A stretch of 48,136 nt of DNA from Clostridiales bacterium (GTDB taxonomy: Bacteria > Bacillota > Clostridia > Christensenellales > Borkfalkiaceae), in contig SVIE01000004.1 of the NCBI GenBank assembly GCA_015069625.1, forward strand, positions 1 to 48,136. Reading direction: 5' to 3'. A model generated the notes under the pieces. That model was not told where the DNA came from and made no database searches. It saw only the letters and a program-made list of their open reading frames with translations. This document shows, one piece after another, positions 1-48,136 of the stretch (positions are counted from its first letter, which is position 1; every line of letters starts with the position of its first letter). A program made the position numbers and the translations under genes.

Positions 1-153
1 AAACGCTCCGTTTAACACACTGACAAGCAAAAGTGGTTTACCTTGATATTCTTCTTTAAGTTTCTTGCCCATCTTTGCAATTGCTTTTTTAATCTGCTTT
101 TCGCTTATTGCAATTCTTTTAATGTTTTTATTTTTTTCTCTTTTGCTTTTCAT
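1..153 (-). CDS. hpt: hypoxanthine phosphoribosyltransferase, N-terminal part, truncated by window edge
   Basis: Minus-strand reading from ATG at 153: MKSKREKNKNIKRIAISEKQIKKAIAKMGKKLKEEYQGKPLLLVSVLNGAF, typical of Hpt N-termini (ISE..I...V..LG..I..DY.GK.LLLV.VL.GAF). Absent from the ORF track because it is cut off. Confidence 0.82.
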   Translation of the reverse strand, partial: MKSKREKNKNIKRIAISEKQIKKAIAKMGKKLKEEYQGKPLLLVSVLNGAF

Positions 154-167
154 CTGTCTTCTCCTGT

Positions 168-776
168 CTAGTTTGTTGATTGCCTTTTTGAAAAAACACA
201 ACCGCAATAGTTTTGACGGTACATATTATTTTCTTTTGATAAGGTTATAGACCTTAAATATCCGCCCCGTTTTTTAAAATCAGACGGTAAAAATTTAACG
301 CCTATTTTATCCCCTTCATCTTTGCCTATTTCGTTTAACTTTTCTGCATTTTTAAGTGGACTTACAGTTAAGGTTGTTGTGAAAAAATCAAATCCGCCAC
401 TCTTTGCATATTCTGCCGTTTTATTTAGCCTTAATCTATAACAGATAAAGCACCTTTCTCCGCCTTCACTTAAATTTTCCATACCTTTAACCGCATAATA
501 AAACTCGGTAGAATTATACGGCTCAATTATAACATTTACGTCAAGTTTATCGCAATATCTCTTTTGTTCTTCCGCCCTTAACTTAAACTCTTCTTCCGTA
601 TCCATGTTAGGATTATAATAGAGAATAGTTAGGTCGAAAAACTCAATTAATCGCTCAATACAAGCGGTGGAACAAGGTGCGCAACAACTGTGCATTAACA
701 ATTTTGGGCGAACACCTTTCTCCTTATATTCTTTTGCGACACGTAGCATTTCAGCGTCGAAATTAGGTTTATTCAT
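168..776 (-). CDS. queH: epoxyqueuosine reductase QueH (DUF208 family)
   Basis: Protein has LLMHSCCAPCSTACIERL, YYNPNMDTEEEFKLRAEEQ and C-terminal YRQNYCGCVFS, characteristic of QueH. Confidence 0.88.
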   Translation of the reverse strand: MNKPNFDAEMLRVAKEYKEKGVRPKLLMHSCCAPCSTACIERLIEFFDLTILYYNPNMDTEEEFKLRAEEQKRYCDKLDVNVIIEPYNSTEFYYAVKGMENLSEGGERCFICYRLRLNKTAEYAKSGGFDFFTTTLTVSPLKNAEKLNEIGKDEGDKIGVKFLPSDFKKRGGYLRSITLSKENNMYRQNYCGCVFSKRQSTN

Positions 777-1474
777 TAAATTTCCGCCTTTATCGGCACA
801 CCGTTTTCTTTGGTTATTTTATACGCCTTTCCCCCTGCGCTTATTGATTTAGTTAACTTACCATTAACAAATTCTATTGCGCAATCGTTTTCTACGGCAT
901 AAGCGAGATTAAATTCGCTTTCTGTGAATTTTGGCATAAAATCTTCTTCACGTTCGTTAAAATGCGGACACATAAGCCCTTCAAGTATCCCAAGCCCTTT
1001 TCTTAATGCGTACTCGGAACTTTGCCCACGCATAATTTCATAATCGGTGTACATGTCGGTAAACCAACAAATAGCACCAGCAGACAACCCACAAATGATA
1101 ACGCCACGATTATATGCGTCGATTATCATTTTATCTATCCCCGTTTCTTGCCACTTTTCAAGCATATAAACAGTATCACCGCCACCGATATATATCGCAT
1201 CCGCCTTGTCGATTTTCGCCTTTATATGTTCGGTGTTCATTTCCCCGTACACCATAAGCGCAACTTCTGCTTTAATATCGAAAACGGACGTATAAGTCTT
1301 TCTAAAACTGTTAAAATAAGGCATACTATCGTGAGAAGCAGTACCGATAAAAAGCGCATTTGCTCTGGTATCCCCTGCATGCGCCTTTGCTAAATTTGCG
1401 ACGTATTCATCAATTTTTAAGGTGGTTTTATTTTTAATTTCTCCACCACCGATTGCAATTATTCTCTTTTCCAT
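776..1474 (-). CDS. peptidase E-like (S51 family) protein
   Basis: IAIGGGEI N-terminus, AIYIGGGDTVYML, and ICGLSAGAICWF nucleophile elbow typical of S51 peptidases. Confidence 0.85.
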   Translation of the reverse strand: MEKRIIAIGGGEIKNKTTLKIDEYVANLAKAHAGDTRANALFIGTASHDSMPYFNSFRKTYTSVFDIKAEVALMVYGEMNTEHIKAKIDKADAIYIGGGDTVYMLEKWQETGIDKMIIDAYNRGVIICGLSAGAICWFTDMYTDYEIMRGQSSEYALRKGLGILEGLMCPHFNEREEDFMPKFTESEFNLAYAVENDCAIEFVNGKLTKSISAGGKAYKITKENGVPIKAEI

Positions 1475-1531
1475 TTCTAGTTATTATTCTCGTAAAAAGT
1501 CTATTGTAAAATCAAAGCTCAACAACCTTGC

Positions 1532-1658
1532 AAATTAAAGGTTTAGAAACGAGCAATACAAGGCTCGTGAAGTGTTTTGGATGAGATAAACCTTTTTGGT
1601 TATCGAAGTCAAAACACGAAACAGTTAACGTAGCCAAACGCAGTTTATAAGCCATCAA
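1532..1658 (+). repeat. dispersed structured intergenic element, copy A
   Basis: GGTTTAgAAAC/GTTTATAAGCC outer arms; inner hairpin GTGTTTTG..CAAAACAC with apical GATAAACC/GGTTATC. Tandem with copy B at a 125-bp period. Confidence 0.75.
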
Positions 1659-1784
1659 TTAAAGGTTTAGAAACGAGTTAGGCTAGGCTCGCAAAAGGTT
1701 TTGGATGAAATTGACCTTTTTGGTCATTGAAGTCAAAACCTTTTTGCAGTAACGACGCATAACGAAGTTTATAAGCCTTTAATC
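1657..1784 (+). repeat. dispersed structured intergenic element, copy B
   Basis: ATTAAAGGTTTAgAAAC/GTTTATAAGCCTTTAAT outer stem; inner GCAAAAGGTTTTG/CAAAACCTTTTTGC with apical TGACC/GGTCA. 3' arm overlaps the last codons of the 1769..2464 CDS. Confidence 0.75.
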
Positions 1785-2464
1785 ACTTTTTTGGCGTTTA
1801 TTTTGAATAACACTTCCGCTGCCGGAAGCCCAAATTTCTTTTCAACGTAATTGTATGCTTTTAATAGGTTGTTGGCTCTGCCATAGTGCACGTCGCTTGC
1901 GATAAAATCAGCAAAACCGCCTTTAATAAGCCTTTTAGCGAATTTCTTATTTTTTCTAGCACTTTTACCAACAAGCGCACCAGCGTTAACCTGTATGTAA
2001 CCGCCTTCAACTTTTATTTCATACGCAATATCTTCCGTCGCATAATGATACCTTTCAAGGTGAGCAACTATCGGAATATACCCGCTATTACGCAGTTCAT
2101 AAACCATCTCAACTATTTCGCATTTTTTAACAAAATCGAACTCGATAAGCACCCACTTACTATCGTTAACAGTTAGTATTTCGCCATCACGAAGAAGACC
2201 TTTAACGTCTTTTCCTTCTACTGCAATTTCTTGTCCCAAATGAAGATTAACGTTCATTCCTTTTTCTTTGGCTTTTAATTTAAAATCTTCAAAAACTGCT
2301 TTCGTTTCTTCTGCACTTTTTATGTGCGGGGCACGAAAATGAGGCGTACAAACAACGTCTGTTACGCCCATTTTTTCTTCTTCTTGAAGCAGATATAAAG
2401 ATTTGTCAATTGAATCGCTTCCGTCATCTAAAAAGGGAAGGATATGCGTGTGGATATCAATCAT
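1769..2464 (-). CDS. CpsB/CapC-type tyrosine-protein phosphatase (PHP domain)
   Basis: MIDIHTHILPFLDDGSDS start, IVAHLERY, FIASDVHYGRANNL: PHP-domain CpsB/YwqE-like. Confidence 0.88.
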   Translation of the reverse strand: MIDIHTHILPFLDDGSDSIDKSLYLLQEEEKMGVTDVVCTPHFRAPHIKSAEETKAVFEDFKLKAKEKGMNVNLHLGQEIAVEGKDVKGLLRDGEILTVNDSKWVLIEFDFVKKCEIVEMVYELRNSGYIPIVAHLERYHYATEDIAYEIKVEGGYIQVNAGALVGKSARKNKKFAKRLIKGGFADFIASDVHYGRANNLLKAYNYVEKKFGLPAAEVLFKINAKKVIKGL

Positions 2465-2467
2465 AAA

Positions 2468-3319
2468 TTATTCTTCTTTGCCGATTTCAACGTCATGCGT
2501 ATCATCATCAGCACCCGTATTTACTTCCGAAAGCGCTTGTTCTAATTTTTCATTAGATTTAGTTTCTTTAACTTCTTCATCTTCGATATACGCTTGATAA
2601 TAACTCTTTCCGTAATAGCCCTTGCCGTAATAATCATATCCCCTATCTTTTTTACGGTCGTACATTGAGAATACAGTACCTAAAAGATTTGCACCGTTTT
2701 TCTTTAATTCCTTAACGGCATCAGAAACTTGATTTCTTGTGGTTGAACCATATGCAACTAAGAATAATACCCCGTCGGATACTTGTGAAATATGAATATA
2801 ATCGGAAACTTGTAAAACAGGAGCGCAGTCTAAAATAACGTAATCGTATCTATCACGAAGTTCACCGATAAATTTTTTGAATTTCTCAGAAACGAGAACT
2901 AAGGACGAGTTGTAAATCTTTGCACCCCTAGTAACAACGTCAACGTTTTTATACTTTGACGTTTTAATGATTTGCTCTAACGTTTGTTCCCCGAGCATAT
3001 ATTCGGAAATACCGTTATCAATGGTTAAACCAAGTCTTTGCTGAACACGTGGTTTTCTAAAATCAAGGTCAACAACGACAACTTTTTTATCGGTTAATCC
3101 TAAACTTACCGCTAAGTTGCACGCAACCGTGGTTTTACCTTCATGCGAAACGGATGATTCGATTTGAATAACTTTGTTCTTGCCGTCTGCGTTAATATAC
3201 AAGATATTGTCCTTTAATCTATTGTATCCATCTGCCTTGCTAGACATTGAATTCTCTTTAACGACAATACGGTCTTCTCCTTCGTTTAATCTTTTCTTGC
3301 GTTTCTTGAAAAATAACAT
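2468..3319 (-). CDS. CpsD/CapB-type tyrosine-protein kinase (BY-kinase)
   Basis: Walker A variant SSVSHEGKTTVACNLA, VVVVDLDFRKPRVQ, YVILDCAPVLQVSD and a tyrosine-rich C-terminus (YDYYGKGYYGKSYYQAY). Confidence 0.88.
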   Translation of the reverse strand: MLFFKKRKKRLNEGEDRIVVKENSMSSKADGYNRLKDNILYINADGKNKVIQIESSVSHEGKTTVACNLAVSLGLTDKKVVVVDLDFRKPRVQQRLGLTIDNGISEYMLGEQTLEQIIKTSKYKNVDVVTRGAKIYNSSLVLVSEKFKKFIGELRDRYDYVILDCAPVLQVSDYIHISQVSDGVLFLVAYGSTTRNQVSDAVKELKKNGANLLGTVFSMYDRKKDRGYDYYGKGYYGKSYYQAYIEDEEVKETKSNEKLEQALSEVNTGADDDTHDVEIGKEE

Positions 3320-3449
3320 TTCTTGCTCCCGTGCGCACGTGCGCTATATTTAATCTATGTTATTATACAATATAAAACTTCCTTTTGCAAGCACTTTATA
3401 AAAAAATATGAGACGTACAAGCCGTCTCATCTAAATTATAATTTCAATT

Positions 3450-3944
3450 TTACAACTTTTCAAGCATATTTTTTAATGCCAAAATATGCAATTCTTCATC
3501 CATTTTTATTCGAGTTAATATAGCGGAAACGTCAGAATCACCAACTGCTAGAATTACGTCGGAATAACTTTTAACCGCCTTTATTTCCCCTGCGATATCA
3601 TCTAAAATCATGCGCTTAGGCGTGTGAGTGTAACTTACGGAACTTGCAGAATAAAAATCTGCCGTACGAGTGTTATAATAGGCGGGATTAGAGCCTAGTT
3701 GCATTAACAATTCTCCTAGAATATTAAGGTGAATCATCTCTGCAATCGCTATGGATTCTAAAAGGTCCTTTATTTCTTTTTCACTTTCTTTGTTAAAATA
3801 AAAGCCATGGTAAACATATTGTAAAATGGCGTTAAGTTCCCCTTCTCCCCCAGAATATAACGGATATATTAAAGCGGAAATTCGTCTGTTGTTTTCCACG
3901 TTTTTTATGGATGGATATGGCAAATCTACTGTTAACGGTTTCAT
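3450..3944 (-). CDS. ferritin-like/rubrerythrin-like di-metal protein
   Basis: Helical protein with E..L.AILQYVYH, AIAEMIHLNILGELL, AGEIKAV, DEELHILAL motifs of ferritin-like domains. Confidence 0.65.
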   Translation of the reverse strand: MKPLTVDLPYPSIKNVENNRRISALIYPLYSGGEGELNAILQYVYHGFYFNKESEKEIKDLLESIAIAEMIHLNILGELLMQLGSNPAYYNTRTADFYSASSVSYTHTPKRMILDDIAGEIKAVKSYSDVILAVGDSDVSAILTRIKMDEELHILALKNMLEKL

Positions 3945-4007
3945 TTATACCCCCTTTGGTTGCACCATTTTTATGGTATGAAATTTTAACCGTTATTGTT
4001 AAAGTAA

Positions 4008-4673
4008 TTACACCCCGTACTTTGCCATAATTTTTAATAGGCAATTTAATCCGTCGTTTAGCCGTGATTTTATTTCCCCTTCTTCTCCTCGTTTTTCTGC
4101 ATCAAAAAGAGCAATTTCTAATTCCCTTACCGCTTGCCTATCGGTAACGGAAAGTTCAAATCCATTTAACCTATTGATGACGCTTTTCACGTGTGAAAAA
4201 TCTATTTGTGTCTGTCGTTTTTCTTCCTTTTCTTCCACACATTTTAATATTTTTGCGCTATTTGGTAACGACAAATTATCTGCTTGCTCTTGCGCTTTTA
4301 TCTGCTTATCTATTCCACGGATAAACTGATACGCTTGTTCGTTTTTATCTTCGGATTTTTCCGTTTTACATATAAATACCACGGAAACAGGCACGCTTAA
4401 TAACGCATTTATGGAGAGAGTGGAAAAAACGTAAACTACTCTTTCGGTAGCGGTAATCGACGGATTTGAAAACACTAACGCAAAGGAAAACAACATAAAA
4501 AAGACCGCTATCCCCGTCGATACGAAAAGACCTGTTTTTTCCGCCTTATTGCCTAGTTTAAGACATATTAAGATTATGCCGTTTAACGCTATTAAGCCGT
4601 TAAAAAGCAAGAATATCCCACCAACTTTTAACGGCTCGCTTATACTTTGGAAAAAATGCAAAAAACCCTCCAT
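4008..4673 (-). CDS. hypothetical membrane protein
   Basis: Several hydrophobic segments followed by a charged C-terminal half; no recognised family. Confidence 0.6.
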   Translation of the reverse strand: MEGFLHFFQSISEPLKVGGIFLLFNGLIALNGIILICLKLGNKAEKTGLFVSTGIAVFFMLFSFALVFSNPSITATERVVYVFSTLSINALLSVPVSVVFICKTEKSEDKNEQAYQFIRGIDKQIKAQEQADNLSLPNSAKILKCVEEKEEKRQTQIDFSHVKSVINRLNGFELSVTDRQAVRELEIALFDAEKRGEEGEIKSRLNDGLNCLLKIMAKYGV

Positions 4674-4765
4674 CGTTGCCTCCTAAAATGACATTTTAGC
4701 ACGTCTGTTTAGAAATTATTTGCAACTTTTAAGGGTTTTTTTGTGCTTTTTGTTTGTTTTATACG

Positions 4766-7700
4766 CTATTTTATGGTTACTACTTCTCCTGTTAATAGGC
4801 TAACCACTTTCTTTTCCGTAACGGTTAAACCTAGGATTTTTTCCACCGCATACGCATACATATTTAATTGCGGGGAATAGGTTTTTTCTAATTCATCTCG
4901 GCTTTTAGACGAATACTTATAATCTATTATTGTGGCAGTTTTTTCATCAATTGCAAGAAGGTCGATTATACCTTGCACCAGCACTTCGCTATCCGTGTTC
5001 GTGCCGAACAGCATCTTTGCAGGCATATTCATTATAAAGGCTTTTTCCCTGTATAACGTTTTACCTTTTAGGCTTTCTATAAACGCTTGATTTATTGCAC
5101 TTTGTATTTTATCAAGATTTAATTTCTGAACGCTTTCTTTTTCTAAAATTCCTTCGTCTATTAGTCTTCTAGCACATCCCTTAACCGTTTCTTTCCCAAA
5201 GAAATCAAAGCACTCTAAAATCTTATGCGCCGTCGTGCCGTCTTCAGTAGATTGTGAACTATCCTTAAACATCTCGTGCACGGGAAAATAATCTTCTTCG
5301 TACACTTTTTTCGTAGCTTCGGTTACGCTACTTTTTAATGGCAAGTCAACGTCTGCTTGATGTGGATAATCAAACGTTAACGTTTTAGTTAACATGTTAA
5401 CGTCCCCTTCTTCCGCCTTGCCCACAACCACCTTTCTTACGGGCGCAATTTGTTCAGATAACCCTTTTTCTTGTGGCAACGCAGAAACTTCTAGCATGTC
5501 TGGGGGAAAGAAATATAAAAAGCTATTCGGTTTTATCTCTTCGCCATCCGCCTTTACGTTGAATACTAGATGCATAGAATAGGTTGCACGAGTCATAGCA
5601 ACGTATAATAGACGCATCTGTTCTTTTAGTTTTTCTTTCTGCTTATTTCTTAATACAATTTTTCTTATTAGCGTTTCTTTGTGCGTGCGTTCCCCATCTA
5701 TAAAAAATTTAGTTATAAGCCCAAAATTTCTATCAAATAAAATCGTTCCCGTTTCGTCCTTGGTTGAAAAAGGAGTGTCAAGTGCAAAGTTTATAACCAC
5801 AGGGAATTCTAAACCCTTAGACTTATGCATAGTCATAATTTGCACGGCGTTCTTGTTTGCCGAGCACTCTTCCATTACTTCCGTCAATGAAAGTTTTTTA
5901 ATTAGTTCACGCAAGGAAATTTCCGCACCTGCTTTATATACGTAATTCAAAAAAGCGGTTATTCTTTCCACTTTTTCGCTTCCGTAACCATCTGCGTAAA
6001 AATGCGCAACGTAATCACAATCGGATACAAGTTTTTCCACCGTTTCCCCTGCTGAAAGGAAATCAGAAAGCGCACGGAAGGAAGTGAATTTTTTATGAAA
6101 ATTTTTCAACTTTTCACCAAGTTTATCATCTAAATGCTCTAAGCAATATTCGTATGCTTGGTAAAAATATTCCGGTTCTTCTTCCATGTTCTTTTTTGCA
6201 AAAGAAGATATCTTAAATAAGTCTTCATCAGTAAAATTACCAACGGGGCTTAAAAGCGTTGTGGCGAGCGGAATATCTTGCTTCATGCAATCTATCGCTT
6301 TTAATACGCCAACAAGCATGATGATCTCGGGATATTCTAAAACGTTTTCTTCCGCTGACGTGGTTATCGGAATACCACGCTTTACAAGTCCTTTTATAAG
6401 CGCTTTAACTTTCGTTGAAGATTTACTTACTAAAATTACAATGTCTTTGTACGTTATAGGAAGAACCTTATCTTCTTTTACGTTATAGTAGGTACTTTGC
6501 AGTTCCTTTTCTATTATGTTAACAACTTCGGATACTACTTCCTGCTCGTCTTCGCTTTGCCTTTCTTTATTGTATTCATTAAGCACGTTGTATATCCTAG
6601 GGTCTTCCACGTCGTTCTGTCGTGCCCTACCCTGCGACGTTATAGCACTTACGCTAAACCTTCCTTGCTGGTCTTCGGGGAACAATCCACCGTATACTAA
6701 ACTAGCGTCTTTTTGATAATTCAAACCGTAATCGTCTTCGGTCATACAGTAGTTGAACACCTTGTTGACGGCGTCAATTATCGCCTTTGCAGAACGGAAG
6801 TTATCGTTCAACCTTTCAGTTGTTTTTCCTTCTGCTTCTAAGCGTTTTTTCTTTTCGGTAAAGAATTCTGAACGGCAACCACGGAAGGCGTAAATACTCT
6901 GCTTATCGTCCCCTACGGTAAACACGTTATCTCTACCTAAAAGAGAAATTATTTTTTCTTGAATAGCGTTTACGTCCTGATACTCGTCAACAAAGATAAA
7001 ATCGTATTTTTCACTTACCAACTTTCTAATGCTTTCATCTTGCAATAATTTTAACGCAAAACTTTGAAGGTCGGAAAAGTCTAAAAGATTTTCTTCTTCT
7101 TTGATTTGTGCATAGTTTTTCTTAAACGTCTTAACAAGTTCAACGAATATTTCCGTGTGTTCTTTTAACGCTACTCTCTCATTTAGATATTCTTGATAAC
7201 TGCTTTCAGGTGGACAGTAACCACTTAAAAGTTCAATAGTACTTTTAAGAAATTTTGCTACCGTTTCTCGCAATTCGGGATTGTTTTTTTCTCCCCTGTT
7301 GCCAAGTTTATAGTTGCCTATTGTACTTAATTCAAAAATATTACCCGTCGTAACTATGCCCGTTAGCAACGTCTTTAAGCTTACAACAGCCGATGCAAGT
7401 TTAGGTTTGTTTTCGTTTGTTGCTTGCCCTATTAAACTTTCCGCTTCGATAAGCCTTGGCTTAATTAAATCTATAATTTCTTTTTTTGTCTTTTCAAATA
7501 GTGCAATATAATTGTCTTCATCATACAGTTCTACCGACTTATCTAATAAATAATTGAAATCGTCTTCTTCTGCGAAAAAAACATACGCCTTTAATACTTT
7601 TTCCCTAAGTGAATTATCGCTACGTCTTGTTCCTTCCCTGTCAACAAGTTGTAAAAAGCGTTTATCTTTTTCGCCATAATACTTGTTAAAAGTTTTACGC

Positions 7701-8122
7701 ATAGCAAGCTCGGTCATCTCCGCTTTGTCTTCATCAGATAAAACTTGATAATCGGGAGATATACCAACGTTATAAAAGTATGCACGTAATAGTTTGGAAC
7801 AAAATGAGTGTATAGTTCCTACGTCTGCCGTATCGACTTGTGGAATTTGCTTTGCAATATATACGTCCCCTGTCTTTCCCGCTTGTTCTATTAACGCTTT
7901 TTTAAGTTTTTCTTTCATTTCAAGCGCAGCGGCTTCGGTGTAAGTGGTGGCTAAAATCCTATCAACAGTCGTCTTCTTTTCTAAAATAAGACGCACTATT
8001 CGGCTTATCATTACGTGTGTTTTTCCACTACCGGCAGATGCGGAAACGAGTATATCCCCTTTATCGTGCTTTACAACACGGAGTTGAGATTCAGTTAAAG
8101 TCGGCTTTCGTTTTTCACTCAT
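4766..8122 (-). CDS. addA: ATP-dependent helicase/nuclease subunit A
   Basis: UvrD-like motifs SASAGSGKTHVMISRI, FIFVDEYQDVNAIQ, GDDKQSIYAFRG, MTMHKSKGLEFPVV, RLLYVAMTRA and C-terminal nuclease IIDYKYS. Confidence 0.95.
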   Translation of the reverse strand: MSEKRKPTLTESQLRVVKHDKGDILVSASAGSGKTHVMISRIVRLILEKKTTVDRILATTYTEAAALEMKEKLKKALIEQAGKTGDVYIAKQIPQVDTADVGTIHSFCSKLLRAYFYNVGISPDYQVLSDEDKAEMTELAMRKTFNKYYGEKDKRFLQLVDREGTRRSDNSLREKVLKAYVFFAEEDDFNYLLDKSVELYDEDNYIALFEKTKKEIIDLIKPRLIEAESLIGQATNENKPKLASAVVSLKTLLTGIVTTGNIFELSTIGNYKLGNRGEKNNPELRETVAKFLKSTIELLSGYCPPESSYQEYLNERVALKEHTEIFVELVKTFKKNYAQIKEEENLLDFSDLQSFALKLLQDESIRKLVSEKYDFIFVDEYQDVNAIQEKIISLLGRDNVFTVGDDKQSIYAFRGCRSEFFTEKKKRLEAEGKTTERLNDNFRSAKAIIDAVNKVFNYCMTEDDYGLNYQKDASLVYGGLFPEDQQGRFSVSAITSQGRARQNDVEDPRIYNVLNEYNKERQSEDEQEVVSEVVNIIEKELQSTYYNVKEDKVLPITYKDIVILVSKSSTKVKALIKGLVKRGIPITTSAEENVLEYPEIIMLVGVLKAIDCMKQDIPLATTLLSPVGNFTDEDLFKISSFAKKNMEEEPEYFYQAYEYCLEHLDDKLGEKLKNFHKKFTSFRALSDFLSAGETVEKLVSDCDYVAHFYADGYGSEKVERITAFLNYVYKAGAEISLRELIKKLSLTEVMEECSANKNAVQIMTMHKSKGLEFPVVINFALDTPFSTKDETGTILFDRNFGLITKFFIDGERTHKETLIRKIVLRNKQKEKLKEQMRLLYVAMTRATYSMHLVFNVKADGEEIKPNSFLYFFPPDMLEVSALPQEKGLSEQIAPVRKVVVGKAEEGDVNMLTKTLTFDYPHQADVDLPLKSSVTEATKKVYEEDYFPVHEMFKDSSQSTEDGTTAHKILECFDFFGKETVKGCARRLIDEGILEKESVQKLNLDKIQSAINQAFIESLKGKTLYREKAFIMNMPAKMLFGTNTDSEVLVQGIIDLLAIDEKTATIIDYKYSSKSRDELEKTYSPQLNMYAYAVEKILGLTVTEKKVVSLLTGEVVTIK

Positions 8123-11100
8123 TTCCCCTCTCCTTTTGCATATCTTCTACCGCTTTCTCTATTGTTTCGGTTGTTACTTTTAAGGCTTTTCTTTCTTCTA
8201 GACGATGAAAAACACAAATACCGCTATAATTACAGTAAGTGCAAGCCTTTTCGTATGGCGACGCTACTATTACCCCGTCTATCATTTGTTCTGCCGCTTT
8301 ATCCGTAATAGCCACCGCATATTTTTTATATGCTTCTATTTGTTCTTCACTAAGTTGCCCTTTTATTTCTCCCTTTGTTAACGGAAAGAAATCGCCCGCT
8401 TTACCGTCGCTATTTTGCGCAAGCATAACTTCTTCATCACTAAGCGTTGCGCCAACAACCATACTCTTTTCTTTTTCGTTCTCTTTCTTATATTCGTTAT
8501 CTAACTTAAAATAATATGCACCTGCAAGTTTCTTTTCGGGAAATGCTGATGCGTAAAGATATAATTGCAGTTTTCTACCCGTAAATAAATCACCCACGTT
8601 ATCCGACACTTCCGCCGACGTTTTATAATCGATAACACGGATATAATCACCATAACCATCTACTCTATCAACTTTTCCAGACAACCTTACGTTGCCACCG
8701 CAAAGTTTTACAGAGCGTTCTTTGGGCAACCACTCTTCTAATATAATCGGCTTAAACTGTGATTTTTGAAGGTGAAAAAATAATCTATACGCATACTTTT
8801 GTGTTTCCGCAATAAGACGCTCAAAATTGTTTGCTTCACGAACGTCTGTTAAAACGTGTGCGTATTCTTCACTATCTTTTAACGCCAGTGCTATTTCATT
8901 AACAAGCTTATCCGAACTTTCTTTATCACTAACTTCGTTTATCCTACCAACGTATTTTTCTAATATGTCGTGCACAAACAAGCCAAAGTTATTTGCTTTA
9001 CTTTCGCCTGTTTCTCTTTCCTTTAATTTTACGGACTTAGATAAAAACGCTTTATAAGGACAAGTGTAATACGTTTCAATAGTTGTGGGCGAAACGTTGC
9101 TTTCAATTACCCTTCTATCTTCCCCTTCAAGCCTTATCTTTATTTCCTTATTCGCATCACTTAAAAGTTTATCTATCTTGCCTTTCGTCTGTTCGCTTGA
9201 CGCTTTATAAAAGGCTGACGGCATACCAAAATCGGCAAGCATACCTTCTGCATATTCATAGACCGCTTTTGCAAAAGTTAAAAGCCCTTGTTTTTCTGTA
9301 AGATATTCGTTTTTGAAGTTTAACCCTTTAACGTTAAATAGTTTTTGGACGTAGTTAATTATTTCGCTAGGGCAAGCCCCTTTAGCACCCGAATAAGAAA
9401 GTAAAAGTTTATCGGTGAATGCCGAAATCGCAAGTGCCGTGCTTTCACGCTCTCTATCGTTTACTATCCTAATTTTCGGTTCTATTAAGAGATTTAAATT
9501 TTCTAATGCCGTTAAATCACCGTCGGAAAGTAACGCTACGTCTGCCGTGCTTACAGGAATTTGGCTATCTAGCCCCGTCGCAAATAAATATTTAGTTTTC
9601 GCAAGCGCAACTTCCTTGTATGCGCCCACGAACACAGCGTCGTTGTTTTGCGGGATAACGGATATTTCAAGCGTGTTTATTCCACTTGTGAAAATTTGCT
9701 TTAATTCGGTAAGGCTTACTTCGACGTCTGCTAGAAGTAAGTCCATTTGCTCTAATAACCCCGCCACCGTTTCAAACATTCTATCGTTTATTTCAGATAA
9801 TACGTTCTCTCCGCTCGCCTTTAACATTGACGAATAATTTTTTAGTTTTTCTTCCGCTTTTATGCCTTTAAGCATACCACGTATATCGGGTTTTGCAAAA
9901 TATGGCATAAATTTTTGACAATATTCGTAGTATTTTGTTCTCTCTTCTTCACTTCCAAAAATAAACGGGTTTCGTATGTTTTTATGGTTAATATTGTATT
10001 TAACTAAATAATTTTCTAACCCGTCTGCGAATTCTTTATCTTCTGTTATAAGTGGGTTTTTTATAAAGAGTAAAAAGGCATCACGATCTAAATTTTTACG
10101 CATTACTTCTAGGTACGCTAAAATTAACGTGATAAGTGGATGCCCTTTCGGGGCTTTTCTTTCATCAAGAAAATATGGTATTTCTAATTTTGAAAAAGCC
10201 TGCCTTACCGCTGTTTTATATTCTTCGCTCTGCGGAATAGCAACGGTTACTTGCTTATATCTACATTTCCCTTCTATAACCAATTTTTTTATAGTTTGCG
10301 CCACACGTTCTAATTCCATAAAGCATGACGGGTAAACGCTTAAATAAATGTTATCCGTATCAATAGGTTTCTTATAATAAGCACTTGGGACATACATGTT
10401 ATCGATTAAAATTTGTGCTTCCTTTGCGTAATCACTTGGCACTTCGGACACGGAAAGCGTTACCCCTTCGTTTTTACAAACGGACTTAAAAATCTCAACC
10501 GTTTCATTTAAGAATAATGATTGATTATCCCCACCCGTCAAAATCGCAGTAACTGTTTTTGCCTTTTTCACAAGACATGCAACTGCGTCTTTTGCCTGCC
10601 TTGTCCATGAACGATAACCCACTAAAAATACGTTTGAAGAAACAATTTCTTCATCATTTAAGATAACGTCAGAAAGACACGCCAAGTTTGTGCTTTGGTC
10701 AGAATAATCGTTTTCTTTTAAGTAATTTTCATACGCAACGTAAACGTTATGCACGTCTTCTAACTTGTTTTTAAGCAAGCCTTCTGCTTGGTCTTTCGCT
10801 ATTAAAAGGTCTTGCGGAGTAACTGATGCACTTTTTAATTGCATAATCAAATCGTAAAGCGCAGGAGCAAGCATTGTTCTGCTTTTTGAAAAACGTTGCA
10901 ATGCCACGCTAGAAAGTATTCTTTTTATAGCCATTGCAGAGCCTTCTTTAGTAAGCGTTTTTCCAAAACTTTTTTTCTTATGCAAAAATTTACCGAACGA
11001 ATATACGTCGGTATTAAAACTTCCGCCACCACTTGCGCAAATCGTGCGCTCCGCCATAAGCGAAACTTTATCTTCACAAAAAACCAAGTTTCTTTCCGTT

Positions 11101-11192
11101 AAACCCTTTTGTTTTTCTTTAAGGTTTTCACTTAGAATTTGGAAGACTTGAAAATATGAATTTGTTATAATCAATTTGCAATTTTTAGCCAT
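8115..11192 (-). CDS. addB: ATP-dependent helicase/nuclease subunit B
   Basis: Overlaps addA by 8 bp; YYTCPYKAFL and C-terminal CTYCNYSGIC Fe-S cysteines, RVIDYKTS nuclease motif. Confidence 0.92.
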   Translation of the reverse strand: MAKNCKLIITNSYFQVFQILSENLKEKQKGLTERNLVFCEDKVSLMAERTICASGGGSFNTDVYSFGKFLHKKKSFGKTLTKEGSAMAIKRILSSVALQRFSKSRTMLAPALYDLIMQLKSASVTPQDLLIAKDQAEGLLKNKLEDVHNVYVAYENYLKENDYSDQSTNLACLSDVILNDEEIVSSNVFLVGYRSWTRQAKDAVACLVKKAKTVTAILTGGDNQSLFLNETVEIFKSVCKNEGVTLSVSEVPSDYAKEAQILIDNMYVPSAYYKKPIDTDNIYLSVYPSCFMELERVAQTIKKLVIEGKCRYKQVTVAIPQSEEYKTAVRQAFSKLEIPYFLDERKAPKGHPLITLILAYLEVMRKNLDRDAFLLFIKNPLITEDKEFADGLENYLVKYNINHKNIRNPFIFGSEEERTKYYEYCQKFMPYFAKPDIRGMLKGIKAEEKLKNYSSMLKASGENVLSEINDRMFETVAGLLEQMDLLLADVEVSLTELKQIFTSGINTLEISVIPQNNDAVFVGAYKEVALAKTKYLFATGLDSQIPVSTADVALLSDGDLTALENLNLLIEPKIRIVNDRERESTALAISAFTDKLLLSYSGAKGACPSEIINYVQKLFNVKGLNFKNEYLTEKQGLLTFAKAVYEYAEGMLADFGMPSAFYKASSEQTKGKIDKLLSDANKEIKIRLEGEDRRVIESNVSPTTIETYYTCPYKAFLSKSVKLKERETGESKANNFGLFVHDILEKYVGRINEVSDKESSDKLVNEIALALKDSEEYAHVLTDVREANNFERLIAETQKYAYRLFFHLQKSQFKPIILEEWLPKERSVKLCGGNVRLSGKVDRVDGYGDYIRVIDYKTSAEVSDNVGDLFTGRKLQLYLYASAFPEKKLAGAYYFKLDNEYKKENEKEKSMVVGATLSDEEVMLAQNSDGKAGDFFPLTKGEIKGQLSEEQIEAYKKYAVAITDKAAEQMIDGVIVASPYEKACTYCNYSGICVFHRLEERKALKVTTETIEKAVEDMQKERGNE

Positions 11193-11322
11193 GTTTTTAT
11201 TTTATCACACTTTATCTGCTTTTTTAAGTACTTTTAAATAAAAATATTCTTTTATTATATGTTTTACAAATCTATTTTTTTGTGTTAATATATGTTATAC
11301 ATTAATTTAGACGGAGAAAAAA

Positions 11323-12381
11323 ATGAAACGTAAATTTTTTCTATCATTGATTTCTGTTCTACTTGGTGGAATTTGTTTAACGGCTTCGGCGTGTAGTTGC
11401 ACCCCGACGCAAACACTTTCTTTAACAAGCGACTGGAATAATAACTCAAATACCATAGGTTATAAAGAAACCGCCGTTTATTCGGTTGAACACGTTGCCG
11501 ATTTTAATTCTGACGGATTAAATTATGCGGTAAGCGATGCGCTTAAAGATGACGTAACTTTCTCTTTTTCTAACGGCACTTATACCGTTTCAGCGCAAAT
11601 CGTTCCCGCAACCACTTCATTTATCCCTAGCAGATACACGGGCAATATCCAAGTCGAATCTGGCCAAATAATTCACTTAACAACTGAATTTAAAATCACT
11701 TCTAGTTACACTTACGGCAATCCCGCCCAAACGAAAACTTCTAACGATTTTATTAAAACGGATTCATACATTTGCACAGTTGGTGCTTCCTATACCCCGC
11801 TATACGTTACGCAAGAAAACAAATATGCTATTCTTTCAGTAAGCGATCAAGGAACTAACGTTGCCGAATCACATTTCAAACGTGAATTTATTTATTCAAC
11901 CGATAAATACGTTATTAACGAAATAAACGTTGACGATAATTCCGTTAAAGCGTTTAAGGAATACAAGTACACTTACAGAACGGCTATCGATAACTCTGAA
12001 CTTTTATTCACGCTTAGAAACGTGAATATAGAAAACGTTGATGGAATCTTCTCACTTCCCACTATATCGGCTACGTACGGCGCCCCACAAACAATAAAAA
12101 TTAGCCGTTTAGAAGATGCAACTGAAAACGTTAATCTAACGGCAAACGGAACGCCTTACACCCAAATGCAAGTTCGCAAATACGTTTTCAACGTGGACAA
12201 TCAAATGATGGCAGGCAAATCTCAATTAGTATTTATTCAAGCAAAACCAACAGAACAAACAAGCACGGTTGATTACAGAGCGCACGTTGTTAAATACGTT
12301 GAACCACTTACCGTTTACGGTTCGTTCGCTCCTATGGGTGCGTTAGTTTATTCGTTACAATCTGTTACCTACGGTAAATAA
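11323..12381 (+). CDS. putative lipoprotein of unknown function
   Basis: Signal peptide plus lipobox (LTASACSC); ORF bounded by a promoter-like upstream region and a terminator downstream. Confidence 0.7.
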   Translation: MKRKFFLSLISVLLGGICLTASACSCTPTQTLSLTSDWNNNSNTIGYKETAVYSVEHVADFNSDGLNYAVSDALKDDVTFSFSNGTYTVSAQIVPATTSFIPSRYTGNIQVESGQIIHLTTEFKITSSYTYGNPAQTKTSNDFIKTDSYICTVGASYTPLYVTQENKYAILSVSDQGTNVAESHFKREFIYSTDKYVINEINVDDNSVKAFKEYKYTYRTAIDNSELLFTLRNVNIENVDGIFSLPTISATYGAPQTIKISRLEDATENVNLTANGTPYTQMQVRKYVFNVDNQMMAGKSQLVFIQAKPTEQTSTVDYRAHVVKYVEPLTVYGSFAPMGALVYSLQSVTYGK

Positions 12382-12401
12382 GACTTAATTTGAAAAAACA
12401 A

Positions 12402-12434
12402 AATGCCCGAGAAGAATTTATCTTCTCGGGCATT
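12402..12434. terminator. bidirectional intrinsic terminator between convergent genes
   Basis: aatgcccgagaagaatttatcttctcgggcatt followed by attttttt. Confidence 0.85.
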
Positions 12435-12468
12435 ATTTTTTAGTTTTAATCGCTTAAATAAAGCCTAA

Positions 12469-13608
12469 TTATAAAACGTTCGTATCCCAGAAAATTGAAT
12501 CGCTTACACTTCCAACAACCGTGAAAGTTGCAAGTTCGTTAAGGTTTGCAAATGCATAATTTCCGATTTCCGTAATGCCTGTTAAATCAATGCAGTTTTC
12601 CGTTTGGCTATTGAAACTTACGAAATCTTGACAGCCGTTAAATGCAGAAACACCGATTTTCGTTGCAGAAGTTGTAACCTTAGTTACTGCGCTTTCTCTA
12701 AAACATCCTGCGCCGATTTCCGTTACGTTTGCAGGAATAACAACTACGCTAAGACCTGCCCCCTTAAACGTTTCTTTGCCGAGTTTTGTTACAGCGTTGT
12801 TTGCGTTAAATGCAAACCCCGTTTCTCCGTTTTTATCTTTAAGTGCGCTACATCCACTAAATGCACTATCACCGATATAAGTAATTTTATTTGATAAACC
12901 TACTTCTACGCCCGTGTTAGCCATGTATGCAACCGTCTTTAACGTGGTGCAACCTGCGAACGCACTTTCACCGATTCTTACTACTTTATCAGAGAAAATA
13001 ACTTTGCTAATCGTTTTAATTCCATTGAAAGCATATGCAGGAACAGTATAATCGCTTGCAGGTTTAATAGTGATTTCTTTAAGTGTTAAAGGCAAGTAAT
13101 AAGTCCCCGTTTCAGAAACGTTATAGTTTTGCGTTACGCTTGTTGAATAATCGTATTTTGAAGTTCCGAATACGTAACCGAAGTTTCTTTCACCATCAAC
13201 TGATTTTTCGCCTTCACCCGTTTCGCCGATATAAGCATCTGCTACCGCAGTCTTACCAACGAACGGAAGGGTTATCTTTTCAAGTGCTTCCATACCTGCA
13301 AACGCACCTTCGTCAATAATAGTTACCGTATCGGGAATAATCAATTCTTTAATGGTATCGTTGCCTGAGAAAGCACCCTTTTTGATTCTACCGATAACTT
13401 CGCCTTCCTTTGCTTCTGCGCCGAGATCAAGCACCGTTTCATCATCTTCTGCGATAAATCTTGTAACGGTATAAAAATCGTCCGATCTATACTTTGTTGT
13501 CAAAAGCCCCGTTTCACCGTCGTTTGGATCTTCTACGCATGCTACAAGCCCGATTGAACACATAGCCATTGCCAACACAAGCAATATTATGCTGAGTAAT
13601 TTTTTCAT
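12469..13608 (-). CDS. leucine-rich-repeat (BspA/LRR_5-like) lipoprotein
   Basis: Start taken at MKKLLSIILL (codon 17 of the ORF); lipobox GLVACVED; repeated I..GAF.G...L..I..P motifs. Confidence 0.82.
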   Translation of the reverse strand: MKKLLSIILLVLAMAMCSIGLVACVEDPNDGETGLLTTKYRSDDFYTVTRFIAEDDETVLDLGAEAKEGEVIGRIKKGAFSGNDTIKELIIPDTVTIIDEGAFAGMEALEKITLPFVGKTAVADAYIGETGEGEKSVDGERNFGYVFGTSKYDYSTSVTQNYNVSETGTYYLPLTLKEITIKPASDYTVPAYAFNGIKTISKVIFSDKVVRIGESAFAGCTTLKTVAYMANTGVEVGLSNKITYIGDSAFSGCSALKDKNGETGFAFNANNAVTKLGKETFKGAGLSVVVIPANVTEIGAGCFRESAVTKVTTSATKIGVSAFNGCQDFVSFNSQTENCIDLTGITEIGNYAFANLNELATFTVVGSVSDSIFWDTNVL

Positions 13609-13804
13609 ATTAGCTCCTTTATCTGTAAGCAAATGATTCTTTGCCAATATACTCATTTTAGTTTAGCATTTACTTCTTGCTTTGTCAATTATATAATTAA
13701 ATATTTTATATGCTTTTATTTTAAAATTGACATAAAAGGAAAAAGAACGCATTTTTTGCGTCCTTTTTGCTATATTTTCACGTATCGTTATTCTCTTATA
13801 TTGA

Positions 13805-15256
13805 CTATAAAATTACCTTACCTTCATAAAAGGATTTGAAAAATCCGTTGGTATCTGCGCCCGTTTTTTCAAATGCGCCCGCTAAATCATCAGGCGTTGC
13901 CACTTTGAATTTATAATCTTCATAATACTTTCTAAGTCCTATGATAAAGTCGTTATCCCCTATCGTTTGACGTAAACAATCAAACATTATACACCCCTTT
14001 ATGTAGGCAATATTTACGTATTCGTATGAACTCGAAAATTCGTTTAGACTTCTAAGCATAACCGTGTTCACGTTACCGAATAATTTTTGATAAACCGAAC
14101 AATAGGTCTTATACGTCTGTTCTGCAATATCCATTAACGTTTGACGTGTAAGAGAATATTCGGGATGATTTTCATAAAACATTACTACGGAATATTCTGC
14201 CAAGCTTTCATCTAAAAATCCGTGCTTAATTTCGTTATTACCAACAACCGCTTGCCACCATTGATGCGCCGTTTCGTGTACTATAACTTCACCTATCGAC
14301 GCTTGTTCTATCCTATCGCTTATCATAACTAACGACGTGTATTCCATGCCCCCTTGCATAAACGGCGTTTGTACGACAGAATACGTTCTAAACGGATATT
14401 TCCCAAACGTTTCGGAAAAGTATTTTATGCTTTTTTTAGCATATTCAAGGCTTCCTTCTGCATTAGTATCGTCGTAATAATAGTAACTAACTGAAACACC
14501 GTTTACGTCTACCGTTAACACCTTAAATTGTTCACTTACAACCATTGCAAACGACCGAGCGGAAGAAATTTTCATCACGTTTGTCGTTTTCTCACCATCC
14601 GTTTGACTTTTAACCACTTCTCCCGAAGTCGCCAAAACGTATTTTTCAGGCATTGTTACACTAACGCTATAATCTGCACACTCGCTAAAAAACGGATCGC
14701 CGTACGAATAATAAACACACTCATAAAAGCCGTTATCGTATGCGCAAAGTATAGGATAACAGTTACCTAAATTTATTGTTTTTTCGTTGTAGCCCGTTCG
14801 AGAAATGACGTTTGCAAGCGTTATTTCATATTCAATTTTAACATCAACGCTCTCGTCTGGATAAAGTTCGTCTTCTAACTTTACCGATAAGACGTTTTTA
14901 TCTTCACCGCAGATAATATACTCACCGTCTTCACCGTTAACACTTACGCTTTTGATATCCATTTTGCCGTAACTTGCTCCGTTTGGGAAGGCTTGAGAAG
15001 TTAATGTGGGGTTCTCTGGCAGATACTTAGAATCTTCTCTATATGCGTTGGCGTGAATATTGAATTTCAGTTCTGTTAGCACGCTTTCCGTTTGATTTTT
15101 ATATCTAACTTTTTCTTGCCCTAAAACCTTCATATCGTCAGTAAGTTCCATACTGATTTCATACGTTACGTTAGCCGTAGTGCTACCGCAACCTGTCACA
15201 ACAAACGCCGATAAGACGCCTATAATTACACTTAATAAAATCCCGATTTTTCTCAT
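13805..15256 (-). CDS. M1-family (gluzincin) metallopeptidase lipoprotein
   Basis: VIVHETAHQWW...LDESLAEYS (HExxH-x18-E) zinc site, GGMEYTSLV upstream; lipobox VVTGCGS. Confidence 0.88.
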   Translation of the reverse strand: MRKIGILLSVIIGVLSAFVVTGCGSTTANVTYEISMELTDDMKVLGQEKVRYKNQTESVLTELKFNIHANAYREDSKYLPENPTLTSQAFPNGASYGKMDIKSVSVNGEDGEYIICGEDKNVLSVKLEDELYPDESVDVKIEYEITLANVISRTGYNEKTINLGNCYPILCAYDNGFYECVYYSYGDPFFSECADYSVSVTMPEKYVLATSGEVVKSQTDGEKTTNVMKISSARSFAMVVSEQFKVLTVDVNGVSVSYYYYDDTNAEGSLEYAKKSIKYFSETFGKYPFRTYSVVQTPFMQGGMEYTSLVMISDRIEQASIGEVIVHETAHQWWQAVVGNNEIKHGFLDESLAEYSVVMFYENHPEYSLTRQTLMDIAEQTYKTYCSVYQKLFGNVNTVMLRSLNEFSSSYEYVNIAYIKGCIMFDCLRQTIGDNDFIIGLRKYYEDYKFKVATPDDLAGAFEKTGADTNGFFKSFYEGKVIL

Positions 15257-15262
15257 AAAAAA

Positions 15263-15294
15263 CCCCGAATAGCTTTTTTATATCTCTATTCGGG
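15263..15294 (-). terminator. intrinsic-terminator-like hairpin abutting the start codon of the M1 peptidase gene
   Basis: Minus strand: CCCGAATAG...CTATTCGGGG-TTTTTT-ATG. Confidence 0.75.
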
Positions 15295-15308
15295 ATTTAA
15301 TGGTTTTA

Positions 15309-16028
15309 TTACTTTTCGTCTTCAAAACTTAAATATTTATCAGGATTGATAACTACGCCTTCTTCAAGCACTTCAAAGTGTAAATGCGCACCGTCTTTAT
15401 ATTCTTGGCGGTTAGTTACTGAAACTTCACCTATAACGTCGCCTTGGCTTACTTTTTGACCAACCGTTACGTTGTCCCCGTCAGCGAGTGAATTATAAAC
15501 AGTTTTAAGTCCGTTACCATGATCAATCGTAATAATATAGCCTTTTAATAAACTGTTTTCAATATTTTCCACAGTACCGTCATACACGGCAAGTACGGGC
15601 GTTCCTTCTTCTGCAAAGAAATCTACCGCTTTGTGTGCACTATATCTTGATAACGTGCTATTGAATACCATTGTTTCACTATATTCACCGATTGACGTTG
15701 CATTTTCAACAGGCATGATGAAGGTTATTGTTGTTATAACAGGCTCTGTTACGTCTGAACCTGGGTTTTCAACGTCTTGACTCGGGTCGTTATTGTTCTC
15801 ACCAGAGTTTCCATTATTACCCGAATCGGTATTTGAACCACCACCGTCTTCATTTCCATTTCCGTTACCCGCATCTGCTGATGGCAAATTGCTGTCTGGT
15901 AAAATTGAGTTTTCGTGTATGATTGCGAACATTGCAGATATTCCTATTGCTAGAATACAAAATGCAAGCACAAAATACACGGCGTTGCGTTTAAGAAACG
16001 TTAAAAATTTTGTTCCTGTGTCTTTCAT
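15309..16028 (-). CDS. M23-family peptidase-domain membrane protein (SpoIIQ-like architecture)
   Basis: Start at MKDTGTKFL with SD ggagg; one TM segment, Asn/Gly-rich linker, then M23-like SAHKAVDFFAEEGTPVLAVYDGTV...GAHLHFEV. Confidence 0.8.
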   Translation of the reverse strand: MKDTGTKFLTFLKRNAVYFVLAFCILAIGISAMFAIIHENSILPDSNLPSADAGNGNGNEDGGGSNTDSGNNGNSGENNNDPSQDVENPGSDVTEPVITTITFIMPVENATSIGEYSETMVFNSTLSRYSAHKAVDFFAEEGTPVLAVYDGTVENIENSLLKGYIITIDHGNGLKTVYNSLADGDNVTVGQKVSQGDVIGEVSVTNRQEYKDGAHLHFEVLEEGVVINPDKYLSFEDEK

Positions 16029-16095
16029 GTTAATCCTCCGAAATTTGATTTCGTTTTTGTTATTCCCATAAAAAACCTTTCTATACCTGAAAAAA

Positions 16096-16521
16096 TTAAA
16101 AACTTCCAAAAATTATCGGTGAACCTACTTTTATTCCGTTTTCACCAACAAACACGTGCAGATTAACTGTTTTCCCTTGCACCGTTGCTTTATACTTTAT
16201 AATTTGCGCATACGCATAATAACTAGTTCCGCCTTCGTGATTTTCTACTAATACAAGTTGTGCATTAAAACGATTAAATATATCATCTTTGGTAACGTGC
16301 CCCCCGACCCTGCAACTTTCACCGCTAATATTTGATAGGGCCTTATATGTATTTATATCGCTTAACGTAACTATATCCGCACTTGACGAATAATTTTCTA
16401 AATAAATTTCATAACCGCTTTTTCCATCTATAAACTCATAAAAAAGCGGGCGGTTAGGAAAATATTGCACCGAACAAATAACTATAATTGATGATAATAT
16501 TACTGCAAGCTTTTTCAACAT
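16096..16521 (-). CDS. hypothetical exported/membrane-anchored protein
   Basis: N-terminal hydrophobic segment; ORF lies in a co-directional cluster. Confidence 0.6.
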   Translation of the reverse strand: MLKKLAVILSSIIVICSVQYFPNRPLFYEFIDGKSGYEIYLENYSSSADIVTLSDINTYKALSNISGESCRVGGHVTKDDIFNRFNAQLVLVENHEGGTSYYAYAQIIKYKATVQGKTVNLHVFVGENGIKVGSPIIFGSF

Positions 16522-16527
16522 AAAAAA

Positions 16528-16551
16528 ACTCCCACAAAGCTTTGTGAGAGT
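16528..16551 (-). terminator. intrinsic-terminator-like hairpin abutting the start codon of the 16096..16521 gene
   Basis: Minus strand: ACTCTCACAAAGCTTTGTGGGAGT-TTTTTT-ATG. Confidence 0.75.
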
Positions 16552-16584
16552 ATTTCCATATTTTTGGTTTTTTATACTTAAATT

Positions 16585-17373
16585 TTACATTATGCTTTTC
16601 GACACGATTTCGTTGATATCATCTAAAATCATATCAGGCTTAACTTCATGAACTTTTGCCATTTCGAGCGTGGTTTCGCCAGATAACACTAAAATTGTAT
16701 TCATGCCGTTATTTTTACCAAACGCTATATCCGTATGCAATCTATCGCCTATCATTGTGATTTGACTTTTTTCTACGCCAAGTTTACTTGCAAGCATATC
16801 CGCCATAACTTCAAAAGGCTTTCCTATAATTTTATCAGGCTCTCTTCCACTACTTGTTTTAAGAAGACTGATAAACGAGCCTGCGTCTGGAATAAACACG
16901 CCTTTTGCAGGACAAGTGTTATCAGGGTGAGTGGATAAATAGGTTGCACCAAGCACAATAAGTTCGTTTGCAATCACAAGTTTTTTATAAGTTAACTCTT
17001 TATCGAAAGTTAAAAGCACGATATCCGCTTTTTCCGACACCTTAATTCCGCAATCCTTGATGTGCTTAGTTACACTTTCCGTTGCAACGGGATAAACAGT
17101 TTTATCAGGATAAAATGCTTTTAGATAATCTATCCCTGCATCAAGCGAAGAATAAAAAATATCTCTATCGTCCCAAATTCCTATTCTTTTAAGTTTTTCG
17201 TAATATGCATCGTCCGTCCCAGAAGAATTGTTGGTTAAATACACAACTTGAACACCTTTATCACGAAGATAATTAAGCGTTCCTTTAACGTCCCCTATCA
17301 ATTCACCGTCGAGATATACCGTTCCATCTAGGTCAAGCATAACAACTTTTGTGTCTTTTATAAACTCTTTCAT
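16585..17373 (-). CDS. HAD-IIA family hydrolase (NagD/p-nitrophenylphosphatase-like)
   Basis: VMLDLDGTVYLDGELIGD, YLTNNSSGT, MIGDRLHTDIAFGKNNGM. Confidence 0.9.
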   Translation of the reverse strand: MKEFIKDTKVVMLDLDGTVYLDGELIGDVKGTLNYLRDKGVQVVYLTNNSSGTDDAYYEKLKRIGIWDDRDIFYSSLDAGIDYLKAFYPDKTVYPVATESVTKHIKDCGIKVSEKADIVLLTFDKELTYKKLVIANELIVLGATYLSTHPDNTCPAKGVFIPDAGSFISLLKTSSGREPDKIIGKPFEVMADMLASKLGVEKSQITMIGDRLHTDIAFGKNNGMNTILVLSGETTLEMAKVHEVKPDMILDDINEIVSKSIM

Positions 17374-17386
17374 TTTATTTCTTCCT

Positions 17387-18544
17387 TTATATTTTCAATA
17401 GGTTATATCCATATGGAAAGTATTTTACCGCTCTATCGATAAGTTTATCTTCTGCTTCCAACTTCTGCTCAATTGCTAACGCAGTTAATATTTCCATATT
17501 TTGTTTTATTTCTTTTTCAACGGCTTGCGCAAACGATAACAGTTTGCCATATTTAATTTTATAATGCCTATAATACGACGTCCTAGCACGAAATAATTCG
17601 CTCCTATCAATACCTAGCACGTTTGAAGCCTGTTCTATTTCGGTTAAATCGATTGCGTCATGTCCTTTTACAATGCGTGTTTGTACGCTTTTATATAACG
17701 AATACACCCGCCTTCCTACGTGGCTATAACAATCCGTGCCCCCGCACCCTATCGCTTTATAAAGCATATTATACTGCTCGTATGCAGAGTTATCGTATAT
17801 CTCTCCATTAGATATTACATTACCAACTTGCATTTTAATCTGTGCTTGTAAAGATTGTTCGTTATCACCTGATAAACAAGCGGTAACATAATCTATTATG
17901 CCACTTTTTATTAGTGCATAGCCACCCTTGTTCGTAACAGCACCGTCTAACACGGCTTTTAATCGGTAATCATAAAGCGCAGTTATGTTCTTAACTATCA
18001 GATGCGCTCTATCTTCATCACCGTGCACGCACTCAATAATTTTATCATCAATGAGTATAATTTGTTCAGCGTTACCCTGTACACGATTTAACGCCCCACC
18101 ACATTTCACAAAGAACGTATCATCAAGTACACCGTCAATATCACGTCCTAAAACGACGCTCACGTGGGGTATCCCCCTTAACCCTGCAAAGTATGAGATA
18201 ACTTTGCTTAGGCTAGAATCTACGCTTACAACCGCCCTAACGTCATCAGGAAGGGCAAATAGTTCTGCAATCCGTTCTATGTTATAAACGCCATAATCTT
18301 CAATCGTCATGCCTAAGGGTACGCAATTTGCCTCACGAATAAGCGAAAAGATTTTCTTAACACACTTAACGTAACTTTTTGACGTTGCCACAAAAATAAC
18401 CTTTGAAAAAGGGGCTGTCTCTTTAAGCGTTTGAATAAGCAAACTATCACTATCGCCCGATATAATTTGTGTGCGTTTATTAGTGGTATTATATATTAAT
18501 TCTGTTATATCATTTGTAAAAGCCGTAAATTTATTTTTGCTCAC
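17387..18544 (-). CDS. uncharacterised protein, possibly a divergent glycerol-1-phosphate dehydrogenase/AraM-like fold
   Basis: Long ORF; likely GTG start at 18544 rather than TTG at 18568. VVSVDSSLSKVISYFAGLRGIPHVSVVLGRDIDGVLDD resembles by eye the NAD/substrate region of AraM proteins. Confidence 0.6.
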   Translation of the reverse strand: MSKNKFTAFTNDITELIYNTTNKRTQIISGDSDSLLIQTLKETAPFSKVIFVATSKSYVKCVKKIFSLIREANCVPLGMTIEDYGVYNIERIAELFALPDDVRAVVSVDSSLSKVISYFAGLRGIPHVSVVLGRDIDGVLDDTFFVKCGGALNRVQGNAEQIILIDDKIIECVHGDEDRAHLIVKNITALYDYRLKAVLDGAVTNKGGYALIKSGIIDYVTACLSGDNEQSLQAQIKMQVGNVISNGEIYDNSAYEQYNMLYKAIGCGGTDCYSHVGRRVYSLYKSVQTRIVKGHDAIDLTEIEQASNVLGIDRSELFRARTSYYRHYKIKYGKLLSFAQAVEKEIKQNMEILTALAIEQKLEAEDKLIDRAVKYFPYGYNLLKI

Positions 18545-18675
18545 CGCTTTTAACCTGTTATATATCAATTTTAATCGTTATTACAGGATTTGTCAACAAA
18601 AGCACCATTAAAAGGCAAATTTATGGATTTTTCCTGTTATTTATCTTCTTTTTGTTTGTTTTTTTCAAAAAAGCA

Positions 18676-18703
18676 TTGAAATTATTTTCAAATATGTTAT
18701 AAT
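18676..18703 (+). promoter_or_regulatory. sigma-70-type promoter of HU gene
   Basis: TTGAAA - 16 bp - TATAAT. Confidence 0.7.
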
Positions 18704-18734
18704 ATTTATAATAACGTTTTGGAGGAAATGAAGG

Positions 18735-19010
18735 ATGAACAAAAGCGATTTAATTAGAGCTATTGCTAATAACGAGGGGATTACCTTGAGTGCGGCAACC
18801 GCTGTGTTTGACAGTTTCATCAACGCTATTACCGAAGGACTAAATAATGGTGAAAAAATTCAGATTTCAGGATTTGGTACGTTTGAACTCAAATGTAAAG
18901 AAGCCAGAGAAGGCATAAATCCAAAAACTGGCGAAAAGATTAGCGTTGAAGCCACAAGAACCCCCGTGTTCAAATTCGGCAAAGCTTACAAAGACTCATT
19001 CAATAAATAA
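18735..19010 (+). CDS. HU-family DNA-binding protein
   Basis: MNKSDLIRAIANNEGITLSAA...ISGFGTFELK..REGINPKTGEKI; SD ggagg. Confidence 0.95.
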   Translation: MNKSDLIRAIANNEGITLSAATAVFDSFINAITEGLNNGEKIQISGFGTFELKCKEAREGINPKTGEKISVEATRTPVFKFGKAYKDSFNK

Positions 19011-19025
19011 TTTTGCTAGATTACC

Positions 19026-19060
19026 AAAAGAACCTAACAACGTTAGGTTCTTTTATTTTT
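19026..19060 (+). terminator. intrinsic terminator downstream of HU gene
   Basis: aaaagaacctaacaacgttaggttcttttattttt. Confidence 0.85.
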
Positions 19061-19266
19061 TGCATAATTTGTAATAAAATTATAGTATTATTTAATATGT
19101 TATTATATAGGACTATTTTTAATTGTTTGTTTAAGCCATATTTGCGGACTATTTTCTTTTTTATTCTAAAAAGGCAAATTTATAGCACCCCGTATATTCA
19201 ACCATTTTTTTGTTCATGTCTGCAAATTTAACAAATCATAATTGAACGCCCTAAAAAATCACATAC

Positions 19267-19296
19267 AAAAAAGCACAGACTACGCCTGTGCTTTTT
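19267..19296 (-). terminator. intrinsic terminator downstream of tuf
   Basis: Minus strand AAAAAGCACAGGCGTAGTCTGTGCTTTTTT. Confidence 0.85.
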
Positions 19297-19320
19297 GAAT
19301 TTTAGGTAAATTTCCTTAAA

Positions 19321-20538
19321 TTACTTAATAATTTTAGAAACTACGCCTGAACCAACCGTTCTGCCACCTTCACGGATAGCGAATCTTAAACCTTCTTCCA
19401 TAGCGATAGGAGTGATAAGTTTAACGGTCATTTTGATGTTGTCACCAGGCATAACCATTTCTACGCCATCTTCAAGAGTGATTGAACCAGTAACGTCGGT
19501 CGTTCTGAAATAGAACTGAGGACGATAGTTGTTGAAGAACGGGGTATGACGACCACCTTCTTCTTTGGTAAGGATATATACTTGACCTTCGAATTCGGTG
19601 TGGGGTTTTACAGAACCAGGTTTTGCAATAACTTGTCCACGTTCGATATCTTTCTTATCGATACCACGGAGAAGAGCACCAACGTTGTCACCAGCTTGAG
19701 CTTCGTCAAGAAGTTTTCTGAACATTTCAAGACCGGTAATAACGGTGTTCTTGCTTTCTTCAGAAAGACCAACGATTTCAGCGGGATCGTTAACGTGTGC
19801 AACACCTCTTTCTACTCTACCAGTTGCAACGGTACCACGACCAGAAATCGTGAATACGTCTTCTACAGGGAGAAGGAAAGGTTTAGCATCGTCTCTTTCA
19901 GGGGTTGGGATATATTCGTCAATAGCTGCCATAAGTTCTCTAACACATGCGGTTGCAGGATCAGTCTTAACTACGTCGTCGGGGTTGTTTTGTGCACATT
20001 CTAATGCTTTAAGTGCAGAACCCTTGATGATAGGAGTATCGTCTCCAGGGAATCCGTATTCATTGAGAAGTTCTCTGATTTCCATTTCAACGAGTTCTAA
20101 GAGTTCAGGATCGTCGAGTTGGTCGCATTTGTTCATGAATACTACGATATAAGGAACACCTACTTGACGAGCAAGAAGAATGTGTTCTCTAGTTTGGGGC
20201 ATTGGGCCGTCGGTAGCAGCAACAACTAAGATTGCGCCGTCCATTTGTGCAGCACCAGTGATCATGTTCTTAACGTAGTCTGCGTGTCCGGGGCAGTCAA
20301 CGTGTGCATAGTGACGTGCGTCCGTTTGATATTCAACGTGAGAGGTGTTAATTGTTATACCTCTTGCCTTTTCTTCCGGAGCCTTGTCGATTTCGTCATA
20401 CTTCATTTTTTGTGCTTGACCGTTAGCAGCCATAACCATGGTTATAGCAGCGGTAAGAGTAGTTTTACCGTGGTCAACGTGACCGATAGTACCGATGTTA
20501 ATATGCGGTTTGCTTCTGTCAAATTTTGCCTTTGCCAT
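19321..20538 (-). CDS. tuf: elongation factor Tu
   Basis: [33 protein letters not shown], full-length EF-Tu. Confidence 0.98.
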
Positions 20539-20611
20539 TATTTGTTTCCTCCAAAAAATTCCTGATGTTTTATTTTTAAATTATTTTTTAGTTTTTTTCA
20601 AACATAATTAC

Positions 20612-20640
20612 ATTTTACAATAAATTTAATATATTGTCAA
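20612..20640 (-). promoter_or_regulatory. promoter for tuf
   Basis: Minus strand TTGACA - 17 bp - TAAAAT in the fusA-tuf intergenic region. Confidence 0.7.
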
Positions 20641-20648
20641 CGAATTAT

Positions 20649-22718
20649 TTACGCTTTTTTACCCATTATCTTTTCGAGAATGGATTTCGGTACTTCTGCA
20701 TAGTGCGAGAATTGCATTGTGTAGTTACCACGGCCTTGCGTTCTAGAACGAAGGTCAGTTGCGTATCCGAACATTTCTGCAAGCGGAATATGCGCATCTA
20801 CAACCTTAACACCGTTTCTATCTTCAGTACCTTGAATGATACCACGACGAGCAGTTACGTTACCCATAACGTCACCGAAGTATGCATCGGGAGTTACTAC
20901 TTCAACCTTCATAACAGGTTCTAAAAGTACACTCTTTGCTTTCTGTAAGCCTTCTTTAAGAGCCATGCTACCTGCAATTTTGAACGCCATTTCTGACGAG
21001 TCAACGTCGTGATAACTTCCGTCGTAAACGGTAACCTTAAAGTCAACTACTTCGTAACCTGCTAAAATACCAGTTCTAGCAGCTTCTTGAATACCTTTGT
21101 TGATAGGTTGAATAAATTCTTTCGGAATTGAACCACCAACCGTTTCATCAACGAATTCGTATCCCTTACCAGGTTCTTGCGGTTCAAGACGAATCTTACA
21201 GTGACCATATTGACCGTGACCACCGGTTTGACGTTTGAACATACCTTCTGCTTCAACTGCTTGACGGATTGTTTCCTTATAAGCAACCTGTGGATTACCT
21301 ACGTTTGCTTCAACTTTGAATTCACGGAGCAATCTGTCAACAATGATTTCAAGGTGAAGTTCGCCCATACCAGCGATAATGGTTTGTCCCGTTTCTACGT
21401 CCGTATAAGTTTTGAAAGTTGGGTCTTCTTCTGCAAGTTTTGCAAGTGCAAAGCCCATCTTTTCTTGACCTTGTTTCGTTTTGGGTTCAATAGCAACCCT
21501 AATAACAGGTTCTGGGAATTCCATCTGTTCTAATACGATAGGCTTGCTTTCTTCACAAAGCGTATCACCCGTTGTGGTGTCTTTAAGACCAACGATAGCG
21601 CAGATTTCACCAGAATATACAGCGTCAACTTCTTCACGGTGGTTAGCGTGCATACGAAGAATACGTCCGATTCTTTCCTTCTTGCCTTTAACCGAGTTAT
21701 ATACGTACGAACCTGTTTTAAGTACGCCCGAATATGCACGGAAGAATGCAAGTTTACCAACGAACGGGTCGGTCATAATCTTGAATGCAAGACCACTAAA
21801 TGGTTCTTCATCAGAAGGCTTTCTAGACGTTTCGTTTCCGTCTGCGTCAAAACCTTTAACTTCGCCTACGTCAAGTGGGCTGGGGAGATATTCAACGATA
21901 GCATCAAGAAGGTTTTGAACACCTTTGTTCTTGAAGCTTGAACCACAAAGAACAGGGGTTACCTTCATTGCGAGCGTTGCCTTTCTTAAACCAGCTTTGA
22001 TTTCTTCGATAGAAAGATCCCCTTCTTCGAAGAATTTTTCCATAAGCGCATCATCCATTTCTGCAGCAACTTCTACAATTTGTGAACGATACATTTCAAC
22101 GTCGTCAACCATATCTGCAGGAACGTCGGTTATGTCGATTTCCTTTCCTAAGTCGTCCATATAAATGAACGCCTTTCTTTCAATGATATCAACAACGCCC
22201 TTAAAAGTATCTTCTTTACCGATAGGAAGAAGAATAGGCATTGCGTTTGTTTTAAGTCTTTCACGCATCATTTCGATAGCGTTTGCAAAGTTTGCACCGT
22301 TGATATCCATCTTGTTAACGTATGCGATTCTCGGAACTTTATACTTGTCTGCCTGACGCCATACGGTTTCACTTTGTGGTTCAACGCCACCCTTTGCACA
22401 GAACGTTGCAACAGCACCGTCAAGAACACGAAGTGATCTTTCAACTTCTACGGTGAAGTCAACGTGTCCGGGGGTGTCGATAATGTTAATACGATGACCT
22501 TTCCAGTAGCATGTGGTCGCTGCGCTGGTAATGGTGATACCACGTTCCTGTTCTTGAACCATCCAGTCCATGGTTGCTTCACCTTCGTGCGTTTCACCGA
22601 TTTTATGCGTTTTACCCGTGTAGAACAAAATACGTTCGGTGGTGGTCGTTTTACCTGCGTCGATATGCGCCATTATGCCTATGTTTCTGGTAACGTCCAA
22701 ATTAAAATCTCTCGGCAT
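20649..22718 (-). CDS. fusA: elongation factor G
   Basis: [35 protein letters not shown], full-length EF-G. Confidence 0.98.
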
Positions 22719-22733
22719 AAAAATTTCTCCCTA

Positions 22734-23204
22734 TTAATATCTGTAATGTGCGAACGCCTTGTTTGCTTCCGCCATTCTGTGGGTGTCTTCTTTCTTCTTA
22801 ACTGCATTACCCGTGTTGTTGAATGCGTCAACGAGTTCTGATGCAAGACGAGTGCTCATATCTCTTTCGCCTCTCTTTCTCGCTGCAATTACCAACCAAC
22901 GGATTGCAAGTGTTTGTCTTCTTTCTGCTCTGATTTCGATCGGAACTTGATAGTTTGCACCGCCTACTCTCCTAGCTTTTACTTCTACCATAGGCATGAT
23001 GTTGTTGAGCGCTTGCATGAACATTTCCATAGGACTCTGACCAACTTTTTCAGCAGCCTGAGTAAACGCTTCGTAAACAATGCCTTGTGCTATTCCTTTT
23101 TTGCCGTCTAACATAACTTGGTTGATGAGTTTAGTTACAACCTTATCATTATATACGGGATCCGGCAAAACGTCTCTTTTAGCAATATTGCCTCTTCTCG
23201 GCAT
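22734..23204 (-). CDS. rpsG: 30S ribosomal protein S7
   Basis: [50 protein letters not shown] at 23204. Confidence 0.97.
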
Positions 23205-23230
23205 AATTATAATCCTCCTTTTTAATTTTT

Positions 23231-23370
23231 GCACCCTTTTTAATGGTGCGGTCGTTAAGGATAAACCTTATTTAGTACAGCTATCACTTGCCCTTTTGGG
23301 TAGCGAACCTTCTGTCTTACGACATACTGCCTACCAAACCGGTTTTATTTTCCGAATTTCCGATTTTAAG
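23231..23370 (-). ncRNA. putative structured 5' leader of rpsG (rpsL-rpsG intergenic)
   Basis: Minus strand carries GGTAG..CTACC, TGTC-GTAA-GACA, CCC-AAAA-GGG and GCACC..GGTGC pairings in an approx. 200-nt gap. Confidence 0.45.
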
Positions 23371-23430
23371 TAGGTGTTTTTGTTTGTTTTTTGTTTTTTA
23401 ATTTTTGACTTACTTGATTAACGCTATGAC

Positions 23431-23802
23431 TTATTTAGGTCTCTTTGCGCCATATCTCGATCTAGCCTGTCTACGCTTTGCTACGCCAGCCGTATCGAGT
23501 GCGCCACGGATGATGTGGTATCTTACACCAGGTAAGTCCTTAACTCTTCCGCCACGGATAAGTACTGAGCTATGTTCCTGTAAGTTATGTCCTTCACCAG
23601 GAATATATACGATACCTTCCATTTTGTTAGTCAAACGTACTCTGGCAATCTTACGAAGTGCAGAGTTAGGTTTTTTCGGGGTCGTTGTTGTTACTGACAA
23701 GCAAACACCACGCTTTTGGGGACATTCGTCAAGAATAGGTGATTTGGACTTGTAGGTAATTTTCTTTCTACCCTGTCTGATTAACTGCTGAATTGTAGGC
23801 AT
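23431..23802 (-). CDS. rpsL: 30S ribosomal protein S12
   Basis: [22 protein letters not shown]...[20 protein letters not shown] at 23802. Confidence 0.97.
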
Positions 23803-23914
23803 AATGCACCTCCTTAAATTATTTCGGATATTCAGAAAACGGATTCGGAAAACTTCCGTTTTTAGAAACTTTTTTATCTTGCCGAGCAGATTTTTCACCA
23901 CTCGGCAATAAATT

Positions 23915-23943
23915 ATTTTAGCATTTTCGCTCGTATTAGTCAA
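23915..23943 (-). promoter_or_regulatory. promoter for rpsL operon
   Basis: Minus strand TTGACT - 17 bp - TAAAAT between rpoC and rpsL. Confidence 0.65.
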
Positions 23944-23984
23944 ACGAAATCGTTGCTTTTAACGTATTTTTTGGTTTTTTACGT

Positions 23985-26900
23985 CTATTCTTCCGTTGAA
24001 ACTTCGGCTTTTGTTACGATTTGCGGAGAAACGTTCTTATAGTTCTTAATGCCCGTACCTGCGGGGATAAGTTTACCGATAATAACGTTTTCTTTAAGAC
24101 CTACAAGCGGATCAATCTTGTTCTTGATTGCTGCTTCGGTAAGAACTTTTGCGGTTTCTTGGAAGGATGCTGCTGAAAGGAAACTTTCCTTAGCGAGTGC
24201 TGCCTTGGTAATACCTAAAAGTATTCTCTTTCCGATAGGCGGTCTTTGTCCGTTTTCTAAAGCGTTAAGCGTTTCTTCTTCGAATCTGTAAAGATCAAGT
24301 TTTTCACCTGGGAGAATTTCGGTATCACCTGGGTTTTCAACCTGAACCTTCTTCATCATTTGACGAACGATAATTTCAACGTGTTTATCGTTGATATCAA
24401 CACCTTGTGAACGGTAAACCTTTTGAATTTCGGTAAGAATGTAATCTTGAACACCCTTAATACCCTTGGTTTTTAAGATATCTTGTGGATATACTGCGCC
24501 GGTAGTAAGAACTGTTCCTGGTTCAACCCTATCACCGTCCTTAACAAGCACGCCCGTTCCAAACGGAATCGTATAATCTTTAACTTCGCCGTCGTCAGTA
24601 TTGATGATAACGTGAAGAATCTTTTCTTTTTCTTCTATGGTAGCAACGCCTGATTGTTCACAAACGATTGCTGCACGTTTAGGACGTCTTGCTTCGAAAA
24701 GTTCTTCAACCCTAGGAAGACCTTGCGTGATGTCGCCCGTACTTGCAATACCACCGGTATGGAAGGTACGCATGGTAAGCTGTGTACCTGGTTCACCGAT
24801 TGACTGAGCAGCGATAATACCAACTGCTTCACCAATTTGAACAGGCTTATTGTTACTCATGTTCTTGCCGTAACATTTAGCACATACACCCGTCTTGCTC
24901 TTACAGGTAAACGCACTTCTGATTTCCACTTCCTTGATGCCAACCTTTTCAATAAGGTCTGCCATGTCTTCAGAAATCATTTCGTTTGCTTTAACCATAA
25001 CTTCGCCCGTTACGGGGTGAATAATATCACGAACGGGGAATCTACCTGCAATTCTATCTCTTAAACTTTCAATGATAGCGTCTGCCTTATCACCCTTCGT
25101 TCCTACGATTGCAGAAACTACGATACCCTTAGGTGCTTCGCCAAGTGATGCGAAACAATCGTCTTCTTCAATGATAACTTCTTGTGAAACGTCAACAAGA
25201 CGACGAGTTAAGTAACCAGAGTCAGCCGTTTTAAGTGCGGTATCCGCCAAACCTTTACGTCCACCGTGTGATGAAATAAAGTATTCGAGAACGGACAAGC
25301 CTTCACGGAAGCAAGATTTAACAGGAATTTCAATGGTTTTACCATTAGGATCGGTCATAAGACCACGCATTCCGGCAAGCTGTTTAATTTGGTCGATTGA
25401 ACCACGGGCACCAGAGTTTGCCATCATGAGAATTGGGTTAAATTCATCAAGTGTTGCACGAAGTTCATCAGAAACAGCTTTTGTCGTTTCCGTCCAAACG
25501 CTTACGACTTTCTTATATCTTTCTTGATCGGTTATGAAACCTTTCTTGTAGAAATCTTCAATCTTAACTACCTTATCTTCGGCTTCTTTAATCATTGCCT
25601 TTTTGCCCTTAGGCATGTGCATATCGAATACGCTGGTAGTGATAGCACCGATTGTTGAATACTTATAACCGAGCGCTTTAATCTTATCTAAAACGTCCGC
25701 AGCGCAACTTGCACCGTGACACTTAAAGCATGCGCCAACGATTTTTTGAAGCATCTTCTTTTCGGCTTTGCCTTCGATTTCATATCTTAAATAATCTTCA
25801 TCCGTCTTTCTTTCAACAAATCCTAAATCTTGTGGGATTGCTTCGTTGAAAATAATTTTACCAACAGACGTACGTACTCTACCCGTAATCTTTCTGCCTT
25901 CAACTTCAACCGTTCTGCGAACGATAATTTCGTCTTGCAAGCCGATTTTGCCCGTCTGATAAGCCATAACTGCTTCTTCAGGGGAAGTATAAGCAACGGT
26001 ATATTCTGGAACACCGTAAACTTCACCGTTTTCATCAGGCGTTCCGTCCTTAGCGTACTTCTTGCCGATATAACGACGGAGTATAGTCAAATAGTAAGAA
26101 CCCATAATCATATCCTGTGAAGGACTCATAACAGGTTTACCATCTGAAAGCTTTAATATATTGTTTGATGCAAGCATTAAGAATCTTGCTTCTGCCTGTG
26201 CTTCTACTGAGAGTGGCACGTGAACTGCCATTTGGTCACCGTCGAAGTCTGCGTTGAACGCACCGCAAACGAGCGGGTGAAGTTTAATTGCTCTACCTTC
26301 GATAAGAACCGGTTCGAACGCTTGGATAGATAATCTGTGAAGCGTAGGCGCACGGTTGAGCATTACGGGATGGTCTTTGATGATTTCTTCTAAAACGTCC
26401 CAAACTTCTGTTTTTGCATGTTCTACTGCACGTTTTGCACTCTTAATATTGTGGCAGATGTTCTTTTCAACGAGTTTCTTCATAACGAACGGCTTGAAAA
26501 GTTCGATAGCCATTTCCTTAGGAAGACCGCATTGATAAATTTTAAGTTCCGGTCCTACAACGATAACCGAACGGCCTGAGTAGTCAACACGCTTACCTAA
26601 AAGGTTTTGACGGAAACGACCTTGCTTACCACGGAGCATTCCAGAGAGTGATTTCAATTCTCTGTTGCCTGCGCCCGTGCTTGCCTTTCCACGACGACCG
26701 TTATCAATAAGAGCGTCAACTGCTTCTTGCAACATTCTCTTTTCGTTGTTCACCATGATTTCAGGAGCAGAAAGTTCCATCATCTTTTTAAGACGGTTGT
26801 TTCTGTTGATAACACGACGATAAAGTTCGTTAAGGTCGCTAGTTGCGTATCTTCCACCGTCAAGTTGAACCATAGGACGAAGTTCTGGTGGAATTACGGG

Positions 26901-27599
26901 AAGAACGTCTAAAATCATCCATTCGGGACGGTTTCCGCTCTTTCTGAACGCTTCGATAATTTCAATTTTCTTTACCGCACGGATACGCTTTGCACCCGTT
27001 GTGTTTTCAGCAATAATCTTTTTAGTTTCAACGCTTTCTTTTTCAAGGTCGATTGCCATCAAAAGTTCTTTGATTGCTTCTGCGCCCATACCTACTTTGA
27101 AAGAGCCTACGCCAAATTCTGCTTCGTATTTTTGTTTTTCAACGTCGTTTATAACCTGCTTGTATTGAAGGGTTGTTTCGCCTGGATCAAGAACAACGTA
27201 ACATACAAAATAAAGTACTTGTTCAAGTGCCTTGGGGCTCATATCAAGAATCAAGCCGATTCTTGATGGAACGCCCTTGAAATACCAGATATGAGAAACT
27301 GGGGAAGCAAGTTCAATGTGACCCATTCTATCACGACGAACTTTTGAACGTGTAACTTCAACGCCACACTTATCGCAAATTACCCCTTTATAACGGATAC
27401 GTTTGTACTTTCCGCAATAACATTCCCAGTCTTTTGTCGGCCCGAAAATTCTTTCACAGAAAAGACCGCCCATTTCAGGTTTTTGTGTTCTATAATTGAT
27501 GGTTTCTGGTTTTGTTACTTCACCATAAGACCATTCTCTAATTTTTTCGGGAGACGCTACTCCGATTTGTATTGAATCAAAATTATTAAGTTCAAACAT
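23985..27599 (-). CDS. rpoC: DNA-directed RNA polymerase subunit beta'
   Basis: [16 protein letters not shown] catalytic motif; full-length. Confidence 0.98.
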
Positions 27600-27614
27600 G
27601 TTTTTCGCCCTCCA

Positions 27615-30600
27615 TTATAAGTTGTCGTCGTCTTCAAAATCATCATCAAACAATGAAGTGTCGGGAATCGTTGTGTCGATTTCGTCGTCATCATCATCAA
27701 AGATGTCTTTTGACGTGAATTCAAAGCCTTCGAGATCAACCGCTTCGGTATCTTCAAATACTTCTTCGCCTGCTTCTGTTTCAATAGCAACTTCGTCGAA
27801 ATGATCTTTAGGTCTAATCGGTTGGATATCATCATAATCGTTTTCGGTGAGATCTTTGATTGCAAGTTCTTCATGATTTTCGGTGAGAACCTTCATATCA
27901 AGTGCTAAGCTTTGCAATTCTTTTAAGAGCACCTTAAATGCTTCAGGAATACCAGGTTCGCTGATGTTCGTGCCTTTTACGATTGATTCGTAAGTCTTTA
28001 CCCTACCAACAACGTCGTCAGACTTAACGGTAAGAATTTCTTGGAGAATATGTGCCGCACCGTATGCTTCGAGTGCCCAAATTTCCATTTCCCCAAAACG
28101 TTGACCACCGAACTGTGCTTTACCACCGAGCGGTTGTTGTGTAATAAGGCTGTAAGGACCGGTTGAACGTGCGTGAATCTTATCGTCAACTAAGTGGATA
28201 AGTTTAATCATATACATTTGACCAACGGTTACTCTGTTTTCGAAAGGTTCACCCGTTCTTCCGTCGTAAAGTTGAATCTTTCCGTCAACTTCGCCCTTCG
28301 GATTTACGATATTGTTTTCTTTAAGTAATTGTTTAATTTCGCTTTCGGTTGCCCCGTCGAATACAGGCGTTGCAATCTTCCAGCCGAGTTGTTTACATAC
28401 GTGGCCAAGGTGCACTTCAAGAACCTGACCGATATTCATACGTGAAGGAACGCCGAGTGGGTTAAGCACGATTTGAAGTGGCGTACCATCTGCCATAAAC
28501 GGCATATCTGCTTCGGGAAGAATTCTAGAAATAACGCCCTTGTTACCGTGACGACCTGCCATCTTGTCCCCGATAGAAATCTTACGTTTTTGAGCAACGT
28601 AAACTCTAACGGACTTGTTAACTCCTGGGGGCAATTCGTCTTTGTTTGCACGTGTAAATACTTTAACGTCAACAACGATACCGCCTTCACCGTGCATAAC
28701 TTTAAGAGACGTGTCTCTTACTTCTCTTGCATTAGCACCGAAAATTGCACGGAGCAATTTTTCTTCAGGCGTAAGTTCCGTTTCACCCTTAGGTGTAACT
28801 TTACCTACTAAGATATCTCCACTATCAACTTCTGCACCGATACGAACAATACCGTTTTCATCAAGGTTTTTAAGCGCATCTTCACCAACGTTGGGGATAT
28901 CTCTGGTAATTTCTTCTTCACCGAGTCTTGTATCTCTTGCGTCAAGTACGTGTTCTTCAATATGGATAGTTGTAAACACGTCTTCACGAACAAGTTTTTC
29001 TGAAAGAAGTATAGCGTCTTCGTAGTTGTAACCTTCCCAGCTCATGAAGCCAACAAGAATATTACGTCCAAGTGCAAGTTCACCGTTCTTAGTTGAAGGA
29101 CCATCTGCAATAGTTTGTCCTTTAACGATAAATTCGCCTTTTTCAACGATAGGTCTTTGGTTGATACAAGTACCTTGGTTACTTCTTTGGAATTTTTTGA
29201 GTTTGTATTCCTTATCCCCTTCTGCACCAGTAATAACGATGCAATCAGAAGATACGGTTTTAACTACACCGTCTTCGGTTGCGTTAACCATAACGCCCGA
29301 GTCGTAAGCGATACGTCTTTCAATACCTGTTGCAACGATTGCGTTTTCAGGACAAAGAAGCGGAACTGCTTGACGTTGCATGTTTGATCCCATGAGCGCA
29401 CGGTTGGTATCGTCGTTTTCTAAGAACGGGATAAGTGCGGTTGCAACTGAAATAAGTTGCTTAGGAGAAACGTCCATGTAGTCGATTTTTTCTTTAAGTT
29501 CTTCGGTAATCTGTTCTCTGCGACGGCAGGATACACGATCTTTAACGAAGTATTTATCGTCAACGAGTTCTTCGTTTGCTTGCGCTACCGTATAGTTATC
29601 TTCTTCATCTGCGGTGAGATAATCAACGTGCGTGGTTACAACCGTTTCAATCGTACCGTCTTCTTTAACGGTGTGTTCTACCTTTCTATAAGGTGATTCG
29701 ATAAAGCCGAATTCGTTAACCTGCGCAAAAGATGCAAGCGACGTGATAAGACCGATATTTTGTCCTTCAGGCGTTTCGATAGGACACATTCTTCCGTAGT
29801 GTGAGTGGTGAACGTCACGAACGTCGAACGTTGCTCTATCACGGTTAAGACCGCCAGGACCTAATGCAGAAAGTTTTCTCTTGTGCGTAAGTTCTGCAAT
29901 CGGGTTGGTTTGATCCATAAATTGTGAAAGTTGAGAAGATCCGAAGAATTCTCTAATTGCTGAACTTACAGGACGAACGTTGATTAAGTTTTGTGGAGAA
30001 ATTTCTTTTGCGTCTTGCGTAGAAATTCTTTCCTTAATAACTCTTTCAAGTCTTGAAATACCGATACGGAATTGGTTTTGTAAAAGTTCGCCAACAGAAC
30101 GAACACGACGGTTGCCAAGGTGGTCGATATTATCCGTTGTGCCGATACCCATAACGAGATCAAGGTTGTTAGATACAGATGCAACGATATCGTCAATGGT
30201 AATCTGTTTGTGGTTAAGTTTATCAAGAAGGGGACGAATGCTTTGCTTTTCGTAAAGTGAAAGCGGTTCAGTTCTGCCTGATTCAACGTATTCAAAATAC
30301 TTAACGCAAGCTTCAACGAATTTTCTTCTCGTTTCTCTTGCTTTTTCGCTATTCTTCTTATCTTCTGGCTTTTCGTCTGCGGGGTCATCAAAGACTTTTT
30401 CTTCTATGTAGTACATAGCGTTAATTTCGTCTTTTAAGATTTCCACCGTTTGGTCAACACCGTTTTCTTTAACGACAGCGTTAACCTTATCGGCAAATTG
30501 AAGGGTTGGATAATAAACGTAATCTAAAAGTCCGTACGTTTTGGGGTCAAGACCTGTTACAACCTTGTAATCTACAACGTTGTTTGCAATAATCTTGTGC

Positions 30601-31607
30601 TTTTTGCCGTCAACAAGTGCATAGAATACGTTTACGCCTGCGTTTTGGATAGCGTTAGCAAGCGTCTTGTCGATATAACGACCCTTGGTTGCAATAACTT
30701 CGCCATCCGGAGAGATAACGTCTTCTGCTGCAACTAAGCCTGCAATTCTTACGCCCATTCTTAAACGCTTGTTGAATTTATATCTACCTACTCTTGCAAG
30801 GTCGTAATGTCTTGCATCAAAGAAAATCTTTTTGAGTTGTTGTTTAACAGCTTCGTCGGTAGGAATTTCACCAGGACGGAGACGACGATAAAGTTCAACT
30901 AAACCGTCTGCTTCAGATTTAGCGGTATCTTTATTTGCCGTAACGTTAATCATTTCGTTACCGTCGAAAAGTTCGTTAAGTTCTTCATCCGTGCCGAAAC
31001 CGAGCGCTCTTAAAAGAACGGTAGCGGTAAGCTTTCTCGTTCTGTCAACGTGTACCCATAAGATACCTTGTGAATCTTGTTCAAATTCAAGCCAAGCACC
31101 CCTTGAAGGAATAACCGTGGTATAGAAAAGTTTTCTGCCAAGTTTGTCCACTTCACCCTTGTTATAAACACCTGGTGAACGAACGAGCTGGGATACGATA
31201 ACTCTTTCTGCACCGTTAATGATAAACGAGCCGTTATCAGTCATAAGGGGGATATTACCCATGAACACTTCTTGATTTTCGATAACTTCGCCGGTAAGTT
31301 TGTTAACTAATCTTACCTTTACACGAAGCGCACGTTCGTAAGTAGCGTCCCTTTCCCTACATTCTTTTTCGTCATACTTGGGCTTTCCGTCGAGATTGTA
31401 TTCAAGGAAATACAATTCGAAATGATCGGAATAGTCGGTGATAGGCGAATAGTCTTCGAACACTTCTCCGATACCTTCTTTGATGAACGCATCGTAAGAG
31501 TCCTTCTGAATCTTTACAAGATACGGAAGTTCGATTGCTTCGTTAATTTTACTAAACGTTTTTCTCGTAATCTTTCCGCTCTGTATTTCACGTAGAATTC
31601 GTGCCAT
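27615..31607 (-). CDS. rpoB: DNA-directed RNA polymerase subunit beta
   Basis: [30 protein letters not shown] and [18 protein letters not shown] at 31607. Confidence 0.98.
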
Positions 31608-31652
31608 CAAAACACCTTCCTTAAAAAATTTTTGAATTTATACTTGACGGGG

Positions 31653-31681
31653 TTTACAAACAACACTTTTTGTTGTATAAT
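31653..31681 (+). promoter_or_regulatory. plus-strand promoter directed toward rqcP-ispDF
   Basis: TTTACA - 17 bp - TATAAT. Confidence 0.55.
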
Positions 31682-31808
31682 CTTTCCGTCGGACAAAATT
31701 GCAGGATTGTTATACAATATTTAACGATTTTTGCCCTAAAACCGACCAAATTTTTGGCTGATTTTTCGCAAAATGGCGATAAATTTCGATAATATCCTAT
31801 CATGATGC

Positions 31809-31836
31809 ATTATATTATAATATCGAAGGGTGTCAA
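31809..31836 (-). promoter_or_regulatory. promoter directed toward rpoB
   Basis: Minus strand TTGACA - 16 bp - TATAAT; a second TTGACA lies at 31840-31845. Confidence 0.6.
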
Positions 31837-31925
31837 CCTTGTCAAGCGATTTTTGGGAAAAAGTTAAAATTTAAATAAAAAACTTACAAAATAGTGCAAA
31901 AATACGTTTTTTTAGCAGGATTTTT

Positions 31926-32171
31926 ATGAGAATAGATAAATTTTTAAAAGTTTCAAGAATTTTAAAGCGCCGTGCCCTTGCGCAAGAAGCAACTGACGGC
32001 GGAAGAGTTAAAGTTAATGGCAAAACGGTTAAACCTGCGTATAGAATTAAGGTGGGCGACGTGGTTGAAGTGGGTTTTAATAGCGGTACTATTTGCTTCC
32101 GTGTTCTTGATTTAAAAGAGACTGTTAAAAAGGAAGAAGCCGAAAAACTTTACGAAATTATTGGAGAATAA
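31926..32171 (+). CDS. rqcP: S4-domain RNA-binding protein, RqcP/YabO-like
   Basis: MRIDKFLKVSRILKRRALAQEATDGGRVKVNGKTVKPAYRIKVGD. Confidence 0.82.
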   Translation: MRIDKFLKVSRILKRRALAQEATDGGRVKVNGKTVKPAYRIKVGDVVEVGFNSGTICFRVLDLKETVKKEEAEKLYEIIGE

Positions 32172-32172
32172 T

Positions 32173-33303
32173 ATGGATAAAAAATACACCGTAACCTTGC
32201 TTTTAACGTGCGCTGGAAAAGGTGTTCGTGCAGGGTTTGAAGAAAACAAATTGCTTGTTAAAGTTGGAAATTCCACCTGTTTAGAACAGGCTCTTTCTTC
32301 TTTTAAGAATTCTAATCTCATTGACGAATTGGTTATTACGGCAAGCGAAACAGACGTATCTGCGGTTAAAAATATAGTTCAAGATACAGCCAAAGTTGTA
32401 CTTGGCGGTAGCACTAGAACTCAATCTGTTAAAAACGCACTTAAAGAAGTTACGGGGGATATCGTGCTTATTCACGACGGTGCTCGTCCCTTCACGTGCG
32501 CGCGTATTATAAATGATTGTATCGAAAGCGTAAAAAAACACGGTAGCGCACTTACCGTTATTCCTTCCCGTGATACTATTTGTTCGTCTGACGGGGAAAC
32601 CGTTTCAGGTTATCTTGGAAAGGGCGCACTTTACGCCGTTCAAACACCACAAGCCTTTTTCACCAAAGATATTATTAAGGCTTACGACCTTGCAGGCGAT
32701 AAAGTTTTTAACGACGACGGTGAAGTTTACCGTGAATATATTGCTCCATTACATATTGTTAAAGGGGAAACGGAAAACGTTAAAATAACCTACCCCGAAG
32801 ATATGGCACTTCTCAATTCTACCCCTATTTGCCGTGTTGGCGCAGGGTTTGATTGCCACAAACTTGTGGAAAACAGAAAACTTATTTTAGGGGGGGTGGA
32901 AATTCCACACGATAAAGGGCTTTTAGGTCATTCTGATGCAGACGTGCTAACGCACGCTATTATGGATGCCCTTCTATCTTCCCTTGCTATGCGTGATATC
33001 GGATACTGGTTTAGCGATAAAGACCCACAGTATAAAGATGCAGACAGTATGAAATTGCTTGAAAAAGTGATTAAAATGATAAGTGATGCAGGATATAAGC
33101 CGCATAATATTTCTGCAACCATTATGGCGGAAAAACCAAAACTATTAAAACATATCCCTTCTATCACAAAAAGCCTTGCTAATGCGCTAGGTTTAGAAGA
33201 AAGTGCCGTCGGTATAGGTGCAACCACGTTAGAAGGTTTAGGTTTTGTTGGCAGAGAAGAAGGCATTTGCGTTTCCGCCACCGCCACCGTAGTAAAAATG
33301 TAA
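32173..33303 (+). CDS. ispDF: bifunctional IspD-IspF (MEP cytidylyltransferase / MECDP synthase)
   Basis: N-terminal IspD (VLIHDGARPF, YAVQTPQAF) fused to IspF (RVGAGFDCHKL, LLGHSDADVLTHAIMDALL). ATG at 32173 with SD ggag. Confidence 0.93.
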   Translation: MDKKYTVTLLLTCAGKGVRAGFEENKLLVKVGNSTCLEQALSSFKNSNLIDELVITASETDVSAVKNIVQDTAKVVLGGSTRTQSVKNALKEVTGDIVLIHDGARPFTCARIINDCIESVKKHGSALTVIPSRDTICSSDGETVSGYLGKGALYAVQTPQAFFTKDIIKAYDLAGDKVFNDDGEVYREYIAPLHIVKGETENVKITYPEDMALLNSTPICRVGAGFDCHKLVENRKLILGGVEIPHDKGLLGHSDADVLTHAIMDALLSSLAMRDIGYWFSDKDPQYKDADSMKLLEKVIKMISDAGYKPHNISATIMAEKPKLLKHIPSITKSLANALGLEESAVGIGATTLEGLGFVGREEGICVSATATVVKM

Positions 33304-33328
33304 AGTGTTTGTTAGAAATATATCAATC

Positions 33329-33360
33329 AAAAAGCCCGACAGTTTCCTGTCGGGCTTTTT
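33329..33360 (+). terminator. intrinsic terminator downstream of ispDF
   Basis: aaaagcccgacagtttcctgtcgggcttttt. Confidence 0.9.
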
Positions 33361-33410
33361 AGTTCTTTTTCTTACGCATTACGTTGTTGTAAGTATTGTA
33401 GTTTCACCGC

Positions 33411-35297
33411 TTACCACGGAGCTACTGGATCATCAGAGAAATCGTTAGAGTAACTGTCGTTAACTATTACTTCACAAAAAGCAGCCTTTGTTTCAGAAGA
33501 ATTTACCACCCCTATAATTACGCTTCCACCGCTTAAACCAACAACTTCACCTGTCGTCATGCCTACTGATGCAATTGTTGAGTCATAAGATATCCAATAA
33601 CCAGATTCTTCTGCAATCAGGGTTACACGTTCACCTACATCAATATAAAGCGTTTCGTAATTAATCTCCATTCTCGCCACATCTGACGGCATGTCTGCCC
33701 ACATTTCTTCCACAGCTGGATTCCCGCCAACAGATCCAGATGAACCACTACCAGTTCCAGAAGATGCATCTCTCGTTACGGTTACGGTGCAAGTTGCACT
33801 TGCCGTGCCATCCAAAGTTGTTGCTGTTATAGTAGCTGTTCCTACACTAACGCCAACTACTATACCAACATCATTTACTGTTGCCACTAAATAGTCAGAA
33901 GACTCCCATGATACAAGCGGATCAGATGGCGTAAGCTTTGTAAATCTACCTAATTCTAATGTAACTGACGTTTGGTCTAGTGTCAATGAGCCACTTCCTG
34001 TTCCTGGTAATTCGGCACTAGTTACAGTTACAGTACAAGTTGCCGTTGCCCCGCTTAACGAAGTTGCCGTTATCGTTGCTGTTCCTACACCAATACCATA
34101 TACGTATCCTGCCGATACCGATGCTACTAACGGATTTGATGTTTCCCATATTACAAACGAATCGGAAGCATTAATTATTTCATAGTCGTCCACTTCTAAT
34201 GTAATTGACGTTTTATCTAATGTCAATGAGCCACTTCCAGTTCCTGGCAATGATGAGCCCGTTACAGTTACTGTACAAGTTGCCGTTGCCCCGCTTAACG
34301 AAGTTGCCGTTATCGTTGCTGTTCCCGCACTAACACCAACTACCATTCCACCATCAACCATTGCTACTAAATAGTCAGAAGACGTCCATACCACAAGCGG
34401 ATCAGACGGCGTAAGCAATTCATATCCACCAACTGCTAACGTAATTGACGTTTTGTTTAATGTCAATGAACCACTTCCAGTTCCTGGCAACGATGAGCCC
34501 GTTACAGTTACAGTACAAGTTGCACTCTTTGAACCGTCAATTGAAGTTGCCGTTATCGTTGCTGTTCCCGCACTAACACCAACTACCATCCCCCCATCAA
34601 CCGTCGCTACTAAGTGATTAGAAGACGTCCATACTACAAGCAGATCAGACGGCGTAAGCAATTCATATCCACCAACTGCTAACGTAATTGACGTTTTATC
34701 TAGTGTCAATGAGCCACTTCCAGTTCCTGGCAATGATGAGCCCGTTACAGTTACAGTACAAGTTGCACTCTTTGAACCGTCAATTGAAGTTGCCGTTATC
34801 GTTGCTGTTCCTGCGCTAACACCAACTACCATCCCCCCATCAACCGTCGCTACTAAGTGATTAGAAGATGTCCATACCACAAGCGGATCAGACGACGTAA
34901 GCAATTCATATCCACCAACTGCTAACGTAACTGATGTTTTGTTTAATGTCATTGAACCACTTCCAGTCCCTGGATTACTAGGATTAACAACCGTAACTTC
35001 ACAAATAGCACTACCAGAACCGTTTGTTGCTGTTGCCGTTACTTTTGCCGTTCCTGCCGAAACACCTTTTAATAGCCCATCTGTAACGGTTACGACTGTC
35101 GCATCAGATGTCACCCAAGAGAACGTTGTTTCTTCATTAGACGTTTCAGTTGCAGTTATAAGTTTATATTCGCCAACCATTAACGTTACTGAAGTTTCGT
35201 TTAACTTTACCTTTGTTCCACCGCAAGCTGTAAGGCAGAAAGCACCAAGACACGCAATTGCTAATGATAACAAAACCATCATAAGTTTTTTCTTCAT
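33411..35297 (-). CDS. lipoprotein with tandem BIG2 (bacterial Ig-like group 2) domains
   Basis: Lipobox LTACGG; repeated SGSLTLDKTSITLAVGGYELLTPSD..VVWTSSN..VATVDGGMVVGVSAGTATITATS units. Confidence 0.88.
   Translation of the reverse strand: MKKKLMMVLLSLAIACLGAFCLTACGGTKVKLNETSVTLMVGEYKLITATETSNEETTFSWVTSDATVVTVTDGLLKGVSAGTAKVTATATNGSGSAICEVTVVNPSNPGTGSGSMTLNKTSVTLAVGGYELLTSSDPLVVWTSSNHLVATVDGGMVVGVSAGTATITATSIDGSKSATCTVTVTGSSLPGTGSGSLTLDKTSITLAVGGYELLTPSDLLVVWTSSNHLVATVDGGMVVGVSAGTATITATSIDGSKSATCTVTVTGSSLPGTGSGSLTLNKTSITLAVGGYELLTPSDPLVVWTSSDYLVAMVDGGMVVGVSAGTATITATSLSGATATCTVTVTGSSLPGTGSGSLTLDKTSITLEVDDYEIINASDSFVIWETSNPLVASVSAGYVYGIGVGTATITATSLSGATATCTVTVTSAELPGTGSGSLTLDQTSVTLELGRFTKLTPSDPLVSWESSDYLVATVNDVGIVVGVSVGTATITATTLDGTASATCTVTVTRDASSGTGSGSSGSVGGNPAVEEMWADMPSDVARMEINYETLYIDVGERVTLIAEESGYWISYDSTIASVGMTTGEVVGLSGGSVIIGVVNSSETKAAFCEVIVNDSYSNDFSDDPVAPW
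33770..34975 (-). repeat. near-identical tandem DNA repeats of about 240 bp within the BIG2 gene
   Basis: Repeated blocks such as gagccacttccagttcctggcaatgatgagcccgttacagttacagtacaagttgc. Confidence 0.85.
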
Positions 35298-35327
35298 TTT
35301 TACTTCTCCTTTTTATTTATATTAATG

Positions 35328-35378
35328 ATTATACAGACAATTTTTGTCTATGTCAAATATTTTAGACAATTTTCGTCT
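35328..35378. promoter_or_regulatory. consensus promoter of the BIG2 gene plus two copies of a palindromic operator
   Basis: Minus strand TTGACA (35351-35356) - 17 bp - TATAAT (35328-35333); palindrome AGACAAtttTTGTCT at 35335-35349 and AGACAAtttTcGTCT at 35364-35378. Confidence 0.8.
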
Positions 35379-35391
35379 ATTATTTAATTGT

Positions 35392-35601
35392 ATGGAAGTA
35401 AAATTTAAGGAAAGACTTGTAGAGTTAAGAAAAGAAAATAAACTCACGCAACAAGATCTTGCAACAAAACTTAATACAACTCAACGCAGAATTTCGCATT
35501 TAGAAAAGGGCAATGCCGAACCCGACATTACCACTGTGCTTTGTCTTGCTGAAATTTTTAATGTTTCCACAGATTTCCTTTTAGGCAAAACTGATTTTTA
35601 A
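35392..35601 (+). CDS. XRE-family helix-turn-helix transcriptional regulator
   Basis: FKERLVELRKENKLTQQDLATKLNTTQRRISHLEKGNAEPDITTVLCLAEIFNVSTDFLLG; ATG at 35392. Confidence 0.92.
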   Translation: MEVKFKERLVELRKENKLTQQDLATKLNTTQRRISHLEKGNAEPDITTVLCLAEIFNVSTDFLLGKTDF

Positions 35602-35615
35602 CGTTAAAAAAACAA

Positions 35616-35647
35616 CACCCCGTTGGGTTACCAACGGGGTGCTTTTT
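35616..35647. terminator. intrinsic terminator between convergent XRE and FTR-like genes
   Basis: caccccgttgg-gtta-ccaacggggtg followed by cttttt. Confidence 0.85.
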
Positions 35648-35655
35648 GTTAATTT

Positions 35656-35856
35656 TTAATCTTTACTTTTATAGTAAAGCATACAATGACAGAACCCTTC
35701 AAAATTAGGGTCTGCAATTTGGTCCTTAAACTCCTTACACATGCACTTATATTCTTCCGTGCGATATAACCTACAAGGGCAATATCCGCCCGTTCTTTTA
35801 AGCCCTTCCCTTACGGTTTTCACCGCTTCTTTATCAGGATTAAGAATTACTTTCAT
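35656..35856 (-). CDS. small ferredoxin-thioredoxin reductase catalytic-subunit-like protein
   Basis: GGYCPCRLY..EEYKCMCKEF...GFCHCMLYY: CPC/CxC/CHC motif pattern of FTR catalytic chains. Confidence 0.75.
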   Translation of the reverse strand: MKVILNPDKEAVKTVREGLKRTGGYCPCRLYRTEEYKCMCKEFKDQIADPNFEGFCHCMLYYKSKD

Positions 35857-35932
35857 ACTAACTCCTTAAAAACTGAAAGCCACCTGCTTATTAATAAAGT
35901 AAGTGGCTTTGTTGTTTTTTGTTTGGCGATAA

Positions 35933-36075
35933 CACAATCAATCGTTAATGAAAAGGGCATACAAGAAACAAGTAAGACAAGGCAAATCCCCGCAGTCAAT
36001 AGTATACATATTAACAAGGGGTTTAACGCTATATTACGAAGTTTATGGTTTGCACTTTATTAATGGATTGTTGTG
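35933..36075 (+). repeat. dispersed structured intergenic element, copy C
   Basis: aagtaagacaaggcaaatcccc...aaggggtttaacgctatattacgaagtttat with flanking imperfect inverted arms. Confidence 0.7.
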
Positions 36076-36084
36076 GCAGAGCCA

Positions 36085-36279
36085 TTAGTCTTTATTTTCT
36101 TTTTTAGCCGTGTCAACAACCTGCTTACCATCATAGTATCCGCATTTGGGGCATACTCTGTGAGAAGCCTTTAATTCGTGACAGTTGGGGCATTCCGAAA
36201 GATTCGGGGTTTCAAGTTTCCACTGTGCGAATCTGGTGTTGGTTCTCTGCTTTGAAGTTTTACTCTTTTGAACAGCCAT
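36085..36279 (-). CDS. rpmF: 50S ribosomal protein L32
   Basis: MAVQKSKTSKQRTNTRFAQWK, CPNCHELKASHRVCPKCGYY zinc ribbon. Confidence 0.95.
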   Translation of the reverse strand: MAVQKSKTSKQRTNTRFAQWKLETPNLSECPNCHELKASHRVCPKCGYYDGKQVVDTAKKENKD

Positions 36280-36298
36280 CTTATTTTACCATCCTTTA

Positions 36299-36736
36299 TT
36301 ATTTACACTTGCATTCGCTAACGTTTAAGTTAGTTCCGCAACCCGCACATATCCCTTTGCAATCATCTTTGCATAAAAAGGACACAGGGGCGTTTATGAT
36401 TATTGCATCATCTACGATTTTAGTTAAATCAATTCTGTCATTTACCACCGTGTAACCGTTTTCGTTCTCTTGGTCAACTTGTTCCGCAAAGTTTACCACG
36501 AACTCCCTTTCAGTTTCGGCAAGGCATCTTGTACATTCACCTTTTATCGTGAACGCCACTTCGCCTTCAACGTAAGCGCTGTGTCTATCCGTAATTGTTA
36601 TCTCGCCAGAGATCTTTACGGGAAGAATCAGTTCTGCGTTCGGCATATCGAGAAGTTGTGTTTCCGGACTATATTCAAAGAAGAAACTTTCTTCTTCCTT
36701 GCCTTTCGCCCTAATCTTTTTAAGGTCTAAAATCAT
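36299..36736 (-). CDS. YceD/DUF177 family protein
   Basis: GECTRCLAETEREF and C-terminal CKDDCKGICAGCGTNLNVSECKC; adjacent to rpmF as is usual. Confidence 0.9.
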   Translation of the reverse strand: MILDLKKIRAKGKEEESFFFEYSPETQLLDMPNAELILPVKISGEITITDRHSAYVEGEVAFTIKGECTRCLAETEREFVVNFAEQVDQENENGYTVVNDRIDLTKIVDDAIIINAPVSFLCKDDCKGICAGCGTNLNVSECKCK

Positions 36737-36841
36737 AATTTCCCTTTGAAAATGCTTAACAAGTATAAACTATTTATTTTTACTTGTCAACTTTTTATAC
36801 GCTTAATTTTGCCTTTATTAGTGGTTATTATACGTAAAATA

Positions 36842-38035
36842 TTACTTTCTAACTAATGCTTGCGTTTCTCTTGCGATTGAAAGTTCTTCGTTTGTAGGAA
36901 GAACGAGAATTTTAACCTTTGAAGTTTCCTTGGAAAGATCTGCAATTCCACCGTCGTATGATAAGTTCTTGTCAAGGTCTAATTCAGCACCACAATATTC
37001 CATGCCTTCCATAACAAGACGTCTTACGATTTGTTGATGTTCACCGATACCACCCGTGAATACAACCGCATCTACACCGCCGAGAACTGCTATATAACTA
37101 CCAACGTATTTTTTAATTCTGTATGCAAGCATTTCGATTGCGAGCATTGCTCTTTCGTTACCATTTGTGCCTGCTTCAACCAAGTCTCTGCAATCGCTTG
37201 CAAATCCGCTGATACCAAGCATACCACACTTTTTGTTGAGATAGTTAACCATATCTTCTGCTTTGTAGCCAAGTTTAACTCTCATAAATTCAACTGCTGC
37301 AGGGTCAATATCACCACTACGTGTGCCCATAACTAAACCTTCAAGCGGGGTGAAACCCATAGACGTATCTTGACATTTGCCGTCTTTAACAGCAGAAATT
37401 GAAGAACCGTTTCCTAAGTGGCAGATAACCATTTTTGCATTGGGGTTACCCAAAAGTTTACCCGTTTCTTCGCTAACAAACTTGTGTGAAGTTCCGTGGA
37501 AACCATACTTTCTAACCTTATGTTCTTCATACATTTCGTAAGGAATTGCATACATATATGCTTTTTGTGGCATGGTTGAGTGGAAAGTTGTATCAAATAC
37601 GGCAACCATAGGAACGCCTGGCATAACGTCACGGCAACTCTTGATGCAAGAAATATTACCTGGCATATGTAAAGGTCCAAGGTCAATGTTCTTTTCGCAA
37701 ATTTTAATAACTTCGTCGTCAATTACAACTGAGCCGTGGAAATCTTCTGCAGAGTGAAGAACTCTGTGTCCTACCGCACTAATTTCGTCGATTGAGCCGA
37801 GCGCACCTTTTTCTTTATCGAGCATTGCTTTAAGCACTAATTCCATTGCTTCGGTGTGCGAAGGCATATCTTGTTCGATAACGAGTTGTCTGCCGTCAAA
37901 AGTTTTTTGGGTAAGTTTACTTCCTTCAAACGTAATACGTTCGCAAATACCTTTAAGTACTACGCTTTCGTCCGTCATGTCGATAAGTTGATATTTGAGT
38001 GATGAACTACCTGCATTGATAACTAAAATTTTCAT
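36842..38035 (-). CDS. ackA: acetate kinase
   Basis: MKILVINAGSSSLKYQLID, VFDTTFHSTMP, RKYGFHGTSHKFV. Confidence 0.97.
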   Translation of the reverse strand: MKILVINAGSSSLKYQLIDMTDESVVLKGICERITFEGSKLTQKTFDGRQLVIEQDMPSHTEAMELVLKAMLDKEKGALGSIDEISAVGHRVLHSAEDFHGSVVIDDEVIKICEKNIDLGPLHMPGNISCIKSCRDVMPGVPMVAVFDTTFHSTMPQKAYMYAIPYEMYEEHKVRKYGFHGTSHKFVSEETGKLLGNPNAKMVICHLGNGSSISAVKDGKCQDTSMGFTPLEGLVMGTRSGDIDPAAVEFMRVKLGYKAEDMVNYLNKKCGMLGISGFASDCRDLVEAGTNGNERAMLAIEMLAYRIKKYVGSYIAVLGGVDAVVFTGGIGEHQQIVRRLVMEGMEYCGAELDLDKNLSYDGGIADLSKETSKVKILVLPTNEELSIARETQALVRK

Positions 38036-38107
38036 GATTTATTTCCTTTTCCTATTTTTATCTCTCGCCTTTCGGCGATTATGTTTGTTTTGATAGGCTA
38101 TGAAGTA

Positions 38108-38240
38108 ATATCGGTTGATGCAAATTGAAGGTTTAGGAGCAAGCAAGACAAGGCAAATGCCCGAAGATAAGAGTTTACATCTTTTCGAGGGCTTTAACGA
38201 CGTATTGCGACGTTCATAAATTTTCAATTATCAACCGTAT
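38108..38240 (+). repeat. dispersed structured intergenic element, copy D
   Basis: CGGTTGAT/ATCAACCG and AATTGAAGGTTTAGGAGC/GTTCATAAATTTTCAATT outer stem; inner GCCC../..GGGC hairpin; core aagcaagacaaggc...taacgacgtattgcgacgttcataa. Confidence 0.75.
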
Positions 38241-38258
38241 GTTGCTGAAGAGCCTTTA

Positions 38259-39296
38259 TTATTTTGCTTGGAGTGCCGTGATAGCAACAACTGCGATTAC
38301 GTCGTCAACAGAGCAACCACGTGATAAGTCGTTGATAGGTTTAGCAAAGCCTTGGCAGATAGGACCTAAAGCCATATATCCACCGAAACGTTGTGCGATT
38401 TTATAACCGATATTTCCTGCGTTAATATTGGGGAAAATGAATACGTTTGCTTGACCTGCAACAGGGCTATTCGGTGCTTTGAGTTTACCAACTTCGGGTG
38501 CTACCGCAGCGTCGAACTGGAATTCCCCGTCAAGTTTAAGGTCGGGTGCTTTTTGTTTTGCGATAGCCGTTGCTTCTTGCATTTTGGGAACGGTTTTGAA
38601 GAACTTATCGTCATTACCAGAGCCCATTGTTGAGAATGAAAGCATTGCTACTCTTGGTTCGATACCTGCAATATCTCTTGCCGTTTCTGCAGAAGAAACA
38701 GCGATATCTGCAACTTCTTCAGCCGTAGGTTCGATATTGATAGCGCAGTCACCAAAAACTGCAACACCATCTGGATTATAAGGATTTTCGCCGTCTGGTG
38801 CAACCATAACGAAACTGCTTGATACCGTTTTAATTCCAGGTGCGGTTTTGATTACCTGTAAGCCTGGACGAAGGGTGTTTGCCGTTGAATGACAAGCACC
38901 TGAAACAAGCCCGTCCACGTCGCCTGCTTTAAGCATAAGCGCAGCGTACATTGTGTAATCTTTTAAGATTGATGCTTTTGCAGCGTCAACGTCTGCATAT
39001 TCGGGAAGTCCGGTTTTCTTGTTGATTTTACCAGCACGTAAATCGAAAAGCATTTTTGCATATTCTTCGGTCTTAGCGTTAGTTACGGGGTCAACCACGT
39101 TAACGCCTGCTAAATCCACGTCAGGATTGTTCTTCTTGATTTCTTCAAGATTTCCTAAAAGGGTAATGCGTGCAAGTCCTTCTTTAACAGATTGAGCAGC
39201 AGCCTTAACTACACGGCTATCTTCACCTTCTGGAAGAACTATGTTCTTGTTTGCTTTACTTGCTTGTAATTTGATGTTTTCCAAAACCTTAGACAT
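38259..39296 (-). CDS. pta: phosphate acetyltransferase
   Basis: VLPEGEDSRVVKAA, LVSGACHSTANTLRPGLQVI; paired with ackA. Confidence 0.96.
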   Translation of the reverse strand: MSKVLENIKLQASKANKNIVLPEGEDSRVVKAAAQSVKEGLARITLLGNLEEIKKNNPDVDLAGVNVVDPVTNAKTEEYAKMLFDLRAGKINKKTGLPEYADVDAAKASILKDYTMYAALMLKAGDVDGLVSGACHSTANTLRPGLQVIKTAPGIKTVSSSFVMVAPDGENPYNPDGVAVFGDCAINIEPTAEEVADIAVSSAETARDIAGIEPRVAMLSFSTMGSGNDDKFFKTVPKMQEATAIAKQKAPDLKLDGEFQFDAAVAPEVGKLKAPNSPVAGQANVFIFPNINAGNIGYKIAQRFGGYMALGPICQGFAKPINDLSRGCSVDDVIAVVAITALQAK

Positions 39297-39435
39297 ATTC
39301 TTTTCCTCACTTAATATTTTTTCTTTGATTTCTCTTTCATTTTTAACAAAAATGATGTAAAATAATAATCACTGATATATTTTACAACATTTATTAGAAA
39401 AAGTAAATAGTAAAAGCGGGGTTTTTAAGTTTTTT

Positions 39436-40608
39436 ATGAAATTTTGCGCTTGCGTTGCCGAGTATAATCCACTTCACTTAGGACATCTAAAACATATTGA
39501 ATATATGAAAAATTCGCTTAATGCCGAATATCTTATCGTTATTATGAGCGGTAACTTTACCCAACGTGGCGAAATTGCCGTTATGAATAAGTTTAAGCGT
39601 GCCGAACAAGCGGTTAAGGCGGGGGCAGATTTAGTTATCGAACTTCCCACCATTTTCGCAACGGCTAATGCAGAAATTTTTGCAAAAGGTGCTGTGAAAA
39701 TTTTAAGCGAACTTGGTATTGACGGGGGCTTATGCTTTGGCGTAGAAAGTGGGGATAGACAAGCATATCTTGAACTTGCAAAAGCAATGAATAATGAAAG
39801 CAAAGAATTCAAAAAGGCTCTTAAAGTAGAACTTGAAAAAGGTATCTCTCTTGCTAAAGCAAAGTTTAACGCACTTAAATCTTTAGGGAACGACACTCTT
39901 GACGAAAGGATTATAAATTACCCTAACAACGTTTTAGGTTTAGAATACACAAAAGCCATTTTATCTACTACTAACCGCCTTGAAATTTACCCTATGCACC
40001 GTGATGGTGATCATAACGACACGTCGCTTAAAAAGGATATAACAAGCGCAACTAGTATTCGCCAGTACTTAAAGGCAGGCAAGGGAGCAAAGATTAAAAA
40101 ATACCTTCCTAAATACACCTTTCAAGCACTTACCCCCTATCCCTGCAAGATAGAAGACGTTATAATTGCCCACGCAATCACCACTCCTACTGAAAAAATG
40201 GCTCTCCTTCCAGACTGTACAGAAGGATTAGAAAACAGAATTAAAGCACTTGTTAAGAACAACACTTCATACTCTGAACTAATAGAAAAGGTAGCCACGA
40301 AACGCTACACTCACGCCCGTGTTTCGAGAATTTTAACCGCTAACCTTTTAGGTATAACGCAGGGCTTAATCGACAGGTGTTTATCAGACGAACTTTACGC
40401 AAAGGTGCTTGCCGTTAACAATAATTCAAAGCACGTCTTAAACGAACTTGTTGCTAAAAGCCGTATCCCCGTACTAGTTAGGAAAAGCGATTTAAGCGCT
40501 CTTAAAAAGACGGCGGAAGAGTGCTTTAATATCGACGCTTTGGCAAACGATATATATAATCTCGTTTCAGGCGAAAATAACAATGAAAATTACACGGTGT
40601 TCGTTTAA
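39436..40608 (+). CDS. tmcAL: tRNA(Met) cytidine acetate ligase (TmcAL)
   Basis: VAEYNPLHLGHLKHI, IVIMSGNFTQRGEIAVMNKFKRAEQAVKAGADLVIELP; beside the acetate genes. Confidence 0.9.
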   Translation: MKFCACVAEYNPLHLGHLKHIEYMKNSLNAEYLIVIMSGNFTQRGEIAVMNKFKRAEQAVKAGADLVIELPTIFATANAEIFAKGAVKILSELGIDGGLCFGVESGDRQAYLELAKAMNNESKEFKKALKVELEKGISLAKAKFNALKSLGNDTLDERIINYPNNVLGLEYTKAILSTTNRLEIYPMHRDGDHNDTSLKKDITSATSIRQYLKAGKGAKIKKYLPKYTFQALTPYPCKIEDVIIAHAITTPTEKMALLPDCTEGLENRIKALVKNNTSYSELIEKVATKRYTHARVSRILTANLLGITQGLIDRCLSDELYAKVLAVNNNSKHVLNELVAKSRIPVLVRKSDLSALKKTAEECFNIDALANDIYNLVSGENNNENYTVFV

Positions 40609-40680
40609 GGCACTTGACGAAAACCGTCTATTATGATACACTTAAAAATGTGTGAAAAATATAACTTCAAGGAGTTAATG

Positions 40681-42186
40681 ATGGAAAACGATTTAATGAA
40701 ATTTAAAAGTGGAAGCGATATTCGTGGTACAGCCGCAGAAGGTGTTCCAGGTGCACCGATTGAACTTACCGACGAACGTGTTGACCGTATGGCAAAAGGC
40801 TTTTTCGTTTGGCTTAAAAAACGCAACCCCGAAAAAGAAACACTTACCGTATCTCTCGGTCACGATTCAAGAATAAGCGCACCAAGACTTTCTGCTTGTG
40901 TTAAAAACGCACTCGTTGAAAGTGGTGCAAAAGTTATCTTTACAGGGCTTTCTTCCACCCCTGCTATGTTTATGACGACTCAACTTTTAGATTGTGATGG
41001 GGCTATTCAACTTACCGCTTCTCACCACCCCTTCAACAAAAACGGTCTTAAATTCTTCTCTAAGAACGGCGGTCTTGAAGGAAGCGATATTGCAGAAATC
41101 TTAACCTACGCTTTTGAAGGTGTTGCGGAAAAAGGTAACGGAACGGTTGAAAACGTTGATTTCATGCGTACGTATAGCAAGGTTTTAGTTGACTTTGTTA
41201 AAAAGGAAACGGGCGACGACAAACCGCTTGAAGGTTTCAAAATCGTTGTTGACGCAGGTAACGGTGCCGGTGGATTCTACGTTGACGAAGTGTTAAAACC
41301 ACTTGGTGCAGATACCACGGGTAGCCAGTTCTTAGAACCTGACGGATACTTCCCAAATCATATCCCTAACCCTGAAAACCCCGTTGCTATGAAGTTCATT
41401 TGCGACAAGGTTAAGGAGGTTAACGCAGACTTCGGTATTATTTTCGACACCGACGTTGACAGAGCAGGTGCGGTTGACGATTTAGGTGAAGAAATTAACC
41501 GTAACAAACTTATCGCACTTATCTCTGCTATTCTTTTAGAAGAAAAAGGCGGTGCGTATATCGTAACCGACTCTATCACGAGTGATGGATTAAAAGCATT
41601 TATCGAAGCAAAGGGCGGTGTTCACCACCGTTTCAAACGTGGATATAAAAACGTTATCAACGAAGCAATCAAACTCAACAAGGAAGGCAAATATTGTCCG
41701 CTTGCTATCGAAACGAGTGGCCACGCCGCACTTAAAGAAAACTATTTCCTTGACGACGGTGCTTACCTTGTAACTAGACTTCTAGTTAAAATGGCAAAAC
41801 TTAAAAATAGTGGCAAGAAACTTCGTGATTTAATTGCAGACCTTGCTCTTCCTGCTGAATCTGCAGAAATCCGTATGGGCTTTAAGGCAGACGTTGACTT
41901 TAAGGCTTACGGCAAGAACGTGCTTGACGAACTTAAAGCATACGCTGAAAATAACGGTTGGACGCTTGCTCCTTCTAACTACGAAGGTATCCGTATCTCT
42001 TTCAACAAAGATAACGGTGACGGTTGGTTCTTGCTCCGTATGAGCTTGCACGATCCTATTATGCCACTTAACATTGAAAGCAACGTTATCGGTGGCAATA
42101 AGATTATTGCAGAAAAACTTTATACCTTCTTAAAAAATTACGACGGATTAAATATTGATAATCTCTCTGCTTTTTTAGGAAAATAA
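40681..42186 (+). CDS. phosphoglucomutase/phosphomannomutase family protein
   Basis: SGSDIRGTAAEG, QLTASHHPFNKNGLKFF, FDTDVDRAG. ATG at 40681 preceded by aaggag. Confidence 0.9.
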   Translation: MENDLMKFKSGSDIRGTAAEGVPGAPIELTDERVDRMAKGFFVWLKKRNPEKETLTVSLGHDSRISAPRLSACVKNALVESGAKVIFTGLSSTPAMFMTTQLLDCDGAIQLTASHHPFNKNGLKFFSKNGGLEGSDIAEILTYAFEGVAEKGNGTVENVDFMRTYSKVLVDFVKKETGDDKPLEGFKIVVDAGNGAGGFYVDEVLKPLGADTTGSQFLEPDGYFPNHIPNPENPVAMKFICDKVKEVNADFGIIFDTDVDRAGAVDDLGEEINRNKLIALISAILLEEKGGAYIVTDSITSDGLKAFIEAKGGVHHRFKRGYKNVINEAIKLNKEGKYCPLAIETSGHAALKENYFLDDGAYLVTRLLVKMAKLKNSGKKLRDLIADLALPAESAEIRMGFKADVDFKAYGKNVLDELKAYAENNGWTLAPSNYEGIRISFNKDNGDGWFLLRMSLHDPIMPLNIESNVIGGNKIIAEKLYTFLKNYDGLNIDNLSAFLGK

Positions 42187-42201
42187 TTAAATAAAAGTTA
42201 A

Positions 42202-42236
42202 AACGGCGTAGCACGTGCTACGCCGTTTTTTATTTT
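42202..42236 (+). terminator. intrinsic terminator downstream of phosphohexomutase
   Basis: aacggcgtagcacgtgctacgccgttttttatttt. Confidence 0.9.
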
Positions 42237-42241
42237 ACCTT

Positions 42242-43702
42242 TTAATTTGCCATATCCGTTTGTTCTTCCATTACTTTTTCATCAGCAGAATTATCTTCAC
42301 TTTCTTCCCCTTGCCAGTAATCAACCTTGTGCGGTAACCCTATGTTTTTTGCCAAGAAAGTGGGTGTTAACCCTTGCTTTTTCTGACGAACGTAATCACC
42401 GATAGCACGGAAAGCGTATTTGCCAAGTATTATGATAACGGGGATATTTATCATTGTCATAAGCCCCATAAAAATATCTGAAACGTCCCATAATACAGGG
42501 GAATTTAACCCTGCACCTACTAAAATTACGCCCGAAAACAATATGTAATAAATAATCTTAACAATTTTATTTGGTTCTTTTTTGAAAATGTGTATAATCG
42601 CCTTATCCACGTAAAAAAGGTTACCTATAAGAGTGGTAAACGCAAATAGCACCATAGCAACGACTATAAATATAGGGCCAAATCCGCCTAACGTTGCTTG
42701 CAATGATGCTTGAACGTATTGCGCACCGGAAATACTTTCCGACGCTTCAACGCCTGAGCACATACACATAAACGCCGTTGCTGAACAAACCAAAATCGTA
42801 TCGATAAACACCGATAACGTCTGCACGAAACCTTGTTTTACAGGGTGAGAAACCAAAGCCGAAGCCGCCGCATTAGGCGCTGAACCTACCCCTGCTTCGT
42901 TTGAATAAAGCCCACGCTTGATACCGTACATTAAACATGATCCGCTGAACCCACCGAAAATTGCATTAAAATCAAATGCCTCTGTGAAAATACGAGCGAA
43001 CACAGAAGGCAAAGTTGTAACGTTCATAAAGATTATTACAAGTGCAATCAAAATATACGCTACACCCATAATCGGAACAAGAAAACTTGTAACCTTTATT
43101 ATTCTTTTTCCGCCACCGATTAAGCAATAACCTACCAGCACGGCAACTATTGCACCTATAATCCAAGGCGTTGAGTCTTTCGAATAAAAACTAAACGTTT
43201 CAAACGTTGACTGCAAATTATAAGATGCAAGCATATTGAAACCTACGCCGTAAGTTAAAATAAGTAGCACCGAAAATACTATTGCAAGCCAGCGTGATTT
43301 AAGCCCCGTTTCGATATAATACGCAGGCCCACCGTAACATCCGTTTAATCCCTTTCTTTTGTAAATCTGCGCAAGCGTGCTTTCAACAAGTGCCGAAGCA
43401 CCGCCGATTAGCGCAATTATCCACATCCAAAAAACCGAACCGAAACCGCCCATGCAAATAGCGGTAGAAACACCTATAATATTCCCCGTTCCTACTCTTG
43501 ATGCGGTGGATACCATAAGCGCTTGGAAAGATGAAACTGACTTCTTGTCCTTCGGCTTTTCCGTTACGCATTTTAACTGTGATTTTAATCTAAATTGCGA
43601 ACCTTTGGTGCGAATCGTAAAATAAATTCCGCAACCAACTAAAAGTATTATGAGTATGTAGCCGTACATTACTCCACTAATTGAACTTATAATTTCTCCC
43701 AT
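42242..43702 (-). CDS. alanine/glycine:cation symporter (AGCS) family protein
   Basis: ASRVGTGNIIGVSTAICMGGFGSVFWMW, GLYSNEAGVGSAPNAAASA. Confidence 0.93.
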   Translation of the reverse strand: MGEIISSISGVMYGYILIILLVGCGIYFTIRTKGSQFRLKSQLKCVTEKPKDKKSVSSFQALMVSTASRVGTGNIIGVSTAICMGGFGSVFWMWIIALIGGASALVESTLAQIYKRKGLNGCYGGPAYYIETGLKSRWLAIVFSVLLILTYGVGFNMLASYNLQSTFETFSFYSKDSTPWIIGAIVAVLVGYCLIGGGKRIIKVTSFLVPIMGVAYILIALVIIFMNVTTLPSVFARIFTEAFDFNAIFGGFSGSCLMYGIKRGLYSNEAGVGSAPNAAASALVSHPVKQGFVQTLSVFIDTILVCSATAFMCMCSGVEASESISGAQYVQASLQATLGGFGPIFIVVAMVLFAFTTLIGNLFYVDKAIIHIFKKEPNKIVKIIYYILFSGVILVGAGLNSPVLWDVSDIFMGLMTMINIPVIIILGKYAFRAIGDYVRQKKQGLTPTFLAKNIGLPHKVDYWQGEESEDNSADEKVMEEQTDMAN

Positions 43703-43746
43703 ACTTTTCCCCTTTGTCCTATATTATAACACGGCTTATATAATAA

Positions 43747-43776
43747 ATCAACGGCGAACTCTTCCGCCGTTGATTT
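43747..43776 (-). terminator. intrinsic terminator downstream of ZIP gene
   Basis: aatcaacggcgaactcttccgccgttgattt. Confidence 0.65.
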
Positions 43777-43789
43777 GTTTAATGCTTAT

Positions 43790-44548
43790 TTAACCTAAAA
43801 AGAAATCAAACACTAGCATCACGCAAAAACCTATAAGCAGAGCAAACGTTGCCCACTTCTGATTGCCGTGAGAATGTGTTTCAGGTATCATTTCGTCGCT
43901 TATAACGTATAACATTGTTCCACCTGCAATACTTAACACAACAGGCAAAATAACTCCTGAAACACTACCGAAAAAGTAGCCGATAAACGTGCCTACTACT
44001 TCTATTAACCCCGTGCAAAGCGCAATTAGAAAAGCACGCTTTTTGCTCATTCCCGTTGCTATCATAGGCGCAATTATAACCATGCCTTCAGGGATATTTT
44101 GAAGGGCAATTCCCCCTGCAACCGTCAACGCATGCACCGTATCGCCCGTGCCGAAACTAACGCCTGCCGCAATACCTTCTGGTAGATTATGTATGGCAAT
44201 AGCTATAACGAATAGCAAAACTTTATTCAAACTTGCCGTCTTATCTGGGTGCTTTTCTCCGTCAAACCCCGCTAAGCGATGCATGTGCGGAACTAATCTA
44301 TCAATTAGATTTAATATAATTGCACCCACTATTATGCCGCCACAAACAATTAAAATTGCCCAATTGCCGTGATAATCAAACGACGGAATTATTAGCCCAA
44401 TAATTGCCGCAGCAAGCATTACCCCTGCCGCAAACGATAAGATTATATCGTTGAACTTTTGCGACGGATTCTTAAACAAAAATCCTATTAAACTACCGAT
44501 TAACGTTGCACCGCCCACGCCAAGTGCCGTCAATAATACCGTTACCAT
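43790..44548 (-). CDS. ZIP-family metal transporter
   Basis: Multiple TM segments, AIAIHNLPEGIAAGVSFG and ALQNIPEGMVI. Confidence 0.92.
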   Translation of the reverse strand: MVTVLLTALGVGGATLIGSLIGFLFKNPSQKFNDIILSFAAGVMLAAAIIGLIIPSFDYHGNWAILIVCGGIIVGAIILNLIDRLVPHMHRLAGFDGEKHPDKTASLNKVLLFVIAIAIHNLPEGIAAGVSFGTGDTVHALTVAGGIALQNIPEGMVIIAPMIATGMSKKRAFLIALCTGLIEVVGTFIGYFFGSVSGVILPVVLSIAGGTMLYVISDEMIPETHSHGNQKWATFALLIGFCVMLVFDFFLG

Positions 44549-44617
44549 CTTTTGCTCCTTTATTAAATTATATATCTTTTAATAACAAATTTCAAGTAAG
44601 TTTCTATTAATTAGTAT

Positions 44618-44647
44618 AAAACGCCACCGAAAATTCGGTGGCGTTTT
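44618..44647. terminator. intrinsic terminator, copy 1 of a duplicated hairpin
   Basis: aaaacgccaccgaaaattcggtggcgtttt. Confidence 0.8.
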
Positions 44648-44652
44648 GTTTT

Positions 44653-44976
44653 TTACTTTTGCTTTTCAAAGTCTTTTAAGTCGATAGTGCCTTTATCCGT
44701 TTTGAATTTATGGTATTGCACCGTTGGATATGCCCCAAAATGATAACACCTAGCCGAAACGTAACCTATTTGATAATCTCTGTCTATCGCAATTTTATGT
44801 GCGACGGGTTGTGCCTTTGAATTTAAGGCGTTTTCATTATACTTAATTTCTTTGCCATTAAACCATTTTCCGCCAAGTTCTTTAACTTCTTTTAAAAACC
44901 TGTTTTCTTCACCGTAGTTATCAAAAGTAACCACGATAGCCCTGCTAAACGCTCTGTCTAAATCTTGTTTTGTCAT
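44653..44976 (-). CDS. uncharacterised 107-aa protein preceded by a SAM-clan riboswitch-like leader
   Basis: SD aggag before ATG at 44976; leader with promoter, aptamer-like region and terminator; no recognised family. Confidence 0.75.
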   Translation of the reverse strand: MTKQDLDRAFSRAIVVTFDNYGEENRFLKEVKELGGKWFNGKEIKYNENALNSKAQPVAHKIAIDRDYQIGYVSARCYHFGAYPTVQYHKFKTDKGTIDLKDFEKQK

Positions 44977-45014
44977 ATGCTTCTCCTAATATTATTGATT
45001 TCATAAAAAGCACG

Positions 45015-45045
45015 CAAAAAAAGACCCATCGTTACCGACGAGTCT
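45015..45045 (-). terminator. intrinsic terminator of the riboswitch expression platform
   Basis: Minus strand AGACTCGTCGGTAACGATGGGTCTTTTTTT, 10-bp stem. Confidence 0.85.
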
Positions 45046-45145
45046 ATTAGTTCCGTTTCAATCCCCATCGGTCAGCCTTTAGCACCTTACTATTTAGCAG
45101 GTTGCTGTGCGATCAAAGGGGCTGTCCCTCACGCACTCTTTATGG
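45046..45145 (-). ncRNA. SAM-clan (SAM-I or SAM-I/IV variant) riboswitch-like aptamer
   Basis: Minus strand AAAGAGTGCGTGAGGGACAGCCCCTTTGATCGCACAGCAACCTGCTAAATAGTAAGGTGCTAAAGGCTGACCGATGGGG: matches the S-box core GAGGGAC.GCCC..TGA..GC...GCAACC...GGTGCTAA. Confidence 0.75.
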
Positions 45146-45152
45146 TAATTTT

Positions 45153-45181
45153 ATTATAACACTTTTTTATCAAAATGTCAA
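45153..45181 (-). promoter_or_regulatory. consensus promoter of the riboswitch transcript
   Basis: Minus strand TTGACA - 17 bp - TATAAT. Confidence 0.9.
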
Positions 45182-45334
45182 TATGATTGATCCCTATCTT
45201 TTTTTAATATTATATGTGCCAAATAATTAATTGTCAAGTGTTTTTTTGTGTTATTTGATGATATTTTATGTTTTCATGTGATTTAAATTAAAACAAAGTT
45301 ATCTAATCAAGTCTATTTAAAATCATAGAAGATT

Positions 45335-45363
45335 AAACGCCACCGAAAATTCGGTGGCGTTTT
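45335..45363. terminator. duplicated intrinsic terminator hairpin, copy 2
   Basis: aaacgccaccgaaaattcggtggcgtttt, same hairpin as at 44618-44647. Confidence 0.75.
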
Positions 45364-45450
45364 GTTTTTATTTTATAGTGTCTAGATAATTTTCGATATA
45401 CTATATTAATACGACACTAAGATAATAATTCTAATTTATTTTCTTGACTT

Positions 45451-46488
45451 TTAACCTTTATGATAAGTTCCGCCAACGTACTCGTAAATAATAGGGTCTG
45501 GCATTTCATAGTCGCTACTGCTTGTGAATTTGTCCCACTCTTCTTCCGTCCAACTTCTAGATAGATGAACAAAACTAAACGAATTAAGTTTTCCGTTGCT
45601 AAAATCAATCGAGCCGTAATAGTCAATCATATTGTCATTTTCGTCAAAGATAGAGTATCCGAACATCAATGCGTTTTCAGTATCTTCAAGCGAATCATAG
45701 TAAGAAGATTCACGTGAATAAGTGAAATGTATTCTTGGTGGCGCAATTGAGTTTTCATAGGTTATTCCGTGCGCAAATCCTTCAATTGGCTTATCTAATT
45801 CGGGCGCAAAATACTGAAAATACGAATCTAAATAATCTCCGTTTGCAATCGTGTAACCACTAGGACTTATAAAGTAAAAATAATGGCCTTCGTCAAGGAA
45901 ATACTTGCCGTCTAGTTGCGCCGTGTAATTTGCTAACGTTGGAATAGTGTAGTCCGTTTTGTTTAGATTATTAGACTCTTCAACGTACTCTTTCCCTTCC
46001 CTAACGTAAACGCCTAAAACAAACGGAAGTTCCGAATAGTAATACTTGATATCATTTGCTCCACCACTATACTCTTCTAAAATACGGAATTGATTAAGTG
46101 GCTCAAACGATTCGGTGTATGCTCCGATATGCTCGTAGGTATCATTACACTTTATATTAAAGTGTAAATTATCCGATCTATAACCTATTTTTTCTTCATC
46201 TATAACGATTTTTTGAAATTCCCCTTGTTTTTTTAAGATTCCATTTTCGTAATACTTTAAAGAGAAATTTCCCTTGCTCCCGTCTATGTCAAAATAAGTG
46301 TTTTCTTCATTAATTCTCTCGTCATAAGCCCCGTAAAGATAAAACTTACCGGTAATCGGCTCGTATTCTTTTGTGAAAACGTCGTCGCTTCCACCGCCAA
46401 ATAAATCCGAAATAAAGTCGCAACTTGCAAAGGTAAAAGTAGATAAAATAATCAAAATTATCGTGATTAAATTGATAAATTTTTTCAT
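45451..46488 (-). CDS. putative lipoprotein of unknown function
   Basis: Signal peptide and lipobox TFASCDF; acidic, Tyr-rich mature protein. Confidence 0.7.
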   Translation of the reverse strand: MKKFINLITIILIILSTFTFASCDFISDLFGGGSDDVFTKEYEPITGKFYLYGAYDERINEENTYFDIDGSKGNFSLKYYENGILKKQGEFQKIVIDEEKIGYRSDNLHFNIKCNDTYEHIGAYTESFEPLNQFRILEEYSGGANDIKYYYSELPFVLGVYVREGKEYVEESNNLNKTDYTIPTLANYTAQLDGKYFLDEGHYFYFISPSGYTIANGDYLDSYFQYFAPELDKPIEGFAHGITYENSIAPPRIHFTYSRESSYYDSLEDTENALMFGYSIFDENDNMIDYYGSIDFSNGKLNSFSFVHLSRSWTEEEWDKFTSSSDYEMPDPIIYEYVGGTYHKG

Positions 46489-46669
46489 ATCCTTTCTCCT
46501 TTTTTTGCTTTTTTATTATTATAACATTTAAACCTTCCCTTTTCAAGAAAGATTTTCAAGTTGTTATGCATAAAATCGGCACACAATTAAAAAGAACCAT
46601 CAATAGATGATTCTTTTGTTTATATGCAACTAAATCTCGTTTTTAGGTGTAGCGTGTGGGACAAAAAGT

Positions 46670-46921
46670 TTACTCTTTTTCATAAATCGCCCTCGCAAAA
46701 CCCAACAGGTATGCGTATCTTGAATATTTATCTATAAGTTTTTCATAGTTTTCAAGCATTTCCTTAAACATATTGTAGTTTTCATAAGGAATAAATTGCT
46801 TAATAAGACTTATAACTTCAGTATAGACCAACTCATTATTTAATTTGAATAATGTAGCATAATTATTATAGCACTTTTCAAATAAAATTTCAATGCTTTT
46901 TGACCCTACGGCGAGTACTTT
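46670..46921 (-). pseudogene. open frame without canonical start, possible C-terminal remnant of a phage-type helical protein
   Basis: Stop-to-stop frame reads ...IEILFEKCYNNYATLFKLNNELVYTEVISLIKQFIPYENYNMFKEMLENYEKLIDKYSRYAYLLGFARAIYEKE*, no ATG upstream. Confidence 0.4.
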
Positions 46922-47006
46922 TTAGTTCAAACCCAGGTGGAGCGTATATTTTGACCCGTCGTGCTGAACTGTGTGTATACTAAATCTATCGTGTATTTCT
47001 AGGCAT

Positions 47007-47046
47007 AAAAAAAGACCCAAAGAAGACTTATTATCTTCTCCAGGTC
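47007..47046 (-). terminator. intrinsic terminator
   Basis: Minus strand GACCtgGAGAAGAtaataagTCTTCTttgGGTC then TTTTTTT. Confidence 0.75.
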
Positions 47047-47103
47047 GTGAATATGCCCATTTTTGCTAGAAAAACCCTTAAAATGGGGTTAAAATGATAA
47101 AAA

Positions 47104-47138
47104 TATGGGTCTATAAGAAAAGTACTTATAGACCCATA
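47104..47138. repeat. 14-bp perfect inverted repeat (possible minus-strand terminator)
   Basis: TATGGGTCTATAAG-aaaagta-CTTATAGACCCATA; minus strand continues TTTTTATC. Confidence 0.8.
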
Positions 47139-47154
47139 CACTTGCGTTTGGGGT

Positions 47155-47280
47155 ACGAAAAGTCTTAAAATTACCGATTTTCAAGGGTGTGAGAAACGAA
47201 AAGTCTTAATCTTGCAAGGTTGCAATCTTGGGTTGCATCCTTATAAAAAAATCAAGGTTGCAATTACCATTCCTGGCTTT
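47155..47280. repeat. cluster of short direct and inverted repeats
   Basis: acgaaaagtcttaa at 47155-47168 and 47196-47209; several AAGGTTGCAA/TTGCAACCTT copies between 47213 and 47280. Confidence 0.7.
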
Positions 47281-47344
47281 TGCAACCTTGCAGTATCCTT
47301 ATATATTATATAATGTTTAGAAAAGTAGCGGTTTACGTCATTGC

Positions 47345-47710
47345 TCAACCGTGGAAATATCTTCTCTGGCTGTGCTCGATTATCTCTCCGTTTGCGTCTT
47401 CGTCTATCACCCAAAGGGCATCATAATCACATGGTTCGCAGCGTCCTACCACTTCTAGGATTTCGCCTTGCCCACGATCCACCCTTTGTGGCTTGTACAT
47501 GATTTCCATCACGCGTCCACAATTAGGACAGGTCATTTTCACTTTGCCCTGCTTGTACCTTTTTATTAGGCGTTCTTGTTTTTCCCACACTTTGTAAGCC
47601 TCCTTCCCCTTATCGCTTTCCAGGTATGCTCTTATATCCTTGTAAAGCACCCTAGCCAACGAGTCTAGAACCTCATCAGGGATTCCAGTATTATTTTTCC
47701 TTTTTCTCAT
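47345..47710 (-). CDS. hypothetical zinc-ribbon protein (phage/mobile-element-like)
   Basis: CPNCGRVMEIM...VGRCEPCDYDALW CxxC pairs; overlaps the next ORF. Confidence 0.65.
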   Translation of the reverse strand: MRKRKNNTGIPDEVLDSLARVLYKDIRAYLESDKGKEAYKVWEKQERLIKRYKQGKVKMTCPNCGRVMEIMYKPQRVDRGQGEILEVVGRCEPCDYDALWVIDEDANGEIIEHSQRRYFHG

Positions 47711-48014
47711 TCTCCGCTTTCTTTATTTCTCTCTGGTCTTTTAGGCTTAAGTAGTCAACTATTCTTGCCCCACAGTTGGGGCAATATTTATACATTTCCA
47801 TCACGAAGTTTTTATCTACGTTAATGTAATTTCGGTTACAGTTTAGGCATTTCCACACCCCTTTGAAGTTGTGGTCCTTTCGTTCTTCCCAGGTGGTTTC
47901 TTCCCCTTTGTAATAACCTTTATCGTGAAGCTGTGATACTGGGATTAGCGTTACCCAACCCTCTCCCGTAATGTACTTGCTGCATTCGCCTACAAACCTA
48001 ACTTTATCTCTCAT
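47691..48014 (-). CDS. hypothetical zinc-ribbon protein (phage/mobile-element-like)
   Basis: WKCLNCNRNYINV...YKYCPNCGARIVDY; ATG at 48014 preceded by ggagg. Confidence 0.65.
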   Translation of the reverse strand: MRDKVRFVGECSKYITGEGWVTLIPVSQLHDKGYYKGEETTWEERKDHNFKGVWKCLNCNRNYINVDKNFVMEMYKYCPNCGARIVDYLSLKDQREIKKAENEKKEK

Positions 48015-48070
48015 TTGCTCACCTCCGAGTTTAAGGACATTATACCGTAAAGCCGATTGTGAGCCCAGTA

Positions 48071-48136
48071 TTATTGCTCCTGTTTTATACTTTCTCTTGT
48101 TTCATCGCCTTCTATTTCTGACATTTCTATAAAGTC
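48071..48136 (-). CDS. C-terminal end of a possible ORF truncated by the window edge
   Basis: Minus-strand frame DFIEMSEIEGDETRESIKQEQ* open to the window edge. Confidence 0.3.
   Translation of the reverse strand, partial: DFIEMSEIEGDETRESIKQEQ

Follow-up and report, generated by a model that had tools for sequence, protein, structure and literature searches.

A short mobile-like hairpin repeat behind gene ends in a Clostridia genus, with an outer stem matched to each host site

The two hairpin units (copies A and B) found behind a CpsB-type gene of the window, i.e., the whole stretch of 48,136 nucleotides that was analysed, belong to a dispersed, mobile-like repeat which is short, non-coding and present in many copies. 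They are probably two insertions of a non-autonomous mobile hairpin, served by a putative mobiliser, in which one arm of the outer stem would have been fitted to the site by copying; we hold this reading with modest confidence. Dispersed bacterial hairpins are as a rule regarded as remnants moved by transposases; here the outer stem is fitted site by site, and even synonymous codon differences have their mirror image in the opposite arm. The copying step, if right, would be a route of spread coupled to the ends of transcription. The features concerned are the following.

1530-1664, + strand: copy A, full type-2 element, distal copy (covariance-model match of 108.3 bits)
1534-1550 and 1643-1659, + strand: outer stem arms of copy A
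1654-1788, + strand: copy B, full type-2 element, gene-proximal (covariance-model match of 136.9 bits)
1658-1674, + strand: P1 left (distal) arm of copy B, pairs with 1767-1783
1767-1783, + strand: P1 right arm of copy B (read against empty sites in congeners)
1677-1683, + strand: P2 5' arm of copy B, pairs with 1757-1763; covarying, with a constant G.A mismatch
1757-1763, + strand: P2 3' arm of copy B
1688-1704, + strand: P3 5' arm of copy B, pairs with 1733-1749; ends in the conserved GG of GGATGA
1733-1749, + strand: P3 3' arm of copy B; begins with the TC of GAAGTC (invariant G.T wobble)
1709-1728, + strand: P4 terminal hairpin of copy B (AATTGACC / GGTCATT)
1769-2464, - strand: host gene, CpsB/CapC family (Pfam PF19567, E 1.1e-57); its stop lies inside copy B
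776-1474, - strand: downstream neighbour of cpsB, peptidase family S51 (Pfam PF03575)
35925-36083, + strand: type-1 relative, copy C (also delimited as 35964-36093), with imperfect, longer inverted ends
38096-38254, + strand: type-1 relative, copy D (also delimited as 38135-38264); abuts the stop of phosphate acetyltransferase (38259)

The tandem pair described in the initial annotation is present, and the arms and hairpins quoted for it were all found on the + strand, but the start-to-start spacing is 124 bp instead of the 125-bp period given there. In copy B the outer portion of the left P1 arm is complementary to the end of cpsB. The right arm is composite: according to the empty sites of congeners, its outer part (AAAGG in the sense strand) is native cpsB coding sequence, and its inner part holds an added last codon and the stop TAA. 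Copy B had been said to supply the last codons of cpsB; compared with relatives having an empty site, its contribution is limited to the stop and roughly one codon before it (TTA). As + strand RNA, copies A and B fold at −33.0 and −43.8 kcal/mol (shuffled means −19.7 and −23.05; z −4.9 and −6.5, respectively), and for neither was any of 200 dinucleotide shuffles as good. No Rfam family matches A or B at the gathering threshold, the best sub-threshold match being a eukaryotic snoRNA (E 0.045). The only Rfam match in the window is a SAM riboswitch aptamer (45062-45148, - strand). Elsewhere in the window, 33411-35297 (- strand) encodes a 628-aa protein with tandem repeats of 240-243 bp and Big_2 Ig-like domains, which from its sequence is likely to be a surface protein.

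The source genome (G000) is a MAG of 1.22 Mb in 80 contigs, 77% complete. Profile searches of the whole assembly gave 33 full and about 20 truncated type-2 copies, and about 29 type-1 matches. Copies C and D had been grouped with A and B; they do share the core motifs, but they represent a second type (type 1), whose inverted ends are longer than those of A and B, conserved, and start with GGC. Both types have AAGnnAGnCAAGGC at the left and AACGnnGTATTGCGnnGTTTAT at the right. The type-1 copy C18 is flanked on both sides by an 8-bp direct repeat, TTTATTTT; for type 2 no direct target-site duplication is evident, and the piece of target appears inverted. Two type-1 copies of the source genome (C53:3379-3555 and C71:3574-3748) carry an extra hairpin of ~70 bp in the terminal loop.

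The family occurs in 16 of 25 genomes of one Clostridia genus of the gut, with 0-47 copies per genome. The core motif was counted 49 times in G000, 30 times in G003 and 0 times in G015, the reversed-pattern control giving 0 in all three. The short pattern also matched in Verrucomicrobiales, Erythrobacter, Alphaproteobacteria and one viral contig; the covariance model matches none of these, and they are due to chance. Weak model matches in other families of the order (44-64 bits) resemble generic long hairpins; the core motif is mostly not above the reversed-pattern control there, G188 being a real exception. Relatives of the element with a higher GC content (50-57%) were seen at L306 and L304 in other Clostridia MAGs, which suggests spread or descent outside the genus.

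The 33 full copies, in an alignment built from sequence only, form one long hairpin with four helical regions. Both sides change at 31 of the 42 pairs, with a covariation score of 0.504 (shuffled, 0.172; slid, no more than 0.146). These controls leave the relatedness of the copies in, although the slid structures, which retain this relatedness, fail. For 90 copies of other MAGs the corresponding values are 34 of 42 pairs and 0.469 (shuffled, 0.148). No shuffle matches the covariation of either set. The compensatory changes with pairing kept, first noticed between A and B, are thus real and hold in both sets. That they reflect selection on structure rather than on sequence is the best reading for the core (P2-P4 with the conserved internal loops), i.e., selection or conservation by the mover; for the outer P1 it is incomplete. 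Part of the covariation there, if not all of it, arises from the pairing of host sequence in one arm with its local reverse complement in the other, and a copying step looks like a better explanation than slow compensatory evolution. If copying is right, strong covariation in repeats may stem from it as well as from selection on RNA.

The conserved unpaired parts are AAGGCTCG, GGATGA/GAAGTC and GCAGTAACG, the G.T pair of GGATGA/GAAGTC being present in 33/33 and 89/90 copies. The + strand is the better folder in 33/33 and 88/90 copies; with the invariant pair left out of the count, this strand has 101 G.T and 32 A.C. The very strong covariation, the asymmetry towards G.U on one strand and the conservation of purine-rich internal loops speak for a structured RNA with a function for its host genes, as an antisense transcript or as a 3' UTR element, all its helices being under ordinary selection. 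A 3' UTR role is unlikely because the better-folding strand is antisense to the abutted gene, hence to the host mRNA; other points on this reading come from the distribution of copies over sites (see below).

The orientation of the element is nearly invariable. Among the copies of both types in the source genome with a called right neighbour, the right-hand gene is on the - strand in 54 of 57, tandem gene pairs giving 41:1 (both types); the same counts in 98 full copies of ruminant-gut Clostridia, taken from named MAGs, gave 93 of 98 and 70:1, gene calls being mechanical ORFs. The direction of replication, rather than that of transcription, may set this orientation, since the two are nearly collinear in these genomes and few elements lie on minority-strand genes. 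However, copies in a tandem pair that follow the majority strand and oppose both genes were not seen, and where a copy sits on a minority-strand gene, as few do, it mostly follows the gene.

In nearly all copies the right end lies at the stop codon or at the terminator of a gene reading toward the element: roughly half of the 98 copies end within about 15 nt of a stop codon, and others come after a terminator U-tract or after another copy. At L261, L271 and L272 the element directly follows T-box terminators (at the gathering score for L261 and L271, just below it for L272). Since elements stand behind terminators and T-box leaders, the common denominator of the sites is likely to be transcript 3' ends and not gene ends per se. 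The element does not show the feature of an intrinsic terminator, no U-run being found behind it in the mRNA sense in the arrays inspected. Two near-identical, terminator-like hairpins of 38 nt (ACGCCACCGAAAATTCGGTGGCGT) are present in the window at 44616-44653 and 45332-45369, 716 bp apart.

The closing stem measures ~18 bp, of which the outer ~10 bp are host sequence, often the last codons; the opposite arm is the reverse complement of these ~10 bp, and pairing ends abruptly. Counted outward from the inner pair, P1 pairing is at least 0.83 over k=9-16 and still 0.87 at k=16, then drops to 0.66 one position further out (k=17) and to background level at k=18 (0.29, against 0.39). It must be noted that 53 of 103 copies have their stem end within k=16-18, about half thus lying outside that range, and that about 10% of P1 cells are unpaired. 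In the 13 copies with a coding outer arm, 8.0 of 10 positions are Watson-Crick with the copy's own distal arm vs. 3.6 with the arms of others, and 0 of 20,000 permutations were as good. One gene, presumably acyl-CoA-synthetase-like from its C-terminus, is the host at two loci, with GAAATAAG facing CTCATTTC at L242 and GAAACAAG facing CTCGTTTC at L288; a T/C difference between the gene ends is mirrored as A/G in the arm. Likewise, the ends ATGATGATTTTATAA, ATGTTCATTTTATAA and TGTCTGTTCTTATAA of a gene which we take from its C-terminus to be queA-like have the distal arms CTAAAACCATCAT, CTAAAACGAACAT and CTAAAAACAGACA, respectively. At empty yebC sites, the longest exact inverted repeat at the stop is at most 9 nt. 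The fit of each arm to its own gene, the mirrored differences and the lack of a repeat at empty yebC sites therefore tie the arm to the site. As the arm differs from site to site, it cannot stem from an inherited guide; a copying step during insertion would account for both the match and the fixed length.

The same arms could come from a quite different source, namely an intrinsic terminator already in place, into the loop of which the element would have been inserted, the outer P1 being the old terminator stem. The cpsB-pepE junction is empty in about 20 congeners, many of them with a terminator overlapping the stop codon, and congener cpsB genes end with GAAGGTTAGACnnnnGTCTAACCTTTTTT, close to the P1 arms; because the native stem resembles the arms, a former terminator stem may have become the outer stem at cpsB. 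As a general rule this is contradicted: yebC genes without the element have no such hairpin, yet the arms of yebC copies are site-matched; many arms lie within coding sequence; behind terminators the arm is the T-tract and not the stem. We consider this explanation very unlikely.

Arrays raise another alternative. In these the full copy adjoins the gene, and successive units are separated by short linkers that recur. What truncated copies retain is the left (distal) side, broken off close to the hairpin tip or past GGCTCG; of the partial copies in other MAGs, the left part is preserved in 18 and the right in 5. The arrays fit two courses of events: new insertions at an occupied site, each displacing the proximal half of the copy already there, or copying that was aborted. 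Template switching during replication (quasipalindrome correction), by copying arm onto arm with no selection or mobile step, would also produce compensatory changes and arms extended into the host flank, and arrays of truncated half-hairpins with repeated linkers fit slippage; but it leaves unexplained the dispersal, the fixed orientation at gene ends and the abrupt limit at ~18 nt, and appears unlikely.

The sites themselves indicate recurrence. Behind yebC the element is present in 8 of 30 species and missing in 22; the cores differ, as do the positions of insertion (about −3 to +5 of the stop). More generally, orthologs of the host genes of other MAGs carry the element in the source genome in 15 of 50 cases, vs. 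14 of 243 control genes, and core identity at orthologous sites is 0.696, vs. 0.702 for random ones. Vertical inheritance at shared gene ends was rejected on this ground, with a few true exceptions (e.g., L254/L300), and by sequence comparison the same gene ends appear to be struck independently. Such recurrence of position would suit a functional RNA as well, but the cores are independent at one and the same site, the host genes are unrelated, the family is genus-restricted, patchy and absent from a 98%-complete congener, and the host-matched arm has a sharp, fixed length; a functional RNA is thus judged unlikely. No clean pair of near-identical genomes before and after insertion was seen, the congeners being mostly ~75-85% identical at these genes. 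In many congeners (L329-L353) a hairpin ACCTTACTTGCCnATACTT..TATCGGCGGTAAGGTATTTTT with a conserved loop lies about 30-60 nt downstream of yebC; at the single locus searched (L338) it has no Rfam match, and it could be an undescribed RNA.

For the preferred reading, two insertions of a mobile hairpin, the following scheme is proposed. The mobile unit would be the core (P2-P4 plus conserved internal loops), its folding strand being antisense to the host gene. It would insert just behind gene or transcript 3' ends, with hardly any exception in the same orientation; the site would be either the stop-codon region or a terminator U-tract, the terminator being intrinsic or of a T-box. At insertion, ~10 nt of the sense strand beside the junction would be copied as their reverse complement at the far end, and the copy would be closed by a stem of ~18 bp fitted to the site. 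We infer (i) movement as a single-stranded hairpin; (ii) fold-back copying at insertion as the origin of the arm; (iii) a putative host or trans-encoded enzyme performing the insertion. Repeated events at one site would lead to arrays, in which older copies retain only the distal half. That this is a mobile element of a new kind, which recognises transcript 3' ends as such, inserts as a folded single strand in a single orientation and makes its closing stem by copying about 10 nt of its target, is put forward tentatively, as a possibility that we rather doubt; the target would then perhaps be the open non-template strand of a paused or terminating RNA polymerase, and ~10 nt, if truly copied, would be close to the length of the RNA-DNA hybrid of this enzyme.

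None of the candidate mobilisers searched for tracks the element. Reverse transcriptase (PF00078) was found in only 4 of 25 congeners, the genomes with the highest copy numbers (G000, G003, G007, G010) all lacking it; Y1 transposase (PF01797, TnpA-REP) in 5 of 25, and not in G000, G007 or G010; ISL3 transposase is absent from 44 congeners, and integron integrase (TIGR02249) has no match over the cut-off in the same number. The distribution of reverse transcriptase argues against a retroelement, whose + strand RNA would be the template for reverse transcription at nicks behind genes, with a fold-back that primes itself. The strand asymmetry suits RNA and self-priming would yield the matched arm, but the end kept by truncated copies is the wrong one for templating by + strand RNA, and this origin seems extremely improbable. 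Hardly more credit is given to an integron-like origin, in which a tyrosine recombinase would move a single-strand recombination site similar to attC; we regard it as highly improbable. The location at gene 3' ends, the fixed orientation, the folding of the antisense («bottom») strand and the unpaired spacers separating the helices, a trait of attC (cf. PMC6393395, PMC3053210), are in its favour; the lack of integrase, of canonical R boxes (RYYYAAC/GTTRRRY, sought by eye) and of cassette arrays, together with a conserved tip and internal loops unlike those of attC, is not.

The comparison with known systems leads to the conclusion that the element is attC-like in action and MITE-like in build, and that it fails one tested defining feature of each. 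Like MITEs and dispersed palindromic repeats (RUP, BOX, ERIC, bcr, Correia), it is a short, non-coding, many-copy, imperfect palindrome with a patchy distribution and no gene of its own; it differs from them by its single orientation at transcript 3' ends, by covariation in every helix and by type-2 ends that are site-matched arms instead of fixed inverted repeats. Conserved terminal inverted repeats shared with an autonomous transposon were not found, since type-2 arms are site-specific and the GGC ends of type 1 come without ISL3 transposase. Integron attC sites likewise fold on the antisense strand and abut stop codons in a fixed orientation, but the present element has a conserved interior, no cassette arrays and no integrase over the cut-off. 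REP/BIME with RAYT (Y1) are also extragenic palindromes that fold as single strands near gene 3' ends; in contrast, the element is ~125 nt long with conserved internal loops, in a source genome without Y1 transposase. Group IIC introns target positions just behind terminators; the target position is alike, but the element has only about 125 nt and no RT. Rickettsia palindromic elements, which have no known mobiliser, are hairpins of about this size that have entered the coding frames of many genes, whereas the present element stops at the gene end.
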